Source: Candidatus Nitrospira nitrificans
GTDB lineage: Bacteria; Nitrospirota; Nitrospiria; Nitrospirales; Nitrospiraceae
Direction: 5' to 3'
NCBI RefSeq assembly: GCF_001458775.1
Contig: NZ_CZPZ01000023.1
Coordinates: 62,001-126,000 of the forward strand
Length of the DNA: 64,000 nucleotides
The notes under the pieces were generated by a model. The model was given only the letters and a program-made list of their open reading frames with translations, was not told the DNA's origin and ran no database searches. Below, one piece after another: positions 1 to 64,000 of the stretch. The translations under genes and the position numbers were made by a program. The stretch's first letter is position 1, and the number at the start of each line of letters is the position of its first letter.

Positions 1-1457
1 TGCGTGAGCTATGTAAGCTGCCTCACGAGACCGAGTGGATGGAGATCAAGGTCAACAACTCGAACCCCTCTGAGATTGGTGAGTACATCTCGGCTCTAGC
101 AAACTCGGCAGTGCTTTGCGACAAGCATTGTGCCTATGTCTTATGGGGCATCGAGGATGGCACGAGGAGACTTGTCGGCACTAGATTCGAACCATCGACG
201 GTGAAGCAGGGCAACGAAGACGTGGAAAACTGGCTCACTCGTCTGCTGCAGCCACAGGTTCCCTTCCGGTTCTACACGTGTGAGATCGAGGGTGCACGGG
301 TCATACTCCTGGAAATCGACAGACCTCTCCATCAGCCTGTTCGATTCAACGGTGAAGAGTACATACGGGTGGGCTCGTATACAAAGAAGCTCAAGGACCA
401 TCCTGAGAAGGAACGCGCCCTCTGGCAGCGCTTTATGACAACCGCCTTTGAGGATGGAATGGCCGCGCAGCGATTGAGCGGTGAGGAAATTCTTCAGCTG
501 CTGGCGTTCCCGTCGTATTTCGACCTTCTTCAGATTCCGCTCCCGCCCAATCAACCTGGTATCCTCGCAGCATTAGAAGCTGATGGTCTCGTTGAGCGGT
601 CCCAGGGTGGCATGTGGAACATCACAAACCTCGGAGCCATCCTCTTTGCCAAGGATCTTTCGAGGTTCGGCGGTCTTCGGCGGAAGATTGTGCGTGTTGT
701 CCAGTATGCCGGGAAGGGGCGTATCCTCACGACGAAGGAGCAATCGTTTTCACCAGGCTATGCCGTGGGCTTTGAGGCGTTCATCCAAAGTGTGATTGCG
801 GTGCTTCCGACGAATGAGGTGATCGAGCAGGCGCTGCGCAAGACAGTGCCGATGTTTCCCCCGCTTGTCATACGAGAAGTGGTCGCAAATGCGCTTATCC
901 ATCAAGACTTCTCCATCACAGGTGCCGGACCTATGGTCGAGGTGTTTGACGATCGCGTGGAAATCACGAATCCCGGTCAGCCATTAGTTCCGACCGATCG
1001 CTTGCTCGATCAGCCGCCGCGCTCACGCAACGAGAAACTTGCCTCGCTCATGCGACGGTTCGGTATCTGTGAAGAGCGCGGCAGCGGCATCGATAAGGTC
1101 GTATTCCAAATTGAGCTATTCCAACTCCCTGCACCCCTGTTCGAGGTTCCAGGCAATTCTATGCGCGTCGTGCTTTTTGGTCATCGTACCTTGAAGGACA
1201 TGGAGAAGGCGGATCGTATACGGGCGTGCTATCTGCATGCGTGCCTGCGTTATGTGACCCATGAGCCCATGACCAACACCTCGCTCCGGAAGCGTTTTGG
1301 GATCGGCGAGAAGAACGCGGCACTGGCCTCCCGTCTGCTTACTGAGGCAGTCGAAGCTGGGGTGATTCTGATACGCGATCCCGAGGCTGGAACCAGGAAT
1401 AGGACTTATTTGCCATTCTGGATAGCAGCGAGCACGGCGAAGGAAGGAATTGCTTGA
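1..1457 (+). CDS. AlbA_2/HATPase-type putative transcriptional regulator (5' partial)
   Basis: Putative DNA-binding regulator or helicase-related protein of the type often found beside restriction systems. The reading frame is open from base 3 to the left edge, and the residues before the ATG at 39 (ELCKLPHETEWMEIK) match the usual beginning of the AlbA_2 (Schlafen AAA_4) domain. The ATG at 39 is therefore not the real start and the gene begins outside the window. After the N-terminal AlbA_2 domain there is a central linker, then a GHKL/HATPase_c_4-like domain with VVANALIHQDFS (about residue 285 from base 39) and ERGSGIDKVV (about 350), and a C-terminal winged-helix-like part. It lies 199 bases before a type I restriction gene on the same strand. 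The exact role (regulation or defence accessory) is inferred from family and context only. Confidence 0.75.
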   Translation, partial: RELCKLPHETEWMEIKVNNSNPSEIGEYISALANSAVLCDKHCAYVLWGIEDGTRRLVGTRFEPSTVKQGNEDVENWLTRLLQPQVPFRFYTCEIEGARVILLEIDRPLHQPVRFNGEEYIRVGSYTKKLKDHPEKERALWQRFMTTAFEDGMAAQRLSGEEILQLLAFPSYFDLLQIPLPPNQPGILAALEADGLVERSQGGMWNITNLGAILFAKDLSRFGGLRRKIVRVVQYAGKGRILTTKEQSFSPGYAVGFEAFIQSVIAVLPTNEVIEQALRKTVPMFPPLVIREVVANALIHQDFSITGAGPMVEVFDDRVEITNPGQPLVPTDRLLDQPPRSRNEKLASLMRRFGICEERGSGIDKVVFQIELFQLPAPLFEVPGNSMRVVLFGHRTLKDMEKADRIRACYLHACLRYVTHEPMTNTSLRKRFGIGEKNAALASRLLTEAVEAGVILIRDPEAGTRNRTYLPFWIAASTAKEGIA

Positions 1458-1538
1458 TGCTTTACCCATCTCTAGCTGGATTCAGAGACGTCGTGCTTCA
1501 TAACATATTGATATAACGAGGTGATACTTCTCTGCATT

Positions 1539-1649
1539 GCTTGACGGTTGCTTGATTAGAGCGGGCTTGATAGACGGATCTTGAGGGGCGGGTCATTTAA
1601 GCTCGACAAGTTAGAGAGTGCTTGTTACTTGATGGGTACTTGATTAGAG
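1539..1649 (+). repeat. Clustered CTTGAT direct repeats upstream of hsdR
   Basis: The gap before hsdR carries several copies of CTTGA-type words. CTTGATTAGAG occurs twice exactly (1551-1561 and 1639-1649). Degenerate copies begin near 1540 (CTTGACGG), 1565 (CTTGATAGACG) and 1628 (CTTGATGGG). Such a cluster could be an operator array for a restriction-system controller or a decayed tandem repeat. No function is established. Confidence 0.4.
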
Positions 1650-1656
1650 ACTTCCC

Positions 1657-4600
1657 GTGAACACCGACACCAGCGAAAAGGGTCTTGAAAACCTCATCGT
1701 CACGGCAATGGCTGGCCAAGCCTCTGGCGAAGGGCCGCCACCTGGCGAGGGCATTAGCCTCATTCGGGAACGATATGGCGGTACCGGATGGATTTCCGGC
1801 CAAGCCGAGGACTACGACCGCGAGTTCTGCGTGGACCTTCCGCAGCTCAGCGCATTCTTACACGCCACACAGCCGAAAGTTGCCGAAGCATTAGACCTCA
1901 ATAACGATAGCCCAACCCGGCGTAAGTTTCTGGCCCGACTCCAAGGGGAGATCTCGAAGCATGGCGTGATCGATGTCCTGCGCCATGGAATCAAGGACGG
2001 GCCACACCATGTCGATTTATTTTATGGCACACCTTCGCCAGGCAATGAGAAGGCCGCTACACTGAATGCGTCAAACCGATTCACTGTCACTCGGCAGCTT
2101 CGCTACAGTCGTGACGGAACACAGCGTGCGCTCGACCTCGCCCTGTTCATCAACGGTTTACCCATTGCCACGTTTGAACTCAAGAACAGCCTTACCAAAC
2201 AGACAGTTGAAGACGCCGTCGAGCAATACAAGCGCGATCGCGATCCACGCGAGAAACTCTTCGAGTTCGGACGCTGCGTCGTGCATTTTGCCGTGGACGA
2301 TCACGAAGTGCGGTTCAGTACGCACTTGAAAGGGAAAGGCTCCTGGTTTCTTCCGTTCAATCAAGGCTGGAATGATGGGGCGGGCAATCCGCCCAACCCT
2401 TACGGCATAAAGACCGATTTTCTATGGCGTCGGGTGCTCACTCGCGAGGGGTTGGCCGAGGTCCTGGAAAACTATGCGCAGATCGTTGAGGAGAAGAATG
2501 AGAAGACCGGCAAAAAGAAGGCAATACAGATCTGGCCGCGGTTCCACCAGCTCGACGTGGTACGCAAGCTTCTATCCGATGCACGACAGCATGGTATAGG
2601 TCGGCGGTATCTAATCCAACATTCAGCCGGCAGCGGCAAATCTAATTCCATCGCCTGGCTCGCCCATCAACTCATTGGTTTACAGAAAGATGATGCACTG
2701 GTCTTCGACTCGATCATTGTCGTGACGGATCGGCGCATCCTCGACAAGCAAATCCGCGATACCATCAAACAGTTTGCTCAAGTCGGGGCCACTGTCGGGC
2801 ATGCAGAACACTCTGGTGACTTGCGTAAGTTCATCGCCGAAGGGAAGAAGATCATTATCTCTACCGTCCAAAAGTTCCCCTTCATCTTAGAAGAGATCGG
2901 CAACGCGCAACGTGGGAAGAAATTCGCAATCGTCATCGATGAAGCGCATTCCAGTCAGGGCGGGCGGACATCGGCGGCGCTCAGCATGGCGCTTTCTACC
3001 GCCGGAGCAGAGGACGAGGAAGAAACCACAGAGGACAAGATCAACCGGATTATAGAAGCCAAGAAGCTCCTGCCCAATGCCAGCTACTTCGCCTTCACCG
3101 CCACACCCAAAAATAAGACGCTGGAGATCTTCGGCGAGGCTCAGCCTCCAGATGCCGAAGGGAAGGTGCAGCACCGTCCTTTCCACAGCTACACGATGAA
3201 GCAGGCGATTCAGGAGGGATTCATCCTTGACGTCCTCAAGCACTACACGCCGGTTGAGAGCTACTACAAGCTTGTAAAGAAGATCGAGGCCGATCCGGAG
3301 TTCGATACCAAGCGTGCGAAGAAGAAGTTGCGTCGGTACGTCGAAAGCCACGACCACGCCATTCGACTCAAAGCTGAAATTATGGTGGATCATTTTCATG
3401 AGCAGGTGCTGGCGCTGAACAAGATCGGCGGACAGGCTAGGGCGATGGTGGTGACGAGTGGAGTCGAGCGGGCCATCCAGTACTACCACGCCTTCCGCGA
3501 CTATCTGAGAGAGCGCAAGAGTCCCTATCAGGCTATCGTTGCATTTTCGGGCGAGCATGAATACGGTGACACGAAGGTGACCGAGGCTTCTTTGAACGGG
3601 TTCCCATCGAGTCAGATTGCGGACAAGATTCAGGAGGATCCATACCGCTTCCTGATTTGCGCCGACAAGTTCCAAACGGGGTACGACGAGCCGCTGCTCC
3701 ACACGATGTACGTGGACAAGATTCTCTCAGGAATCAAGGCAGTGCAAACGCTCTCTCGGCTGAATCGTGCCCATCCACAGAAGCATGACGTATTCGTGCT
3801 CGATTTCATGAACGACAGCGACACCATCCAAGAGGCTTTCGCCGACTACTACCGCACGACGATCCTTTCTGAAGAGACCGATCCCAACAAGCTTCACGAC
3901 TTGAAGGCCGCGCTTGATGGCTATCAAGTCTATGCGCAAATACAAGTCGACCAGCTTGTTGGGTTGTACCTGAGTGGTGCCGACCGAGATAAACTCGATC
4001 CGATCCTTGATGTCTCTGTCGCCGTCTATAAGAATCAGCTCGACGAGGACGGGCAGGTGGATTTCAAAGGCAAGGCCAAGGCTTTTTTGCGAGCCTATGG
4101 TTTCCTCTCTTCGATACTGCCCTATACCAACGCGGAGTGGGAAAAGCTGTCGATCTTCCTCAACTTTCTTGTGTCTAAGTTGCCGGCTCCGAAGGAAGAA
4201 GATCTCGCCAAAGGGATCTTGGAAGCCATTGATGTGGACAGCTATCGCGTTGAGAAGAAGGCCGCGATGAAGATTCAGTTACCGGACGAGAATGCCGAAA
4301 TCGAGCCGGCACCAATAACCGGTGGAGGAAGCAAGCCTGAGCCAGAGCTCGAGCGGCTTTCTAAGATTCTGAAGTCCTTCAATGCTCAATTTGGCAACAT
4401 CCCGTGGGCCGATGCCGACCGTGTACACAAGCTGATTACGGAAGACATCCCGAACCGCGTGGCAGCGGATACGGCCTATCAAAATGCGAAGCAGAACTCT
4501 GACAGACAAAATGCAAAGATTGAGCATGACAAGGCGCTGGCAAGAGTAATGACCGCTGTTCTGAAGGACGACACGGAGCTCTTTAAGCAATTCATGGATA

Positions 4601-4680
4601 ACGAGTCCTTCAAGCGCTGGCTAACGGATACCGTGTTCCGGATCACCTATGACAATCGCCCTGGCGCCTCGCCAGGGTGA
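1657..4680 (+). CDS. hsdR: Type I restriction enzyme R subunit (HsdR)
   Basis: Motor and nuclease subunit of a type I restriction-modification complex. It would translocate and cleave unmodified DNA when bound to HsdM and HsdS. The 1007 residues are full length for the family. The N-terminal PD-(D/E)xK nuclease has Asp160 (ALDLALF) and Glu174-Leu-Lys176 (FELKN). The SF2 helicase part has Walker A SAGSGKS near residue 323, Walker B DEAH near 428, motif III-like AFTATP, and the late motif TGYDEPLLHT followed by QTLSRLNRAHP. The start is a GTG at 1657, with no strong ribosome-binding site. No hsdM or hsdS is in the window; they may lie to the left. The stop overlaps the next frame by four bases (GTGA), suggesting translational coupling. 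Confidence 0.9.
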   Translation: MNTDTSEKGLENLIVTAMAGQASGEGPPPGEGISLIRERYGGTGWISGQAEDYDREFCVDLPQLSAFLHATQPKVAEALDLNNDSPTRRKFLARLQGEISKHGVIDVLRHGIKDGPHHVDLFYGTPSPGNEKAATLNASNRFTVTRQLRYSRDGTQRALDLALFINGLPIATFELKNSLTKQTVEDAVEQYKRDRDPREKLFEFGRCVVHFAVDDHEVRFSTHLKGKGSWFLPFNQGWNDGAGNPPNPYGIKTDFLWRRVLTREGLAEVLENYAQIVEEKNEKTGKKKAIQIWPRFHQLDVVRKLLSDARQHGIGRRYLIQHSAGSGKSNSIAWLAHQLIGLQKDDALVFDSIIVVTDRRILDKQIRDTIKQFAQVGATVGHAEHSGDLRKFIAEGKKIIISTVQKFPFILEEIGNAQRGKKFAIVIDEAHSSQGGRTSAALSMALSTAGAEDEEETTEDKINRIIEAKKLLPNASYFAFTATPKNKTLEIFGEAQPPDAEGKVQHRPFHSYTMKQAIQEGFILDVLKHYTPVESYYKLVKKIEADPEFDTKRAKKKLRRYVESHDHAIRLKAEIMVDHFHEQVLALNKIGGQARAMVVTSGVERAIQYYHAFRDYLRERKSPYQAIVAFSGEHEYGDTKVTEASLNGFPSSQIADKIQEDPYRFLICADKFQTGYDEPLLHTMYVDKILSGIKAVQTLSRLNRAHPQKHDVFVLDFMNDSDTIQEAFADYYRTTILSEETDPNKLHDLKAALDGYQVYAQIQVDQLVGLYLSGADRDKLDPILDVSVAVYKNQLDEDGQVDFKGKAKAFLRAYGFLSSILPYTNAEWEKLSIFLNFLVSKLPAPKEEDLAKGILEAIDVDSYRVEKKAAMKIQLPDENAEIEPAPITGGGSKPEPELERLSKILKSFNAQFGNIPWADADRVHKLITEDIPNRVAADTAYQNAKQNSDRQNAKIEHDKALARVMTAVLKDDTELFKQFMDNESFKRWLTDTVFRITYDNRPGASPG

Positions 4681-5540
4681 GTCGGTCTGATACTCGGGAG
4701 TCGCCTATTAGAGTAGTGCGATGCTGGTTGCGGCGCGCGGCCGGTTTGCTCTTCACGGATCAGCCCGAAAAGCACGTGACCGGCGCGTGGGTCAAAATCG
4801 GCTTCTTCGTGACCGATGACGATCTGCGTTATCAGGACGAAGTGCATGGCAATCTCTTCGGGCAAGTCGAACAGGTGCTCGAATTCCTGCGGACCAAGTA
4901 CCTCAAGGCGTACATCACCTACCACGGCATTCAGCGCCGTGAGACGTTCCTGTTTCCCGAGTCGGCGTTGCGCGAGACGGTGCTCAACGCTATCGTTCAC
5001 AAGGATTACAGCCGTGGCATTCCCATGCAGATCAGCGTCTATGACGACCGGATTGCCGTCTGGAATCCGGGGGCTCTGCCGGAACATTGGACACTCAAGA
5101 AATTGTTCGGCAAACATGCTTCGGAGCCGTCCAACCCGCTGATTGCCAATGCCTTCTTCCGTGCCGGTTACATCGAGGCTTGGGGCCGCGGCATCGAGAA
5201 GATCAACCGCGATTGCCGGGAGCACGGCATTGAGCCACCGGCATACGACGTTGACCTGTCGGGCGTGATGGTGACGTTTCGCGCTAATCCGGCGCACATC
5301 CGATCGGCCGGCAAGAGCTTTCCACGCAGCCCAGTCGGGTTGGGTGAAAAGTTGGGTGAAACTCGTGTGGCGATTTTGGCCGCCATGCGTCGGGACGCAA
5401 CAATCACCACCAAGGTCTTGGCGGAAACGCTGGGGCTGAGCACGACGGCCGTGGATAAGAACCTCCAATACCTAAAGACTCACGGCTACATTCGCCGAGT
5501 CGGTCCGGCTAAGGGTGGACGCTGGGAGGTCGCGGAATGA
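4677..5540 (+). pseudogene. 5'-truncated HATPase/winged-helix regulator remnant
   Basis: The frame starts at a GTG that overlaps the hsdR stop. Its protein begins abruptly inside the family: RAAGLLF (about residue 20) corresponds to the stretch that normally follows an AlbA_2 domain of roughly 150-190 residues. That domain is missing and a TGA at 4650 blocks extension upstream. What remains is the HATPase_c_4-like domain (RETVLNAIVHKDYS, AWGRGIEKIN) and an intact C-terminal winged helix (TTKVLAETLGLSTTAVDKNL). The gene therefore looks like the 3' two-thirds of a regulator fused behind hsdR by deletion. It could still be translated, since it has 4-base overlaps at both ends. Its family relative is the partial gene at the left edge of the window. 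Confidence 0.6.
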
Positions 5541-8500
5541 GTCCATTCGCTGAACAACCCCGCTCCGAACGCAAGACGCAGAACCGTGTCATCGCTCTGT
5601 TCACGGACAAGGCCCGGCCCGATTGTCTCGGCTACCGCCACCTCGGCGAGTGGACCAAGCGGGAGAACAACCGCTGTATCGAGGCGGATCTGCTCCGCGC
5701 AAATTTAATGGAACGCGGCTATTCCGAGCCACACATTTCCGCCGCCCTGCAAAGGCTGATGGCCGCAGCGGACGCCACCGGCATTACGCTCTATCAGGCC
5801 AATCTACGCACTTACCAACTGCTGCGCTACGGCGTGTCGGTGCAAATCGCAGCCGGGAAACCACACGATACAGTGCATCTGGTGGACTGGGAGCACCCAG
5901 AGAAGAATGACTTCGCCCTCGCCGAGGAAGTGACCTTGCGCGGCGGCTACGAGCGTCGGCCAGACCTCGTCCTGTACCTGAACGGCATTGCCGTCGGCGT
6001 CATCGAGCTGAAGCGAAGTTCCGTCGAGATCGCGGATGGGGTGCGCCAGCTCATCACCAACCAAGAGGAAATCTTCAACAAGGGCTTCTTCCCGACGGTG
6101 CAACTGGTGCTCGCGGGGAGCGATTCGCAGGGGCTGCGCTACGGCACGGTGACCACGCGGGAGGAATTCTTCGTAGAGTGGAAGTCGGCCAGCGCCGCCA
6201 AGCTAGCGCCGGGCACTCTCCTGGACCGGCCACTGGCCGAGATGTGCGAGAAGTCCCGCCTGCTCGATTTGATCCGTAACTTCATCATCTTCGATGGAGG
6301 CATCAAGAAAGTGCCACGCCCGCATCAATTCGCCGGTGTGAAGGCGGCGCAGGAACGCATCCGCACACGAGAAGGGGGCGTGATCTGGCATACGCAGGGG
6401 AGCGGTAAGAGCATCCTCATGGTGCTGCTCGCCAAGTGGTTGCTGGAACACGATCCCGAGGCCCGCATCCTCGTCGTCACCGACCGCGACGAACTGGACA
6501 AGCAGATCGAGGGCGTGATGAAGAACGCCGGGGTCATCGGCGAAGACTCGCTATCACCTCGCATCCTGAACCGGGCAGAGTTTGTGGCCAAGCTGGGCGC
6601 CCCCTCGCCCAGACTGCTGTGCGCACTGATCCACAAGTTCGATCCCGCCGACCTCGAAGGCCCGCCGCCGCACGTTCATGGCCGGTTCTACGTCTTCGTG
6701 GATGAATGCCACCGCACCCAGGGCGGCGACATGAACCGCCAGATGAAACGTTGGCTGGAGCATGCCATCTTTATCGGCTTCACCGGCACGCCGCTTTTGA
6801 AGAAGGATGCTGCCAAACTAAGAACTCGCGACATCTTCGGCACCTACATTCACACCTACAAGTTCCACGAAGGTGTGGCGGATGGAGTCATCCTCGACTT
6901 GAAATATGAGGCCGCGACGTGCCGCAACGCATCACCTCGCCCAAGGCCATTGAGGCGTATTTCGAACAAAAGACAAAGACACTGAACAATTTCCAGAAAG
7001 CCATCATCCGCAAGCGCTGGGCGACGATGGAGGAGCTGATGAGCGCCGAGGAGCGCAAGGCCCGTATCGCCGCCAGCATCATCCACGATTTCGACACGAA
7101 GCCGCGCCTGAACAACGACCGGGGCACGGCCATTCTCGTAGCCGCGAGCATCTACGACGCCTGCCACTACTACCGCATCTTCCACAGCAAACCGTTTGGC
7201 CAATATTGCGGCATCATCACGTCCTTCGAGCCGAACGCGACGGCGATCTCGAAGAGCCTGCGAACAGCGACGAACGCTACAAGTTCGACACCTACACGAA
7301 GCATGTCCTCAAGAGCGCGCAGACGACGAAAGCCTAGAGGACGAAGCCAAGCGCCGCTTCATCGAGGAGCCTGCGAACATGAAGCTCCTGATCGTCGTGA
7401 GCAAACTCCTGACCGGCTTTGACGCGCCGAGCTGCACCTGCATCTACCTCGACAACGAACTGCACGACCACAACCTCTTCCAAGCCATCTGCCGCACGAA
7501 TCGCTTGGACGGAGACGATAAGGATTACGGCTACATCGTGGACTTCAAAGAGCTATTCAAAGACGTACAGGAGGCCATCGCGGTCTATAGCTCCGACGAG
7601 CTGGACATTGATCAGGGCAACGGCGGCACCAACAACGTCGAGCTGAAGGACTGGCTGAAAGAAGGAAAGAAACAGCTTGATGCCGCCCGCGAGGCGCTTC
7701 GCTACCTGTGCGACCCGGTGCCGCTCCCGCGTGAAGTGGAGCAGTTTCTCCGTTACTTCTGCGGTGACGCGGCTAATCCTCAGGCACTGGCGAACACGGA
7801 GCCGTTGCGCATTTCCTTCTACAAATCCGTCGCCACCTTCGTGTGTGCCTACGCCGACATCGCTCAGAACCTCAGCGCCATCAAAAGGCACTCAGGCGAG
7901 GAGTTGGATATCAAGCCCTATGAGGCTGACATGCGGCACTTGCTCAACACCTACGTGCAAGCCGACCCGGCGGCGGACATGGGCAACCTCAATTCGCTGT
8001 CACTCACGGAATTGATCGTCGAAACCGGCATCAATGACGCCATCGCCCGCAAGCTGAACGAGAAGGGCAAGCTCTCCAAAAACGCCATCGCGGAAGGCAT
8101 CATCAACAACGTTCGCAAGACTATCATCCGTGAGCAGCTCACCGACCCGAAGTTTTACGCCGAAATGTCGAAGCTGCTGAGTGATCTGATCAAGCAGAGC
8201 CGCGCGGATGCGGCGTCTTACGAGGAGTTCCTTCGGAAAGCGGAAGCCCTAGCCAAGCGGTTGGTGGCGAAAGAACCGGAAGAGGAGGTTCCTGCGGTGC
8301 TTCACGGCAACCGGGAGGCCGTCGTGATCTTTCGGAACCTCCCGCAGATCCTCGCGGCTGGCCACGACGCTGCCGATGTCGCCGCTGAATCCCAAGTAGA
8401 ATACGGGAGCCGACTAGCAAGGCTGGCGCTGGAGATTGATCGTGTCATGCGGGAGCAGGCGCCGGCGGGTTGGAAGGGCGACCATGCGCGTGAGGCGCAG

Positions 8501-8593
8501 GTGCTCAATGCGCTGTTCCCGTTGCTCGACCGCGATCGTGAGGCAACGCGGGCACTCTTTGAACTGGTCAAGAACCAGCCGGGGTACGGATGA
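5537..8593 (+). pseudogene. Second type I restriction R subunit (HsdR), three frameshifts
   Basis: A second, distantly related HsdR spread over three reading frames. Residues 1-460 read from 5537: nuclease core VGVIELKRS near residue 157, Walker [10 protein letters not shown] near 285, DECH near 390, GFTGTP near 413. After VILDLKYEA the homologous continuation ([19 protein letters not shown]) is one frame lower from about 6913. It shifts again near 7252 (to EEPANSDERYKFDTYTKH, ended by TAG at 7335). It returns to the original frame near 7325-7332 (ESLEDEAKRRFIEEPANMK) and runs intact to 8593. Each shift is consistent with loss of one base. Either the gene is newly decayed or the assembly has three local indels. 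If corrected, it would be about 1019 residues, normal for HsdR. It overlaps its neighbours by 4 bases at both ends. Confidence 0.8.
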
Positions 8594-9321
8594 GCGAGAC
8601 CTTGCAGCTTGGCGACATCTCTATCCAACTGACTCGCAAGGCGGTCAAGCATGTGCATTTGTCTGTGCATCCGCCGGAAGGCCGCGTAAGCTTGGTTGCT
8701 CCTACCAGCACACGGGCGGAAGTCGCCCGTGCCTATGCGATCTCGAAACTGGCGTGGATTCGAACACAGAAGGAGAAATTTTCTAAACAAGCTCGCGAAA
8801 GCCCCCGCCGGTTCATCACACGGGAGACTCACTACCTGTGGGGGCGGTGCTATCTGTTATCGGTGGAGTACCGGAATGCAAAGCCTAGCGTCACGCTGGG
8901 TCATCGGCGTATCACCCTCGTTGTGCGACCAGGCAGCACAACGGCGGTCCGTGCGAGGGTGATGCATGAGTGGCACAAGTCCCTGCTGCACAAGATTGTT
9001 CCTCGCCTGATCGCCAAGTGGGAGTCACGTCTCGGACTGCCGGTGGCTGGCTATTTCCTGCAACGCATGAAGACCAAATGGGGGGGCTGCGATCCGCGAC
9101 GGAAACACATTAGATTGAACACGGAACTTGTGAAGAAGCCGAAGGACCTGTTGGAATATGTCATTGTCCATGAAATGATTCATTTGATCGAGCCTAGGCA
9201 CAGTGACCATTTCATCGCCATCCTCCAGGAACATTATCCAACCTGGCGCGAAGCGCGTCTCGAACTCAACGAACTACCTTTGGCTGCAGAGGTCTGGGCT
9301 GCGGAAAAGACAGGTTATTAA
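8590..9321 (+). CDS. YgjP/DUF45-type zinc metallopeptidase
   Basis: A 243-residue protein of the YgjP-like family (DUF45, gluzincin fold), often encoded as the last gene of type I restriction operons. The zinc-binding motif HEMIH sits near residue 197 (VIVHEMIHLIEPRHSDHF), with the downstream His (RHSDHF) as the expected third ligand. The conserved MKTKWGGCDPRRKHIRLN stretch precedes it. It overlaps the upstream broken hsdR by four bases (ATGA), so it belongs to the same transcript. The family's cellular substrate is not firmly known; a role in processing or repair linked to restriction is inferred from context only. Confidence 0.85.
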   Translation: MSETLQLGDISIQLTRKAVKHVHLSVHPPEGRVSLVAPTSTRAEVARAYAISKLAWIRTQKEKFSKQARESPRRFITRETHYLWGRCYLLSVEYRNAKPSVTLGHRRITLVVRPGSTTAVRARVMHEWHKSLLHKIVPRLIAKWESRLGLPVAGYFLQRMKTKWGGCDPRRKHIRLNTELVKKPKDLLEYVIVHEMIHLIEPRHSDHFIAILQEHYPTWREARLELNELPLAAEVWAAEKTGY

Positions 9322-9453
9322 TCAAATAGTCGACAACCCAGGACGACGAAGTGCGGAAGGTGTTCGAGATATGAGGTCGCGTGGCCCGCGTGAAGGGGAA
9401 GGTCAGGGTTCAGGCTCGCAATGGATCACCTCTGCGACGCCGTTAAAGCCTGC

Positions 9454-9894
9454 TCACGAACCACTCGACTCGAGAGGATTGCGCCTGTCCCCGGTTCTTC
9501 CGTAGCCGGCTGACCAGGCGCGGTTCACAACCCGCGTCCAGACCTCTTTGCGCGATAAACCGGGATCGTATAGCACGGCGTAGTGGCTCTGCATTTCCGC
9601 CAGAAATGCTGCCTGCGAGGCGGTCGGAACCCCTGCCAGGACCGCCAGCGAGGTCAGATATTCGCCATTGCCCTGCGCAATATCGCCGCTGACCCCATCA
9701 TAAGCATAGGCTACGAACCGTTCCAGACGCTGACGGGCCTTGGCAGGACCGGTGAGTGTGCTGTTGCCGGGCAACGTGCTCGACGTAAAGTCGCTGGTCA
9801 GTTCGAATGGGGCTACAACGGTATCGGTGGTCGGACCGCAGGCGACTGCACCAACTAAGAGCATTGGAGTCATGAGGGTTGTGCCAGCTTTCAT
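9454..9894 (-). CDS. Small secreted lipoprotein, DUF3015-like
   Basis: A 146-residue predicted lipoprotein. The start at 9894 is chosen over an upstream ATG at 10044 because it is preceded by AGGAGGACAGT and begins a clear signal peptide (MKAGTTLMTPMLLVGAVAC) with a lipidatable cysteine at residue 19. The mature part has a C-terminal pattern (GDIAQGNGEYLTSLAVLAG, then QAAFLAEMQSHYAVLYD) that resembles DUF3015 proteins, a family without assigned function. It is divergent from cimA. Expression and role are unknown; the family call is from memory of the pattern and is moderate. Confidence 0.6.
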   Translation of the reverse strand: MKAGTTLMTPMLLVGAVACGPTTDTVVAPFELTSDFTSSTLPGNSTLTGPAKARQRLERFVAYAYDGVSGDIAQGNGEYLTSLAVLAGVPTASQAAFLAEMQSHYAVLYDPGLSRKEVWTRVVNRAWSAGYGRTGDRRNPLESSGS

Positions 9895-10042
9895 ACTGTC
9901 CTCCTGGGTGATCCAGAACAAAGGACGCCTATAATCTTCCTGTAGCATGGTGGCCGGTACGGCGGGACTAGCCAATGCCCTGGCTTTGGGTGCCCCTCGG
10001 GCTGTCGACAGAGAACCCTTGAACCTGGTACCCTTTTCCTCC

Positions 10043-11692
10043 ATGGCTCGAAAGACCTCTCAATCCGGCTCGTCCCGCGCTTCGCGTGAGCAACAGCCGC
10101 TTCTTAAGCCAACACCATCTGCGGATCAGATAGCGTTGTTGGAAATCTATGACACGACGTTGCGCGACGGGGCTCAGGCGGAGGATGTCAGTTTCTCTGC
10201 TGAAGACAAAGTGCGAATCGCGCAAAAGTTGGATAGCCTGGGGGTTCATTTTATCGAAGGCGGTTGGCCCGGGGCGAACCCCAAAGACATTGAATTCTTC
10301 CGGATGATCAAGACGATTCCACTGAAACATGCCGATGTGATCGCGTTTGGGTCGACCAGAAAAGCCAGTAATATTGTCCGCAAAGACCCCAATCTCCAGG
10401 CCTTACTCGCCGCCGAGACCAAAACCATCACCCTCTTTGGGAAGACCTGGTCGCTCCACGTGACCGATGCCCTCGGCATCTCGCTGAGCAAGAACTTAGA
10501 GTTGATCGCCGATTCCATCGCCTATCTCCACGGAAAAGGACGCCGGGTGTTCTACGATGCGGAGCATTTCTTCGACGGATACAAGACCAATCCCGAGTAT
10601 GCGCTAGCCACCATCAGAAAAGCGGTGGAGGCCGGAGCCGAACGGGTCATCCTTTGCGATACGAACGGCGGCACGATGCCGTGGGAAGTTCGCGAGATCT
10701 GCGGCGTGGTTCAACGCGAGTGTCCGGTGCCGCTCGGGATTCATGCGCATAACGACTGTGAAATGGCCGTGGCGAACTCGCTTGTGGCGATCGAATTGGG
10801 CATCCGGCAGGTCCAGGGGACGATCAATGGGATCGGAGAGCGGTGTGGGAATGCCAACCTCTGTTCGATCATTCCGAATTTAGAATTGAAGATGAAGCGT
10901 CCGGCCTTGACCGATCGCTTGAGCCATCTCAAGGATGTGTCGGGGTTTGTCACGGAAATCGCGAATCTGATGCCCAACAAACATCAGCCCTATGTCGGCG
11001 ATTCCGCGTTTGCGCACAAAGGGGGCGTGCATATTCACGCCGTGCTGAAGAATCCGGCGACTTATGAACATGTCGATCCGGCCCGAGTCGGGAATCGGCA
11101 ACGGATGCTGATTTCCGACTACGGAGGACGGAGCGGGCTTCTCGATAAAATCGAAGCGTATGGGATCACGCTTGCAAAGGACCATTCCAAGGTCGACGAG
11201 CTGATCCATACGCTGAAGGATCGAGAGAGCCAGGGCTATCAATTCGAAGGCGCCGAAGGATCGTTCGAATTGCTCATGCGAAAGGCCATGGGGAGCCATC
11301 GGCCCTCGTTTCAATTACTCGGGTTTCGTGTGATTGTCGAGAAGAAGCAGGAGGATGGAACGACTCTTTCCGAAGCCACGGTGATGGTCAAAGTCGGCGA
11401 TGTGGTCGAACATACGGCGGCGGTCGGGGCCGGACCCGTCAATGCGCTCGACCATGCGTTGCGAAAGTCATTGGAGAAGTTTTACCCTCAGCTTCAGGAA
11501 GTGAAACTTCTTGACTATAAGGTGCGTGTTTTGGCGGCTAATCGAGGGACCGAGTCAAAGGTGCGTGTCTTGATCGAATCGGGAGACCATAAGGATAAGT
11601 GGGGGACGGTCGGGGTCTCGGAAAACATCATCGAGGCGACGTGGCAGGCGCTCGTGGACAGTATCGAATACAAACTTCTCGCGAAGGGCTAG
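10043..11692 (+). CDS. cimA: (R)-citramalate synthase
   Basis: Condenses pyruvate with acetyl-CoA to citramalate, the threonine-independent first step to isoleucine. It belongs to the DRE-TIM/isopropylmalate synthase family. Visible motifs: YDTTLRDGAQ near residue 38 (metal and substrate site), the HxH metal ligands in GIHAHNDCE near 232, NGIGERCGNAN near 265 and HKGGVHIHAV near 325, and a C-terminal LeuA-like regulatory domain (roughly 430-549). The ATG at 10043 gives 549 residues. An in-frame ATG at 9947 would add 32 poorly conserved residues and overlap the leader of the divergent lipoprotein. Neither start has a good ribosome-binding site. Homocitrate or isopropylmalate synthase is less likely because GGWPGANPKD and the overall layout fit the CimA branch. 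Confidence 0.88.
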   Translation: MARKTSQSGSSRASREQQPLLKPTPSADQIALLEIYDTTLRDGAQAEDVSFSAEDKVRIAQKLDSLGVHFIEGGWPGANPKDIEFFRMIKTIPLKHADVIAFGSTRKASNIVRKDPNLQALLAAETKTITLFGKTWSLHVTDALGISLSKNLELIADSIAYLHGKGRRVFYDAEHFFDGYKTNPEYALATIRKAVEAGAERVILCDTNGGTMPWEVREICGVVQRECPVPLGIHAHNDCEMAVANSLVAIELGIRQVQGTINGIGERCGNANLCSIIPNLELKMKRPALTDRLSHLKDVSGFVTEIANLMPNKHQPYVGDSAFAHKGGVHIHAVLKNPATYEHVDPARVGNRQRMLISDYGGRSGLLDKIEAYGITLAKDHSKVDELIHTLKDRESQGYQFEGAEGSFELLMRKAMGSHRPSFQLLGFRVIVEKKQEDGTTLSEATVMVKVGDVVEHTAAVGAGPVNALDHALRKSLEKFYPQLQEVKLLDYKVRVLAANRGTESKVRVLIESGDHKDKWGTVGVSENIIEATWQALVDSIEYKLLAKG

Positions 11693-11724
11693 AGTATTTT
11701 CGTAAGCGTTAGCCAAATTTATTC

Positions 11725-11753
11725 TTGACAGGTTTCGTAACCTCACGTAACTT
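11725..11753 (+). promoter_or_regulatory. Candidate sigma70 promoter for the IHF/HU gene
   Basis: A perfect -35 box TTGACA (11725-11730) is followed after 17 bases by TAACTT (11748-11753), which matches three of six -10 positions. Transcription would begin near 11760 and leave a leader of about 85 bases that includes the (CAGG)7 tract. This is a sequence-only prediction. Confidence 0.45.
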
Positions 11754-11785
11754 AAGCAAAACTCACCGCATTGAGAGAAGTAGAA

Positions 11786-11813
11786 CAGGCAGGCAGGCAG
11801 GCAGGCAGGCAGG
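11786..11813 (+). repeat. (CAGG)7 tetranucleotide repeat in the IHF/HU leader
   Basis: Seven perfect tandem copies of CAGG lie between the predicted promoter and the start codon at 11847, 33 bases before the ATG. Tetranucleotide tracts are prone to slipped-strand length change. Here the tract is outside the coding region, so changes would alter leader length or structure rather than reading frame. Confidence 0.9.
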
Positions 11814-11846
11814 CGGCGAGTTGCGGTGGTCACGTAGGGGGGTGGT

Positions 11847-12122
11847 ATGAGAAAGGCGGATATCGCTGACGAGATTTTCAAGCAAGTCGGCATTTCAAAA
11901 AATGAAGCCGCTGATATCGTTGAGTTTGTCCTGAATATGTTGAAGTCGGTCTTGCAGAAGGGAGAATCGGTCAAAATCGCGGGGTTTGGAAATTTTGTCG
12001 TCCGCAGCAAGGGAGCCCGGAAGGGACGAAATCCTCGAACCGGAGAAGAGATTGGGATTACCCCCCGTCGAGTCGTGACATTTCGGCCAAGCCAGGTATT
12101 CAAGAAGTACGTCAATTCATAG
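11847..12122 (+). CDS. ihfA: IHF/HU-family nucleoid protein (IhfA-like)
   Basis: A 91-residue DNA-bending protein that shapes the chromosome and assists regulation. The full bacterial histone-like fold is present: N-terminal MRKADIADEIFKQVG, VKIAGFGNFVVRSKGARKGR (the family signature near residues 45-65), the beta-arm GRNPRTGEEIGI with the Arg-Asn-Pro intercalating tip, and a C-terminal helix ending RPSQVFKKYVNS. A G-rich ribosome-binding site (GGGGGGTGGT) precedes the ATG. Placement directly before a MerR regulator is typical of ihfA in several phyla. The alpha-subunit name is inferred from this neighbourhood; HU cannot be fully excluded. Confidence 0.85.
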   Translation: MRKADIADEIFKQVGISKNEAADIVEFVLNMLKSVLQKGESVKIAGFGNFVVRSKGARKGRNPRTGEEIGITPRRVVTFRPSQVFKKYVNS

Positions 12123-12247
12123 CAGGATGCTGAAAACTACCACCCGCGTCGTTCTCGCATCGCTTCAAGCCTCACCGTACGACGCATTGTACGACTCGGC
12201 TTCTCGCTCGCTGCGGCCTTGCGGGCGGTCTTTTTGATCATCCTGCG
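12122..12247. repeat. REP/MITE-like palindromic element
   Basis: The 126 bases after the IHF/HU gene begin with GCAGGATGCTGAAAA and end with TTTTTGATCATCCTGC, which are imperfect inverted copies of each other. The inside has further dyads, including CGTAC and GTACG arms around an 8-base spacer near the centre, and GC-rich segments. The layout (terminal inverted repeats, no coding capacity, just downstream of a stop codon) matches repetitive extragenic palindromic elements of the kind scattered through Nitrospira genomes, as I recall. The U-rich 3' end may also terminate ihfA transcription. Confidence 0.6.
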
Positions 12248-12324
12248 TAGACAACACAGACAGGTCAACACAACAACCAGCTCGGCTCCGTCAATATATT
12301 ATAAGGCGCACCGTGAGGCCGGTC

Positions 12325-12675
12325 ATGGGAACTGAACCCAGGCTGGGGAGCAAGGTTTTCTATAAGATCGGAGAAGTGAGTCAGTTGACGAAGCTTCCCG
12401 CGTATGTGCTCCGTTTCTGGGAATCTCAATTTACGTTTCTGAAACCAAAAAAGAGTCGAGGGAATCAACGCCTCTATGTACAACGAGATGTCGAAACCGT
12501 GCTGGAAATCAAGCGAATGCTCTATGAAGAGGGCCATACCCTCGATGGGGTCAAGCGATATTGGGTACGGCGCGGCCGAGCCGCTTCGCGGAGGCTGCGT
12601 CCCAGAGAGGTCGCTAAAAAATTGAGAGGGGATCTTCAAGTTATTCTCAAAATTATCGACTCGCATTCGTCCTGA
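12325..12675 (+). CDS. MerR-family HTH regulator
   Basis: A 116-residue regulator with the MerR winged helix at the N terminus: FYKIGEVSQLTKLPAYVLRF (residues about 11-30), then WESQF and NQRLYVQRDVETVLEIKRML. The ATG at 12325 is chosen because GAGG (12315-12318) lies six bases upstream. A GTG at 12313 would place that site inside the gene. It lacks a recognisable effector domain; the C-terminal 40 residues are basic (RRGRAASRRLRPREVAKKL). Orthologues commonly sit between ihfA and tRNA-Pro. Target genes are unknown. Confidence 0.8.
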   Translation: MGTEPRLGSKVFYKIGEVSQLTKLPAYVLRFWESQFTFLKPKKSRGNQRLYVQRDVETVLEIKRMLYEEGHTLDGVKRYWVRRGRAASRRLRPREVAKKLRGDLQVILKIIDSHSS

Positions 12676-12749
12676 GAAAAGGGTAGGTTTCACTGAAGAC
12701 CATCCCTGATGATCGGTCAAGATGCGGACGTCAGGAGTGATAAACATGT

Positions 12750-12826
12750 CGGGGCGTAGCGCAGCCCGGTAGCGCACTCGCTTGGGGTGCGAGTGGTCGT
12801 GGGTTCAAATCCCGCCGCCCCGACCA
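12750..12826 (+). tRNA. tRNA-Pro (anticodon GGG)
   Basis: A complete cloverleaf. Acceptor arms CGGGGCG and CGCCCCG pair perfectly. The D-arm contains AGCCCGGTAGC. The anticodon stem is CTCGC/GCGAG around the loop TTGGGGT, giving anticodon GGG at positions 34-36, which reads CCC and CCU proline codons. The T-arm is GTGGG-TTCAAAT-CCCGC. The CCA end is encoded (12824-12826). There is no integrase or attachment duplication beside it. Confidence 0.97.
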
Positions 12827-12832
12827 AATGAC

Positions 12833-12898
12833 GTGAAAGGTGAAGCGTTAGGCGCCTCAAGGAAAACGGGCTCTTCATCCTCACGCCATACCCCTTAC
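12833..12898. repeat. Inverted heptad-repeat tract after tRNA-Pro
   Basis: Plus-strand heptads GTGAAAG, GTGAAGC, GTTAGGC begin at 12833, 12840 and 12847. On the minus strand GTAAGGG, GTATGGC, GTGAGGA begin at 12898, 12891 and 12884. The exact 7-base spacing on both arms, with arms facing each other, gives an imperfect inverted repeat of about 66 bases. It belongs to the heptad family seen at several other gaps in the window. Confidence 0.6.
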
Positions 12899-12907
12899 TG
12901 AATCGCT

Positions 12908-12932
12908 AGAGCTGCCTCGGGCAGCTCTTTTT
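12908..12932 (+). terminator. Intrinsic terminator between tRNA-Pro and surE
   Basis: AGAGCTGCC and GGCAGCTCT form a perfect 9-base-pair stem around a TCG loop, followed by a run of T (12928-12932). It would end the tRNA transcript 14 bases before the surE start. Confidence 0.85.
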
Positions 12933-12946
12933 GTTGAAAGTCGACC

Positions 12947-13759
12947 ATGCGCATCCTCGTCACCAATGATGATGGTATCCAGTCGCCAGGGATTGCAGCC
13001 TTGGCGAAGGCGCTTGCCGCCATCGGTGAAGTCTGGATTGTCGCGCCGGATCGGGAGCGCACGGCCGTCGCCCACGCCGTGACATTGCATAAGCCGTTGC
13101 GTCTTCATCAACTGAGCCCACGCACGTATGCCGTGAATGGAACTCCCGTGGATTGCGTGAACCTTGCGCTGCTGAAAGTCATGCCGAAACCGCCCGCCAT
13201 TGTCGTCTCCGGTATTAACAAAGGGGTGAACCTCGGCGATGATGTCATGTATTCAGGCACGGTGTCGGCGGCGATGGAAGGGGCCATCCTTGGCATCCCG
13301 TCCGTAGCCGTATCGCAAGAGGGGCAGGAGAAATTTCGATTTGAAATCGGCGCGATCTATGCCGCGCGTGTCGCGCGTCTGGTCCTTGCTCATGGACTGC
13401 CCGAGGAGACCCTTTTGAATGTCAATATCCCGGATCGCCCGCAACGGGGAATTAGAGGCGCGCGGGTCACCTGTCTCAGCCGAAGGCGGTTTGATAATCC
13501 CATTATCGAAAAACTGGATCCGCACGGCCGCAAGTACTACTGGATTGCAGGAAAGCGGGTCTCGTGGAGTCGCAGTAAGGACGCCGATCATGAAGCGATT
13601 GAAGAGGGCTTTGTTTCCATCACTCCGATCCGCCTGGATAGCACGAACCATGGCGTGCTGGATCAGTTTCGCGCATGGGAGCCGATCATGACCCATGGAG
13701 TCAAGAAACCTCAACCGCTCGCTCGTCGATCCCTCCATCCAGGACAACGAGAGGCGTGA
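12947..13759 (+). CDS. surE: 5'/3'-nucleotidase SurE
   Basis: Metal-dependent phosphatase that dephosphorylates nucleoside monophosphates and is linked to stationary-phase survival. The N-terminal active site is intact: MRILVTNDDGIQSPGI with the Asp-Asp metal ligands at residues 8-9, the Ser in SPG, and the downstream Asn ligand in VVSGINKGVNLGDDVMYSGT. At 270 residues it has a short basic C-terminal tail beyond the usual end. The stop codon overlaps the dedA start by one base (TGATG), so the two genes are probably co-translated. Confidence 0.95.
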   Translation: MRILVTNDDGIQSPGIAALAKALAAIGEVWIVAPDRERTAVAHAVTLHKPLRLHQLSPRTYAVNGTPVDCVNLALLKVMPKPPAIVVSGINKGVNLGDDVMYSGTVSAAMEGAILGIPSVAVSQEGQEKFRFEIGAIYAARVARLVLAHGLPEETLLNVNIPDRPQRGIRGARVTCLSRRRFDNPIIEKLDPHGRKYYWIAGKRVSWSRSKDADHEAIEEGFVSITPIRLDSTNHGVLDQFRAWEPIMTHGVKKPQPLARRSLHPGQREA

Positions 13760-14394
13760 TGGGAGGGCTGATCGAAGCCATCATCGGCGAGTTGAGCCGA
13801 TTCGTCATTGCGTGTATCTCACGATTTGGCTATGGCGGGATCCTCTTCACGATGGCCGTCGAAAGCGCCTGTATTCCGCTTCCCAGTGAAATTATCATGC
13901 CGTTTTCAGGCTATTTGATCACGACAGGACAGTTTACGATGCTCGGGGTCACGCTGGCCGGGGCAGTCGGCAATGTGCTCGGTTCGATCGTGGCATACTA
14001 TGCGGGGGTCTGGGGCGGACGACCGTTTGCAGAGCGCTATGGGCCGTATGTCCTGGTCTCGCGCCACGATCTGGATGTGGCCGATCGCTGGTTCGCCAAA
14101 TATGGAGAAGCTGCGGTCTTTTTCAGCAGAATGCTTCCGGTCGTGCGGACGTTTATTTCGCTCCCGGCCGGCATTGCGAAGATGAATTTCCCGCGGTTCG
14201 TCGTCTTCACCTTTGTCGGAGCGTTGCCCTGGTGCTGGCTGTTGGCCTATATCGGCCTTCGCATGGGCGAACAGTGGGAACATCTGCGGGATTACTTTCA
14301 TCAATTTGACATCGTCATCGGGTTTTTTCTGGCGCTTGCCCTCGGGTACTTTCTCTGGTCCCATTGGCCGAAGCGTAGCCCTACGACTCCATGA
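13759..14394 (+). CDS. DedA-family membrane protein
   Basis: A 211-residue polytopic inner-membrane protein of the DedA (VTT/SNARE-associated) family, connected in other bacteria with undecaprenyl-phosphate or phospholipid recycling and envelope homeostasis. Several hydrophobic segments are visible, with the family signature ESACIPLPSEIIMPFSGYL near residues 34-52 and a conserved FFSRMLPVVRTFISLPAG. The start at 13759 overlaps the surE stop, and longer upstream extensions lie inside surE. The gene ends in an ATGA overlap with cysS. Confidence 0.85.
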   Translation: MGGLIEAIIGELSRFVIACISRFGYGGILFTMAVESACIPLPSEIIMPFSGYLITTGQFTMLGVTLAGAVGNVLGSIVAYYAGVWGGRPFAERYGPYVLVSRHDLDVADRWFAKYGEAAVFFSRMLPVVRTFISLPAGIAKMNFPRFVVFTFVGALPWCWLLAYIGLRMGEQWEHLRDYFHQFDIVIGFFLALALGYFLWSHWPKRSPTTP

Positions 14395-15884
14395 CGGGTC
14401 TTCACATGCTCAAGATCTACAATACGCTGACCGGAAAGAAGGAGCTGTTTGAGCCGATCGCGCCGAAAACGGCGAGGATGTATGTGTGTGGCGTGACGGT
14501 CTATGACTATTGCCATATCGGCCATGCACGGAGTGCCTTGGTGTTCGACATGCTCCGGCGGTACTTGGAATACAGCGGCTATGCCGTGACCTTCGTGAAG
14601 AATTTCACCGATGTCGACGACAAGATCATCAAACGAGCAAACGAACAAGGCATCTCCTGCGGCGCGATTACCGCCAAGTACATTCACGCCTACCATGAGG
14701 ATATGGGTAAACTGGGCATCCGAGCCGCGACGGAGGAGCCGAAGGCCACGGAGCATATAGCCGACATCATTCACCTCACGGAGCAATTGACTGCGAAGGG
14801 GTTGGCTTACGTGGTGGATGGAGATGTGTATTTTGAAGTCTCCAAATATCCGGAATATGGACGGCTGTCAAAACGACGACTCGAGGATTTGCAAGCCGGT
14901 GCACGTGTGGATGTGGATGAACGGAAACGCCACGCCATGGACTTCGCCCTATGGAAAAGCAGTAAGCCAGGTGAGCCGGCATGGGAAAGCCCCTGGGGAC
15001 TCGGTAGGCCCGGCTGGCATATCGAGTGCTCCGCTATGTCGATCCGGCACCTCGGTGAAACCTTCGACATCCATGGCGGGGGGATGGATCTCATTTTCCC
15101 GCACCATGAGAACGAGATTGCGCAATCATGCGGAGCGACGGGAAAAGAATTCGCGCGTTATTGGGTCCACAACGGATTCGTGCAGATCAATAAAGAAAAG
15201 ATGTCGAAATCGTTGGGGAACTTCTTCACGATCCGCGAGATTTTTGAAAAGTCGGAATGGCCGGAAGAAATCATGGGAGAAATTCTCCGATACTTCCTCC
15301 TTTCGACGCATTACCATGGGCCGCTCGACTTCTCCGATCAGGCCTTGAAAGAGTCAAAGAACGCGTTGAATGGCTTCTACGATCTCTTTCAACGGTTGGA
15401 CGAGCCGGAAGAGAAAGCCACAGCCGATCAGGAACTCCGTGAAGTGATCGAACGGTGTCGAGTGACGTTTCAATCGACCATGGATGACGACCTGAATACA
15501 CCCGAAGCGATCGCCTCCTTACAAGGCCTGAAAGCCAACGTCAATAAGCTGCTCAATCAAGGTTTATCCATACCCGCACGCAAAAGGGTCAGGGAAGAGT
15601 TTCGGAGTCTTGGAGAAAATTTTGGACTCTTTCAGTTGGACAAGTGGCAGTTTGGGCCGTTTGTTGTGCCAATTGGCCAAGCCAAGGAAGCCGACGAGGC
15701 CATGCCGATCGGGGTGAAGACATCCGGACTCGCTGATACCGAGATCGAAGATCTGTTGCGTGAACGAAATGAATCCCGCCGTAGAAAGGACTTTCAGCGA
15801 GCGGATGAAATAAGGAAGTCGCTTGCTTCGCAGGGCATCATCATTGAGGACAAGCCCGATGGCACCACCCGGTGGAAGCGCTGA
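14391..15884 (+). CDS. cysS: Cysteinyl-tRNA synthetase
   Basis: Class I aminoacyl-tRNA synthetase that charges tRNA-Cys. The HIGH signature appears as YCHIGHARS near residue 42, and KMSKS as EKMSKSLGN near 270. Zinc ligands are Cys in [10 protein letters not shown], Cys in GWHIECSAM and His in FPHHENE. The DALR-type anticodon region and a C-terminal extension complete 497 residues. The ATG at 14391 overlaps the dedA stop; an in-frame ATG at 14406 would remove five residues and is equally plausible. Confidence 0.96.
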
Positions 15885-16647
15885 GGCGCAGGACATTCTC
15901 TATGGTCTCCATGCCGTACGCGAAGCGCTGAAGGCCGGAAACAGACCATTGCAACGCATGTTGGTGCTTCGGACCGACAAACAGTTCACCGACCTGGTGC
16001 AACTGGCTCGATCACGCCGTGTTCCGATTCATATTCAACCTCTGACCTCTTTCGACCGCCTGGTTCCCAACGGCAAGCATCAAGGCGTCGTGGCCTTTAC
16101 CTCGGCAAAGGCTTATCAGACGGAGGAATCGATCCTCGCTCGAGCCGTCCAACGGCATGAGGCGCCCCTGTTGGTCATCTTGGACGGAGTTGAAGATCCA
16201 CACAATCTCGGCGCCGTGCTTCGGACGGCTGAGGGCGCCGGCGCCCACGGGGTATTGATCCCTGAACGACGGGCCGCCGGACTGACGTCAGTCGTGGCCA
16301 AAGCTTCGGCCGGAGCCATCGATCACATTCCCGTTGCGCGTGTGACAAACATGAGCAGGTCGATCGAGTCGTTAAAGACGGCTGGAGTGTGGATCTACGG
16401 AGTGACGCCCGCCGCGAAGAAGCTATTTACGGATGTCGACCTCCGAGAACCGGTCGGTCTCGTCCTGGGAGGAGAGGGAACGGGGATCAGACCCGGCGTC
16501 TTGCAACATTGTGATGAATGCATCCGCATTCCTCTGAGAGGCCAGATCGAATCGTTGAATGTATCCGCGGCGGCGGCCATCGTCCTATTTGAGGCGGTTC
16601 GTCAACGCCGCGCAGCCCAGAGCGGGCCTGACGCTACCGGATCTTGA
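15859..16647 (+). CDS. rlmB: 23S rRNA (guanosine-2'-O-)-methyltransferase RlmB / SpoU family
   Basis: SAM-dependent 2'-O-methyltransferase of the SPOUT (TrmH/SpoU) class, probably methylating a 23S rRNA guanosine. The N-terminal substrate-binding domain (YGLHAVREAL) is followed by the knot domain: motif 1 LDGVEDPHNLGAVLRTAEG, motif 2 LVLGGEGTGIRPG, motif 3 IPLRGQIESLNVSAAAAI. The ATG at 15859 lies inside the 3' end of cysS (26-base overlap); a longer in-frame start at 15823 would overlap further. The stop overlaps a convergent HTH gene by 14 bases. Confidence 0.9.
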   Translation: MAPPGGSAEAQDILYGLHAVREALKAGNRPLQRMLVLRTDKQFTDLVQLARSRRVPIHIQPLTSFDRLVPNGKHQGVVAFTSAKAYQTEESILARAVQRHEAPLLVILDGVEDPHNLGAVLRTAEGAGAHGVLIPERRAAGLTSVVAKASAGAIDHIPVARVTNMSRSIESLKTAGVWIYGVTPAAKKLFTDVDLREPVGLVLGGEGTGIRPGVLQHCDECIRIPLRGQIESLNVSAAAAIVLFEAVRQRRAAQSGPDATGS

Positions 16648-16912
16648 GTACGCCACCCTGGATGGCCGTCTTCAGCAGTTGAGCGGTATTCGACACGCGC
16701 ATTTTCTTCATCATATTGGCGCGGTGGGCTTCCACGGTTTTGACGCTGATCCTCAACCGTTGCCCGATTTCCTTGTTCTTAAATCCCGCCCAAATCAATT
16801 CCAAAATTTCCTGTTCGCGTGACGTGAGAGACTCCGGCCGTTTTGAACGCGCCGGAGGTTCGAGATTGGCAAGAGATTTTCGAGGCCGTGGTTTTCCAGT
16901 TGTCTTTGCCAT
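16634..16912 (-). CDS. Lone LuxR-type (GerE) HTH protein
   Basis: A 92-residue protein consisting of a basic N-terminal tail (KTTGKPRPRKSLANLEPPAR) and a complete LuxR/GerE helix-turn-helix (LTSREQEILELIWAGFKNKE, then RLRISVKTVEAHRANMMKKM). There is no receiver or ligand domain. It is divergent from pilD with about 170 bases between, which holds a GTATA-CTCA-TATAC dyad at 16952-16965. That gap could allow shared control of the pilus gene, but this is inference. Confidence 0.8.
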   Translation of the reverse strand: MAKTTGKPRPRKSLANLEPPARSKRPESLTSREQEILELIWAGFKNKEIGQRLRISVKTVEAHRANMMKKMRVSNTAQLLKTAIQGGVLKIR

Positions 16913-17081
16913 AATAACCGGTTCTCCATATTACGTAGGTCTATGCTTCAGGTATACTCATATACGCAAAATCAAATCTCGTCTATAAATCATAGTCATT
17001 ATGGAGTGATCATTCCAAAATGTAAAGAAAGGCACTCGGCCCTAGTAGGGTTACTGGGTAGGGAAAGAACTCTGGGCAATT

Positions 17082-17867
17082 ATGCATGATGGATCAATTC
17101 TGTTTCCGCTCCTGATCGCCGGCCTTTTCGGTGCCTTCATCGGCAGTTTTCTCAACGTCTGTATCCACCGATTGCCACGGCAGGAATCGATCGCATGGCC
17201 CGGCTCTCATTGTCCCCAATGCTCTCATCCCATTGCCTGGTACGATAACATTCCTCTCGTCAGTTATTTGGTTTTGGCTGGACAGTGCAGGCATTGTGGC
17301 GCGCGCATTCCTTTCCGCTATCCCCTAGTCGAAATCTTGAATGCGTTAGGCTACGCCGGGATTTTCTGGTTCTTCGGCCCAGGCTGGGTTGCAGCGGCCT
17401 ACGGGTTGCTCTATTCAGCCCTCCTTGTGGTAGCCGGGACGGACCTGTCTCATAAGATTATCCCCAATGCCGTAACGTTTCCAGGGATCATTGTAGGTCT
17501 CGTCTGTGCCACCACCATCCTACCCCTCGGCTTCCTGGATAGCATGCTGGGGCTTCTCGTCGGTGGAGGAATTCTGTGGCTTTTGGCATGGGCCAGTCCC
17601 TATCTCTTCGGGAAAGAGGGAATGGGGGGAGGGGACATCAAGCTTTTGGCGATGATAGGCGCGTTTTTGGGCTGGAAGCCTGCCCTGATGACGATCATGC
17701 TAGGATCGTTGCTGGGATCACTCGTGGGAATTGCCCTTATCGCCACACAGGTGATCAAGCGCGAAGACTATATTCCCTTCGGACCTTTTCTGGTATGCGG
17801 TGCCCTGGTGGCACTATTCTTTGGGCAGTCTCTCCTTGACTGGTATCAAGGACTCCTGGCCGGATAA
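17082..17867 (+). CDS. pilD: Prepilin peptidase / N-methyltransferase
   Basis: Bifunctional inner-membrane aspartyl protease that cleaves and N-methylates type IV prepilins. The N-terminal methyltransferase region has GSFLNVCIHRLP and paired CPQC and CRHC zinc-type motifs (residues about 45-75). The A24 protease domain has one catalytic Asp in GTDLSHKIIPN and the second in GMGGGDIKLLA, with multiple membrane segments. At 261 residues it is normal length. It directly precedes a minor pilin operon whose products carry matching cleavage sites. Confidence 0.95.
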   Translation: MHDGSILFPLLIAGLFGAFIGSFLNVCIHRLPRQESIAWPGSHCPQCSHPIAWYDNIPLVSYLVLAGQCRHCGARIPFRYPLVEILNALGYAGIFWFFGPGWVAAAYGLLYSALLVVAGTDLSHKIIPNAVTFPGIIVGLVCATTILPLGFLDSMLGLLVGGGILWLLAWASPYLFGKEGMGGGDIKLLAMIGAFLGWKPALMTIMLGSLLGSLVGIALIATQVIKREDYIPFGPFLVCGALVALFFGQSLLDWYQGLLAG

Positions 17868-17898
17868 CGGCTCTCCTGGCCGATTCCCCCCATTTCGT

Positions 17899-17931
17899 AC
17901 TGTATCTCTTCCGTCAAGAACTGTATCTCTT
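17899..17931 (+). promoter_or_regulatory. Direct repeat ACTGTATCTCTT, 21-base period
   Basis: Two exact 12-base copies start at 17899 and 17920. A spacing of 21 bases, close to two helical turns, places both on one face of DNA. They lie in the 286-base gap between pilD and the first pilin gene, about 220 bases upstream of the pilin start, suggesting an activator-binding site. No regulator is identified. Confidence 0.4.
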
Positions 17932-18093
17932 GAGGTACTGCTCTTCTCCACGATTATCTCCTCCCAGATGGAAGTTGCACCTTCCAGGTTATTTCAGACC
18001 CGTCTCATATTGGTTCCATCGATTCAATAGCTTAGGAGCTTTCAATCAGCCCTTGCTTGGTAAGAGTTGATTCATGAGGTCTTCAATTATAAG

Positions 18094-18109
18094 TGGCATG
18101 AGGCTTGAT
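18094..18109 (+). promoter_or_regulatory. Possible sigma54-type promoter for the first pilin operon
   Basis: TGGCATG (18094-18100), four bases, then TTGATA resembles the -24/-12 pattern TGGCACG-N4-TTGC. The -24 GG is in place but the -12 element has A for the usual C. It sits about 45 bases before the pilin start. Sigma54 control of pilins is common in other bacteria. The -12 mismatch keeps this tentative. Confidence 0.3.
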
Positions 18110-18153
18110 ATAGGGTCGGGCTATCGAGTCACTGCGGACACAGTGAGGAAGCT

Positions 18154-18585
18154 ATGAAGCAAGAAGGCAAGACATTGACAGAGCTCATGGTGGTTGTCGC
18201 GATCATGGGGATGGTTGCCACGATGGCCCTCCCCAACTACTCGGTCCTCGACTCGCGCACGCAGGTCCGTTGTACGACCGAGGAAATCGCGTCGGAACTG
18301 CGCCTTGCACGCCAGCTTGCAATGACCTATCGAGATCGCGTTCGAATCATCGTCGATCCAGAGCAGAAGGCTCTTACCACTCAGTTCGTCAACACGGTAA
18401 CCACGCATCATGCGTATCACTATGGAGGAAAGGGGATTGTGATCGAAGAACCCAGCGCGGGGCCCGAGATCCTCTTCCATCCTAGCGGACGCTCGGCCAG
18501 TGCCACGACGATTCGACTACACAGCCTGGAAGGACAGACCCAGCAGCTCACCGTGAGCATCACGGGTCGGGTATCGATCCTATGA
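18154..18585 (+). CDS. GspH/FimT-type minor pseudopilin
   Basis: A 143-residue minor pilin of the GspH/FimT type. A short leader MKQEG precedes the class III signal KTLTELMVVVAIMGMVATMA, with the diagnostic Glu at +5 after Gly. Residue +1 is Lys rather than the usual Phe or Met. The C-terminal half fits the FimT beta domain (ILFHPSGRSASATTIRLH). It would prime or decorate pili after cleavage by the upstream PilD. It is first in an overlapping operon (its stop overlaps the next start by four bases). Confidence 0.8.
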   Translation: MKQEGKTLTELMVVVAIMGMVATMALPNYSVLDSRTQVRCTTEEIASELRLARQLAMTYRDRVRIIVDPEQKALTTQFVNTVTTHHAYHYGGKGIVIEEPSAGPEILFHPSGRSASATTIRLHSLEGQTQQLTVSITGRVSIL

Positions 18586-19067
18586 GACCAATGATGATGA
18601 ATGGTGGGTTCAGTCTGATCGAAGTAATGGTGGCCATGGTGATTGCCGGGATTGCCCTGATGGGTGTTCTGGGAGCAGTGGAAGTGTCATCCAGGCATCT
18701 TCAACAGGGCGGCTTGAATAGTAAGGCGATCGAGTTGGCCCAGGCACGGTTGGAAGCGAAACGGTCCGTTCGTTGGCAATCCCTTCTTGAAGATGATCTC
18801 GATCGCGATGGGACTTTCGAAACGCTCATGATGGATGACGGCCAAGGCCCTGATAGGACTGCGGGTGATGGGGTCTATACAGCCGGCTATGAGCGTGACG
18901 GGATGACGGTCGTGTGGACGATTGAAGCCGAACGCACAGGGCCACTGCGTTCCGCCCCCATGGTGAGGATTCGAGCGGTCGCGTCTTATTCTGGTCTTAA
19001 CGGGCATAGAAGACACGTGCAGGTGGCGACCATTCGAGCTAATCCAAATTTTGTGGGGCAACGATGA
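18582..19067 (+). CDS. PilV/GspI-type minor pilin
   Basis: A 161-residue minor pilin. The prepilin site is GG|FSLIEVMVAMVIAGIALM (Glu at +5) at residue 9, followed by the long hydrophobic N-terminal helix. The rest resembles PilV/GspI proteins (AIELAQARLEAKRSVRW). It has 4-base overlaps with the pseudopilin before and the PilW-like gene after, indicating coupled translation and a shared complex. Confidence 0.8.
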   Translation: MRPMMMNGGFSLIEVMVAMVIAGIALMGVLGAVEVSSRHLQQGGLNSKAIELAQARLEAKRSVRWQSLLEDDLDRDGTFETLMMDDGQGPDRTAGDGVYTAGYERDGMTVVWTIEAERTGPLRSAPMVRIRAVASYSGLNGHRRHVQVATIRANPNFVGQR

Positions 19068-19822
19068 ACCAAGGAGATGTCACCAGATCGGACAAGCGGC
19101 GCCGGCGCTCCATCGACATTGGACTCGACACGCGCGGTATGTGTCTGACCGAATTGATAGTTAGTTTGACGGCCGGAGTGATCGTATTGGCTGCCGCATT
19201 GAATGCCTTCACTGTCGCGCAGGCCCATGTCAGCAAACAGCAAAAGGACCTGAGACACCAGCAGGACCTCAGACTGGGGTTAGAGATATTCGAACAAGAA
19301 GTCCGATTGGCGGTTGCCGAGTCGATCGTGTCAGCGACGGCGAATGACTTTCACTTTCACGCCAATATCGGTGCCTATCACACGATGACCACTAGTTCGG
19401 TGGTGCCGGGTCAATCAGTTGTGACAGTGCAGAATGGCAGTGGATGGAGTGAGGGAAAGACCGTCATCATTTGCGGTCAGCAGGCCTGCGAAGAGCATCG
19501 ACTTTCCCGTTCAGGGCAGCGTTATCAGCTGACCTTGACCGAGCCGGTGGCCACGGCTTTTCCCGCCGGTGCCTCCGTGGAAGTGAAGAATCGGGTGATC
19601 TATTACCCCAAGCGAGATGAAAACGGAAGGGTGAGTCTGATGCGGATGGTCGACGGAGGAGCGAATACGCTTATCGGAGATTTGGACGATCTACATTTTA
19701 CATACTGGGACGAGTATGGGCACGTCACGCAGCAGCCATCGCTCGTGAAGCGAGTCGTGCTTGAAATCGAGTCTCAACGCTCCCTGCATAGAATGCTGCG
19801 GGAAGTAAGTCTTCGATCATAG
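19064..19822 (+). CDS. PilW/GspJ-type minor pilin
   Basis: A 252-residue minor pilin with an unusually long 26-residue basic leader (SDKRRRRS) before the cleavage site RG|MCLTELIVSLTAGVIVLA, with Glu at +5. Downstream, LRLGLEIFEQEVRLA is typical of PilW/GspJ, and the C-terminal YYPKRDENGRVSLMRM fits the beta-sheet domain. It is the third gene of the minor-pilin operon and overlaps the second by four bases. Confidence 0.75.
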   Translation: MNQGDVTRSDKRRRRSIDIGLDTRGMCLTELIVSLTAGVIVLAAALNAFTVAQAHVSKQQKDLRHQQDLRLGLEIFEQEVRLAVAESIVSATANDFHFHANIGAYHTMTTSSVVPGQSVVTVQNGSGWSEGKTVIICGQQACEEHRLSRSGQRYQLTLTEPVATAFPAGASVEVKNRVIYYPKRDENGRVSLMRMVDGGANTLIGDLDDLHFTYWDEYGHVTQQPSLVKRVVLEIESQRSLHRMLREVSLRS

Positions 19823-19832
19823 GAGTAAAGAC

Positions 19833-21302
19833 ATGTCGCATATCACTGTCAAAGACGGTCAGCAGGGGATTGCACTTCTGGGAGCGATGGTCGTTGCGCT
19901 CATGCTATCGCTGTTGGGTGTGACCTTGCTTAATCTCGCCGGGCAAGAGGCCGTCAGTGCTGGATTAGCAAACGAGGCGTCGGTTGCTCAGCAACTTGCT
20001 GATGGAGCCGTAGAATTGGTGACGACTTGGTTTCACAGTCCCCAGACAAGTGCGGACCTCCCTCAGCTATCGTCTCTTCGTGAACGAAGAAATCGCGATA
20101 AGGAAGGAGCGCCATCCTTCTTTGATGTATCCGGTCGATCACAATTCGTCGGCACTACGGATCAGCCGGATGTACGGTTGCACACGGGCAATCCCTCGGA
20201 TGATCGACTATTGAACGATCCTGAGACAGGGATGTTTCGCACCATGACCCATCTTGGACAGGTGGAAGAACTCAAAGTCTACGCGCCGACCAAGCCGGGC
20301 CTCCTGTGCACCATTGACGCCACGGTCGTAACAAACACCAATCCCCCAGCCAGGCAATCGATACGCATGCAGTTAAGCGCGTTGGACGTACCGCCGCTCA
20401 GAGCCGCTGTGCAGGTGGGCCGGCAGCTGGGCCGGTTTGTACCAGGAAGTGAATCACCGGTCTCTGTACATTGGGGTGAGTTAAAGGTGGGAGGTGATCT
20501 GATTCTCGCACAGATTGATGAGATCCCACTGAAGAGTACGCTCGCTCGAGTCACCGGACAGACCTATGACGAAATGACGCCACGAGAAGATCGATGGATG
20601 GAAGCGTGGGTAGGCGGGGCGGTTCAGCTGACACAGGTATCATCCGAACAGGTTCCTCATTTTCCGCATAACCTTCACGTCGGGCAGAATCCGATCCCGG
20701 GCGTTCGCCTTGATCAGTGGACCTATGAACACCTCAAGCGAGTGGCTCAACGATTCGGGCGCTATTTCGCCATTGATCGCGAAGGCCTTCTGTATCCACA
20801 AGGCATTGTAGAGCCAGGTCGTGGCATCTCACCAGACGAGGTATTTCGATCACAGGGAAACGGCGATCAGCAGGGTCTGATATTCGTTGACACGCTCGAT
20901 CAGACGGCCCCCCGTCCGGACAATCTCGGAGTGGTCAAATTGCAGGTTCCGTACTTTGAAGGTATTGCGGTCGTACAAGGCCATATTGTCCTGGCTCCTG
21001 GTGGGCCAGGACAGTCCATCGGGGCACTGAGTCCTCCACAATCGGATCAGACCACAGCTGTTGCTCGGCCGTCCGTTCAACTCTCCGGCATGCATGTCAA
21101 CGGGGTGCTCCACGCAAGCGGAGATATTACGATAGCCGGAAGAGTCCGAATGTACGGCGCAGTGACAGCAGGTGGGACAATTGCCTCAGCTGGTTCGGGC
21201 AGCACGTTGGAGGTGTGGTATGACCACGATCTCAGTCGAGGGTTCTATCGGGGATTGCCGGTGGTCTATCGTGCGCCAGGTACATGGATGACACGATATT
21301 GA
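19833..21302 (+). CDS. PilX-like N-terminal domain pilus assembly protein
   Basis: A 489-residue protein with a PilX/GspK-like start: a Gln-Gly leader (KDGQQGIALLGAMVVALML) and one membrane helix followed by EASVAQQLADGAVELVTTW. The rest is a large exported domain. Its end (GVLHASGDITIAGRVRMYGA) reads like a right-handed beta-helix or bactofilin-like repeat. No Glu at +5 is evident, as expected for GspK-type proteins. It follows the PilW-like gene by 10 bases and precedes the ATPase, so a pilus tip or export role is inferred. Confidence 0.6.
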   Translation: MSHITVKDGQQGIALLGAMVVALMLSLLGVTLLNLAGQEAVSAGLANEASVAQQLADGAVELVTTWFHSPQTSADLPQLSSLRERRNRDKEGAPSFFDVSGRSQFVGTTDQPDVRLHTGNPSDDRLLNDPETGMFRTMTHLGQVEELKVYAPTKPGLLCTIDATVVTNTNPPARQSIRMQLSALDVPPLRAAVQVGRQLGRFVPGSESPVSVHWGELKVGGDLILAQIDEIPLKSTLARVTGQTYDEMTPREDRWMEAWVGGAVQLTQVSSEQVPHFPHNLHVGQNPIPGVRLDQWTYEHLKRVAQRFGRYFAIDREGLLYPQGIVEPGRGISPDEVFRSQGNGDQQGLIFVDTLDQTAPRPDNLGVVKLQVPYFEGIAVVQGHIVLAPGGPGQSIGALSPPQSDQTTAVARPSVQLSGMHVNGVLHASGDITIAGRVRMYGAVTAGGTIASAGSGSTLEVWYDHDLSRGFYRGLPVVYRAPGTWMTRY

Positions 21303-21392
21303 GTTGTAGACCAAAGGTTGAACGATATCGGTACGAAAGAGAGCGAGACGCAAAAGTAACTTCTTATTGTCGCTGTGAAAGGATGAGATAGA

Positions 21393-23219
21393 ATGATCAC
21401 GCAAAGCGCTGAGACTCATCAGAAACGGCAGGTCCTCTCGGCTGCCAGTCTGAAAAAGCTGTCGATGGCCAAACAACCTCGCAAGATGACGATGGGGCGC
21501 AGTCTCTTAGACTGTATCGCCTATCGTGGGCTCATCAAACAGGCGGATCTCGATGCTGCGATAGAAGAATCCCTATCACGGGAAATCGATCTCGAGACTC
21601 TCTTGCTCGATAAGTACCGCGTCCCGAAGCCTGCACTGGGATCGGCGCTCAGCGAATTCTACCAATGCTCATACGTCTCCTATGATGAGCGCACCGTCAT
21701 CGACCCAGAGCTCTTGAAAAACCTCAGTTGCGATTATCTCAGACGCAATTCGTGGATTCCCTTGAAACGACAAGGGGCTGTTCTCGATATTCTCATCAAT
21801 GATCCGCACGATCTGGAGCAAGGACTCGATATCCGACGCGCGTTCCCCGGCACGACGGTACGCTTCTCAGTCGGGCTTCGGCGGGATATCGAACAATATC
21901 TCCTTGTCGCAACAGGGCAGGCCAACGGGGGATCGATTACCGAGATTCTCGGAGAACTCGTCGATGAAGCGGGCATCGAACGGAACGGCGAGGCCGAATC
22001 AGGAGAGATCGACGAAAACGACTCAGCCATCGTGCGCCTCGCGAATCAGGTGATCGCCGAAGCGTATCGATTGGGCGCCTCTGATGTCCACATCGAACCT
22101 TATTCGGATCGCAAAGAAACGGCCGTACGGTTTCGTGTCGATGGGACCTGTTTTACCTATATGCGTATTCCCGCCGTGTATCGGCGTGCCATTGTGTCGC
22201 GGTTGAAGATCATGGCCAACCTCGATATAGCTGAACGACGGAAACCTCAGGATGGAAAAATCCGCTACAAATTGGCGAAAGATCGTGAAATCGAGTTGCG
22301 GGTAGCGACGTTACCTACCGCAGGAAATAACGAAGATGTGGTCCTGCGTCTTCTCACGGCAAAAGACACCATGCCCTTAGAGGCCATGGACTTTTCTCAG
22401 AACATTCTGCAGGTCGTCAAAGAACTGTCCGAGCGTCCGCATGGAATTTTTCTTTGTGTGGGACCGACCGGCTCCGGAAAAACCACCACGCTGCACGCCG
22501 TTCTGAAACATATCAACACCGATGAGCGAAAGATCTGGACCGCAGAGGATCCCATCGAGATCTCACAGGAAGGTTTGAGACAGGTTCAGGTGCACCCTAA
22601 AATTGGGTTTACCTTTGCTGCGGCGATGCGCGCATTCCTTCGAGCCGACCCGGACGTGATCATGATCGGGGAGATGCGCGACAAGGAAACAGCCGATGTC
22701 GCGATCGAAGCGTCGCTCACCGGTCATCTGGTGATGAGCACACTCCATACCAACAGTGCAGTGGAAACAGTCACTCGACTGCTGGACATGGGTTGCGACT
22801 CGTTCAACTTTGCCGACGCGATGCTGGGGGTACTGGCTATGCGCCTCTGCAAGCGTATTTGTGCTCACTGCAAAGAGGGCTACCACCCCACTCAGCAAGA
22901 GTATGACGAACTCGTGCAGGGATATGGCCCGTGCTATTGGGAGAAACTCGGCGTTACGTATACCGACGATCTGACGCTCTATCGCGGAAAGGGTTGTGAC
23001 GTCTGCAATCAAAATGGGTTTAAGGGGCGTGTGGCGTTGCATGAACTTCTGGTGGGAACAGAAGAGATCAAGAACCTGATTCAGGGGAGGGCGCGAACAA
23101 CCGAAATTCTTAGTGTGGCGATGCGGGATGGAATGGTCACCTTGCTGCAGAATGGGATCCAGAAAGTGCTGGCGGGTCTGACGACTTATCGGCAAGTCCG
23201 AGCCGTTGCGATAAAGTAG
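21393..23219 (+). CDS. pilB: Type IV pilus assembly / type II secretion ATPase (PilB/GspE)
   Basis: Cytoplasmic hexameric ATPase that powers pilin polymerisation. The N-terminal MshEN-like domain covers residues about 30-175. The catalytic part has Walker A VGPTGSGKTTT near 358, an Asp box (LRADPDVIMIGEMRD), His box (LTGHLVMSTLHTNSA), and a zinc-binding tetracysteine site split as CKRICAHC and CDVC, diagnostic of extension ATPases rather than PilT. The 608 residues are normal length. It ends the first pilin cluster. No PilC or PilT is visible in the window. PilB and GspE cannot be fully distinguished from sequence alone. Confidence 0.88.
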   Translation: MITQSAETHQKRQVLSAASLKKLSMAKQPRKMTMGRSLLDCIAYRGLIKQADLDAAIEESLSREIDLETLLLDKYRVPKPALGSALSEFYQCSYVSYDERTVIDPELLKNLSCDYLRRNSWIPLKRQGAVLDILINDPHDLEQGLDIRRAFPGTTVRFSVGLRRDIEQYLLVATGQANGGSITEILGELVDEAGIERNGEAESGEIDENDSAIVRLANQVIAEAYRLGASDVHIEPYSDRKETAVRFRVDGTCFTYMRIPAVYRRAIVSRLKIMANLDIAERRKPQDGKIRYKLAKDREIELRVATLPTAGNNEDVVLRLLTAKDTMPLEAMDFSQNILQVVKELSERPHGIFLCVGPTGSGKTTTLHAVLKHINTDERKIWTAEDPIEISQEGLRQVQVHPKIGFTFAAAMRAFLRADPDVIMIGEMRDKETADVAIEASLTGHLVMSTLHTNSAVETVTRLLDMGCDSFNFADAMLGVLAMRLCKRICAHCKEGYHPTQQEYDELVQGYGPCYWEKLGVTYTDDLTLYRGKGCDVCNQNGFKGRVALHELLVGTEEIKNLIQGRARTTEILSVAMRDGMVTLLQNGIQKVLAGLTTYRQVRAVAIK

Positions 23220-23252
23220 CTGTGGGTGGAGAGAGGCAACCAGTTGAATCTG

Positions 23253-23573
23253 CTAGGATGTCTGCTCCAACAACAGGGTGAACGCTTTTAGTTTCATGAG
23301 CATATTAGGTCTAACGCGGATGAATTCAAGCCCGCATCGGTGCCCGGAAACCCAGCGCACTCCAGCCAATTCGATCGTCGCTGGGTCCTCACTGCTGAAA
23401 AGATCGATATCGAGTGAAATATAAGTTGAGACCGACGGAAGACGCTCCGTCGTTATGGCGCACCCCTGCGCCGAAAGGTTTAGGACTGTTCCGTTCGACT
23501 TCTCCTCATTGCTCCACACTCTGCAGGGAAGTTGGACTGCAAATCGCTGGATCTTGCGAAACTCTCGGTTCAT
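23253..23573 (-). CDS. PilZ-domain protein
   Basis: A 106-residue single-domain PilZ protein, a likely c-di-GMP receptor or pilus accessory. The start at 23573 is chosen because GGAGAAGG lies six bases upstream; a further ATG at 23618 has no such site. The basic N-terminal motif RKIQRFAVQL resembles RxxxR, and NLSAQGCAI corresponds to (D/N)xSxxG, so c-di-GMP binding is plausible. It lies on the opposite strand between two pilus operons, which suggests a link to motility or attachment control. Confidence 0.75.
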   Translation of the reverse strand: MNREFRKIQRFAVQLPCRVWSNEEKSNGTVLNLSAQGCAITTERLPSVSTYISLDIDLFSSEDPATIELAGVRWVSGHRCGLEFIRVRPNMLMKLKAFTLLLEQTS

Positions 23574-23679
23574 ACGACGCCTTCTCCTCTGCAGATTAAA
23601 TACTACACGATCGTACACATCTTGTCCTAACCCCCTATCGTCTAGAGAAAGTAATCACTCAATCAACATAGCCACCCTG

Positions 23680-23697
23680 CTGTACTAACCAGTACAG
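23680..23697. promoter_or_regulatory. Perfect palindrome CTGTACT-AACC-AGTACAG
   Basis: Seven-base inverted arms around a 4-base centre lie between the divergent PilZ gene and the second pilin operon. It may be an operator for either gene or a small hairpin. No regulator can be assigned. Confidence 0.4.
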
Positions 23698-23847
23698 GGC
23701 TTTAGCCGAAAATTGTCGTGCATGAGTGCGAAAAATGACCGCATTTCATCGGTCTTGCGCAAGAAGCGAACTCGTCAAATCAAGAGGTTACAAGGGCTTA
23801 CAGCCTCTATTTTGAGCGGCATGCCCCTTGCTCGATCAGGGGACGCC

Positions 23848-24408
23848 ATGGTGCAACCCACAATAGAATTAAATCCAGGACGGTTTGGGCAGAACGGCTA
23901 TACACTCCTGGAATTGATGATCGTTGTCGCGATCATTGGGGTGATCGCAGGCATTGGAGGAGTCAATTTTGGAGTTTGGAAATCTCGCGCGGATTTGAAA
24001 GAAGCGATTCAGCTTGTCAGGAACGAATTGGCTGTCGCGCGCATGACATCGATGAGCCGAAATGTATCTGTCACCACGAATATCACAGTCGTTCCTACGA
24101 TGGTCACCGTGACAACCATCAATGCGAACACACTCGCTGTACTTTCCACAGTATCGAGCAAGATCACACACATGAATGGCATAACCAACCAAACCGGAGG
24201 TGTGCCTGCTGCACCTGTCTTTGCGGCAGCTCCAGTTGCCACCGTTCAGTTCAATTCGATGGGATATCGAGTCGGAGGGGCTGTGCCTGGCTCACAAAAC
24301 CAGGTCATTGGTCTTGTCAATGACCTGGGGACCACATATGCCATTCGCATCAATTCGCGTGGCGTGGTGGACTGGTGTCCAAGCCAATTCTGTATGGGGA
24401 CTCGTTAG
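23848..24408 (+). CDS. GspH/FimT-type minor pseudopilin (second set)
   Basis: A minor pilin of about 186 residues. The start at 23848 follows AGGGGA and places the cleavage site NG|YTLLELMIVVAIIGVIAG at residue 18, with Glu at +5. An upstream in-frame start at 23713 would give an improbable basic leader of more than 60 residues. The C terminus (GTTYAIRINSRGVVDWCPSQ) is typical FimT. It opens the second minor-pilin operon, which leads to PilY1. Confidence 0.8.
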   Translation: MVQPTIELNPGRFGQNGYTLLELMIVVAIIGVIAGIGGVNFGVWKSRADLKEAIQLVRNELAVARMTSMSRNVSVTTNITVVPTMVTVTTINANTLAVLSTVSSKITHMNGITNQTGGVPAAPVFAAAPVATVQFNSMGYRVGGAVPGSQNQVIGLVNDLGTTYAIRINSRGVVDWCPSQFCMGTR

Positions 24409-24420
24409 CAGAAAGAGATC

Positions 24421-24939
24421 ATGAAGATAGCACGAGCAGAATCGGGATTTACGCTACTGGAAGGCATGATTGCTACCGTGATTTTGTCTGTTGGCGTGAT
24501 CGCCATGACCGCGATGCAAGGGATCGCCATTACGCGCAACGTCGATTCGACGGAACTCACGCTCGCAACCAATCTGGCTTCTGAAATGCTGGAACGGATC
24601 CAGTTCAATCGTCGGAACGTCACGGCCTATGCCGGCCTGGACATCAACACCGCCAATCCTCCTCCCAATCCATGTGTTTTTCCTGCAAATCAAACGATGG
24701 CTCAGGGAGATTGTGTGCAGTGGCAAGCGATGATGACCAACCAAGGAGCCTCAGGGATCAGCCAGGCTTCCCAGCTGAACGGAGTACGAGGGGTGGTGAC
24801 GGTAACTCCTGTCGTGACCATTCCGCCGCTGAATCAGAGCAGGGTGAACGTCGTCATCACGTGGACTGGGCGAAATATGGGGACAACTGCAGCCGCCCCG
24901 CGGAGAGTCATGTTGGATACCACCATAGCACCGGAGTGA
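24421..24939 (+). CDS. pilV: PilV-type minor pilin
   Basis: A 172-residue minor pilin with prepilin signal ESG|FTLLEGMIATVILSVGV (Glu at +5) at residue 10. The PilV pattern follows (TLATNLASEMLERIQFNR) and the cysteines of CVFPAN and GDCVQW lie in the middle. It is second in the operon, 12 bases after the FimT-type gene. In Pseudomonas-type systems PilV works with FimU, PilW, PilX and PilE in a tip complex carrying PilY1. Confidence 0.82.
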   Translation: MKIARAESGFTLLEGMIATVILSVGVIAMTAMQGIAITRNVDSTELTLATNLASEMLERIQFNRRNVTAYAGLDINTANPPPNPCVFPANQTMAQGDCVQWQAMMTNQGASGISQASQLNGVRGVVTVTPVVTIPPLNQSRVNVVITWTGRNMGTTAAAPRRVMLDTTIAPE

Positions 24940-24957
24940 AGGGATAGTTGGCAGAAC

Positions 24958-26094
24958 ATGGGAAAGCCTAAGTTCCAGACGAGTAATCAAGGCGGGATGA
25001 CGTTGGTCGAGCTGATGTTCGCGGCGACCATTGCGGTGGGTATCGTGGCCGCCGGACTTGCCGTGGTGACGTCGTTCGAACGGTCCAATGCCACCACAGG
25101 GCAAACGGGAGAAACACAGCAGAACGTGCGGAACGCCATGGAAATGATTTCCCGAGATATCAGACAGGCAGGATTCGGATCGATAGGGGCAGTCGGCAAT
25201 TGTCCAACAGCCATTGTCCCTCAGGATAATGCCGTCGCCGGGCCTGACACAGGTCCGGATCGTATCAGCCTGGTCGTGCCGCTTGGAAATCCAGTGGGAA
25301 CGGCGACCAGACCGCCCTGGGTACTCCAAGGGGCAATCGGCCCCGGCTTCAATGCATTTACACTTGCTTCAGCTCAGGCCGTAACAGATATGACCGCCGA
25401 GTGGGGCGGAGCCAGTTTGGTAGGAGCTACGGTTAGTGTGGCAGGGAGCTCGACCGCCACGGTCACCGCAGTCGGCGGATCGACAATCACCATCACGGCG
25501 GTTCCAGCTCCAGTGGCATTTGGCGCGAACGCACCGGTATATCTCCTCCAGTGCGTCACCTATCAAATCATTCCGCCGCCAGATGCGAATGGGCTCTGTG
25601 ATGGTCGCTTCCCATGTTTGGTACGGGGCGTGGGCACAGGGGGCCTGGATTGCAATACGCCAAACAGTCGCTGCCTGTCCATTGCCGATGAAATCGAAGA
25701 CATGCAATTTACCTACGCCTGCGACGGGTGCTTTCTGGCGCTGAATGGAGGCATTCCCGACGGCATCATTGACAATCAGGTCGGGAGCGCCGCTGGGTTC
25801 GATCAATTGGATTTCATAAGCAATAACGCATGGAATCTTGCGCCTATGACGCCGGACAAGATCAGTTTAGTGCAAATCAGCATCGTCGGGCGTGAACGCT
25901 TCGTAGATCAAGGATTGGGAGAAGGGATCGTGGCCGGCCGTGTCGTCCAAGCACAAGCCATGCAAGTTTCAGATCACAACCATGGAGCCGGGCTCTTTGC
26001 GGCGGGTGATTTCGCAGGGCTCAATCCACCCTATACGTCGACCCGACGGCGTATGTTCACTCGAACGATAGAGGTGCGCAATCCAGGGCGCTAG
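24958..26094 (+). CDS. pilW: PilW-type minor pilin
   Basis: A 378-residue minor pilin with cleavage site QGG|MTLVELMFAATIAVGIV (Glu at +5). The conserved NAMEMISRDIRQAGFGS of PilW follows the N-terminal helix, and the C-terminal SLVQISIVGRERF continues the family pattern. It is third in the second operon, between pilV and a PilX-like gene, and is expected to join the PilY1-bearing tip complex. Confidence 0.85.
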   Translation: MGKPKFQTSNQGGMTLVELMFAATIAVGIVAAGLAVVTSFERSNATTGQTGETQQNVRNAMEMISRDIRQAGFGSIGAVGNCPTAIVPQDNAVAGPDTGPDRISLVVPLGNPVGTATRPPWVLQGAIGPGFNAFTLASAQAVTDMTAEWGGASLVGATVSVAGSSTATVTAVGGSTITITAVPAPVAFGANAPVYLLQCVTYQIIPPPDANGLCDGRFPCLVRGVGTGGLDCNTPNSRCLSIADEIEDMQFTYACDGCFLALNGGIPDGIIDNQVGSAAGFDQLDFISNNAWNLAPMTPDKISLVQISIVGRERFVDQGLGEGIVAGRVVQAQAMQVSDHNHGAGLFAAGDFAGLNPPYTSTRRRMFTRTIEVRNPGR

Positions 26095-26096
26095 TG

Positions 26097-26756
26097 ATGC
26101 GAAGGAGATGTAGCGTGGACACAATAGGCTCGAAACCAAGACGGTATGGAGTGCTGAACAATGAGCGAGGCTTTGCTCTCTTTGGTGTGTTTCTGACCAT
26201 CCTCATGATGACGGCGCTCGGGATTGCCGCGATGACGATGACGGGGCTGGAGAATCGTATGGCTGGATTCGCCAACTCCACGGACGCAGCTGCAGCTGCA
26301 GCGGAGTCCTGTATAGGGACCGGCGTCAACGTGATTATGCAAACCTTGCAGGAGCGGCAAGTCCCTCTCGGCTATGTCGGGCCCGCCGCGGTGATTCCCG
26401 CGAACGCCGAAGGCGCGATAGCACCTACCCTCACCCAAGAAATCATGGGGCAAGCAAACAATAACGCAGACGTCTCCGTTGGAGCTGGTGCGTCTCCCGA
26501 TATTCAGATGACTGCCGGACCCTTTGCAGTAGCTGGCGACATCGATCGCCTCTACTACAAGAACAAGGTCGGTGGATCGTTGCAATTTGCGGCTGGATAT
26601 GAGGGAGCCGCCCAAGGTGCAGCAGGCGGCGGCGGCGAAGCCATTTATCAAATCGATTGCACGGCCACACTGACGTCGACCGGCGCAATGAGTCGGATTC
26701 AGGCGGTTTTTGCCTGTGTCAGCGCGGGGGGCGAAAGCTGTCAGCGGAAGATCTAA
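26097..26756 (+). CDS. pilX: PilX-type minor pilin
   Basis: About 219 residues. A basic leader precedes ERGFALFGVFLTILMMTALG, a PilX-type N-terminal helix without Glu at +5, followed by ENRMAGFANSTDAAAAAAES typical of the PilX N domain. The ATG at 26097 nearly overlaps the pilW stop; a GTG at 26115 preceded by AGGAG at ideal spacing is an alternative. It is part of the pilV-pilW-pilX-pilY1 operon. Confidence 0.75.
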   Translation: MRRRCSVDTIGSKPRRYGVLNNERGFALFGVFLTILMMTALGIAAMTMTGLENRMAGFANSTDAAAAAAESCIGTGVNVIMQTLQERQVPLGYVGPAAVIPANAEGAIAPTLTQEIMGQANNNADVSVGAGASPDIQMTAGPFAVAGDIDRLYYKNKVGGSLQFAAGYEGAAQGAAGGGGEAIYQIDCTATLTSTGAMSRIQAVFACVSAGGESCQRKI

Positions 26757-26767
26757 GGGAGGCGTCG

Positions 26768-27130
26768 ATGGTATACGAATGGGCACAGAGGAACAGACAG
26801 GCATTGAGACCATATGTGTTCGCAAGTTATTTGCCGATCCTGTGCTTCGTCGGTGGTGCGGGAGTTGTCCCTTTTGTGACCGTCTCTCAGGTGTTGGCTC
26901 ATGAGGATAAGAATCCCTATGCGAATTTCAAGACCGGCGAGGTGACGGGCATTCAAGGGGGTGGGATACAAATCGACAACGCGAACTATACAATCCTCTC
27001 AGCGGTCACGATCACAGATCAATATGAAAATCTCGTGAGCTTGAAGGACATCTCTCAAGGGGAGAGGGTGCTCTTCCATCTCGATCACAAGGGACGCATT
27101 GATCGGCTCGTATTGTGGGTTCCAAGCTAA
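26768..27130 (+). CDS. Small exported protein between PilX and PilY1
   Basis: A 120-residue protein with a membrane or signal segment (LPILCFVGGAGVVPFVTVSQ near residues 20-40) and a small C-terminal beta domain (TGEVTGIQGGGIQIDNANYT). Its position and size recall PilY2 of Pseudomonas, but the similarity is positional only. The ATG at 26768 is selected because GGGAGG lies five bases before it; a longer frame upstream overlaps the PilX-type gene. No firm function. Confidence 0.6.
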   Translation: MVYEWAQRNRQALRPYVFASYLPILCFVGGAGVVPFVTVSQVLAHEDKNPYANFKTGEVTGIQGGGIQIDNANYTILSAVTITDQYENLVSLKDISQGERVLFHLDHKGRIDRLVLWVPS

Positions 27131-27177
27131 CGGGAGAGCCAAGCTAGACCGAAGACGCTGGTAAGGAGAAAATCATC

Positions 27178-30100
27178 ATGAATGGTCGTACCATCGCCAC
27201 CTCTATGCACGTCGTTCTTGTTGCAGGGAGTCTCTGGTGGAACGCATCCTCGGTCTCCGCTCAGACCTTGTCACAATATACAAGTGAACCACCCTTCCTG
27301 ACGGAGGCCGTCGCGCCGAACATCCTCCTCCTGATGGATAACTCAGGAAGCATGGATAACTCCGCCTACCACCATGCCAATGAAGCCTACAATCCTGCCA
27401 AGTCCTATTACGGATATTTTGACGCGACTCGCTGTTATAGCTATGGATCCAATCGTTTCCAAATCGGAACTGCAAGAGCAGCAACGGCGCCGACCTGTAG
27501 TGGCGCTTATCCCTGGGACGGCAACTTCCTCAACTACATGACGATGTCCCGCATGGAGGTTGCGAAGTGGGTGATGATGGGCGGTAAGTGTTCCCCACGA
27601 GCAGTCAATGGAACCTGTTACCCTGGGGGAAAGCTTAACCATGAAACAACCGACCGGTTTACGGCGTTCACGGCCGATGCAACGGGAGTCACGTCCTATT
27701 CGGGCACGAGGTGTTTCGATCGAGGCGGTAATAGCCTCATCGTGTATGGTGGAGCGGCTTGTGGCGGAGGCAGTACGTCCCACTCGCTTGTTGTCGACAT
27801 CGCTTCTGAACCGATGGGTGTGATCCAGCAAGTAGGAGACAAGGCGCGATTCGGACTGATGGAGTTCAAAGGAGCGGGTGATGGAGGGAAGGTTTTAGCG
27901 GATATCGGTTCCGGCATGACACCTATGGTGAATGCCATCCAAAACACCCCCGCCTCTACGTGGACGCCCTTGGGAGAATCTCTGTATGAAGCCACGCGAT
28001 ACTTCGCTCAGGTCCCCCCGGCATATAACAATTCAGACTATTCCCATAATGTTCTAAACAAAGACCCGTACTACTACACTTCTCCATGGTCAGACGTTCC
28101 TCAGTATGTGAAATGCTGTAAGAGCTTCGTCATGATTTTTACGGACGGGCAACCGACCCAGGACTTAAATGTCCCATCGACCATCATGGATAAGGCGCAT
28201 GTGGCAAATGCTCATGCGCCAGTCGGGTTCATTGGCCATTGCCCAGGCGCCGCTGGTTGTACCGTGGATCATAACTCACTTCCACACAGCGGTCATGGTG
28301 GGGGGATGGTCAACCATGATGCGAACGGACAAGTAGATCACCACGATAATTGTTCAGCGTACTATGGAGGTATTGCCACATCCAATGATGTCTGTTGGAG
28401 CAATGGGTCTCATTATCTTGATGACGTGGCGTATTATGCCCACACGACGGATCTTCGGCAGGCGACCATTCCAGGCCTGAATCTCAATGGATCGGACGCA
28501 ACGGGAAAAGACATTCCAGGTATCCAAAACCTCGTTGTCTATACATTTTATGCGTTCGGCAATGGCTCGAGGCTTCTTCAGGACGCTGCCAAGATGGGAG
28601 GCTTTGAAGATCGGAACAACAACTTGGTGTTTGATGCGGGCGATGTGTGGGATCAATACAACAACTATACCGGTGGGTTGGGTGCCGATGGCGTTCCCGA
28701 TACATATTTTGAATCTTCAAACGCCGATGATATGCGCGACCGCTTCATTGCAGCAATCAATAGTATCCTCCGTCGGAGTCAATCCGGCACCTCTATTTCG
28801 GTTTTGGCGACATCCGGGACGGGAGAAGGCGCGCTCTATCAATCGTTTTTTTACCCCAGCACGGCGGAACCAACAACCAACGCGGATGTCCGATGGACTG
28901 GATTTACTCAGGGACTCTGGGTGGATAAGTTCGGAAATATCCGCGAAGATACGCTGGAGGATAACAAGCTCACATTGGCGGACGATTATATCGTGAAGAC
29001 GATTATCGATCCGACGACCGGAGATGTCGGCGTTCAACGGTTTGTGGACGGCGACGCTGACGGGAAAGCCGACAATCCGACAGCGCCTCTTCCGACCATT
29101 CCCTTGAAAGAGGTGAAGGGGATTTGGGAGGCCGGCAAGCAACTCGCCAAGATAGACCACGCGAGTCGTCGAATCTTGACCTGGGTCGATGTCAACAATG
29201 ATGGAGTGGTTGACTCGGGGAAAGATACGAAAGGCCAAACGGACGGGACTCATACAGCGTCGGGAGAAGTGATTCCATTCACGACGGCAAGTGCGGCCTT
29301 GTTGAAGGAATATCTCAGGGCCGATGCCGATTCACCGACCACCAATCCGTTTAAATCAACCGATATCATCCAGTTCATTCGAGGTTGTTATGACACCAAC
29401 GCTGGTGGGCCTTGCCCAAAGTCGGCTCAACTCCGTGATCGTCGTTTAACGGTGCCTGGAGTGGGGCTGTCCGTATGGAAATTCGGCGACCCAGTGCATT
29501 CCACACCGACGATCGTCTCCCAGCCGAGGGAATCGTACGACTTTATCTACGGCGATCCAGGCTACTTGAATTTCTTCAAGCGATGGAAGAACCGAAGGCA
29601 TGTCGCCTATGTGGGAGCGAATGATGGGATGCTCCATGCATTTAATGGGGGATTTTATAACCGAGGCGACGATGCCAGCACGTCCGGGGTAGTGGAACAT
29701 GGATGGTTCTCCAATACTCCGACGAGTGATGGACGGGGACAAGAGCTCGGCGATGAGCTCTGGGGCTTTATCCCCTATCAACTCTTGCCGCATCTCCGCT
29801 GGTTGGCACAAGCCGACTATACGCATGTGTACTATGTGGATCTCAAGCCGAAAGTGACGGACGTTCGTATCTTCACTCCCGAGCCGGCCTGCAGTAATCC
29901 AGTGGCCGCGGGCTGTAAACACCCGAATGGATGGGGCACCATTCTCATCGGGGGATTTCGCATGGGTGGGAGCTGTGGGGCTTGTGGCGCAGGTGGCGCT
30001 GCTCCCATGACAGTGAGCATCGGAGGAACCAACCGAACGTTCTACACTGCTTATTTTGCACTCGATGTTACCGATCCTGACGAAGAACCCAAGCTGCTTT

Positions 30101-31404
30101 GGTCGTTCAGCGATGCAGGCATGGGATTATCAACCAGCTATCCCGCAATCATGCGAATGAATCCGCCTGGTTCGAATACCTGTCCGCTTACCGGTCCCTG
30201 TGATGATGTGTGGCTTGCCGTTTTTGGATCAGGTGCAACCGGATATGAGGGCCAAATTGGGCAGACAGGGAAATTCTATGCGGTTGATATCAAGGTCGGC
30301 CCCAGGACGGGCACAGGGGGCAGTGCATCCAATGTTTTCACAACGTTTCCCATAAAGAGTGCCTCGGGAGGAGATCTCAATACCTTCGTTGGTGATTTGG
30401 TCAGCGTGGATCGTGACTTGGATTTTCGTGCCGACGCCATTTATGGCGGGTCAGTGATCAATGACAATAGTCTTCCCTGGCGGGGACGGATGTATCGGTT
30501 AACCGCCGGTGGATGCCTCATTGCCCCCTGTTCGCCTTCGACGTGGGGATACAATTTATCAGGAGAACGCGTGCCCACCGAGGTGTTGGATGACTTTTCA
30601 CCCTATCCCTCCGGGACTGCGATACAAGCCGGGCCAATGGTAGCCGCTCCAGGCCTTGCGGTCGACGATGCAAACAAGTTGTGGCTGTTTTTCGGAACCG
30701 GGCGGTTCTTTGGCAATTCCGACAAGACCAATTCCGAATCACAGCGGTTGTACGGCGTTAAGGATTCGGTATTGAGTTATAGTTGCATAGAGGGAAGCAT
30801 AGGCGGTTGTAAGACGACAAGCCTCGTGAATGTCTCCGACGTTGCGGTATGTGTCGTCTGCGAGACAGGGAAAAATCAAGTGACCTCGACAGCACTTTCA
30901 GGAGTCGAAAAGGTTGAAGGAAAAGATCCAACGACGACCTTGCAAGGCCTGGTGCAAACTAAGGACGGTTGGTTTACCAATCTCACGGCCACACGCGAGA
31001 GGTCGATCACCTCGCCGACCGTACTCGGCGGAATCGTGTTTTATCCCACCTATGTGCCGCAGGCCGATCTCTGCATCTCAGCTGGTGATGGGTATCTTTA
31101 CGGTCTGTTTTATCAAACCGGGAGTGCCATGAGCACCCCTGTCCTTGGGACCTCCGCATCAGGGAGCAGTACGATGGCGAATGCAAGGGTCGACATTGGT
31201 CAAGGCACGGGAATGCTTTCGGTGATGGCCGTTCACATCGGTGCTCAAGGATGGGGCACTGGTGGTGCCGGCACCGGTGGAGGTGGGTGTCAGTCAGGCA
31301 TTACAGGGATGATGCAATCGAGTGCGGGATTGACCAATACGATTTGCACGAACCCTGGATCTGTCACTAGTCGGTTCATCGCTTGGATCAATCTGCGCGA
31401 GTGA
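27178..31404 (+). CDS. pilY1: PilY1 pilus tip adhesin
   Basis: Large (1408-residue) type IV pilus tip protein involved in adhesion, surface sensing and control of retraction. A signal peptide ends near SVSAQ (residue 29). A von Willebrand A-like domain begins with the MIDAS motif LLLMDNSGSMDN (near 50-61). The C-terminal half is the PilY1 beta-propeller (GDPVHSTPTIVSQP, HVAYVGANDGMLHAFNGGF, LGDELWGFIPYQLLPHLRW). Calcium-type loops are visible at DVNNDGVVDSGKD and DGDADGKAD; one in the Pseudomonas protein controls pilus retraction. It has many cysteines, consistent with a secreted fold. It ends the second minor-pilin operon together with a lipoprotein. Confidence 0.9.
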   Translation: MNGRTIATSMHVVLVAGSLWWNASSVSAQTLSQYTSEPPFLTEAVAPNILLLMDNSGSMDNSAYHHANEAYNPAKSYYGYFDATRCYSYGSNRFQIGTARAATAPTCSGAYPWDGNFLNYMTMSRMEVAKWVMMGGKCSPRAVNGTCYPGGKLNHETTDRFTAFTADATGVTSYSGTRCFDRGGNSLIVYGGAACGGGSTSHSLVVDIASEPMGVIQQVGDKARFGLMEFKGAGDGGKVLADIGSGMTPMVNAIQNTPASTWTPLGESLYEATRYFAQVPPAYNNSDYSHNVLNKDPYYYTSPWSDVPQYVKCCKSFVMIFTDGQPTQDLNVPSTIMDKAHVANAHAPVGFIGHCPGAAGCTVDHNSLPHSGHGGGMVNHDANGQVDHHDNCSAYYGGIATSNDVCWSNGSHYLDDVAYYAHTTDLRQATIPGLNLNGSDATGKDIPGIQNLVVYTFYAFGNGSRLLQDAAKMGGFEDRNNNLVFDAGDVWDQYNNYTGGLGADGVPDTYFESSNADDMRDRFIAAINSILRRSQSGTSISVLATSGTGEGALYQSFFYPSTAEPTTNADVRWTGFTQGLWVDKFGNIREDTLEDNKLTLADDYIVKTIIDPTTGDVGVQRFVDGDADGKADNPTAPLPTIPLKEVKGIWEAGKQLAKIDHASRRILTWVDVNNDGVVDSGKDTKGQTDGTHTASGEVIPFTTASAALLKEYLRADADSPTTNPFKSTDIIQFIRGCYDTNAGGPCPKSAQLRDRRLTVPGVGLSVWKFGDPVHSTPTIVSQPRESYDFIYGDPGYLNFFKRWKNRRHVAYVGANDGMLHAFNGGFYNRGDDASTSGVVEHGWFSNTPTSDGRGQELGDELWGFIPYQLLPHLRWLAQADYTHVYYVDLKPKVTDVRIFTPEPACSNPVAAGCKHPNGWGTILIGGFRMGGSCGACGAGGAAPMTVSIGGTNRTFYTAYFALDVTDPDEEPKLLWSFSDAGMGLSTSYPAIMRMNPPGSNTCPLTGPCDDVWLAVFGSGATGYEGQIGQTGKFYAVDIKVGPRTGTGGSASNVFTTFPIKSASGGDLNTFVGDLVSVDRDLDFRADAIYGGSVINDNSLPWRGRMYRLTAGGCLIAPCSPSTWGYNLSGERVPTEVLDDFSPYPSGTAIQAGPMVAAPGLAVDDANKLWLFFGTGRFFGNSDKTNSESQRLYGVKDSVLSYSCIEGSIGGCKTTSLVNVSDVAVCVVCETGKNQVTSTALSGVEKVEGKDPTTTLQGLVQTKDGWFTNLTATRERSITSPTVLGGIVFYPTYVPQADLCISAGDGYLYGLFYQTGSAMSTPVLGTSASGSSTMANARVDIGQGTGMLSVMAVHIGAQGWGTGGAGTGGGGCQSGITGMMQSSAGLTNTICTNPGSVTSRFIAWINLRE

Positions 31405-31408
31405 ACGA

Positions 31409-32449
31409 GTGCAAACCAAAGGGACGCCCACATCCTGCAATCTGTACGGCTGTTTTTCTCAAGCATACTTGAGGAAAACGATCGTATGGTCGTATTCGTG
31501 GAAACGATTGCGGAGAGGGGTAGGGGCAGTATGTGTTCTGTTAACGATCATATCTCTGCCCGTCTCTGGCTGCACCTCACGATCCAGCGAGCCTTCCAAA
31601 GCTAATCAGCCGCCCGTCATTCACTCCATTGTTTTGGGGCCGACACCGTTCGATCGGCAAACAGATCTCATCGCGCAGGTCAACACGCAAGACCTCGACA
31701 GTGATATCGTCCAAGTTCGATATCACTGGTATCTGAACGATCAGGTAATCGAGGGTGAAAAGAGTCCAACTCTTTCGGCCTCTCTTCTAAAGCGAGGAGA
31801 TCGAGTTCATTTGGAAGCGGTGCCGTTCGATGGCAAGGTTTCCGGGTCTAGCCGAACATCTGAAGTCATTACGGTGGGCAATACTCCCCCGTTAATTGCT
31901 CAGGTGGGTATTGGTGTGAACTCTGACGAACGAGGAGACCGTCTTCAAGCACTGGTAGACGCCTCGGATCATGATCAGGACACCCCACAGTTTCTGTATC
32001 GATGGATTAAGAACGGACGTGTCGTTAAAGAGGGTGAGGAAGATTTTCTCGAATTAACTGAGGTCAGACCGCACGATCTCGTTGTGGTCGAAGTCAGGCC
32101 GCGCGACACTCAGGCTGCCGGGAAGATGTCGCGCTCGGATCCCTACACGGTGGGGAACAGCGCACCCAAAATCGTCTCATCTCCACCAATGTCCATAAAT
32201 CACAATCGATACGAATATGTGGTGAAAGCTGTAGATCCAGACTCCGATTCGGTGCACTTTCAGCTCGAGGTGGCTCCTCCCGGTATGGCGATCGATCAAA
32301 CGACGGGTAACATTCTTTGGGATACCGGATATGTGAAACCGGGAGTGCACCGAGTAAAGATCGTAGCGACGGATGAACAAGGAGGGTTTTCCTTTCAAGA
32401 GTTCGAACTGACCATCGCAACCGCTGAAACACCCAAGCCGGAGTCTTAG
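31409..32449 (+). CDS. Lipoprotein with Ig/cadherin-like repeats
   Basis: A predicted outer lipoprotein. The hydrophobic stretch GAVCVLLTIISLPVSGC has a lipobox cysteine; because it lies about 35 residues inside the frame from the GTG at 31409, a TTG at 31508 may be the true start. The mature protein consists of Ig- or cadherin-like beta repeats, each introduced by N(S/T)(P/A)P-type linkers (ANQPPVIHSI, GNTPPLIAQV, GNSAPKIVSS), and the last ends AVDPDSDSVHFQLEVAPPGM, a putative calcium-binding edge. Four bases separate it from pilY1. A structural or adhesin-support role is inferred. Confidence 0.7.
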   Translation: MQTKGTPTSCNLYGCFSQAYLRKTIVWSYSWKRLRRGVGAVCVLLTIISLPVSGCTSRSSEPSKANQPPVIHSIVLGPTPFDRQTDLIAQVNTQDLDSDIVQVRYHWYLNDQVIEGEKSPTLSASLLKRGDRVHLEAVPFDGKVSGSSRTSEVITVGNTPPLIAQVGIGVNSDERGDRLQALVDASDHDQDTPQFLYRWIKNGRVVKEGEEDFLELTEVRPHDLVVVEVRPRDTQAAGKMSRSDPYTVGNSAPKIVSSPPMSINHNRYEYVVKAVDPDSDSVHFQLEVAPPGMAIDQTTGNILWDTGYVKPGVHRVKIVATDEQGGFSFQEFELTIATAETPKPES

Positions 32450-32479
32450 CCTGCGATGGGCTTTCAGTATTCCGTGTGC

Positions 32480-32509
32480 TTGTCTCGACTTTTCTGAGTC
32501 TGTTACAAT
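32480..32509 (+). promoter_or_regulatory. Candidate sigma70 promoter for phoH-ybeY-ftsY
   Basis: TTGTCT (32480-32485), an 18-base spacer and TACAAT (32504-32509) form a good promoter match just after the preceding gene. Initiation near 32516 would leave a leader of about 30 bases that contains AGGAGGGA (32523-32530). The distance from that site to the GTG at 32546 is longer than usual. Confidence 0.5.
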
Positions 32510-32545
32510 CCCTTCACCATGTAGGAGGGAGACCACTCCGGACTC

Positions 32546-33613
32546 GTGCGCAAACTCAAACTACGAGAAGGCACCAATACCGCCGTCCTGTTCGGTCACC
32601 ATGACCGACATCTCAAGCTGATCGAAGACGAATTGGGTGTCCGACTCTCTGCTCGCGGGGAAGAACTCACGCTCGACGGTCTTCCCGAGGCTGTTCGTCA
32701 AGCGGAACGCATTCTCGTTGAACTTGCCTCTCTGACCAACCAAGGGATATCACTCCAAGCCGAAGATGTCACCCATGCGCTCAGCGCATTGCGCCGAAGT
32801 CCCGAGGCATCGCTCAAGGACGTGCTCGGCGAGTCGGCCATGATCGTGACGAAAAAACGGTTTGTCGGTCCCAAGTCGCCTACGCAGAAGGTCTATATCG
32901 AAGCGATCGAGCAGCACGATATCGTCATCGCCATTGGACCGGCGGGAACGGGAAAGACCTATCTCGCTATGGCCATGGCTGTCAGTGCGTTGATGAATAA
33001 AGAGGTGAGCCGGATTATTCTTGCGCGGCCGGCGGTTGAGGCGGGGGAAAAGCTCGGGTTCCTGCCCGGCGATATCTATGAGAAAGTGAATCCCTATCTG
33101 CGGCCGCTCTATGACGCGTTATTCGACATGATGGATATGGAGCGAGCGAATCGCTTGATCGAGCGGGGCGATATTGAAATTGCCCCCCTGGCGTTCATGC
33201 GCGGAAGAACGCTCAATGATTCGTTTGTCATCTTGGACGAAGCACAAAATGCCACGGCAGAGCAGATGAAGATGTTTCTCACGAGGCTGGGCTTCCATTC
33301 CAAAGTTGTTGTAACCGGTGACATCACGCAAGTCGACTTACCGAGTGATCGGGTGTCCGGCCTCATTCAAGTAAAAGACATTCTCCACGACATTGAAGGA
33401 ATTGGGTTCGTGTACTTCGGTGAGAAGGATGTGGTCAGACATCGACTGGTTCAAGAAATCATCAAGGCCTATGACCGGCACCAGCCGGTACACCGTGGTG
33501 ATGCTCGACATGCTCGAGGACAGGTCTCGTCTCACAAGCGTCCATCGTCCAATCCTCGCAAGTCGTCTGCGTCCGGCTCGTCGCCGGGCGATCCCGCCAG
33601 TAGTTCACATTGA
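32546..33613 (+). CDS. PhoH-like P-loop ATPase
   Basis: A 355-residue PhoH/YbeZ-type ATPase, probably acting with YbeY in RNA metabolism. Walker A GPAGTGKTYLAMAMA lies near residue 131, Walker B VILDEAQNA near 229, and the family stretch ARPAVEAGEKLGFLPGD near 155. The N-terminal KH-like segment (HLKLIEDELGVRL) and a Ser/Arg-rich disordered tail flank the core. A GTG start is used. The stop overlaps the ybeY ATG (TGATG), and the phoH-ybeY pairing is widely conserved. Confidence 0.9.
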   Translation: MRKLKLREGTNTAVLFGHHDRHLKLIEDELGVRLSARGEELTLDGLPEAVRQAERILVELASLTNQGISLQAEDVTHALSALRRSPEASLKDVLGESAMIVTKKRFVGPKSPTQKVYIEAIEQHDIVIAIGPAGTGKTYLAMAMAVSALMNKEVSRIILARPAVEAGEKLGFLPGDIYEKVNPYLRPLYDALFDMMDMERANRLIERGDIEIAPLAFMRGRTLNDSFVILDEAQNATAEQMKMFLTRLGFHSKVVVTGDITQVDLPSDRVSGLIQVKDILHDIEGIGFVYFGEKDVVRHRLVQEIIKAYDRHQPVHRGDARHARGQVSSHKRPSSNPRKSSASGSSPGDPASSSH

Positions 33614-34107
33614 TGGCGGTCTATCTGCGCGTACGTCTCAGGCGGTTTGTCGTTCGACAAACCGCGCTGGTGCATTTAGCCGAACGTGTCTTATCGGCAG
33701 TTGGCGAATCTCGGTCCGAATTGAGCCTGGAATTGACCGGAGACAGACGTATGCAACGGCTGAACCGTGAGTATCGCAAGAAGAATCGACCTACTGATGT
33801 CCTGGCTTTCCCCATCCGTGAAGCCGTGATGCCTCAAAAACTGTATCCTGTCACCCACATGCTTGGGGATGTCGTGATTTCCTTACCCACTGTCGTTCGC
33901 CAAGCAAAGGAAGCCGGGCGATCGATCGACGATGAGCTGGCGATGTTGCTGGTTCATGGGGTGCTCCATCTCTGCGGGTACGACCATGAACGTAATCCAC
34001 AAGAAGCAGCGCGAATGGCGCGTCGTGAGCGAGCCTTGCTTCATCGGATTTCACCTGTGCCTGGCATGGTAACGGTTCGCATTGCACGGCGAACAAGGAG
34101 TCGTTGA
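33613..34107 (+). CDS. ybeY: Endoribonuclease YbeY (rRNA maturation factor)
   Basis: A 164-residue single-strand endoribonuclease acting in 16S rRNA 3' maturation and ribosome quality control. The zinc signature HGVLHLCGYDHE (H3 motif) is intact near residues 117-128, preceded by RPTDVLAFP, which starts the conserved core. The start at 33613 overlaps the phoH stop. A basic C-terminal tail (RIARRTRSR) extends past the usual end. Confidence 0.93.
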   Translation: MAVYLRVRLRRFVVRQTALVHLAERVLSAVGESRSELSLELTGDRRMQRLNREYRKKNRPTDVLAFPIREAVMPQKLYPVTHMLGDVVISLPTVVRQAKEAGRSIDDELAMLLVHGVLHLCGYDHERNPQEAARMARRERALLHRISPVPGMVTVRIARRTRSR

Positions 34108-34109
34108 CG

Positions 34110-35045
34110 ATGGGATGGTTTCAACGGCTGAATGAAGGACTCGGCAGAACACGCCATGTCGTGCAGCAATCGCTTGACCGATTCCTCGGACGTGCACCGG
34201 ACGAAGAACTGCTTGAAGATCTAGAGGCAGCGCTGCTCGCCGCCGACCTTGGCGCCCGTGCCGTCGATCGTTTGATACGGCAGGTCCGGGAAGAGACACG
34301 TGGAGCGGACGCAAAAACATCGGAAGGGGTGCAGAATGTCTTAAGTCGGTCACTTTATAATATTCTGAAAACCGTATCAGGCCCTACGATCGATCAACTG
34401 GTCACCGAAGGCCCTAAGCCGTTTGTCACCCTTGTCGTTGGCGTCAATGGCGTGGGGAAAACAACCACCATCGCAAAAATTGCGCAGCGGATGACGCAGG
34501 GCGGGCGGCGGCCGCTCCTTGTCGCAGGAGATACCTTTCGTGCAGCCGCGATTGATCAACTTCAAGTGTGGGGAGATCGGGTCGGAGTGGAGGTCATTCG
34601 CCAGCGACATGGCGCCGATCCGGCTGCCGTGGCCTTCGACGGCATCGTTGCCGCCAAAGCCAGAACGGTGGACATGGTCCTCGTTGATACGGCCGGCCGG
34701 TTGCATACCAAGTCCAATCTGATGGACGAGCTGCGGAAGGTCAAACGGGTGATCGGCCAAGAATTGCCTGGGGCACCGCATGAGGTGCTGTTGGTCCTGG
34801 ACGCTACGGTTGGGCAGAACGCGCTGGCACAGGCCCGCCAATTTCACGAGGCCGTCGGTGTTACGGGACTTGCTCTGACGAAGCTTGATGGGACCGCACG
34901 AGGGGGGATTGTGGTAGCGATTGCCGAAGAACTGAAGCGTCCCCTGCGCCTCATCGGTGTAGGAGAAGGAGCCGATGACCTCCAGGACTTCAATGCCGAG
35001 GCCTTTGTCGCGGCTCTGTTCGGACAGCCGACGTCTCCTCCATAA
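34110..35045 (+). CDS. ftsY: Signal recognition particle receptor FtsY
   Basis: SRP GTPase receptor that docks ribosome-nascent chain complexes at the membrane. The NG domains are complete: helical N domain (residues about 1-90), G1 VGVNGVGKTTTIAKIAQ, G2 GDTFRAAAIDQL, G3 DTAGRLHTKSN, G4 TKLDGTARGG and a final GVGEGADDLQDF. The acidic A domain of enterobacterial FtsY is absent, as in many phyla. The ATG at 34110 lies just after the ybeY stop. Confidence 0.95.
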   Translation: MGWFQRLNEGLGRTRHVVQQSLDRFLGRAPDEELLEDLEAALLAADLGARAVDRLIRQVREETRGADAKTSEGVQNVLSRSLYNILKTVSGPTIDQLVTEGPKPFVTLVVGVNGVGKTTTIAKIAQRMTQGGRRPLLVAGDTFRAAAIDQLQVWGDRVGVEVIRQRHGADPAAVAFDGIVAAKARTVDMVLVDTAGRLHTKSNLMDELRKVKRVIGQELPGAPHEVLLVLDATVGQNALAQARQFHEAVGVTGLALTKLDGTARGGIVVAIAEELKRPLRLIGVGEGADDLQDFNAEAFVAALFGQPTSPP

Positions 35046-35130
35046 ACCACGCATTGTCTTCTCATTATTTACGGTCCCGTGCTATTCTCTTTTCACAGGA
35101 ATAGTTTCAGGTTGAGGAGGAATAGCGGCG

Positions 35131-35916
35131 ATGGTCAAAGTCTTGATCGTAGACGACGATCAGATGAATTGCGATCTGTTGCAGAGCGTCTTCACCCGTC
35201 ACGGGTGTCACGTCATTTCAACGACCAATGGACAGGAAGGTCTTGATCTCTTCCGCGCGCACAATCCACGAGTCACTCTGGTGGACCTCCGCATGCCGGA
35301 GATGGACGGATTGACCGTCTTAAAGGAAATCCGGGCCATCGATCCTCATGCGTCGGTGATTATCCTGGGTGGTGGAGCCACCGAAACTCAGGAAAATCAA
35401 GCACGAGCTCTACGAGCCACGGATTTTATCAGAAAGGGATTGTCGCTGGACGTCCTTGTCGAAGCCGTCACTCGACTCTCACAGTTGCCTGAACCGTCGA
35501 CGATCACGCAGCCCCCTCGTGACAATGGGAATGTCATCGAACAGATCGATGAAACGGTCTTGGTGGTCGACGATGAGCCGCTCCTGTGCGATCTCTTGGT
35601 CCGGTTTCTCACTCTGCGCGGTTATCGGGCGTTTGGCGTCACAAATGGCGACGAGGCTCTGCGGATCGTCGAAGAGATGCCGCCCGATGTGATCGTGCTC
35701 GACCTGGTCATGCCTGGCGTGCCGGGGGTGGAAGTGCTTCGCACCTTGCGCGATAAAGGCTATGCCGGTGGTCTCATCATCATGACCGGAAGTCACAATG
35801 AGGAGTTGCTTCAAGAAGCTTGGAGCCTGGGCCCTCAGGAGATCCTGATCAAGCCGGTCGATCTGGAGCGCCTCTTAACCGCGATCCAGCTTGTACTCGT
35901 CTGCCGCGAGTGCTAA
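35131..35916 (+). CDS. Twin-receiver response regulator without output domain
   Basis: A 261-residue protein made of two CheY-like receiver domains. REC1 (residues 1-120) has phospho-acceptor Asp in LVDLRMPEMDG and Lys in FIRKG. REC2 (about 145-261) has Asp in IVLDLVMPGVPG and Lys in ILIKPVD. There is no DNA-binding or enzymatic output, so it may relay or integrate phosphate between kinases, or signal through protein contacts. GAGGAGGA precedes the ATG. The next gene begins 11 bases later on the same strand. Confidence 0.85.
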   Translation: MVKVLIVDDDQMNCDLLQSVFTRHGCHVISTTNGQEGLDLFRAHNPRVTLVDLRMPEMDGLTVLKEIRAIDPHASVIILGGGATETQENQARALRATDFIRKGLSLDVLVEAVTRLSQLPEPSTITQPPRDNGNVIEQIDETVLVVDDEPLLCDLLVRFLTLRGYRAFGVTNGDEALRIVEEMPPDVIVLDLVMPGVPGVEVLRTLRDKGYAGGLIIMTGSHNEELLQEAWSLGPQEILIKPVDLERLLTAIQLVLVCREC

Positions 35917-35927
35917 AACGCTTTGTG

Positions 35928-38138
35928 ATGCCCATCAGGAAGCGTCTTCTTCGCTCTTGCCTCATCGTCCTGCTGTCGCTCTCCATCGTTCACACGTGGG
36001 GCACGTCGGCCCTGTCCGCTCAGAAGAATGTCACCCACATTCATCACGCCCTCTCGGTCGAGTTGATTCCCGCCACACATGAGCTTGTGGCGAGCGATCT
36101 GATCGAATTGGAGGTTGATCCACAGGTCACGTCGGTCACGTTCAGCCTTGCCCATACGCTGCATGTCGAGGCCATCGCCATGCGTATGCATGCAATCTCG
36201 GGTGGACAGAGCAGCCAGGACGAAGTCGTTCCCTTCACGACAGTGCGTCTTCCTGAGACCAGGGTCCAGCGCATTGTCGTCTCTCTTCCCAAAGACCATG
36301 GTCGGAGAGTGGCATTGGTCATGAGCTATCGTGGGCAGATCAATGACCCTCCCAGAGAGCCGCGGCACTTGAGATTCGTGACACCCAGTGAGACAGCCGG
36401 CCATATCGGTATGGAAGGTGTGTACTTGAGCGGTGAAAGTCGGTGGTATCCCGATGTCAGCGGCTCCTTCGGCACCTATCGGGTGACGGCTCAGGTTCCA
36501 CTGGGTTGGACGGTGGTGGCATCCGGACGTAAGGAAGGCGAGACGGCGAACTCGGGAAAGACCTCGTCAATCTGGATCGTTCAGGACCAGTCCGAGGCAT
36601 TCACACTCGTGGCCAACAAGTTTGTGACGACATCGCGAGAATGGAAAAGCCCGACCGGGCAGCGCGTCGAACTCCAAACCCATTTCTTCCCGGACAATGC
36701 CGGCTTGGCGGATGAGTACCTCGATGCGACCGCACGGTATCTCGAGGCATATGTCGGGATCCTCGGGAGCTATCCATTCGACAAATTCGCAGTGGTCGAG
36801 AATTTTTTTGCAAGCGGCCTTGGCCTGCCGTCGTTCACCCTCCTCGGCAGCGGGAGCATCAAGCGCCACTATATTCAACCCTATGCCTTGGGTCACGAGA
36901 TCGTCCATTCATGGATCGGCAATTCCGTGTTCAATCGCGATGACCACGGCAACTGGGTCGAGGGCATGACCACCTACTTGGCTAATTATTACTGGCACGA
37001 GGCGACGCAGGATGTTCCGCAAGCCTTCGAGCAAAGACGAATGATGCTTGACGGGTACAATCTCTATGTGACGCCCGAAACCGACTATGCGGTTTCTCAG
37101 TTTCTGAGGAAGCATGACGAGAAAGATAACGCCATCGGGTACCAAAAAGCGGCCTTTGTGTTTCACCTCCTTCGACAAGCAATCGGAGATGAGCCGTTCT
37201 GGCGAGGCGTGAAGACCTTCGTGAGCAGCTATCGCAATCGTCCGGCGGACTGGAAATCGATCGAGGAAGTCTTTGCGCGGGAAAGCGGGCAGGACTTGCG
37301 GTGGTTTTTCGAGCAATGGGTCGAACAGCCCGGTGCGCCACGAGTGTCCTTGCGCAATGCCCACGCCCGTCTGATGAAGGGAGAGGGAGACGAAGAAGCT
37401 TGGCGGCTGACGGTCCAAATCGAGCAGGCCGAGAAGTCGTTTCGGATGACGATCCCCCTCCGCATCGTGATGAAGGAATCGACGGACATCAAGTCGATCA
37501 CGTTGAGCCAGTCTCGAACGAACGTTGCCGAATTGGTGCTGCCCAGCCAGCCGCTGCGGGTAGAGCTCGATCCACAGCTCATGACGTTTCGCCGTTTGAC
37601 GAGACATCAGCTGCCGCCGATGCTGAACGTCTACGTGACGGATCCACGCAAGACGGTGGTGCGGGCGTTTTCCGACCCCGCGTCGCCGCTGCAGCAGGTT
37701 GTGTCTCGCATTGCCGATCATGAACTCACGGGATCGCTTCGAACGACCGTGGTCTCGTTCCAAGAACATGCCCTCCCCCATGAGGGATCGCTTCTGGTAC
37801 TGGCGGGAGTCGACCAGCGACAGGCGGTCCAATCCGTCGTGCAGGAGTCTTGTGGTGATCGCGTCGCTCTTGGAGAGAGGGGTTTCCGGATCGATGGTCA
37901 GACTTATGATGGGCCGACGATGGCGGTGCTGTTTTCCTGCCATCGGGCCAATGTGCCCGGCAGTGTCATCACCGTGCTGTATGGCGTGACCTCGGGCGCA
38001 GTCGAGAAACTGTCGCGCTTCCTGTTTTATTATGGGTGGCATAGTTACATAATTTTTCAAGATGGAGCCGTGACGAGACGCGAAGTATGGCACGGTTCGC
38101 CGGATGTCAAGGAGGTCATGATCGATGCAACGTCGTAA
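35928..38138 (+). CDS. M1-family (gluzincin) exported metallopeptidase
   Basis: A 736-residue exported protein. The signal peptide is MPIRKRLLRSCLIVLLSLSI and ends around SALSAQ. The zinc site HEIVHSW is followed 18 residues on by the third-ligand Glu in NWVEGMTTYLANYYWHE, as in M1 aminopeptidases. The canonical exopeptidase motif GxMEN is replaced by SGLGLPSFTLL just upstream, so aminopeptidase activity is uncertain. After the catalytic domain and FFEQWVEQPGAPRV (M1-like) there is a roughly 240-residue C-terminal extension of unknown role. The start at 35928 is preferred over an upstream in-frame start inside the twin-receiver gene. Confidence 0.75.
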   Translation: MPIRKRLLRSCLIVLLSLSIVHTWGTSALSAQKNVTHIHHALSVELIPATHELVASDLIELEVDPQVTSVTFSLAHTLHVEAIAMRMHAISGGQSSQDEVVPFTTVRLPETRVQRIVVSLPKDHGRRVALVMSYRGQINDPPREPRHLRFVTPSETAGHIGMEGVYLSGESRWYPDVSGSFGTYRVTAQVPLGWTVVASGRKEGETANSGKTSSIWIVQDQSEAFTLVANKFVTTSREWKSPTGQRVELQTHFFPDNAGLADEYLDATARYLEAYVGILGSYPFDKFAVVENFFASGLGLPSFTLLGSGSIKRHYIQPYALGHEIVHSWIGNSVFNRDDHGNWVEGMTTYLANYYWHEATQDVPQAFEQRRMMLDGYNLYVTPETDYAVSQFLRKHDEKDNAIGYQKAAFVFHLLRQAIGDEPFWRGVKTFVSSYRNRPADWKSIEEVFARESGQDLRWFFEQWVEQPGAPRVSLRNAHARLMKGEGDEEAWRLTVQIEQAEKSFRMTIPLRIVMKESTDIKSITLSQSRTNVAELVLPSQPLRVELDPQLMTFRRLTRHQLPPMLNVYVTDPRKTVVRAFSDPASPLQQVVSRIADHELTGSLRTTVVSFQEHALPHEGSLLVLAGVDQRQAVQSVVQESCGDRVALGERGFRIDGQTYDGPTMAVLFSCHRANVPGSVITVLYGVTSGAVEKLSRFLFYYGWHSYIIFQDGAVTRREVWHGSPDVKEVMIDATS

Positions 38139-39249
38139 GGCCGGGGGAATTTGGCTATGGGGATTCTGTGCCTTGATGGGGCTTCCCCCATGTGCGTCGG
38201 CCGCTGATCAACACAAAGAGTCTGTGGCGCCGGCGCGTTCGACGGAACGGCACCTGGCCAATATCCGCCAGCTGACCGTTGGCCGTCAGAACGCCGAGGC
38301 CTATTTTTCGTTCAACGGGGGGAAGCTGATTTTTCAATCCACGAACAACTGGATCAAGGATTCGTCCGCCTCTCCGCGAAAACCCGCCGAGTCGGGCCTG
38401 GGGTGTTATCAAATGTATGTGATGGATGTGGAAAGCGAGACCGTCCGCTTGGTGAGTACCGGGACGGGCGCCACAACATGCGGCTACTTTTTCCCCGGCG
38501 ACAGCCGGGTGCTGTACTCATCCACACATGCCGTCGGGCCCGATTGCCCGCCGAAACCCAAACGTGACGGCGCCTATCGATGGGCGCTCGATGATTATGA
38601 CATTTACTCGGTCCAACTCGATGGGCAGCACCTGCGGAGGTTGACGTCATCACCAGGCTATGACGCGGAAGCCACGATCTCGCCTGACGGGAAGACCATC
38701 GTCTGGACTTCGGTGAAGGATGGAGATCTTGATTTGTATACGATGAATCTGGACGGCGCGAACGTTCGTCGCCTGACGGACGATATCGGATATGACGGCG
38801 GCGCCTTCTTTTCACCGGACAGTAAGCGAATCGTCTATCGGGCAGCTCATCCGACTGATCCGTCCGAGGCGGCCAAATACAAGGAGCTGCTGGCACAACG
38901 GCTGATTGAGCCTGGTCAGCTTGAAATTTTCGTCATGAATGCCGATGGGTCCGGGAAGAAACAGGTCACCACGACCGGCGCGTCGAATTTTTCTCCGTAT
39001 TTTCATCCTGACGGCAAACGCATCATCTTTTCCTCCAATGTCGAAACGAGAGGGGAAGGGGGACGTCCCAGTTTCCACCTGTATCTGGTGAGTGACGACG
39101 GAGCCGGGTTGGAACGTCTCACCACGGAAGGACACTTTAATAGTTTTCCCATGTTTTCCCCGGACGGCAAACGTCTCGTCTGGGTTTCGGATCGCTATGC
39201 CAAGGAGCCCGGCGAATTCAACGTGTTCCTGGCCGATTGGGTGCCGTAA
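38125..39249 (+). CDS. TolB-like six-bladed beta-propeller (PD40) exported protein
   Basis: A 374-residue periplasmic protein with signal peptide GIWLWGFCALMGLPPCASAA. It has repeated TolB/WD40-like (PD40) blades: YFSFNGGKLIFQS, ATISPDGKTIVWTS, AFFSPDSKRIVYRA, PYFHPDGKRIIFSS and PMFSPDGKRLVWVS. Such proteins bind partners or glycans rather than having obvious catalysis. It overlaps the preceding peptidase gene by 14 bases, so the two are likely made together and may act as an envelope pair. Confidence 0.8.
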   Translation: MQRRKAGGIWLWGFCALMGLPPCASAADQHKESVAPARSTERHLANIRQLTVGRQNAEAYFSFNGGKLIFQSTNNWIKDSSASPRKPAESGLGCYQMYVMDVESETVRLVSTGTGATTCGYFFPGDSRVLYSSTHAVGPDCPPKPKRDGAYRWALDDYDIYSVQLDGQHLRRLTSSPGYDAEATISPDGKTIVWTSVKDGDLDLYTMNLDGANVRRLTDDIGYDGGAFFSPDSKRIVYRAAHPTDPSEAAKYKELLAQRLIEPGQLEIFVMNADGSGKKQVTTTGASNFSPYFHPDGKRIIFSSNVETRGEGGRPSFHLYLVSDDGAGLERLTTEGHFNSFPMFSPDGKRLVWVSDRYAKEPGEFNVFLADWVP

Positions 39250-39256
39250 AAGCACG

Positions 39257-39284
39257 GTGATCAGTGATGAGCGATTGGTGATCA
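39257..39284 (+). repeat. Heptad-repeat tract GTGATCA-type
   Basis: Consecutive 7-base units GTGATCA, GTGATGA, GCGATTG, GTGATCA fill 39257-39284 in the short gap after the TolB-like gene. It is a member of the dispersed 7-base-period repeats seen in other intergenic spaces of the window. Confidence 0.6.
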
Positions 39285-39324
39285 GGTCCGACATCCAGAG
39301 AGCCTCGCTACCGATGGTGGCTTG

Positions 39325-40413
39325 ATGGGAGCCCCTTCTCAGTCATCCAAGAACATGGCGGCATCGCTCGCCGTAGTCGGTTGTTCCTCCGCCGCGCTGG
39401 CGATCAGCTTTCTTGGCATGGCCCAGTTTGATTTGCCGATCACCAAATACGTGCGATCGGTGACGATCCATCTCCCCTGGGACCAACTTATTGTTCCATG
39501 GATGGCATTTACCAGCGATATGGGAGACTGGGTCGGCCAGGGATGGCGGCTGGCAACCTTGAGCATTCTCCTGCTCGTCGTCGGCTGGGTCTTCGAAAAG
39601 CCGCCCATCAAGATGGTGGCGATCCAGTCGCTGATCGCTCACGGGCTCGCCGCATTGCTCGCCAACGGGCTGAAACACCTCATCGGCAGACCTCGGCCGA
39701 AGTTTGTCCATTCGGGAGATTGGCAGATGACCCTTTCCTGGGCGTCGGGGCTGGACTCCTTTCCCTCGGGTCATAGCACGGCGAGTTTTGCCGTCGCGAC
39801 GGTGCTGTCGAAACGGTTTCCCCTCTTCGCGCCGCTCTGTATTCCGATCGCGCTATTCGTGGCACTCAGTCGTGTTCTCCGAGGATCGCATTTCCCGACC
39901 GATGTCCTCGGAGGGGCGGTGATCGGCATCCTCACCGGTTTCATCGCGATGAACCCATTACGACAGTGGCGCGCTTCCATGCAGGATGGACTACGATATG
40001 CGGCGATGGGCGCTTCGGCGGTATTTGCCTTGCTCTGGGTTTTATCCCGGCGAATGGAGGATGGCCTGGCTGGCATCCTCTTCTTGGCGCTCGGGGCAGG
40101 CGCGGTAGCGGGCGGCCTATGGCTCCGACGCACTCATTGGATTTGCAGGGGACAAACAGGAGGGGGCAGGCGTTCGACTACATCAGCATTGTTGATTGCG
40201 TATGGCCTGGCTGCCATGACTACCTCGCCCCTCGTGCTCGCTTCGGTCGGATTCGCCTGCATGGCATCCTGGCTCGATGCGATAAGTCGGCACGACGACC
40301 CAGCCGAAACATCACCTGGGAGGTTCCTGATGCTGGAAAGTGCCTGGCTTGGAGGCTTGGCCTTCGCCATTCTGATTCTCGTGGATGCGCGGGGAGTGTT
40401 GCCATTTCAATGA
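39325..40413 (+). CDS. PAP2-family membrane phosphatase
   Basis: A 362-residue polytopic membrane phosphatase, probably acting on lipid pyrophosphates or phospholipids. The three acid phosphatase motifs are complete: KHLIGRPRP (Kx6RP), FPSGHSTASF (PSGH) and SRVLRGSHFPTDVLGG (SRx5Hx3D with catalytic His). More than eight hydrophobic segments are seen; the C-terminal 150 residues add transmembrane helices beyond the PAP2 core. The ATG at 39325 follows an in-frame TTG. The substrate could be undecaprenyl pyrophosphate, but this is inferred. Confidence 0.85.
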   Translation: MGAPSQSSKNMAASLAVVGCSSAALAISFLGMAQFDLPITKYVRSVTIHLPWDQLIVPWMAFTSDMGDWVGQGWRLATLSILLLVVGWVFEKPPIKMVAIQSLIAHGLAALLANGLKHLIGRPRPKFVHSGDWQMTLSWASGLDSFPSGHSTASFAVATVLSKRFPLFAPLCIPIALFVALSRVLRGSHFPTDVLGGAVIGILTGFIAMNPLRQWRASMQDGLRYAAMGASAVFALLWVLSRRMEDGLAGILFLALGAGAVAGGLWLRRTHWICRGQTGGGRRSTTSALLIAYGLAAMTTSPLVLASVGFACMASWLDAISRHDDPAETSPGRFLMLESAWLGGLAFAILILVDARGVLPFQ

Positions 40414-40530
40414 CCACTGCGCCGGTTCGGCATGCTCGGCATCTGAAGGCAGCGCGGGCCACCGCTTCGAAGTGGTCTGAGCCCAGTTGATCGTGTTTCC
40501 TCTCTTCATCTATAGGCTCGTGCGTCCGAT

Positions 40531-42444
40531 CTATTGCCGATCCAATATCCCGCGCACCGTTTGTGTCAACGTTGCGATGTTGAATGGCTTGCGTAGGAAG
40601 TCAAACCGGGACGACTCCACACCCTGCTGAATCACTGCGTCATCAGTGATCCCGGACATAAATAACACCCGTAGACCAGGCCTGATGGCTGTCAGCCGAT
40701 CGGCCATCTCCCGACCGGACAACTCCGGCATGACTAAGTCGGTGATCACCAGATGGATCGTTCCCCTGTGGTTCGCTGCCGCCGCCAGCGCTTCCGATCC
40801 GTTCGATGTCTCCAGCACGTTGTAGCCCTGTATTTGGAGGACGATCGTGATCATGGTCCTGACCGTGTCACTGTCCTCGACGAGCAGGATCGTTTCTTGG
40901 CCCCTCGCCGCCGGCAGAACGCCAAGGCTGCTTGGCTTGGGTGGCAGTGTCTCGGCGACCGGAAGGTACACACGGAAGGTGGTCCCCTCCTGCACTTTAC
41001 TTGAAACATCAATGTGGCCTCCATTCTGCTTGACGATTCCATATACTGTGGAGAGGCCCAGGCCGGTGCCCTTCTCGGCCTCCTTCGTGGTGAAAAACGG
41101 CTCGAAAATGTGGGATAGCACATCATCGGAGATGCCGCTTCCGGTGTCGCGCACCGACAGCAGGACGTAGAGGCCCGGTATCACGTCGGGATGCTCCGGA
41201 CTCGTTTGCTCGCTCAACTCGGCGTTCCTGGTGGTAAGGATCAGCCGTCCGCCTTTCGGCATGGCGTCACGAGCGTTCATCGTCAAGTTCAAGACCACCT
41301 GCCCTATCTGCGACGGGTCGGCTTTGACGGGGGCGATGTCCGAATCCAGGTCGACCACGAGCTCGATCCTCGCCCCGATGAGGCTCTTTACGATCGGCCC
41401 CATGTCTCGCAAAATGGTGTTCAAATTCAGCGTACAAGGCATGAGGGGTTGCTTACGGCTGAAGGCCATGATCTGCCGGGTCAGCAGGGAACCCTGCCTC
41501 ACGGTCCCGATGATGTCCCGGGCGAGTTCTTGTCTCTGTTCAGGAGCCAAGGATTCGGAGAGCAATAATTCCCCGAAAAACATGATGGCAGCCAGGATGT
41601 TGTTGAAGTCGTGGACGATGCCGCCTGTCAGCTGCCCGAGGGTCTCCATTTTCTGCACTTGCCGCAGGTGCTCGTCCAGTCGACGACGCTCACTGATGTC
41701 TCGGAAGACCAACACCGCCCCGTCGACTCTGCCGCTTGCGTCCCGGATTGGGGCCGCGACATCGTCGACAGGGAATTCCGTTCCCGCCTTTCGGATAAGG
41801 AAGGTGTTCGGGGAAAGATCAGCGGGAACGCCCGTCTCTAGCGCGTCATAGACCGGGTTTGGGACCGGCTCGTGGGTCTTCCCCTCGACGATCGGGAAGA
41901 CCTCTCGCAGGTCTTTGCCGAGGGCGTCGGCTTCTGTCCACTCCGTCAACCGCTCCGCTACCGGGTTCATGAACCGCACCCGTCCCTTCTGGTCCGTAGC
42001 GATCACTCCGTCGCCGATGCTTGCGAGTATGCCCGCAAGCCATTGCTCGCTTTCCCGCAGCCGACGCTCCATTTTGGATTTGTACAATCCCATCTCAATG
42101 GCGGTGTGGAGATCCCGATCCTCGTAAGGTTTGAGGATGTAGCCGAAGGGCTCCGTCACTTTGGCCCGCTGAAGCGTGGCTTCGTCGGAGTGAGCGGTCA
42201 GGTACACGACGGGAATATTAAACCTGGAACGAATTACATCCGCCGCCTCGACGCCGTCTATGCCGAGGCCAAGATGAATGTCCATGAGAATCATGTCGGG
42301 CCGACCTTCTGTCGCCTGCCGGATGGCTTCTTCCCCGGTCGAAGCCAGACCAGTCACTCCATACCCCAACGCCTTGAGTTTCTTTTCAATGCCCTTCGCG
42401 ATGATCCGCTCGTCCTCGACCACGAGAATACTGGTTGTCGTCAT
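40531..42444 (-). CDS. Hybrid histidine kinase: REC-PAS-HisKA-HATPase-REC
   Basis: A 637-residue cytoplasmic hybrid kinase. An N-terminal receiver (SILVVEDERI; Asp in LMDIHLGLGIDG) is followed by a PAS domain (residues about 130-245), HisKA with phospho-His in GGIVHDFNNILA, and HATPase_c (NLTMNARDAMP, VRDTGSGIS, GTGLGLSTVYG). A C-terminal receiver completes it (TILLVEDSDT; Asp in ITDLVMPELSG). The start at 42444 follows AAGGAGTGGGT, with the AGGAG core eight bases upstream, and overlaps the stop of the upstream kinase gene by four bases (ATGA). The two kinases are therefore coupled and likely form one phosphorelay. The signal is unknown. Confidence 0.88.
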   Translation of the reverse strand: MTTTSILVVEDERIIAKGIEKKLKALGYGVTGLASTGEEAIRQATEGRPDMILMDIHLGLGIDGVEAADVIRSRFNIPVVYLTAHSDEATLQRAKVTEPFGYILKPYEDRDLHTAIEMGLYKSKMERRLRESEQWLAGILASIGDGVIATDQKGRVRFMNPVAERLTEWTEADALGKDLREVFPIVEGKTHEPVPNPVYDALETGVPADLSPNTFLIRKAGTEFPVDDVAAPIRDASGRVDGAVLVFRDISERRRLDEHLRQVQKMETLGQLTGGIVHDFNNILAAIMFFGELLLSESLAPEQRQELARDIIGTVRQGSLLTRQIMAFSRKQPLMPCTLNLNTILRDMGPIVKSLIGARIELVVDLDSDIAPVKADPSQIGQVVLNLTMNARDAMPKGGRLILTTRNAELSEQTSPEHPDVIPGLYVLLSVRDTGSGISDDVLSHIFEPFFTTKEAEKGTGLGLSTVYGIVKQNGGHIDVSSKVQEGTTFRVYLPVAETLPPKPSSLGVLPAARGQETILLVEDSDTVRTMITIVLQIQGYNVLETSNGSEALAAAANHRGTIHLVITDLVMPELSGREMADRLTAIRPGLRVLFMSGITDDAVIQQGVESSRFDFLRKPFNIATLTQTVRGILDRQ

Positions 42445-44252
42445 GCGACCCACTCCTTCCATCCATCAGGACTGGGGAAGGTGAGGATGACCACCGCTCC
42501 CCTCATATGTAACAGCTCGATCTTGCCCTCCAGCTGTTCGACGAGGGTATTGACCAACTGCAATCCGAAGGACGTGGCGTGGCGAACATCGAGGTCCGGT
42601 GGAAACCCGACTCCGTTGTCAGCCACGGTCAAGACGTTGTTCGAACCGTCGCCACGCCACGTCACTCTGATCCAGCCCAGCTCGGTATCCTTGAAACCGT
42701 GTTTGAGACAGTTCGACAGGAGCTCGTTCAGAATCAACCCGCAGGGGATGGCTATATCAAGAGGCAGCGGCGGTATGGTGACCTCAACGTGCAGCGCGAT
42801 ATCGGCATCCGATACCTTATAGGTGCGGTAAAGGTCTTGTGCGAGTTGCTCGACATACTCGGAGACATGCACACGTGCCAAGTCCTGTGACCGATAAAGC
42901 CGTTCGTGGATCAGCGCCATCGAGCGCACGCGTCCCTGACTCTCCTTGAACATCTCTTGCGCCTGTCGGTCGTCCGTGTGGTCGGATTGGAGATCGAGCA
43001 AGCTGGAGATGATCTGAAGGTTGTTCTTGACTCGGTGATGGATTTCCTTGAGCAGGATTACCTTCTCCTCAAGCGAAGCCCTCAAGCGCGCGTCGTGCTG
43101 CTTGCGTTCCGTGATGTCCCGTGTGATGCCGGTAAAGAGCCGGTGGTCGCCAAGGCGCACCTCGCTCACGGCGAGATCAAGGGGAAACGTAGAGCCATCT
43201 TTGCGACGCCCCACGACTTCGCGTCCGATGCCGATAATTTTGGCCTCTCCCGTATGTCGGTAGTGAGCCAGATAGCCGTCATGCTCGCTATGATAAGGTT
43301 CGGGCATGAGAATCTTGACGTTTTGCTTGAGGACCTCGGATGCCGCATAGCCGAAGAGTCGTTCGGCTGCCGGATTGAAACTCTCTATCATCCCTCGCTC
43401 GTCGATGGTGATGATCCCGTCCACCGCATGATCGACGATCGCGCGCAGTCGGGCTCCCTGTTCATGCACCGCCGCTTCCGCTCGTTTGCGAGCAGTGATG
43501 TCTTCGAAGGTGGCGGTATGGAATTGAGCCTTACCATGGGAACCTTTTACGGTCGTCATATGAGTCACACAAGGGAAACGCGTACCGTCGTGGCGGATGT
43601 GGATCGACTCGTACGTGTAGTCCCTGCTCTGGCGAGCGGTCTGCGTGTGCGTGGTCCACTCCAAGCGGCTCTCCGGAGCGCATACATCGGCTAGGGGCCT
43701 GCCGAGCAACTCCTCGACGGTGAAGCCGTGCATGGCGGCAAAGGCAGGGTTGACGGCCTTGAGTTTGTCGTCGATGGGATCGGTCACGGCCACCGCCCAA
43801 CTCGCCTTGTTGAAGACGGACTCCCACTGACGGGCCTGGCTTTCCGCTTCCTGGCGCTCGGCAATCTCCGTTTCGAGCTGCGTCCGTCGCAGAGCGGCCT
43901 CCGCTGCGGCGACTTCGGCCGCTTGTCGCTGTCGATGCAGCGACTCGCTGAGCGAGCTGACGGTGATGCCGATCCCGGCAAACAGGGCGATTCGCACCCA
44001 TTCACTTTCCATGATGTGTGCGCCGTCGTCGGTATTCATGGCAAAGGCGATGCCGACGACCAGGTTCAGCAGTGTGGCGAAGAGGCCGCACCAAAGGCCG
44101 CCGTGCCACGCTGAAACTATGACCGCGAGGATGAACGGCAGCAAGAAGTTGAATTGTGCGCCGAGGAAGTAATCAAGAAGATATCGTACGGCGACAACGA
44201 CGACTGTGGCGAGGAGCGCAAGTGCGTAACTAGCCCCGCCCTTCACCAGCAT
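42441..44252 (-). CDS. Membrane sensor kinase: DUF4118-PAS-PAS-HisKA_2-HATPase
   Basis: A 603-residue membrane kinase. The N-terminal four-helix membrane sensor resembles DUF4118 (KdpD-like; YLLDYFLGAQFNFLLPF). A coiled coil (QRQAAEVAAAEAALRR) follows, then two PAS domains (ITIDERGMIESFNPAAERLF) and a HisKA_2 dimerisation helix with HRVKNNLQIISSLLDLQS. The catalytic domain has ILNELLSNCLKHGF and DNGVGFP. HisKA_2 kinases often regulate through small receiver proteins. It overlaps the hybrid kinase downstream by four bases, suggesting they form a phosphorelay. Confidence 0.88.
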   Translation of the reverse strand: MLVKGGASYALALLATVVVVAVRYLLDYFLGAQFNFLLPFILAVIVSAWHGGLWCGLFATLLNLVVGIAFAMNTDDGAHIMESEWVRIALFAGIGITVSSLSESLHRQRQAAEVAAAEAALRRTQLETEIAERQEAESQARQWESVFNKASWAVAVTDPIDDKLKAVNPAFAAMHGFTVEELLGRPLADVCAPESRLEWTTHTQTARQSRDYTYESIHIRHDGTRFPCVTHMTTVKGSHGKAQFHTATFEDITARKRAEAAVHEQGARLRAIVDHAVDGIITIDERGMIESFNPAAERLFGYAASEVLKQNVKILMPEPYHSEHDGYLAHYRHTGEAKIIGIGREVVGRRKDGSTFPLDLAVSEVRLGDHRLFTGITRDITERKQHDARLRASLEEKVILLKEIHHRVKNNLQIISSLLDLQSDHTDDRQAQEMFKESQGRVRSMALIHERLYRSQDLARVHVSEYVEQLAQDLYRTYKVSDADIALHVEVTIPPLPLDIAIPCGLILNELLSNCLKHGFKDTELGWIRVTWRGDGSNNVLTVADNGVGFPPDLDVRHATSFGLQLVNTLVEQLEGKIELLHMRGAVVILTFPSPDGWKEWVA

Positions 44253-44351
44253 CTTCCACCCACGACGAAAAGCACGCCCTTGCTTAATTTGGTAACCGGG
44301 AACCTCCTGACGAGTAAGACGATTGTGTAGTACCCCTAACTTACCGCTGGT

Positions 44352-44379
44352 GTCAAGAATGAAGGGTGAAGTCGAAGAG
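44352..44379 (+). repeat. Degenerate heptad-repeat tract
   Basis: GTCAAGA, ATGAAGG, GTGAAGT and CGAAGAG follow each other with 7-base period in the 190-base gap between the sensor kinase and the glycosyltransferase operon. This copy is weaker than the others. Nothing else is recognised in the gap. Confidence 0.4.
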
Positions 44380-44443
44380 CTACAGAAACGCCACCAGTCG
44401 CGCCACTCATCTGGAAGATGAAGCGGAGGTCATTGGACGAGTG

Positions 44444-46198
44444 TCAAGGAGTCTTCGTTGGGTGTGGTGAAACAATCTTCGGGGCCTGAGGCAGAGTGAG
44501 CATCGGTTGATTGCCTAACAACACATAGCCGTACCGCTTAAGAATCGGCTCAAACCCAGCCGCTTCTTCAGGCAAGGCATCCTGAACGTATTCCGGGAGT
44601 AGGATCATCGTCCGGCCCTCTTTGCGCAGCGCGGCACGCAGCCGGTCGATTTCGTTGGATGGGATAAAGGTCACGGTTCGTCGCGCATAGAAGGCGATCG
44701 ATGGTCTGGTCGAACCGAAGGCGATCAGTTGGTCGGTCGGATTCAGGTTCAACCCGGCCGCATAGGCCAGTTCCTGCGGCGGCGCAATCGCGTAGCGGTT
44801 GAGTCCTGGAACGACCACCAGAATGGCGACAAGGAACACGCTCGCCAGCGCGCCTCCGGCCGCTCCAAAGACGATACTCCGCCTGTTGTCGTTCAAGCCA
44901 AAATACCCGATCAGTCCCATAGCGACCAGGATGATCGCTGCGCCGATGTAAGGCCCGATGCCCAGATCGAATTGACCGGCGAGCGGGAACTCTTTGACCA
45001 TCTTCCCGGAGAATTTGATGAACAGGGAAGGCGCGCTCGCAAACCCGACCGCCAAGAGATAGCCGATCCCCATCAGGAAATGGATCGACCCGCGCAGTCC
45101 CTTGGTCGAAGGATCTTTCATGGCCTGAGCCCAATACGAAGCAGCCAGGAGGGCGCAAGCGGGAAACAGCGGACCGATGTAATGAGGCAGCCGGGTGGAG
45201 GATAGACTAAAGAATATGAACACACCGACGATCCAGAGCCCTGCGAACCACTCCAGCTCATCCCCCGAGCCTAATGGCGTTTCTGATCCATCCGGTTCCT
45301 GTCTATGGTTTTGCAGTGCGCGGGATTCTCGCCAGCTCCGATAGGCGCGATAGAGTCCCGCCGGCAGGAATGCGCTCCAGGGATAAAAGCCCAGCAGCAA
45401 GACTGGAACATAGAACCACCAGCCTACGCCGTGACCCTCCATCGGAGCGAGAAATCGCCCTACCGTGTGGACTTTCGCCTGAGAAGAGTAGGCATCTCCA
45501 TGGAGGATGAACATGGCAACATACCAGGGACCGGCGAGGAGCAGAAAAAGCATCGTGCCGCTGATCGGCGCGCCCCGGCGCCAAAAAGTGAGCCATCGCC
45601 TGGTGGCGGCGAGATACAAGAGACCAGTAATCAGCGGGACGGCGAATCCCACGGGCCCTTTCGTTAAGGTGGCCAAGGCCATGCCGGCATAAAAGGCCCA
45701 GATCCAATGGCGCCCTCGGCCTGGTTCGTGGAGGCCGAGCCAAAACCCGTAGAGCGACAGGGTGGTGCAGAAGATCAAGACACTATCGGTGATCGCCATG
45801 CGCCCAAGGGCCAGTACCTCGATGTTCAGGAGCAACATCAGGGCGCCATACAGACCGACGGTCGAGCCACGCAGCCGAGTGAGAAACAGATAGTGCATCA
45901 CGATCAACCCAACCCCGAACAGGGCTGAAGGCGCCCGCGCCGCAAACTCACTCACGCCGAAGACGTGATACGACATCGTCATCAGCCAATACACAAAGAC
46001 CGGCTTGGCGACGCGTAGCTCCTCGTTGAAGGTCGGGGTGACGAAGTCGCCGGAGGCGAACATTTCCCGACCGGCCTCGGCATTGCGGCCTTCGTCGCGA
46101 TCTGTCAGGCCCATGCTGCCGAGCCCCGTGAAGAAAAGCAGCCCAGAGAGGAGCAGGAGGAGCAACAACGGTATCGGTTGAGCAGACGTGCGATCCAT
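44444..46198 (-). CDS. ArnT/PMT-type (GT83) membrane glycosyltransferase
   Basis: A 584-residue polytopic membrane glycosyltransferase of the ArnT/PMT family. It probably transfers an undecaprenyl-phosphate-linked sugar to lipid A, a glycan or a protein on the periplasmic side. The N terminus has the family acidic motif LTDRDEGRNAEAGREM near residues 31-46, then about a dozen hydrophobic segments and a C-terminal soluble domain (STRPSIAFYARRTVTFIPSN). It is last in a minus-strand operon with a LAB_N protein and a dolichyl-phosphate-mannose-synthase-like glycosyltransferase, which together would make and use a lipid-linked sugar. Confidence 0.85.
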   Translation of the reverse strand: MDRTSAQPIPLLLLLLLSGLLFFTGLGSMGLTDRDEGRNAEAGREMFASGDFVTPTFNEELRVAKPVFVYWLMTMSYHVFGVSEFAARAPSALFGVGLIVMHYLFLTRLRGSTVGLYGALMLLLNIEVLALGRMAITDSVLIFCTTLSLYGFWLGLHEPGRGRHWIWAFYAGMALATLTKGPVGFAVPLITGLLYLAATRRWLTFWRRGAPISGTMLFLLLAGPWYVAMFILHGDAYSSQAKVHTVGRFLAPMEGHGVGWWFYVPVLLLGFYPWSAFLPAGLYRAYRSWRESRALQNHRQEPDGSETPLGSGDELEWFAGLWIVGVFIFFSLSSTRLPHYIGPLFPACALLAASYWAQAMKDPSTKGLRGSIHFLMGIGYLLAVGFASAPSLFIKFSGKMVKEFPLAGQFDLGIGPYIGAAIILVAMGLIGYFGLNDNRRSIVFGAAGGALASVFLVAILVVVPGLNRYAIAPPQELAYAAGLNLNPTDQLIAFGSTRPSIAFYARRTVTFIPSNEIDRLRAALRKEGRTMILLPEYVQDALPEEAAGFEPILKRYGYVLLGNQPMLTLPQAPKIVSPHPTKTP

Positions 46199-46219
46199 AG
46201 TCGGATGTGGCTATTGCCA

Positions 46220-46254
46220 GTGGGTTGTGAAAGGCGAGCGGCGGTGGGTGTTGC
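46220..46254 (+). repeat. Heptad-repeat tract between two glycan genes
   Basis: Five 7-base units (GTGGGTT, GTGAAAG, GCGAGCG, GCGGTGG, GTGTTGC) occupy the short gap between the ArnT-like start and the LAB_N stop. The periodicity is exact although unit sequences vary. Confidence 0.5.
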
Positions 46255-46260
46255 TCCGGC

Positions 46261-46551
46261 TCATGCCTGCGGCCGAGGCTCGCTCTTGGTTTGATCCGCG
46301 CGGTGAATGAGGACCAGATTGCGTACGTAAACGACCGCCCCGAGCGCCTGTCCTGAGATAAACACAGGGTCCATTCGGTAGATCGCGTAGGTCAGCGTAA
46401 TCAGTCCTCCGATGAGACTCATATACCAAAAGGAAATGGGGACGCGGCTTTCGGCAGTCCGTTCGGATGCAATCCATTGCACCAACCAACGGCCAAAAAA
46501 CAGTCCTTGGCCGAGAAAACCGATACCAAGCCAGATGGTTTCAGTGGTCAT
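46261..46551 (-). CDS. LAB_N (lipid A biosynthesis N-terminal) membrane protein
   Basis: A 96-residue protein consisting only of the LAB_N domain: three hydrophobic helices with GFLGQGLFFGRWLVQWIASE and VPISFWYMSLIGGLITLTYA. It is normally found fused to, or beside, lipid A or glycan transferases. Here it is a stand-alone gene between the GT2 and the ArnT-like enzyme on the same strand. It is probably an accessory or flippase-like subunit for the lipid-linked sugar pathway. Biochemical function is not established. Confidence 0.8.
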   Translation of the reverse strand: MTTETIWLGIGFLGQGLFFGRWLVQWIASERTAESRVPISFWYMSLIGGLITLTYAIYRMDPVFISGQALGAVVYVRNLVLIHRADQTKSEPRPQA

Positions 46552-46625
46552 TGAAGTAGTCGGAAGGAGGCCGGCATCAGCATATCAGAATTGTGGAAGT
46601 CCCGCCTCGGGATTGGTCGCGCGAG

Positions 46626-47372
46626 TCAGTTGTCACGGAATTTGTAGCGCAACACTCGATGCTGCATCCATCGAACCGCGATCAGATCATAGAGCGACTT
46701 GAACAGGCGGTTCCCCATGCCGTATTTGGAGACCCCATGAATGCGCGGATAATGCCGAACCGGCACCTCGGTCACGGTAAAACCATGCATCAAGGCGAGC
46801 GCCGGAAAAAATCGGTGCATTCCCTCAAACAGGCGAATCCGCTCCAACACCGGGCGCCGAAAGACTTTGAGAGGGCAGCCTGTATCATGGACACCGTCAT
46901 GAGTAAACACGTTTCGAACGCGGTTCGCGATTCGCGAGGAGAGCATCTTCACGAAGCCGTCCTGTCGTTGCTGCCTCCATCCGCAGACCAGGTCATGAGA
47001 GGCGGTATAGGGGACCAGCTTCAAGATATCTTCGCTGTCCTGTTGAAGGTCTCCGTCGATCTGGATGATGATCTCGCCTGCGGATTGCCGAAAGCCGGCC
47101 TCAAGCGCGCAAGTCTTGCCGTAATTGCGGTCGAAGTGAAATACGCGGACCTGAGCATGATCGCGAGCCAATCGGTCCAGCTCGTCGCCGCTTCCGTCGC
47201 TGCTCCCATCGTCAACGAAGAGAATCTCGTACGGGCGGGTGCGTGATAGTTCGTGCGAATCCATGACTTTCAACAGGCTTGCTATCAGAGGAGATAGGTT
47301 CTCTCGTTCATCCTTGATCGGGATGATGACGGAGGCCCAGGGATTGGAATGAGAACCGGATGGCGTCTTCAT
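46626..47372 (-). CDS. GT2-family glycosyltransferase (DPM1/ArnC-like)
   Basis: A 248-residue soluble GT-A-fold transferase. Motifs are SVIIPIKDERENL, FVDDGSSDGSGD (nucleotide-sugar Asp pair), IIIQIDGDLQQD (DxD-type) and FRRPVLERI. It lacks the C-terminal membrane helices of many ArnC proteins, consistent with polyprenyl-phosphate mannosyltransferase-like enzymes. As first gene of the operon it likely makes the polyprenyl-phosphate sugar used by the ArnT-like transferase downstream. Confidence 0.88.
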   Translation of the reverse strand: MKTPSGSHSNPWASVIIPIKDERENLSPLIASLLKVMDSHELSRTRPYEILFVDDGSSDGSGDELDRLARDHAQVRVFHFDRNYGKTCALEAGFRQSAGEIIIQIDGDLQQDSEDILKLVPYTASHDLVCGWRQQRQDGFVKMLSSRIANRVRNVFTHDGVHDTGCPLKVFRRPVLERIRLFEGMHRFFPALALMHGFTVTEVPVRHYPRIHGVSKYGMGNRLFKSLYDLIAVRWMQHRVLRYKFRDN

Positions 47373-47480
47373 AACAGCAAAAATTCGAGCTGCGGTCTGA
47401 GGTTACGATAAAAACTGGCGCATTCTAACGGAAGGCGGGGAGAGGGTCAAACATGTGCCGGGGAGGCTCGGGACTGATCG

Positions 47481-48053
47481 TCAATCGGGCGAGTGGCCGG
47501 ACGTAACAATGGTGAACCGCATCGTGCCCATGAGGCTCATCTCATTGATTTGCTCGCCCGTATGGATTTCGACTTTGTAGCGCCCAGGCTTCCAGCCCTT
47601 GTGTGGGGACGACAACGTGAGATACCCGCTTTCATCCTCCAGGGCAATGTGCATGGCGTCTTCGCTGACGATCGTCTCGGGTAGGACACCGGCCACCTGT
47701 TCGGGCATGCAACGGCCGAAGACCGTGAAGGCTTGATAATGTTGATGCAGCGAAAACACGATGAAAATGGCGGCCACATCCGCGCGAAAGCGCTCGGTTG
47801 GTTTGATCGGCACGATTTCATGAGTTCGGAGAGGCCCTAGACGTTCTTCAAAGTCTTCCGCCATGGCGATTGAGCGAAACATGCCCTGCGGAGGAGCATC
47901 GAAATCGTAGGTGTTGATGTCCTCCGCGCGGTTTTGAAACTCGGAGATCGGGACGTTCTCGGTGAGTGGGAGCTCTTCGGCAGACGTTGCCGAACACCAC
48001 AGCAGCGCCGCCGCCGTCACACCGCCGACCAGATGAACTCCTCTGATCATCAT
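47481..48053 (-). CDS. Exported protein of unknown function
   Basis: A 190-residue predicted periplasmic protein with a signal peptide (GVHLVGGVTAAALLWCSATS, cleavage after SAEE). The mature part has no family I recognise. It contains an aromatic stretch (FIVFSLHQHYQAFTVFGRCM) and ends in a beta-rich segment (YLTLSSPHKGWKPGRYKVEI) suggestive of a carbohydrate- or protein-binding fold. It is divergent from the MidA-like gene. No function assigned. Confidence 0.7.
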   Translation of the reverse strand: MMIRGVHLVGGVTAAALLWCSATSAEELPLTENVPISEFQNRAEDINTYDFDAPPQGMFRSIAMAEDFEERLGPLRTHEIVPIKPTERFRADVAAIFIVFSLHQHYQAFTVFGRCMPEQVAGVLPETIVSEDAMHIALEDESGYLTLSSPHKGWKPGRYKVEIHTGEQINEMSLMGTMRFTIVTSGHSPD

Positions 48054-48193
48054 GGCTGTCTGCTACACCGGTCGAGGGGACGCTGTCAAGAAATCGACGA
48101 GGAAGCGGACCATTGCGGCATTTTCCAGCCATCTGTTAGGATTCGTCCACTGAAGGACAATTCGTCGAACATGTTCACTGGTGACCCAACGTG

Positions 48194-49633
48194 ATGTTGC
48201 AAGACGCCGACGCCCTTCCCCAGTTAATCGGGGAATACAAACCGCTCGATCAATGGCAGATCCATCTCAACCAGATCTTTTATGGGCTGCGAGGGGACAA
48301 ACTCCGTTCGTACTATCAAACGTTCGCCTCGGCCGACTTTCGGCTCGCCCATGCGCTGGCGGCCGACTATTTCGAGCGCGTCACCAAACGGGAAAAGACG
48401 AGAAATCGTCAACCGGGTGATTCCTCGCGCGCGACTCCTCATCCCTCACCCCTTACCGTTCTAGAGCTGGGGCCCGGCAACGGCAACCTTGCGGCCTGCT
48501 TTCTCAGCCATCTTCAGGCCCTCGACAAAGAGGGCGCGGTCTACCCACATGTGCGGTATGTCATGGTCGATTGGGAAGAGTCGGTGTTGGCCGGGGCTCT
48601 GGCCCATCCGGACCTGGCAGTGCATCGGGATCATGTGGATACCCATTGTGGATCAGTGGAGCAGGTGGAGGGTATAGCTGATGGGACGGTTGACCGGATC
48701 ATCTGTAACGAGCTGTGGAACGATCTGCCGACAAAGTTGTTGGCAAAACATGACGGCGAGGTCGAGGAAGAATATCTCCGTCCCAATCTGAGCGAGGCAC
48801 TCCATGCCAAGATTCAAGATTGGTCGGCCTTCGTCCGGGCTTTTCAAGAGAAGGACCTCATAACGCTCAAGACGTTCCCTCCGTTTCTTGATGAACTGGT
48901 CTGGGAAAAGGAATACCGCAAAGTCGAATGGAAGGACATGCCCTATCGGAAAACGATCGTCGAATTTCTCCAGTCTATCGACCAAGAAGTCTTGGTGCCG
49001 GCCAACGTAGGCGCCTTCGCGACCCTGAAAGAGGCCAAGCGACTGCTGGCTCCGGACGCGATCGGATTCAGCGCCTTCGATGCGGGGACCGCCGATAGGG
49101 ACGTCTTGAACGATCCCGAAAAGCCCTGCTACGGCCAGTTCGGCGGGCAATATAGTTTCATGATCAACTTCGCGCTAGTCGACGCTGTGGCCAAACAGCT
49201 GGGTCTCAAGCAGACGACCTTCGAACCACAGCGGGAATTTGTCGGGCGATCGTTGAATACGAACGTGATCACGCTTATGGATCTGCTGGCGACCCATCCG
49301 ATCGCGGGACCGAAGCTTCGGCCATGGGAACAAGATAGGCTTGTGCTGAAGACCATCAGTGCATTGAACGAAACATTCGAAAGTCCCTACCGTCATCGGC
49401 TCGAGTTTCCCTTAAGCGCCCATATGCCGCCGGACGAGCGAGAGACCTTGGGCGCGATCTTACGCGCGCTCACAGACCACGGCATTCCCGACACCGTGGC
49501 CTACGTGACCGAAGAAGAACTCGCCCGTGCCCAAACAGATCTGGAAGCGATCGGCTACGAGAGTGATGCTATCCGCATGGCCTTGAGTGTCCCGCCGAGC
49601 CCGGTTGAATACTGCCACTTCGCATGTCGGTGA
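48194..49633 (+). CDS. SAM-dependent methyltransferase, MidA-like (DUF185)
   Basis: A 479-residue protein with an N-terminal Rossmann methyltransferase: motif I LTVLELGPGNGNLAACF (residues about 94-110) and RYVMVDWEESV. The layout resembles MidA/NDUFAF7 proteins (DUF185), which methylate arginine on complex I subunits. CNELWNDLP, corresponding to the MidA NEL-type motif, is seen near residue 174. The C-terminal domain is longer than usual. The stretch just before motif I (QPGDSSRATPHPSPL) is encoded by heptad-repeat-like DNA and looks like an insertion. A GTG three bases upstream is an alternative start. Target protein is unknown. Confidence 0.65.
   Translation: MLQDADALPQLIGEYKPLDQWQIHLNQIFYGLRGDKLRSYYQTFASADFRLAHALAADYFERVTKREKTRNRQPGDSSRATPHPSPLTVLELGPGNGNLAACFLSHLQALDKEGAVYPHVRYVMVDWEESVLAGALAHPDLAVHRDHVDTHCGSVEQVEGIADGTVDRIICNELWNDLPTKLLAKHDGEVEEEYLRPNLSEALHAKIQDWSAFVRAFQEKDLITLKTFPPFLDELVWEKEYRKVEWKDMPYRKTIVEFLQSIDQEVLVPANVGAFATLKEAKRLLAPDAIGFSAFDAGTADRDVLNDPEKPCYGQFGGQYSFMINFALVDAVAKQLGLKQTTFEPQREFVGRSLNTNVITLMDLLATHPIAGPKLRPWEQDRLVLKTISALNETFESPYRHRLEFPLSAHMPPDERETLGAILRALTDHGIPDTVAYVTEEELARAQTDLEAIGYESDAIRMALSVPPSPVEYCHFACR
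48431..48457 (-). repeat. Heptad-repeat tract inside a coding region
   Basis: On the minus strand GTAAGGG, GTGAGGG, ATGAGGA and GTCGCGC follow with exact 7-base spacing (AC or AT dinucleotides on the plus strand at 48434, 48441, 48448 and 48455). It is in frame within the MidA-like gene and encodes a low-complexity insert before motif I. Confidence 0.5.
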
Positions 49634-49931
49634 TACGGCAGGTGAGCGCGATGCCGACAAGGATGGGCCCAGCACTCGTCGTTTCATGAGAGGGCTCGCG
49701 CGAGCGTTCCAGAGTTCAAGTTCACGATCAATCGCAGCGCAAAGCCTTGGCCGACTGTGACCACGCCATATGGATCGGTAGGGTTTCATCATCCTGTGAG
49801 AAGGAGTAGAATTTCCTCGGGGAACGTCCCAGCGGATTGCCACAGCAAGATGTTTGCAAGAGTTGGCGGGCGCGCTTTCCGGTGCCACAAGCATGGTCTC
49901 TGAAATTCATGAATGACAGGGGGAGAGGGCT
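49634..49931. other. Gene-free gap of about 300 bases
   Basis: No convincing gene is seen. A 12-base palindrome GCTCGCGCGAGC lies at 49694-49705. A ribosome-binding site (GGGGGAGAGGG) at the end belongs to the next small gene. Nothing else stands out. Confidence 0.5.
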
Positions 49932-50132
49932 ATGAGTCCGTTTGGGACGAGTATTGCCGGGCTTGTGGGTGGAGTGGTGCTTCTGATGGGTCTGTTTGCA
50001 TTGTTCCAAAGGGAATGGAAGGCAGCCTGTGCTTGGTTTCTTTCGGGCCTGGCGCTGATCGCTCTGTTGACGTTTCTCGACAAACCAGGCTCTCACCCAT
50101 CAGAATCCTTTGAAACCCGCGAGACGCGCTGA
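49932..50132 (+). CDS. Small two-helix membrane protein
   Basis: A 66-residue protein with two hydrophobic helices (GTSIAGLVGGVVLLMGLFAL and ACAWFLSGLALIALLTFL) separated by FQREWKAA, and a short polar tail. A strong purine-rich ribosome-binding site (GGGGGAGAGGG) precedes the ATG, supporting a real gene. No recognisable family. The nearby stem AGACGG-TGCC-CCGTCT (50150-50165) may end its transcript. Confidence 0.6.
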   Translation: MSPFGTSIAGLVGGVVLLMGLFALFQREWKAACAWFLSGLALIALLTFLDKPGSHPSESFETRETR

Positions 50133-50270
50133 TCATCTCGATTGAATTCAGACGGTGCCCCGTCTTCAGCCTCAATCACGCCCTATGCGCCGTGTTTATC
50201 ACGTACGGTGAAGACCAATCCGCCGGACCTTCAGCATTCTACTAGCCCGCACTATTCATGACAGCGCGGG

Positions 50271-51299
50271 TTAGCCCGTCGGAGTCAACGGGGCAAACAG
50301 CAGAGAGCTCAAGGGGCTGGCAAGCAGGGGGGCGAGCATGAGTCCGAACTGGGGGAAATGGTCCTGCAACGACAGGAACAGGCCATGGTCCTTCAGCCAT
50401 TGTTCCGGTTCCGGCTCGGACTGATTCGAGGGACTTTCCTGCAGCAGAGTTTGGGCTCGCTTCGCCAGGAGGAGCGCGGCGGGGAGATATGTGGAGACCA
50501 GCATCAAGGTAAAGGTCACGCCCCAAAACAGAGTAATGGCTAAAGCCGTTCCCAGCACGGCTTCGTGCGCATCTTTGTCGGCGATCAATGCCGCCGGCCA
50601 CCGCAGCCAGGCTCCCATGTGCAAGACTCCTGCGACAAGAATCGCTGAGGCCGCAGCCAGCACTTCTTTCAAGCGCCTCATCTGCAGCGCATAAAACTCG
50701 GGATCCGGCTGAGCCCCCGCCATCGGCGGCGCGAGCGAGCTGCATGCTGCAAGCAGAGCCACCACCGGCACCACCATGGCTTGCACATTGACGATGGACA
50801 CAACCACCATCGCGTACCGTAAGAGATGTTCTCCGATCCGCTGAGGTCCGGCCTGGCGCAGGTTGTCATAGCTGAAGCTGAACACGGCTCGGTAGAGCGC
50901 ATGGGTGTCATCCAACGACCAGATAAAGGCCAGTCCGATGGAGGCGAAAAAGATTCCTACGGCTGTGACAACCAGCAGCCGCGGTCGCGGAAGCGATTGG
51001 TAAATGATGATCCCGCACACGATCAAGGCGTAGAGTCCGGCCACGAGGGCCACCACCACCGTCGTCAGCCAGATATACCGGGACTTGACCTCCACGAGAA
51101 AATGGGTGGGGTCGAGGGATTCCTTCGACGATTCCGACGCGCGGTGCATCAGCCGGCTCGTGAGGTGATGGAAATTGTCCACGGTGATATTGGAACTGAA
51201 TTCAAACAGGCCGACCGCGAGCGACAGAATGAACAGCGAGGGGACCATGAGGAGCAAGAAGCGATAGTCGGAAGCTGGTGAGGGAGCCCGGGGTGTCAT
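50271..51299 (-). CDS. Multi-pass membrane protein of unknown function
   Basis: A protein of about 342 residues with at least six hydrophobic segments, for example LLLMVPSLFILSLAVGLFEF, WLTTVVVALVAGLYALIVCG and ALAITLFWGVTFTLMLVSTY. The start at 51299 is preferred over ATG codons at 51401 and 51350, since the extra N-terminal residues are not membrane-like. No recognisable domain or active-site motif. It is downstream of, and on the same strand as, the hibernation-factor gene with a structured 76-base dyad between. Confidence 0.6.
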   Translation of the reverse strand: MTPRAPSPASDYRFLLLMVPSLFILSLAVGLFEFSSNITVDNFHHLTSRLMHRASESSKESLDPTHFLVEVKSRYIWLTTVVVALVAGLYALIVCGIIIYQSLPRPRLLVVTAVGIFFASIGLAFIWSLDDTHALYRAVFSFSYDNLRQAGPQRIGEHLLRYAMVVVSIVNVQAMVVPVVALLAACSSLAPPMAGAQPDPEFYALQMRRLKEVLAAASAILVAGVLHMGAWLRWPAALIADKDAHEAVLGTALAITLFWGVTFTLMLVSTYLPAALLLAKRAQTLLQESPSNQSEPEPEQWLKDHGLFLSLQDHFPQFGLMLAPLLASPLSSLLFAPLTPTG

Positions 51300-51430
51300 G
51301 GCATCCACATGCACGGAATACAAATCACCGGCGCACGTACAGGAAGGCATCCTAGCACAACTACGCAAAGGGGACGAGTCAAGAATAGGCGTGACGGACA
51401 CCGCATCCGGTGGCCATGACGCTATCCGCC

Positions 51431-51506
51431 GATCCTATTGAAACCGATCTTCCTCGTCTGAAGAAAACAGCGGTTTCGTCGGGAGATCATTGGGAGCGAT
51501 AGGATC
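51431..51506. other. Nested inverted-repeat structure
   Basis: GATCCTAT (51431-51438) pairs with ATAGGATC (51499-51506). Inside, GAAACCG (51440-51446) pairs with CGGTTTC (51471-51477), and TCTTC pairs with GAAGA around a 7-base loop. The nested arms would fold in RNA from either strand. It lies just after the hibernation-factor stop, so it could be a terminator without a U-tract, a leader structure or a small RNA. Confidence 0.35.
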
Positions 51507-51580
51507 CTACACTGCGTTTCAAAAGCCACGTCCATCTCGGATGAGACTCTGAGGGAAAAGTGAAACGTTTGCAGAGGTGT

Positions 51581-51895
51581 CTATCGCTCCTTCAATCGGC
51601 CGAGCGTGCTTTCCATCGACCGCTCGAGCTTGTCCGCCGCTCCGCTCAACGCCAGTTCGACCGTCGAGGCCTGATGGGTCACGGCGATGGGCTGGTGACC
51701 GGCTAGTCTGGCTTCCAGGACGCAGCGGATATCGTCATCTTTTGTTTTGTGGCTGTTGGTATCGCTGAGATGCGCTTCGACCCGTGTAATCCGATCACGA
51801 AATCGGCCGACGGCTCCTTCCACACTGGTCTCGACAAGAGCGACAATCTCCTCACGTCCATGGATGTGGTTATCCGTATTGACCTGAATCTGCAT
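51581..51895 (-). CDS. hpf: Ribosome hibernation promoting factor-like (HPF/RaiA, sigma54 modulation family)
   Basis: A 104-residue protein with the HPF/YfiA fold pattern: N-terminal MQIQVNTDNHIHGREEIVAL, middle ITRVEAHLSDTN and C-terminal AADKLERSMESTLGRL. It matches short HPF-type factors that inactivate ribosomes in stationary phase. The start at 51895 is selected because AGGGAG lies four bases before it; an upstream ATG at 51952 lacks this. The mid-region SHKTKDDDIRC is more acidic than standard. It is divergent from the guanidine operon. Confidence 0.65.
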   Translation of the reverse strand: MQIQVNTDNHIHGREEIVALVETSVEGAVGRFRDRITRVEAHLSDTNSHKTKDDDIRCVLEARLAGHQPIAVTHQASTVELALSGAADKLERSMESTLGRLKER

Positions 51896-52012
51896 CCGAC
51901 TCCCTCCCTCGCAGGAATTAATTGAAGAACGGACCCTACTCGCCAGGGGCAAAAAAAGTCAATCGAAGCTACGGCTACGGAGGAAGTCTCATTTGGGGTG
52001 CCTTGAGAGACC

Positions 52013-52041
52013 TTGACTTTGGTATATCAAAGTAATAGGCT
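52013..52041 (+). promoter_or_regulatory. Candidate promoter with overlapping palindrome for the guanidine operon
   Basis: TTGACT (52013-52018), then 17 bases and TAGGCT (52036-52041), form a weak promoter. A near-perfect 18-base palindrome (ACTTTGGTA-TATCAAAGT, 52016-52033, one mismatch) lies exactly between the two boxes. A repressor bound there would block polymerase. No cognate regulator is seen. Confidence 0.4.
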
Positions 52042-52054
52042 TTCAATAAATCGT

Positions 52055-52162
52055 TCCAAGAGGGAAACTAGGGTTCCGGCTGCCTTTAGCGGGAGCGTCT
52101 GGTCCAAGAGTTTCCGGCCTCGCATAACGAGGCTCCACGGAGGGATAAAAGCCCGGGAGATC
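52055..52162 (+). ncRNA. Guanidine-I (ykkC) riboswitch
   Basis: Conserved ykkC motif elements are all present in order: CTAGGGTTCCG (52068-52078), CTGGTCCAAGAG (52099-52110), a helix GCCTCG-CATAA-CGAGGC (52117-52133), and the 3' conserved block at 52137-52160, which has GGAGGGATAAAAGCCCGGGA in its core. This class binds free guanidine and turns on detoxification or transport genes. It precedes a permease and a GdmH-like guanidine hydrolase, exactly the gene types known to be controlled by it. Downstream, a CATGTAC-TGAG-GTACATG hairpin followed by CCTTTT (52162-52186) may be the terminator part of the expression platform. Confidence 0.9.
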
Positions 52163-52297
52163 ATGTACTGAGGTACATGGCCTTTTGGGAGTTTAACCTT
52201 TCGCACGGGAGGTCTTCGTTATGCAATTTCATTTATATTCCACAGATCTTTCCCTCCCGGATCCATCTGGCCTGCTGCTCAGCCGGAGAGGTCTGTC

Positions 52298-53773
52298 ATG
52301 GTCATGAATGAACCTTCGACTCCGGTTTTCCTTTCTGCCGTTGAAGATGCTCCCAAGACACTCAACCGCAGCCTCAGTCTCTGGAACAGCCTCACCATCG
52401 GCTTCGCCACCGTCTCACCGGTGGCCGGATTGTACGCCATTATCGGTGTGCAGACGGTCGTGACGGGTGGCGGGTGGTTTGCGGCGTTGGCGCTCTGTTT
52501 GGTGATGCAGCTGCTGGTGGCAACCGTGTACGCGGAGTTGTCCTCGCAGATTCCGATCGCGGGGGGCGCATACAAATGGGCGAGACAGCTCGGAGGCGCC
52601 ACTACCGGCACCTATGCCGGGGCCATCTACGTCAGTTCCACGATCGCGATGCTCACCACGACCGCCTATACCGGCGGGGTCTGGCTGGCGATTTTTTTCG
52701 GATCAGGAAGCGGAACAGGCGTCACGCTCGTGATATGGGGTGCGGTGTTTATGCTGATCTGCACCCTCCTCAACCTGATCCATGTCGCCGTATTCAAGTT
52801 CCTTATTTCTCTGGGCGTCTATGCGGAAATCGTCGGCTCGTTCGGCGTCGCGCTGTTGCTGTTCTTCTTTTTTCGGCAGCATGAGTTCTCCGAACTGTTC
52901 GCCCATCTGGGGACAGGAACCGCACCCAGCCACACCGCGGCGTTTCTAGCGGCGCTTGCCATTTCCGGGTGGGCGTTCATCGGCTTCGATGCCTGCTCGA
53001 CCATCGCCGAGGAAACGCATGACCCCAAACGGATGGTGCCGCGAGCGATCTTTTTCTCTCTCTGCATGGTGGGAAGCGTCGTGCTCTTCAACTCTGCCGC
53101 CCTGACCCTCAGCTTCAACCGCGAGACGTTACAGCACACGAGCGCCGCGTCCGATCCCGTCACACCGGTGATCGTCGCCAACTTTGGCGCTTGGGCCGAG
53201 ACTCCCTTTCTGGCGATTGTCATGATCGCGTTCCTGGCCTGCGGGTCATCCATGGTCCAGTACACCTCTCGTATCGTGTTTTCCATGGCTCGCGAAGGCA
53301 GTATGCCGGCCGTCCTCAGTCGGGTGACTGCCGCCGGCGCTCCGCGGAATGCCGTGCTGTTCACGGTACTGCTGGCCGCCCTGGGATTACTTTTCGGTCT
53401 CAATGATGAAGCCGTCGCCACGGTACTGGCGTTCGGCACGGGCGGATTGTACGCCATGTTTGCGATGACCACGGGCGTCGGACTCTACACCCGTCTCACG
53501 GGTCGCTGGGACCCTTCGCAAGGCCAACTGAAGCTGGGCTCGTGGGGGTTACTGATCAATGCAGCGGCGTTTCTCTGGTCACTCTTTGAATTCGTCAATA
53601 TCGCGTGGCCACGTCCCTATGCCGTATCGCCCGATGCCCCTTGGTGGCAACTCTGGGCTGTCCCGCTGGTTCTCGGAAGTATCCTAGGTGTGACCACGCT
53701 GTATCTCCTGGTCGTGAGAACGACAAGTAGCGACGCTCTGAGTCCGCGGGAGTCGACACCAACTCGAGAATGA
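52298..53773 (+). CDS. APC-family permease, probable guanidine transporter
   Basis: A 491-residue, roughly 12-helix permease of the amino acid-polyamine-organocation superfamily. It has SLWNSLTIGFATVSPVAGLY near residues 25-45 and AELSSQIPIAGGAYKWARQLGG, which is the APC signature region. Another conserved segment is WAFIGFDACSTIAEETHDPK near residue 230. The start at 52298 is preceded by GGAGAGG six bases upstream. Control by a guanidine riboswitch and coupling to a guanidine hydrolase 85 bases downstream suggest import of guanidine or a guanidino compound. Substrate is inferred from context; the APC fold also moves amino acids. Confidence 0.85.
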   Translation: MVMNEPSTPVFLSAVEDAPKTLNRSLSLWNSLTIGFATVSPVAGLYAIIGVQTVVTGGGWFAALALCLVMQLLVATVYAELSSQIPIAGGAYKWARQLGGATTGTYAGAIYVSSTIAMLTTTAYTGGVWLAIFFGSGSGTGVTLVIWGAVFMLICTLLNLIHVAVFKFLISLGVYAEIVGSFGVALLLFFFFRQHEFSELFAHLGTGTAPSHTAAFLAALAISGWAFIGFDACSTIAEETHDPKRMVPRAIFFSLCMVGSVVLFNSAALTLSFNRETLQHTSAASDPVTPVIVANFGAWAETPFLAIVMIAFLACGSSMVQYTSRIVFSMAREGSMPAVLSRVTAAGAPRNAVLFTVLLAALGLLFGLNDEAVATVLAFGTGGLYAMFAMTTGVGLYTRLTGRWDPSQGQLKLGSWGLLINAAAFLWSLFEFVNIAWPRPYAVSPDAPWWQLWAVPLVLGSILGVTTLYLLVVRTTSSDALSPRESTPTRE

Positions 53774-53858
53774 AAGATCGGTCGTTCGCCAAGTCTCGTA
53801 CAGCAAGGAGCGCTTCACAGAGAGTCAGAATCCATTCATCCGATAGAAAGGAGCATTC

Positions 53859-55007
53859 ATGGCAAAGAAGAGAACATACCAAGGCAAGGTTCCCCTACAT
53901 GACAAATACGGGCCAGAGGCGAAGTTCGCCGTGGAAGCGGAGGCGCTGCTGCCGACGACGAAACATGAAGAAGAAGTGGCTCGAGGTCTCGAATTGGGCC
54001 TGCAGGGGGCTGATTCCATCAAAGATCGCCGCATTCCCACCTTTAGTCGCGGAGAGCTCCCGCACTTCGCGGGCATCAACACCTTCATCAAGGCTCCCTA
54101 TGTCGAGGACGTTCGCAAATGCGGGGCATACGATGTCGCTATTCTCGGCGCGCCGTTTGATGGCGGGACCACCTATCGGGCAGGTACCAGGTTCGGACCC
54201 CAGGGAATTCGCAAGATCTCAGCGTTGTACGGCACCTACAGCTTTGAACTCGGTGTGGATTTGCGTGAATCCATCTCCATCTGCGATGTGGGCGACGTGT
54301 TTACGATTCCCGGCAACATCGAAAAGACCTTCGATCAAGTCAGCAAGGGCGTGGGCCATGTCTACGCCAGCGGCGCCTTTCCCGTGGTGCTCGGCGGAGA
54401 CCATTCCCTGGGCTTCGCCACCGTGCGGGGAGTGGCTCAGAATATGAACGGCAAGAAGCTCGGCATCCTTCACTTCGACCGGCATGTGGACACGCAAGAG
54501 ACCGATCTCGATGAACGCATGCATACCACGCCCTGGTTTCATGCGACGAATATTCCCAACGTGCCCGCGAAGAATCTTGTTCAGATCGGCATCGGCGGTT
54601 GGCAAGCGCCAAGACCCGGCGTGAAGGTCGGCCGTGAACGCCAAACCACGATCATGACCGTGACCGATTGCGTGGAAATGGGCATCGAGAACGCGGCGAA
54701 GCAGGCGCTCGAAGTGGCGTTTGATGGCGTGGATGCCGTGTGGTTGAGCTTCGACGTCGATTGTTTGGACGCCGCATTCGTGCCGGGCACCGGCTGGCCC
54801 GAGCCGGGAGGGTTTCTCCCGCGTGAAGTGTTGAAGTTTCTCCAGATCATCGCGGACACGAAGCCGTTGGCGGGCATGGAAATCGTGGAATGTTCACCGC
54901 CCTACGACGCGGCGGAAATTACGAGCCTCATGGCCACGCGGGTGATCTGCGACGTCCTGGCCTGCCAGGTGCGATCCGGCAACTTGGCTAATCGGAAGAA
55001 ACGCTGA
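53859..55007 (+). CDS. gdmH: Guanidine hydrolase (guanidinase), GdmH-like ureohydrolase
   Basis: Metal-dependent hydrolase that splits guanidine to urea and ammonia. The ureohydrolase (agmatinase/arginase) metal ligands are intact: His182 in LGGDHSLG, Asp207/His209/Asp211 in HFDRHVDTQ, and Asp299/Asp301 in SFDVDCLDAAFVPGTGW. The variant HFDRHVDTQETDLDERMHT (instead of the agmatinase HFDAHTD), the N-terminal stretch ADSIKDRRIPTFSRGELPHF and GTGWPEPGG match, from memory, the cyanobacterial Ni-dependent guanidine hydrolase Sll1077. The 382-residue length also fits. A good ribosome-binding site (AAAGGAG) precedes ATG 53859. Position under a guanidine riboswitch strongly supports guanidine as substrate. 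No HypA/HypB-like nickel chaperone is in the window. Confidence 0.9.
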   Translation: MAKKRTYQGKVPLHDKYGPEAKFAVEAEALLPTTKHEEEVARGLELGLQGADSIKDRRIPTFSRGELPHFAGINTFIKAPYVEDVRKCGAYDVAILGAPFDGGTTYRAGTRFGPQGIRKISALYGTYSFELGVDLRESISICDVGDVFTIPGNIEKTFDQVSKGVGHVYASGAFPVVLGGDHSLGFATVRGVAQNMNGKKLGILHFDRHVDTQETDLDERMHTTPWFHATNIPNVPAKNLVQIGIGGWQAPRPGVKVGRERQTTIMTVTDCVEMGIENAAKQALEVAFDGVDAVWLSFDVDCLDAAFVPGTGWPEPGGFLPREVLKFLQIIADTKPLAGMEIVECSPPYDAAEITSLMATRVICDVLACQVRSGNLANRKKR

Positions 55008-55044
55008 GAGATGCTGGTTTTGGAATGACAAAGCAGCGAGGTGA

Positions 55045-55070
55045 GGGGCTTGCACCCGTGCAAGCCCCTT
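55045..55070 (+). terminator. Strong intrinsic terminator of the guanidine operon
   Basis: GGGGCTTGCA and TGCAAGCCCC form a perfect 10-base-pair stem around CCCG, 38 bases after the guanidine hydrolase stop. Only TT follows directly, so termination efficiency is uncertain despite the strong stem. Confidence 0.7.
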
Positions 55071-55280
55071 CGTTCGCCGGATTCATTGTACACATCCAGC
55101 TGGTGATTCCCATCGATACGGCTGATTAGGAACTATTCATATCACCGACGATGACTTTGCCAACTGAATGCAGGCATTGCTAGTACCGAAGGCAATGCAC
55201 GAATGACCAGTCTATACACATGCTGATCCTACTTATGTGTCACTCTGTTCCGGGCTTACTCTCGGATACATAAAGCAGTC

Positions 55281-56770
55281 ATGTTGTTTGAAGAACAAGT
55301 TGTTGAGCTGCTTAGGCGGTGTGAGAAACTCGTTGGGAAAGAACTGTCCCAAATACGAAGCGACCTCAAGTCAGCACAAACTCGTGGCGCAGCTGTCTGG
55401 GAACTGCTCGTTATTGAAGCGTCCGCTCATATGGGCGCTCTTCAACACGAGCCAAGGCAAAATGGGACTCTAGATATATAGGTAAGTCGTCCAGAGGGTA
55501 GGCCCATATGGGTGGAAGCCACATATCTAAATTCGAGATTTCTGGATCAAGAACGGAGGTCGGACGCTGTAAAGGCTTGGTTCTTTCAAGAGGCAAGTCG
55601 TCGCAAAATTCCTTTGTCCCACATGTCGGTTCGCTTTGATGGACGAACGACACAAGCAGGGACAGCAAGAGCTCTTCCGGAACTCAATGAACGTCCACAA
55701 TTCCTCAAAATTGCGGAAGGTCCGAGACTTCTTTGAGGCGATCGAATCTCAGCCGAATGATTCCCATACGTGCACATTGTCTCAATATACAGTGTCGGTC
55801 ACGTATACACCTATATCTCAAGGACCATGGGTTTCAAGCTGCGGGCTGGCAATGGAATCGGCTAAGTCATTAAAACAGCACGCCGTATATCTGAAGTTGA
55901 AAAAGAAAGCCAGCCAGGTCTCGCTGGCAGAACCCATGATTGTTGCGTAGGAAGTGACACCAGCCCAGCGTTTTCGCGCCTTCGGGCTCCAGGGTCTTCC
56001 TCTATAAGAGATGCAGTCATGGCTGCCTTTAGAGAGCATTCGTCGCTGTCAGCCGTTGTGCTCGTTTCCATAGGGATCGATATTGGTTCGTTCGAACGTC
56101 GGGTCACAGTTCAATTGTGGGTCAATGATTCAGCGAAATATTCACTTTCGGATGACGAAGTAGAACTTCTAAACCAAATGAACTTTAATCGTTGGAAATA
56201 CACGTACCCGTTTGCGAACTGGGATCGAGCAGGCACTGCCCAACCAATGGTTGGTACGTTGACTACAAAGGTGAGGACGATGGAGATAGAAGTCGAGATT
56301 CCGTCATCAATTCTTATGAGTTTCTAGCAGGACGAACATGCTTGTCGAAATCCTACAAATGGGAACATCCTTATGTGATTCGAGCCTTAGAAGAAGGATG
56401 GGCAATAACTGCCTGCTCCTTAAAGGATGGAGATATCGAGTCCGCTCAAACACCCAAAATAGTCCTGAAACTCGTTTCACCTTCGCGGTTCGTGCGGGCA
56501 AGTAAACCAAAATCGAGCCCGATGGCCTGCTGCTCCTCCACGTGCTGTTCATCAAGCAGCGCGTGCTTTTCTCCGTACAGGCAACTTGCCCCGCAGTCAG
56601 ATGGCGGAGAGCTGCCGCGTATTCCAAGGTGCAAGATGAAAAGATTTTCACGAGGCATTCATATTCCCTTCATCCAGGGCTGTTATACAGAACCATGTAA
56701 TGGGTATTTGGAAGATGAGGAATTCCTTGGTTCCCTTCATCGTACTTCAGCCGTATGTTGTCGATGCTGA
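55281..56770 (+). pseudogene. Decayed hypothetical gene (one stop, three frameshifts)
   Basis: Fragments of one ancestral protein can be read through four lesions. The frame begins at ATG 55281 (LRRCEKLVGKELSQIRSDLK). A TAG at 55479 interrupts GTLDI-VSRPEGRPIWVEATYL in the same frame. An extra base near 55719 shifts PQFLKIAE to VRDFFEAIESQPNDSHT. A lost base near 55941 joins PMIV to CVGSDTSPAFSRLRAPG. A lost base near 56244 joins AGTAQP to NGWYVDYKGEDDGD. The recognisable part ends near 56470, although the frame stays open to 56770. The reconstructed protein would be about 390 residues. I recognise no known family. A real pseudogene or a low-quality assembly segment are both possible. Confidence 0.6.
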
Positions 56771-56798
56771 AAGAAAAAGAAAAAGGAGGTCTGACGTC

Positions 56799-56876
56799 AT
56801 GACGGCCATAATTCTCTCCGTGTTTATGCTGGGCATCATGTTTGGGGTCATGTACAAAGCGTTTAGTACAAATTAG
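56799..56876 (+). CDS. 25-residue membrane microprotein
   Basis: ATG at 56799 opens a 25-codon frame ending in TAG at 56874-56876. The product is a single hydrophobic helix (TAIILSVFMLGIMFGVMYKA) with a short polar tail FSTN. It is preceded by AAAAGGAGGT at optimal spacing, a near-perfect ribosome-binding site that is far stronger than that of most genes in the window. No homologous family is recognised. Similar one-helix microproteins often modulate membrane complexes, but no partner is evident here; flanking genes are a pseudogene and a haloperoxidase-like enzyme. Confidence 0.55.
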   Translation: MTAIILSVFMLGIMFGVMYKAFSTN

Positions 56877-57193
56877 TTGAGCTGCTGGCCGAAAGTTCGC
56901 ATGTGTTCAAGTGAAATTATCCGTGGGAAATTTCACGGCAAGCGCGTTCATCCCTCCTCATGCTGCGGAGTTTCAGTTGTCCAAACAATTAGACGATCTT
57001 GAGGACCTTATCCCCACGCTCCCAACTGTTGACTATTCCGCACTGCCGAACTGCCGAAAACAACTAATAATAGAGAGTCCGCGTGTGGTCGCCGTCAGCG
57101 GAGCAAGCACGATAGTTGCTGAGAGACAGGCTTGAGCTTGAGGCGCTTGATTCCACGGCGAGTCATGTTTCGAGAAGGAAAGGTGATAGGCAC
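56877..57193. other. Gene-poor gap with a GTGAAATT dyad
   Basis: No convincing gene is present; a GTG-initiated frame at 56911 lacks codon or family support. A perfect 8-base inverted repeat GTGAAATT / AATTTCAC spans 56911-56936 with a 10-base loop and could be an operator or a weak terminator for the microprotein. A possible ribosome-binding site (AAGGTG) lies just before the next gene. Confidence 0.4.
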
Positions 57194-58432
57194 ATGATGA
57201 TCAAGTATCCGGTCATATTGCGAGCAGGCCTGATTTCAGTGCTGTTGACCGCATCCGCACTGTCGGATGCCGGCGCGGATGCCGTTACCGACTGGAATGA
57301 GCGTGCCGGAGAGATCATGGTAAGCGCGCACATGGGGCCATTGCCGGCGGCTCGAGCGCTGGCGATGGTTCAAGCATCGGTGTATGAAGCCGTGAACGCC
57401 ATCACGCAGCGGTATCCGATCAGCGATCTGAAACTGGAAGCCGCATCCGGCGCGTCAGTTGAGGCGGCGGTCGCGGCGGCCAATCATGCGGTTATGACCG
57501 AGCTTATTCCTTCTCAGCAGGCCGTGATCGATCGGGCCTATCAAACCGCGCTGACGGCAATCGCTGATGGAGCAGCCAAGACCGGCGGGATCGCAATCGG
57601 TGAAAAAGCGGCGGCGGGCGTTCTGGCGTGGCGCGCCGATGACGGAGCCGCAGCAGGCGAATCGTATCGTCCTTATACAAGCGCAGGAACCTATGTGCCC
57701 ACCGTCATACCGGAAGTTCCCCAGTGGAGGAATCGCAAGACCTGGTTGATGACCGGCCCGGCACAGTTTCGTCCTGGACCACCTCCCGAACTGGGAAGTG
57801 AACTATGGGCGCGTGACTACAAGGAGGTGAAAGCGCTGGGCGGAAGGCAGAGCCGCCGCCGGACCGCCGAACAGACCGATATTGCGCGGTTCTGGGAAGA
57901 GGTCATGCCGCCGATTTACGATGGAATCGTGCGTTCGGTCGCGAAAGGCTCGGGGAGAGACATCACGCGGAACGCGCGCTTGTTTGCCGCAGTCACACAG
58001 GCCGCGGATGACGGCTTGATTGCCGTGTTTGACGCCAAATATCACTATGAGTTCTGGCGGCCGGTCACCGCCATTCGCAACGGCGATATCGACGGCAACG
58101 AGGCGACGGAACGAGAAGAATCTTGGGTGCCGTTCATCGATACACCCATGCATCCGGAATATCCTTGCGCGCACTGTATTACTGCCGGCGTCGTCGGTGC
58201 GGTATTAAAGGCGGAGATCGGCAATGATCGAACGCCGGTACTCACAACGACCAGCCGCGCGGCAGGCGGGGTCGTGCGCAGCTGGACCACGGTGGATGAT
58301 TTCATGCAGGAAGTCTCGAATGCGCGTATCTATGACGGCGTTCACTATCGTAACTCCGGGGAAATAGGGACCGAGATGGGCAAGCATATCGCCCAACTGG
58401 CGATCGCCAAATACATGTTGAACCAAAAATAG
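57194..58432 (+). CDS. Vanadium-dependent haloperoxidase-like (PAP2 superfamily) exported protein
   Basis: A 412-residue exported protein with a signal peptide (LRAGLISVLLTASALSDAGA). The vanadate/phosphate-binding motifs of the haloperoxidase-PAP2 superfamily are present: AKYHYEFWRPVTAIR (Lys and Arg), MHPEYPCAHC (His; the usual PSGH is PCAH) and RIYDGVHYRNS (Arg and catalytic His). It could oxidise halides or act as an acid phosphatase; sequence alone cannot decide. The start at 57194 (MMIK) follows AAGGTGATAGG; an in-frame ATG at 57116 would put a non-signal segment in front. Neighbours do not suggest a pathway. Confidence 0.78.
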   Translation: MMIKYPVILRAGLISVLLTASALSDAGADAVTDWNERAGEIMVSAHMGPLPAARALAMVQASVYEAVNAITQRYPISDLKLEAASGASVEAAVAAANHAVMTELIPSQQAVIDRAYQTALTAIADGAAKTGGIAIGEKAAAGVLAWRADDGAAAGESYRPYTSAGTYVPTVIPEVPQWRNRKTWLMTGPAQFRPGPPPELGSELWARDYKEVKALGGRQSRRRTAEQTDIARFWEEVMPPIYDGIVRSVAKGSGRDITRNARLFAAVTQAADDGLIAVFDAKYHYEFWRPVTAIRNGDIDGNEATEREESWVPFIDTPMHPEYPCAHCITAGVVGAVLKAEIGNDRTPVLTTTSRAAGGVVRSWTTVDDFMQEVSNARIYDGVHYRNSGEIGTEMGKHIAQLAIAKYMLNQK

Positions 58433-58641
58433 AATCTACGGTCTCACTGCTCCGTGATGATCATCGCTCAACCGATTTCTCCTCTCCTTCGCTCCTGGCC
58501 GTCACTGTAGATGACGCATTTTCCCACAGCGACGGTCCGATCGGTGGGGCTCAATGCGCCAGTTCTTAGCTCTCAACCTGCCTCTCGATCGGGTATATTG
58601 CAGCGGTGATTTCTGGAACATGACTTGCGAGGTCTTGCGGT

Positions 58642-59730
58642 ATGCCAACGTTGAGCAAGCACTCATTGGAAAAGTATCTGCGGGCTCGTTTCGGCCCTCA
58701 GGTCGAGCTGTTGGCTTATGGAGTCATCGGCAAAGAGAGCTCCAAAGGAGAGCAGAAGCGGTATGGGTATGGCACGCCGGTCAAAGTGACCTTCCAAATC
58801 GGACGGCGGGTTCAGTCCGCGGTGCTCGAAACGATGAAGCCGGGTCCGTTCGGGCACGAACATATGGCCGATCGCGCCCAGGCGATGTTGTGGGACTACG
58901 ATTCGTATGGACGCCTTCCGCGCCATGTGAAGGCTCTCGATGTGGGAGCGTTCGACGCCGACCAGGCGCTCTTTTCCTTCGCGGAGGCCCGCGAGTTCTT
59001 CGTGCTGAATGAATGGACCGATGGAGCGAGCTATCATGCGGATCTTGCGCGGCTGGCGAAAGGCGGGAGCTTACGGAAGTTGGATCGACAACGCACCGTC
59101 GCATTGGCTCGTTATTTGGCTCAAATCCATGCCAAGAAACGACGAGACGCGGATCTGTACAAGCGTCGGTTGCGTGAATTGATCGGCCACGGCGAATGCA
59201 TTATGGGGTTGACCGACAGCTATCCCAAGCGTTGCGGCTTTATCACAGGCGATCTGTTGCGAACGGTCGAGGAAGCCTGTAACCGTTGGCGGTGGCGCCT
59301 TCGTGACAAGGTCAATCGTCTTTCACAGGTTCATGGGGATTACCACCCCTACAACGTGCTGTTCCGTGCCGGGACGGATTTTGCGGTGTTGGATCGATCA
59401 CGAGGGGAATGGGGCGAGCCGGCGGACGACGTGACCGCGATGACGATCAACTATCTCCTTCACTCATTGATCAGCCGGGGCAAGCTTCAAGGGTCGTTCG
59501 AGATCTTGTTCCGATTGTTTTGGGACACCTATGTGGAGGTCAGCGGGGACAAAGCAGTTGCGGAAACGGCTGCGCCGTTCTTCGCCTTTCGTGGCCTGGT
59601 CGTGGCCAGCCCGCTCTGGTATCCCAATCTGTCGATCGACATCCGGCGCAGCCTCTTCCGTTTCATTGAAAACGTACTCGATGTGCCGCGCTTTGAGCCG
59701 GAACGGGTGAATGAGTATTGCGGGGTTTAA
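58642..59730 (+). CDS. APH-family phosphotransferase
   Basis: A 362-residue protein with the aminoglycoside-phosphotransferase/protein-kinase-like fold. The catalytic loop is VHGDYHPYNVLF (Brenner-type HxDxxxxN) near residue 235, and the Mg-binding Asp is in FAVLDRSRGEWGEP. A GAGGT site lies about eight bases before ATG 58642. The physiological substrate is unknown; the family phosphorylates sugars, choline, amines or proteins. It precedes a P-loop kinase gene by 145 bases that contain heptad repeats. The two kinases may act on one metabolite or glycan, but this is inference. Confidence 0.8.
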   Translation: MPTLSKHSLEKYLRARFGPQVELLAYGVIGKESSKGEQKRYGYGTPVKVTFQIGRRVQSAVLETMKPGPFGHEHMADRAQAMLWDYDSYGRLPRHVKALDVGAFDADQALFSFAEAREFFVLNEWTDGASYHADLARLAKGGSLRKLDRQRTVALARYLAQIHAKKRRDADLYKRRLRELIGHGECIMGLTDSYPKRCGFITGDLLRTVEEACNRWRWRLRDKVNRLSQVHGDYHPYNVLFRAGTDFAVLDRSRGEWGEPADDVTAMTINYLLHSLISRGKLQGSFEILFRLFWDTYVEVSGDKAVAETAAPFFAFRGLVVASPLWYPNLSIDIRRSLFRFIENVLDVPRFEPERVNEYCGV

Positions 59731-59733
59731 ACA

Positions 59734-59775
59734 GTCATGGGTCAATCGTCATGAGTCATTGGTGAAGAGTGGAAC
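59734..59775 (+). repeat. Heptad-repeat tract, forward arm
   Basis: GTCATGG, GTCAATC, GTCATGA, GTCATTG, GTGAAGA and GTGGAAC follow with exact 7-base period. With the reverse-oriented tract at 59838-59893 it forms a large imperfect inverted pair separated by about 60 bases. Confidence 0.7.
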
Positions 59776-59837
59776 TGTTGCGAAGCGAGGACAATCCTGT
59801 TGGGTCCCATTGGCAGGAATCACCACCCGAGCCTATC

Positions 59838-59893
59838 GACCGATGACCATAACCATTAACCATTCCCATTGACGCATGCCCATTGACCATCCC
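59838..59893 (-). repeat. Heptad-repeat tract, reverse arm, overlapping a start codon
   Basis: On the minus strand, GTCAATG-like units recur with a period of about seven bases and occasional one-base slips. The P-loop kinase start codon at 59876 lies inside this tract, so repeat changes would alter the translation start region. Confidence 0.6.
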
Positions 59894-60418
59894 CCAAGCT
59901 TTGCCATTTGGCTCACCGGCTTGCCCGCTTCGGGGAAGAGCACAATTGCAGCCGCGCTAAAGCCAAAGCTGGAAGAGATTGGTCCTGTCGAAGTCCTCGA
60001 ATCGGATGTGGTCCGCAGGATTTTGACGCCTCATCCGACGTACAGTGTTGCGGAACGGGATCTGTTCTATCGTTCACTCGCGTTCATGGGCGCAAGACTG
60101 GTCGCTCATGGCGTCACCGTCCTCTTCGATGCCACAGCCAACAGACGCGCCTATCGAGACTTTGCCCGCGGCCTGATTCCTCGGTTCATCGAGGTCGCCG
60201 TGGAATGTCCGTTGGAACTGGCCATGCAGCGTGACTACAAGGGGACCTATCAGCGAGGCCGACAGGGAGAATCTTCGACCGTGCCGGGGATGCAGGATCC
60301 CTACGAAGCGCCGATCCATCCTGAAGCGGCCATAGATACAACGAAGCTCTCCGTGAACGACGCGGCAAGGAAAGTACTGGACGTCGTGAAGGAGAAATTC
60401 GACCCACCGTATTCTTGA
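59876..60418 (+). CDS. P-loop kinase, adenylylsulfate-kinase-like
   Basis: A 180-residue kinase with Walker A WLTGLPASGKSTIAAAL near residue 14. The fold resembles APS kinase (CysC), but key APS-kinase features differ: the usual LDGDNVR is LESDVVRRI and the FISPxR segment is FDATANRRAY. It may therefore phosphorylate another small molecule, or be closer to gluconokinase- or zeta-toxin-like enzymes. The N terminus (MPIDHPP) is encoded within a heptad repeat tract. It follows an APH-type phosphotransferase, suggesting a shared modification pathway. Confidence 0.7.
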   Translation: MPIDHPPSFAIWLTGLPASGKSTIAAALKPKLEEIGPVEVLESDVVRRILTPHPTYSVAERDLFYRSLAFMGARLVAHGVTVLFDATANRRAYRDFARGLIPRFIEVAVECPLELAMQRDYKGTYQRGRQGESSTVPGMQDPYEAPIHPEAAIDTTKLSVNDAARKVLDVVKEKFDPPYS

Positions 60419-60508
60419 GCGTTTCTGTAAGCGCCCATATGCAGCTGCGCGAGCCATCGTCCCACGTTGCTTGATGAGGCCCTCTCCCGGTCGCTATAGT
60501 GTCGCACC

Positions 60509-63500
60509 ATGAGTAAGATGCCTGCGTCCCGTCGCAGAGGGGGGAGTGGCCCCCTTTCTGAAACGAAGGAGAGCCTCTTCATTCCTACTTCCGCCTCGGC
60601 GGCCCTTGTTGCCGCATTCCGCGCCCTTACCGTCAACGATCTCTACACGATGGCCCCTAAAGAGACGGTGCTCAGGGGATATGACTACTACCGGCAGCAA
60701 CGGCTTCAGCACTATGTCTGGGGTAAGGACGGCGCCATGCTCGCGGCGCAGGTGCAGGGAACCAGCCTGTACGAGGTCATCTTTTCTCTCGACGAGGGGT
60801 TTCTCGCTTCGTTCTGTGACTGTCCGGCCTGGGATTTCGATTGGCTGTGCAAACATGTCCTTTGCGCCTGCTTTGCCGCCAAACATCTGCTGTCGCCCGA
60901 GACGTTCCCATTGTCCGATCGGCAACAGGCGCACCTGGCCGCGCTCCGAATTGAGCTGCTCGGCGACCTCGCCGAGGCGGGTTCCATCAAGGGGATGGTC
61001 CCCTCCTGGAATGGGGGCGGTCTCTCTGAGTCGGGCTATGAAATCGTAATCAACGTCGGCCAGCCGTATCCGCAACTTGTGATCCATCGGAACGGTGTGC
61101 GGCTTCCCGCAGGATGCACTCCCGCGTTACCGCCGGAGCTGCGTCCACTCCTGAATCCGTCTTGGTTTTCGTCAGGATATGGGGACGAACCCTTACAGCG
61201 CTATCTCCTTGTCTCCAAGCGCCGGTTCCCGATCGTGCTGAAAATCGGCCTGGAATCTATCGCCCTGGACTGGACTCCGTCGGTGACCTGTCGGAGCAAG
61301 ACAGAGATCGCTCTTGCCGGTGATGATGTGAGGATTCGCGCGGTCTGCATCGCCGACGGAACGGCGCTCGACAGGATCGTTCGCATTCGCGGCTTCGTGG
61401 TCGACGTGACCGGCCGCCGCTTGCTCTGCTTGGGGGATGAAAGCGGATGGGCTTCGTTTCGTGCGTTACGCAACGGTTTCCAAGGGTTCAACGCCGATGC
61501 CCCTGGGGGCGGACCGGCCGGGACGTTGTGCGCCGTGACCTTACCCGACGGCCGGGGCCATGGGCGATGGCAGGGCCTCCACCATGAAGTGGAGTTCACC
61601 GTCTCACGGAACGAGTTCCGGTCCGCGCAGATCGATCTGCTTCAGGAACAGGCCGACAAGATCTTGCGCGATCTTCTGCTGCGCGTGGATGGGAACGAGG
61701 CGCCGGTGCATTCTTCTGACCCTGCGTCGGGGGTCGAGGAGGTGTCGTACGCGTTGATTCTGGCGCCGCTCCCGGACGAGGCCGGCGCGCCGACCACCGC
61801 ATGGATGCTGCGGACGGAATGCCGGCGCAGTGACGCCCGGTTTGCTCCGAGCGCCTCGACCTTTTCCTTCATCCGGGCGTTGGAACAGGGCCGAGCCGTG
61901 TCCGCGCCGTTGCGGGCACAGAAGCGCAAGACCATGCTCTATGATCTGTTCTTCGCGTTGCTCACGGTCGGCGAGGCCAAGGAACGAGATCGTCGCATCA
62001 AAACGGCGCTGGATCAGACCGATTGGGCGAGAAGCATCCGTCTTGAGGCCGCTCAATGGCTGAGACACCATCTGTCGGTGTACGCCGGTCAAGATGTACG
62101 GTTGCAGGTCGACGAGAGGCGGTGGACACTTCGCGCGATCGACAAACACCGCGAAGCATTGCTGTACCGGATTCCATTCGAGGTCTTCGGTCTAGAGGCG
62201 TTTCGCGGCATGCCCTCGTACGACGCGATGAGGATCGACCCGCTCGTGCTGTTCCAGCGATTGCCGGATCTTTTGGAAAAGCTGACGGCAGCCGGGATCA
62301 CATTGCTGTACGAAGACAAGCCGCTCCGGCCCATTCAGTGGGACTGCACTGTCCAAGTCGGGCGTCAGGATCGAGAGGGGACCGGGATCGACTGGTTCGA
62401 GATCCGGCCGGAGATTCGCTGCGACGGGGTGGTGATCGACGAGACGGAATGGCGGGCGGCCGTCCGGCAGGGCGGAATGATCGATACCGGGCACGGTCTG
62501 CGGGTCTTGGATGGGCAGACCATGGAGCGGCTGCGCGCGATCATCGGCCTCACGGGTGATGCGACGGAGGATCGAAAAACAGCGCAGGTCGTGCATGTGC
62601 CTCGGTTACGGATCCTCGATTGGCTGGCGCTGCGCGAGCAGGGCATCCCCGTGTCGCTGCCCGCTGAGGATGAGGCGGTGCTGGCGCGATTGCTGGGGTT
62701 CGAGCGGATCGAGAAGCCGCCGTTGCCGAAGGCCCTGCACGCAAAGGTGCGTCCCTACCAGCAGGACGGCTACGCCTGGCTCGCGTTTCTCTACGAGCAT
62801 CGATTCGGCGCCTGCTTGGCGGACGACATGGGATTAGGCAAGACCCTCCAAACCATCTGCCTGCTGGCCGCCATCAAGGAGGGATGCATCAAGACCGCTT
62901 GCGGGATAAAGGGGCCTCATCTGGTCGTCGTCCCGACGAGTCTGCTCTTCAACTGGGAACAGGAGCTCGCGCGCTTCGCGCCCGGTTTGACGGTTCATGT
63001 ATATAGCGGGAGCGAGCGGACGTTCGAGGCCGGGGACGGCGATGTGGTGCTCACGACCTATGGGTTGGCCCGCCGGGATATCGACAGCTTGGAGCGAACG
63101 GCGTTCCATGTGATCGTGTTCGACGAAGCCCAGGCGGTCAAGAACATTCGGGCGGACACGACAGGCGCGGTCCGCCGGCTCAAGGGGCGCTTCAAGATCG
63201 CCCTGACCGGCACACCGCTCGAAAACCATCTGGGCGAGTATTTCTCCGTGATGGACCTGTGCGTGCCGGGCCTCTTAGGCGAGTACGATGGCTTCAAAAC
63301 GGATCTGAAACGTATCGAAGGTCGCGCGCTCGATCAGGTGCTGCGGCGGACGCGGCCCTTTATTCTGCGGCGGACCAAGGCCGAGATCCTTCAGGACCTG
63401 CCGCCGAAAATCGAACATGAAGTGTTTCTTGAGTTGACCGATCGGCAAAAGGCGCTCTACAAACAGACCGTCGATCAGGTTCGCTCAACGATCGACGACG

Positions 63501-64000
63501 CCTATCGCACCAAGACCTCCGGGCAGGCGCAGCTCATCGCGCTCACGGCCATCCTCAAGCTGCGGCAGGTCTGTCTTTCGCCACGCCTCCTTACGAAGCA
63601 AACCGATGAGACCTCCCCCAAGCTCGGCTTCCTGGTGGAGCGGCTCCAGGTCTTGCGCGATGAGGGGCACAGCGCCCTGGTATTCTCGCAATTCACCAGC
63701 TTTCTGGACCTCGTGCAGGAAGCATGCATCCGCCATGGGTTGCCGTACCATCGCTTGGATGGGTCCACGGCACCGACTCTGCGCAAGGCCCGCGTGATGG
63801 CGTTTCAGACCGGTGAACAGCCGAGCGTGTTTCTCTTGAGTCTCAAGGCGGGAGGGCAGGGGCTGAATCTTACCCGAGCGAGCTATGTCTTTCATCTGGA
63901 CCCCTGGTGGAATCCGGCGGTGGAGCGTCAAGCGTCGGACCGCGCGCATCGCATCGGGCAACGGCAGACGGTCTCGATCGTGCGGATTCTCATGCGCCAC
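60509..64000 (+). CDS. SNF2-family helicase with SWIM zinc finger (3' partial)
   Basis: A frame open from ATG 60509 to the right edge (1164 codons, no stop), so the gene continues beyond the window. The N-terminal SWIM-type zinc finger has a CxC...CxH arrangement in CDCPAWDFDWLCKH (about residues 107-120). A long middle region is followed by the SNF2/SWI2 ATPase: motif I ADDMGLGKTLQT near residue 770, motif II FDEAQAVKN (DEAQ box), motif III LTGTPLENHLGEYF, and the HepA-type C-terminal motifs SLKAGGQGLNLTRASYVFHL and DRAHRIGQ. It is probably an ATP-dependent DNA translocase acting on nucleoprotein or in repair. An internal ATG at 60518 is possible. Confidence 0.9.
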   Translation, partial: MSKMPASRRRGGSGPLSETKESLFIPTSASAALVAAFRALTVNDLYTMAPKETVLRGYDYYRQQRLQHYVWGKDGAMLAAQVQGTSLYEVIFSLDEGFLASFCDCPAWDFDWLCKHVLCACFAAKHLLSPETFPLSDRQQAHLAALRIELLGDLAEAGSIKGMVPSWNGGGLSESGYEIVINVGQPYPQLVIHRNGVRLPAGCTPALPPELRPLLNPSWFSSGYGDEPLQRYLLVSKRRFPIVLKIGLESIALDWTPSVTCRSKTEIALAGDDVRIRAVCIADGTALDRIVRIRGFVVDVTGRRLLCLGDESGWASFRALRNGFQGFNADAPGGGPAGTLCAVTLPDGRGHGRWQGLHHEVEFTVSRNEFRSAQIDLLQEQADKILRDLLLRVDGNEAPVHSSDPASGVEEVSYALILAPLPDEAGAPTTAWMLRTECRRSDARFAPSASTFSFIRALEQGRAVSAPLRAQKRKTMLYDLFFALLTVGEAKERDRRIKTALDQTDWARSIRLEAAQWLRHHLSVYAGQDVRLQVDERRWTLRAIDKHREALLYRIPFEVFGLEAFRGMPSYDAMRIDPLVLFQRLPDLLEKLTAAGITLLYEDKPLRPIQWDCTVQVGRQDREGTGIDWFEIRPEIRCDGVVIDETEWRAAVRQGGMIDTGHGLRVLDGQTMERLRAIIGLTGDATEDRKTAQVVHVPRLRILDWLALREQGIPVSLPAEDEAVLARLLGFERIEKPPLPKALHAKVRPYQQDGYAWLAFLYEHRFGACLADDMGLGKTLQTICLLAAIKEGCIKTACGIKGPHLVVVPTSLLFNWEQELARFAPGLTVHVYSGSERTFEAGDGDVVLTTYGLARRDIDSLERTAFHVIVFDEAQAVKNIRADTTGAVRRLKGRFKIALTGTPLENHLGEYFSVMDLCVPGLLGEYDGFKTDLKRIEGRALDQVLRRTRPFILRRTKAEILQDLPPKIEHEVFLELTDRQKALYKQTVDQVRSTIDDAYRTKTSGQAQLIALTAILKLRQVCLSPRLLTKQTDETSPKLGFLVERLQVLRDEGHSALVFSQFTSFLDLVQEACIRHGLPYHRLDGSTAPTLRKARVMAFQTGEQPSVFLLSLKAGGQGLNLTRASYVFHLDPWWNPAVERQASDRAHRIGQRQTVSIVRILMRH

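Follow-up and report, generated by a model that had tools for sequence, protein, structure and literature searches.

A family of predicted tiny membrane proteins in Nitrospira, many of them behind a promoter block associated with one two-component system

Results

A 25-codon frame with a strong Shine-Dalgarno sequence

The window, by which we mean the whole 64,000-nucleotide stretch of Candidatus Nitrospira nitrificans DNA analysed here, contains a short open reading frame running from an ATG to a TAG (56874-56876) and preceded by a Shine-Dalgarno (SD) sequence and two degenerate promoter blocks (Table 1). An earlier note on this DNA had described the frame as an overlooked membrane microprotein behind a near-perfect ribosome-binding site. 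Both the 25-residue frame and AAGGAGGT were found where that note had placed them, and a single membrane helix is indeed predicted, with a Kyte-Doolittle maximum of 2.37 (mean over 17 residues). The 64-kb window holds 1052 start-to-stop frames of 20-35 aa. An SD match of at least 7 nt preceded 10 of these, and the present frame alone combined such a match with a hydrophobic stretch above 1.8. Dinucleotide shuffles (n = 20) gave on average 4.3 frames with an SD match of at least 7 nt and 0.05 frames with both properties, in agreement with the claim that the initiation signal exceeds chance.

Table 1. Features of the microprotein locus, in window positions. R1 is a sequence-only model of the promoter block; its E-values are rough because calibration was shortened.
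Feature	Position	Strand	Description
Microprotein ORF	56799..56876	+	25 codons, MTAIILSVFMLGIMFGVMYKAFSTN; predicted single hydrophobic helix; motif FGVMYKAF
Shine-Dalgarno sequence AAGGAGGT	56783..56790	+	about 9-10 nt ahead of the ORF start; conserved across the family
Box 2, degenerate promoter block	56715..56757	+	R1 match at 56733-56756, 3.8 bits, E 3.5
Box 1, more distant degenerate block	56636..56687	+	best R1 match of the window, 9.4 bits, E 0.061

At 52057-55007 the window also carries a guanidine-I riboswitch (52057-52161, Rfam 93.7 bits), behind which lie two genes, one of the amino-acid-permease family and one for a hydrolase of the arginase family. An arrangement for guanidine uptake and guanidinase has been reported for comammox Nitrospira (PMC12342949, excerpt), and this stretch, judged by its predicted genes, is that arrangement.

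The frame belongs to a conserved coding family

A translated search with the peptide (E up to 10) returned one match in its own genome. Of 58 other genomes, 10 gave matches (E 2.8e-5 to 1.8), and every one of these 10 belongs to the same genus. The loci recovered in this way hold frames of 25-30 aa, each with a recognisable SD sequence before it. A profile was built from 11 sequences (A1) and then from 65 (A2, 65 rows out of 90 distinct sequences, 2 of these further trimmed); the window ORF, itself a row in both, matched at E 4.2e-12 (A1) and 1.8e-8 (A2, own genome). At E<0.005 the A2 profile detected the family in 49 of 63 sampled genomes of the genus and in none of 133 sampled genomes from other genera of the order, where the best match (E 0.017) lay within a 696-aa frame. 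As far as sampled, the family thus appears confined to one Nitrospira genus, comammox members included; 39 of the 63 genomes, the window's among them, have an ammonia monooxygenase (AMO) match. Copies reach 12 per genome (G090, E<0.005). Two genomes had 16 matches at E up to 1, and in G090 12 of the 16 were below 0.005. The source genome of the window has three members, namely the ORF described above and a tandem pair on another contig.

From the fetched loci we collected 105 members (107 ORFs minus two damaged frames, with three N-termini trimmed to the family start), which stem from related species and hence are not independent. They measure about 27 residues (24-32 aa) with a single predicted helix. 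In the A2 alignment G16 and Y19 are kept in at least 90% of the 65 rows, within a conserved G..Y.A motif. Upstream, 9 or 10 positions of the ten-letter AAGGAGGTGA are kept in 81 of the 105 members; among 2100 control windows, 9 positions were kept in 7 and 10 in none. The subtype of the window copy, group W, occurs at five other loci, each with a 25-aa frame (68% identity to one and 40-48% to the rest) and AAGGAGG or AAGGGGG ahead of it.

The earlier note had named a translated search of related genomes and a comparison of synonymous with nonsynonymous change as ways to check its claim. Frame and ribosome-binding site are both kept in relatives. The pN/pS ratio, calculated for each group on the distinct ORFs that share its most frequent length (in W all are equal; group X, with 14 members, was left out), was 0.20 in group A, 0.30 in B, 0.37 in C, 0.54 in E, 0.37 in F, 0.24 in G and 0.37 in W. 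Column-shuffled controls were as low as the observed value in at most 1% of cases in each of these groups, and the W value lay under all 200 controls. The family is under purifying selection in all seven subgroups examined.

Known families (Pfam, NCBIfam and PHROGs, searched with 65 members) gave scattered weak matches that were inconsistent between members, and we rejected them as relatives. The best were an unannotated PHROG (0.00023, 3 of 65 members) and DUF3094 (0.0026, one member); matches to respiratory subunits comprised cytochrome o subunit IV (0.0056, one member), NADH dehydrogenase J (0.0057, 7 of 65) and PetG (0.039). Listings of the open-access literature showed no description of the microprotein family or of the promoter block described below.

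Subgroups occupy distinct genomic places

Groups A and B form a tandem pair behind genes for a response regulator (RR) and a histidine kinase (HK). For 22 of 24 group A members and 20 of 23 group B members (42 of 47 together), RR/HK genes of the source genome's own type lay upstream at a distance of at most 3.5 kb; this also held for 6 of the 14 ungrouped members. Six genomes have one lone ungrouped copy, which lies 132-227 nt behind the kinase. The gene after the A/B pair is, at four loci, one that we take to be smpB-like, and at these same four A/B loci the next gene is on the opposite strand. Named subtype B holders are Nitrospira MAGs including RSF1, RSF5, RSF12, CG24B and LK70. Among the loci listed, group C lies near polyphosphate kinase and CBS or CYTH-CHAD genes (Pfam on L047), and group E follows a kinase and a sigma-54-type regulator (Pfam on L058). 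A gene that is presumably exopolyphosphatase-like is near group F in 3 of 7 of the loci listed, and group G adjoins, among those listed, a gene that we take to be glycosyltransferase-like. Group W is found near an APH-family gene, a PAP2-type gene or both (Pfam on the window's genes, with PAP2 under its cut-off).

Two of these groups have peculiarities of their own. Group C (e.g. L043, L054, L098) shows a different conserved upstream block, about TTCACACAGAATTGGCACGTTCGTAAC and with an 11-bp periodicity; this block may be a Pho-box-like element. In group E, 4 of 7 loci checked (L014, L034, L069, L078) have a further hydrophobic frame of 29-34 aa, of the MMSDEMAMLTISGAIIFAVMMLAMLMRKA type, in tandem before the microprotein.

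A 52-bp block precedes most members

An iterated weight matrix identified a 52-bp block ahead of 64 of the 105 members (scores 35.8-77.8); the window scored 13.7 and all remaining members -15.9 or less. Separate upstream alignments of groups A, B and F yielded the same block, which was found in W too. The 59 distinct copies among the 64 members (alignment A4) have 15 invariant columns and a consensus of about ATGAAGAAYTCTTCAYGRTYTCATCATSGAnnCTTCATnTTnnnGnrGTATA. The block starts with a CusR-like palindrome, ATGAAGAnnTCTTCAT, of 7-bp halves and a 2-bp spacer, which is followed by C(T/A)TCAT-like repeats at 11-bp spacing and by a TATA about 10 bp past the last repeat. Promoters activated by OmpR/PhoB-family regulators have this same build. 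In 61 of the 64 members the block ends 26-41 nt from the start codon; in L110 and L071 this distance is 99 and 66 nt. The block counted for L044, a group B member, is in fact that of the neighbouring A gene. Of the 105 members, 41 are without a full block. These comprise the window's copy, every member of groups C, E and G, seven of the 14 ungrouped ones and two of group B.

Operators of CusR/CopR share the palindrome layout, with 7-bp half sites, a 2-bp spacer and ATGA at the beginning; E. coli CusR prefers AAAATGACAAnnTTGTCATTTT in a 7+2+7 layout (PMC11195947, excerpt). The block differs from these operators in the 11-bp-spaced repeats after the palindrome and in its use at many promoters, whereas the CusR regulon of E. 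coli and P. paraeruginosa is described as very restrictive (PMC11195947, excerpt).

The block accompanies an OmpR-family response regulator

The own regulator, encoded at positions 83803-84483 of contig C6 (genome G000), has Response_reg and Trans_reg_C domains, as in the OmpR family. Among NCBIfam models it comes closest to the heavy-metal subfamily cztR_silR_copR (260 bits, under the 279 cut-off). We searched 77 genomes of the genus for both R1 (counted at E <0.01) and this regulator. The block was present in 62 of 62 genomes with the regulator, and of the 15 genomes where the regulator was not found, 11 showed no block either (Fisher P 2e-10, with ancestry not corrected for); P values here are optimistic because relatives are not independent. 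Strong blocks with no close regulator found occurred in four genomes (G004, G007, G070, G086). Among the 62, regulator identity was at least 81% in 57 and 67-69% in 5; the five divergent genomes have weak blocks only, and one TAA lies inside these regulator matches. The microprotein was present in 45 of 47 genomes with a close RR versus 2 of 14 otherwise.

Among 133 genomes from other genera, 60 had the block when matches with E up to 0.01 were accepted (counted by hand). Of the genera of Nitrospirales that were sampled, 14 of 35 have the block. We fetched 15 block loci, from 14 of the 60 genomes with matches and picked among the strongest. An RR 64-87% identical to the own one accompanied 11 of the 15 (two over part of its length), and one further locus had part of the kinase. 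At 6 of the 15 loci, all in genus g12, a 33-36 aa membrane microprotein stands next to the kinase gene and follows the block; its homology to the present family was unsupported (hhalign probability 2.9% and 1.6%). Regulator, kinase, block and small membrane protein are thus found together beyond the limits of the family, and this speaks for a functional link between them. The assignment of the block to one response regulator of the OmpR/CusR family is a strong inference; this regulator would bind the block and activate the promoters. Its gene and that of its kinase stand immediately ahead of the copies that are best conserved. The signal of the kinase is probably a metal or envelope stress.

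Other genes behind the block

Targets were inspected in 20 stretches picked from the block matches. In the own genome and three others (L214, L218, L225, L231) the block stands before a membrane-anchored protein that is followed by an amoC-like gene. At the own-genome locus (L214:2999-4603, contig C12) a microprotein-like start, MMTGLLMMVALSAGAGVMYR, is fused in frame to the membrane-anchored protein. Neither Pfam nor NCBIfam gave a match to this first protein, whereas the product of the next gene passes the NCBIfam cut-off for AmoC. The other three genomes were judged by eye. The AmoA match of the own genome is on a different contig from the block-preceded amoC; in G024 and G012 the pair of membrane-anchored protein and amoC lies directly behind an amoC-amoA-ftsH stretch. 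The cluster in these two genomes (L225, L231) reads, with names partly by eye, NarL-type regulator, amoC, amoA, ftsH, block, hypothetical protein and second amoC, and no amoB was seen between its members.

Another gene behind the block encodes an Slp-type lipoprotein (by Pfam at L230, by eye in three further cases), and between the two lies a microprotein-like frame that has decayed. The block stands, in the own genome too, before a gene of about 105-116 aa that has a helicase-like gene after it (both named by eye). Further A-like microproteins appeared in 5 of the 20 stretches (L216, L221, L222, L232, L233), and three (L217, L226, L227) had no nameable target.

The block is sharp enough to predict a regulon, spare amoC included, and the two-component system may also control that gene. 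Singleton, non-operonal amoC (amoC3) is reported from all betaproteobacterial AOB and from comammox genomes, which have at least one, and is stress-linked in AOB (PMC6311188, excerpt). The block-preceded amoC resembles amoC3 of ammonia oxidisers in lying outside the operon; amoC3 is said to be under sigma-32, whereas amoC here is preceded by a block of the response-regulator type.

The window copy has decayed blocks

Neither box of the window copy is an intact shared block, at 9.4 and 3.8 bits and with the weight-matrix score given above. In box 2 the palindrome core is kept as AGGAATTCCT, the flanks are changed on both sides, the outer right half is lost and the whole is 9 nt shorter than at the five other W loci. 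Those loci carry two block-plus-ORF units, of which the upstream one, at the place of box 1, has the weaker block (9-21 bits) and the downstream one the W microprotein. The separate frame of the upstream unit, about 75 aa of VHNMLDLSMVYFPYVVMG... type with the motif MVCFPYVVMGxGQAVI, was not found in the window. It lies about 320-350 nt upstream of the W microprotein (L053, L055, L060, L062, L066) and also occurs at L110, before group A.

Upstream of the start codon the window frame stays open, giving 58 aa from an ATG at 56700, and in group W this extension has a pN/pS of 0.42 (P 0.048). We rejected an N-terminal coding extension because this stretch is the promoter block, and ahead of other groups the block often does not leave the frame open.

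Since both window blocks are degenerate, control of this copy may be altered, and it may be poorly or differently controlled. Its pN/pS against single relatives is 0.32-0.71, so that selection may be relaxed in its own lineage. The simplest reading is that this member arose by duplication, was relocated and has promoter blocks that decayed.

Discussion

The ORF at 56799-56876 looks like a real, conserved tiny membrane protein. Its family is conserved and coding, most of its members share a block, and family and block co-occur with one two-component system, which many members adjoin. From its sequence the peptide would be a membrane protein, and its topology and induction are likewise predictions. 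The reading that we favour, with moderate confidence, is that a response regulator induces these microproteins and that they act in the membrane, where the kinase is a possible target. The kinase would sense a signal, probably metal or envelope stress, and the regulator would then fire the block promoters; the strong SD sequence would give much peptide, which would insert in the membrane and tune membrane proteins. The likeliest single target would, speculatively, be the neighbouring kinase, as for MgrB on PhoQ. Such feedback, suggested by position and by the MgrB analogy, is a guess that we would sooner expect to fail than to hold; action on other envelope proteins is also a guess.

Size, single helix and the conserved G..Y.A motif would suit a subunit with a structural or assembly role in a membrane complex, be it a respiratory oxidase, AMO or a transporter. 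Such a subunit would be of the kind of CydX, PetG or KdpF, and the shared promoter would merely co-express it with its complex. The microprotein-like start fused, or nearly so, in frame to the membrane-anchored protein before an amoC-like gene in four genomes points the same way, as do the weak library matches to NADH dehydrogenase J, cytochrome o subunit IV and PetG, and genomes with AMO have the family more often than those without (36 of 39 versus 13 of 24, P 0.001). Given a close regulator, however, the family is present in 33 of 35 genomes with AMO and 12 of 12 without; the regulator is therefore the better predictor, and we set AMO aside as the main cause because its association is weaker. 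Moreover, no oxidase, AMO or Kdp genes were seen by eye among the neighbours listed for groups A-C, E-G and W, and the library matches, which vary from member to member, amount to a resemblance between single helices. CydX, a cytochrome bd subunit, is likewise a small single-helix protein. The CydX/YbgT motif, YxxWxxGx15E/D (PMC4325964, excerpt), is absent from MTAIILSVFMLGIMFGVMYKAFSTN, and neither a CydX-family nor a KdpF model is among 25 of the 26 Pfam and the 10 NCBIfam families listed. A subunit role seems to us unlikely.

Still less probable, in our judgement, is a small hydrophobic toxin of the type I toxin-antitoxin style multiplied in the genome. Tiny size, hydrophobicity, a strong ribosome-binding site, several scattered copies and tandem pairs would fit, but groups A and B keep their place behind RR/HK in most species sampled, which is unusual for toxins, and the members have an activator-type promoter in common. 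Their place before the gene that we take to be smpB-like is also kept, at four loci. Antisense RNA was looked for through Rfam in window positions 50000-64000, where the guanidine-I riboswitch was the sole match. We give similarly little credence to the short frame being a leader, for which the act of translation would count rather than the peptide made, or being incidental to a promoter cassette of block, SD and start that spreads and places genes under the regulator. The frame is indeed fused or decayed at amoC and slp-type loci with the block retained; pN/pS well under 1 in all seven subgroups examined argues against this, as does the next gene lying on the other strand at four A/B loci.

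The favoured reading, regulator-induced microproteins acting in the membrane, has known counterparts. MgrB, MgtR, MgtS and PmrR belong to the regulon of PhoP or PmrA. Like these, the family would consist of small membrane proteins (about 30-47 aa in those cases) under an OmpR-family response regulator; those proteins are enterobacterial and the family belongs to a different phylum, and the likeness is drawn without any claim of sequence relation. MgrB is an inhibitor of its kinase, PhoQ; MgtR favours the breakdown of MgtC by FtsH (PMC8404706, excerpt). In contrast to the MgrB group, the family has up to 12 paralogues per genome, many behind one block type and several adjoining the kinase gene.

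As to its history, we tentatively propose, at somewhat less than an even chance, a widespread CusR-like regulon in Nitrospirales. In one genus, a cassette of promoter, SD and microprotein would have been born beside the two-component genes and copied genome-wide (up to 12 microproteins per species), capturing the spare amoC, the slp-type lipoprotein and the helicase-linked gene by fusion or decay. If true, the upkeep of ammonia monooxygenase in comammox bacteria would by this route have come under stress control by a two-component system. Most small membrane proteins known to be controlled by two-component systems are enterobacterial; here they would form a large, dispersed microprotein family in little-cultured nitrifiers. 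A 25-codon frame with a strong SD sequence can thus lead to a whole regulon, and the block would make it possible to test how complete ammonia oxidisers react when metals or envelope damage put them under stress.
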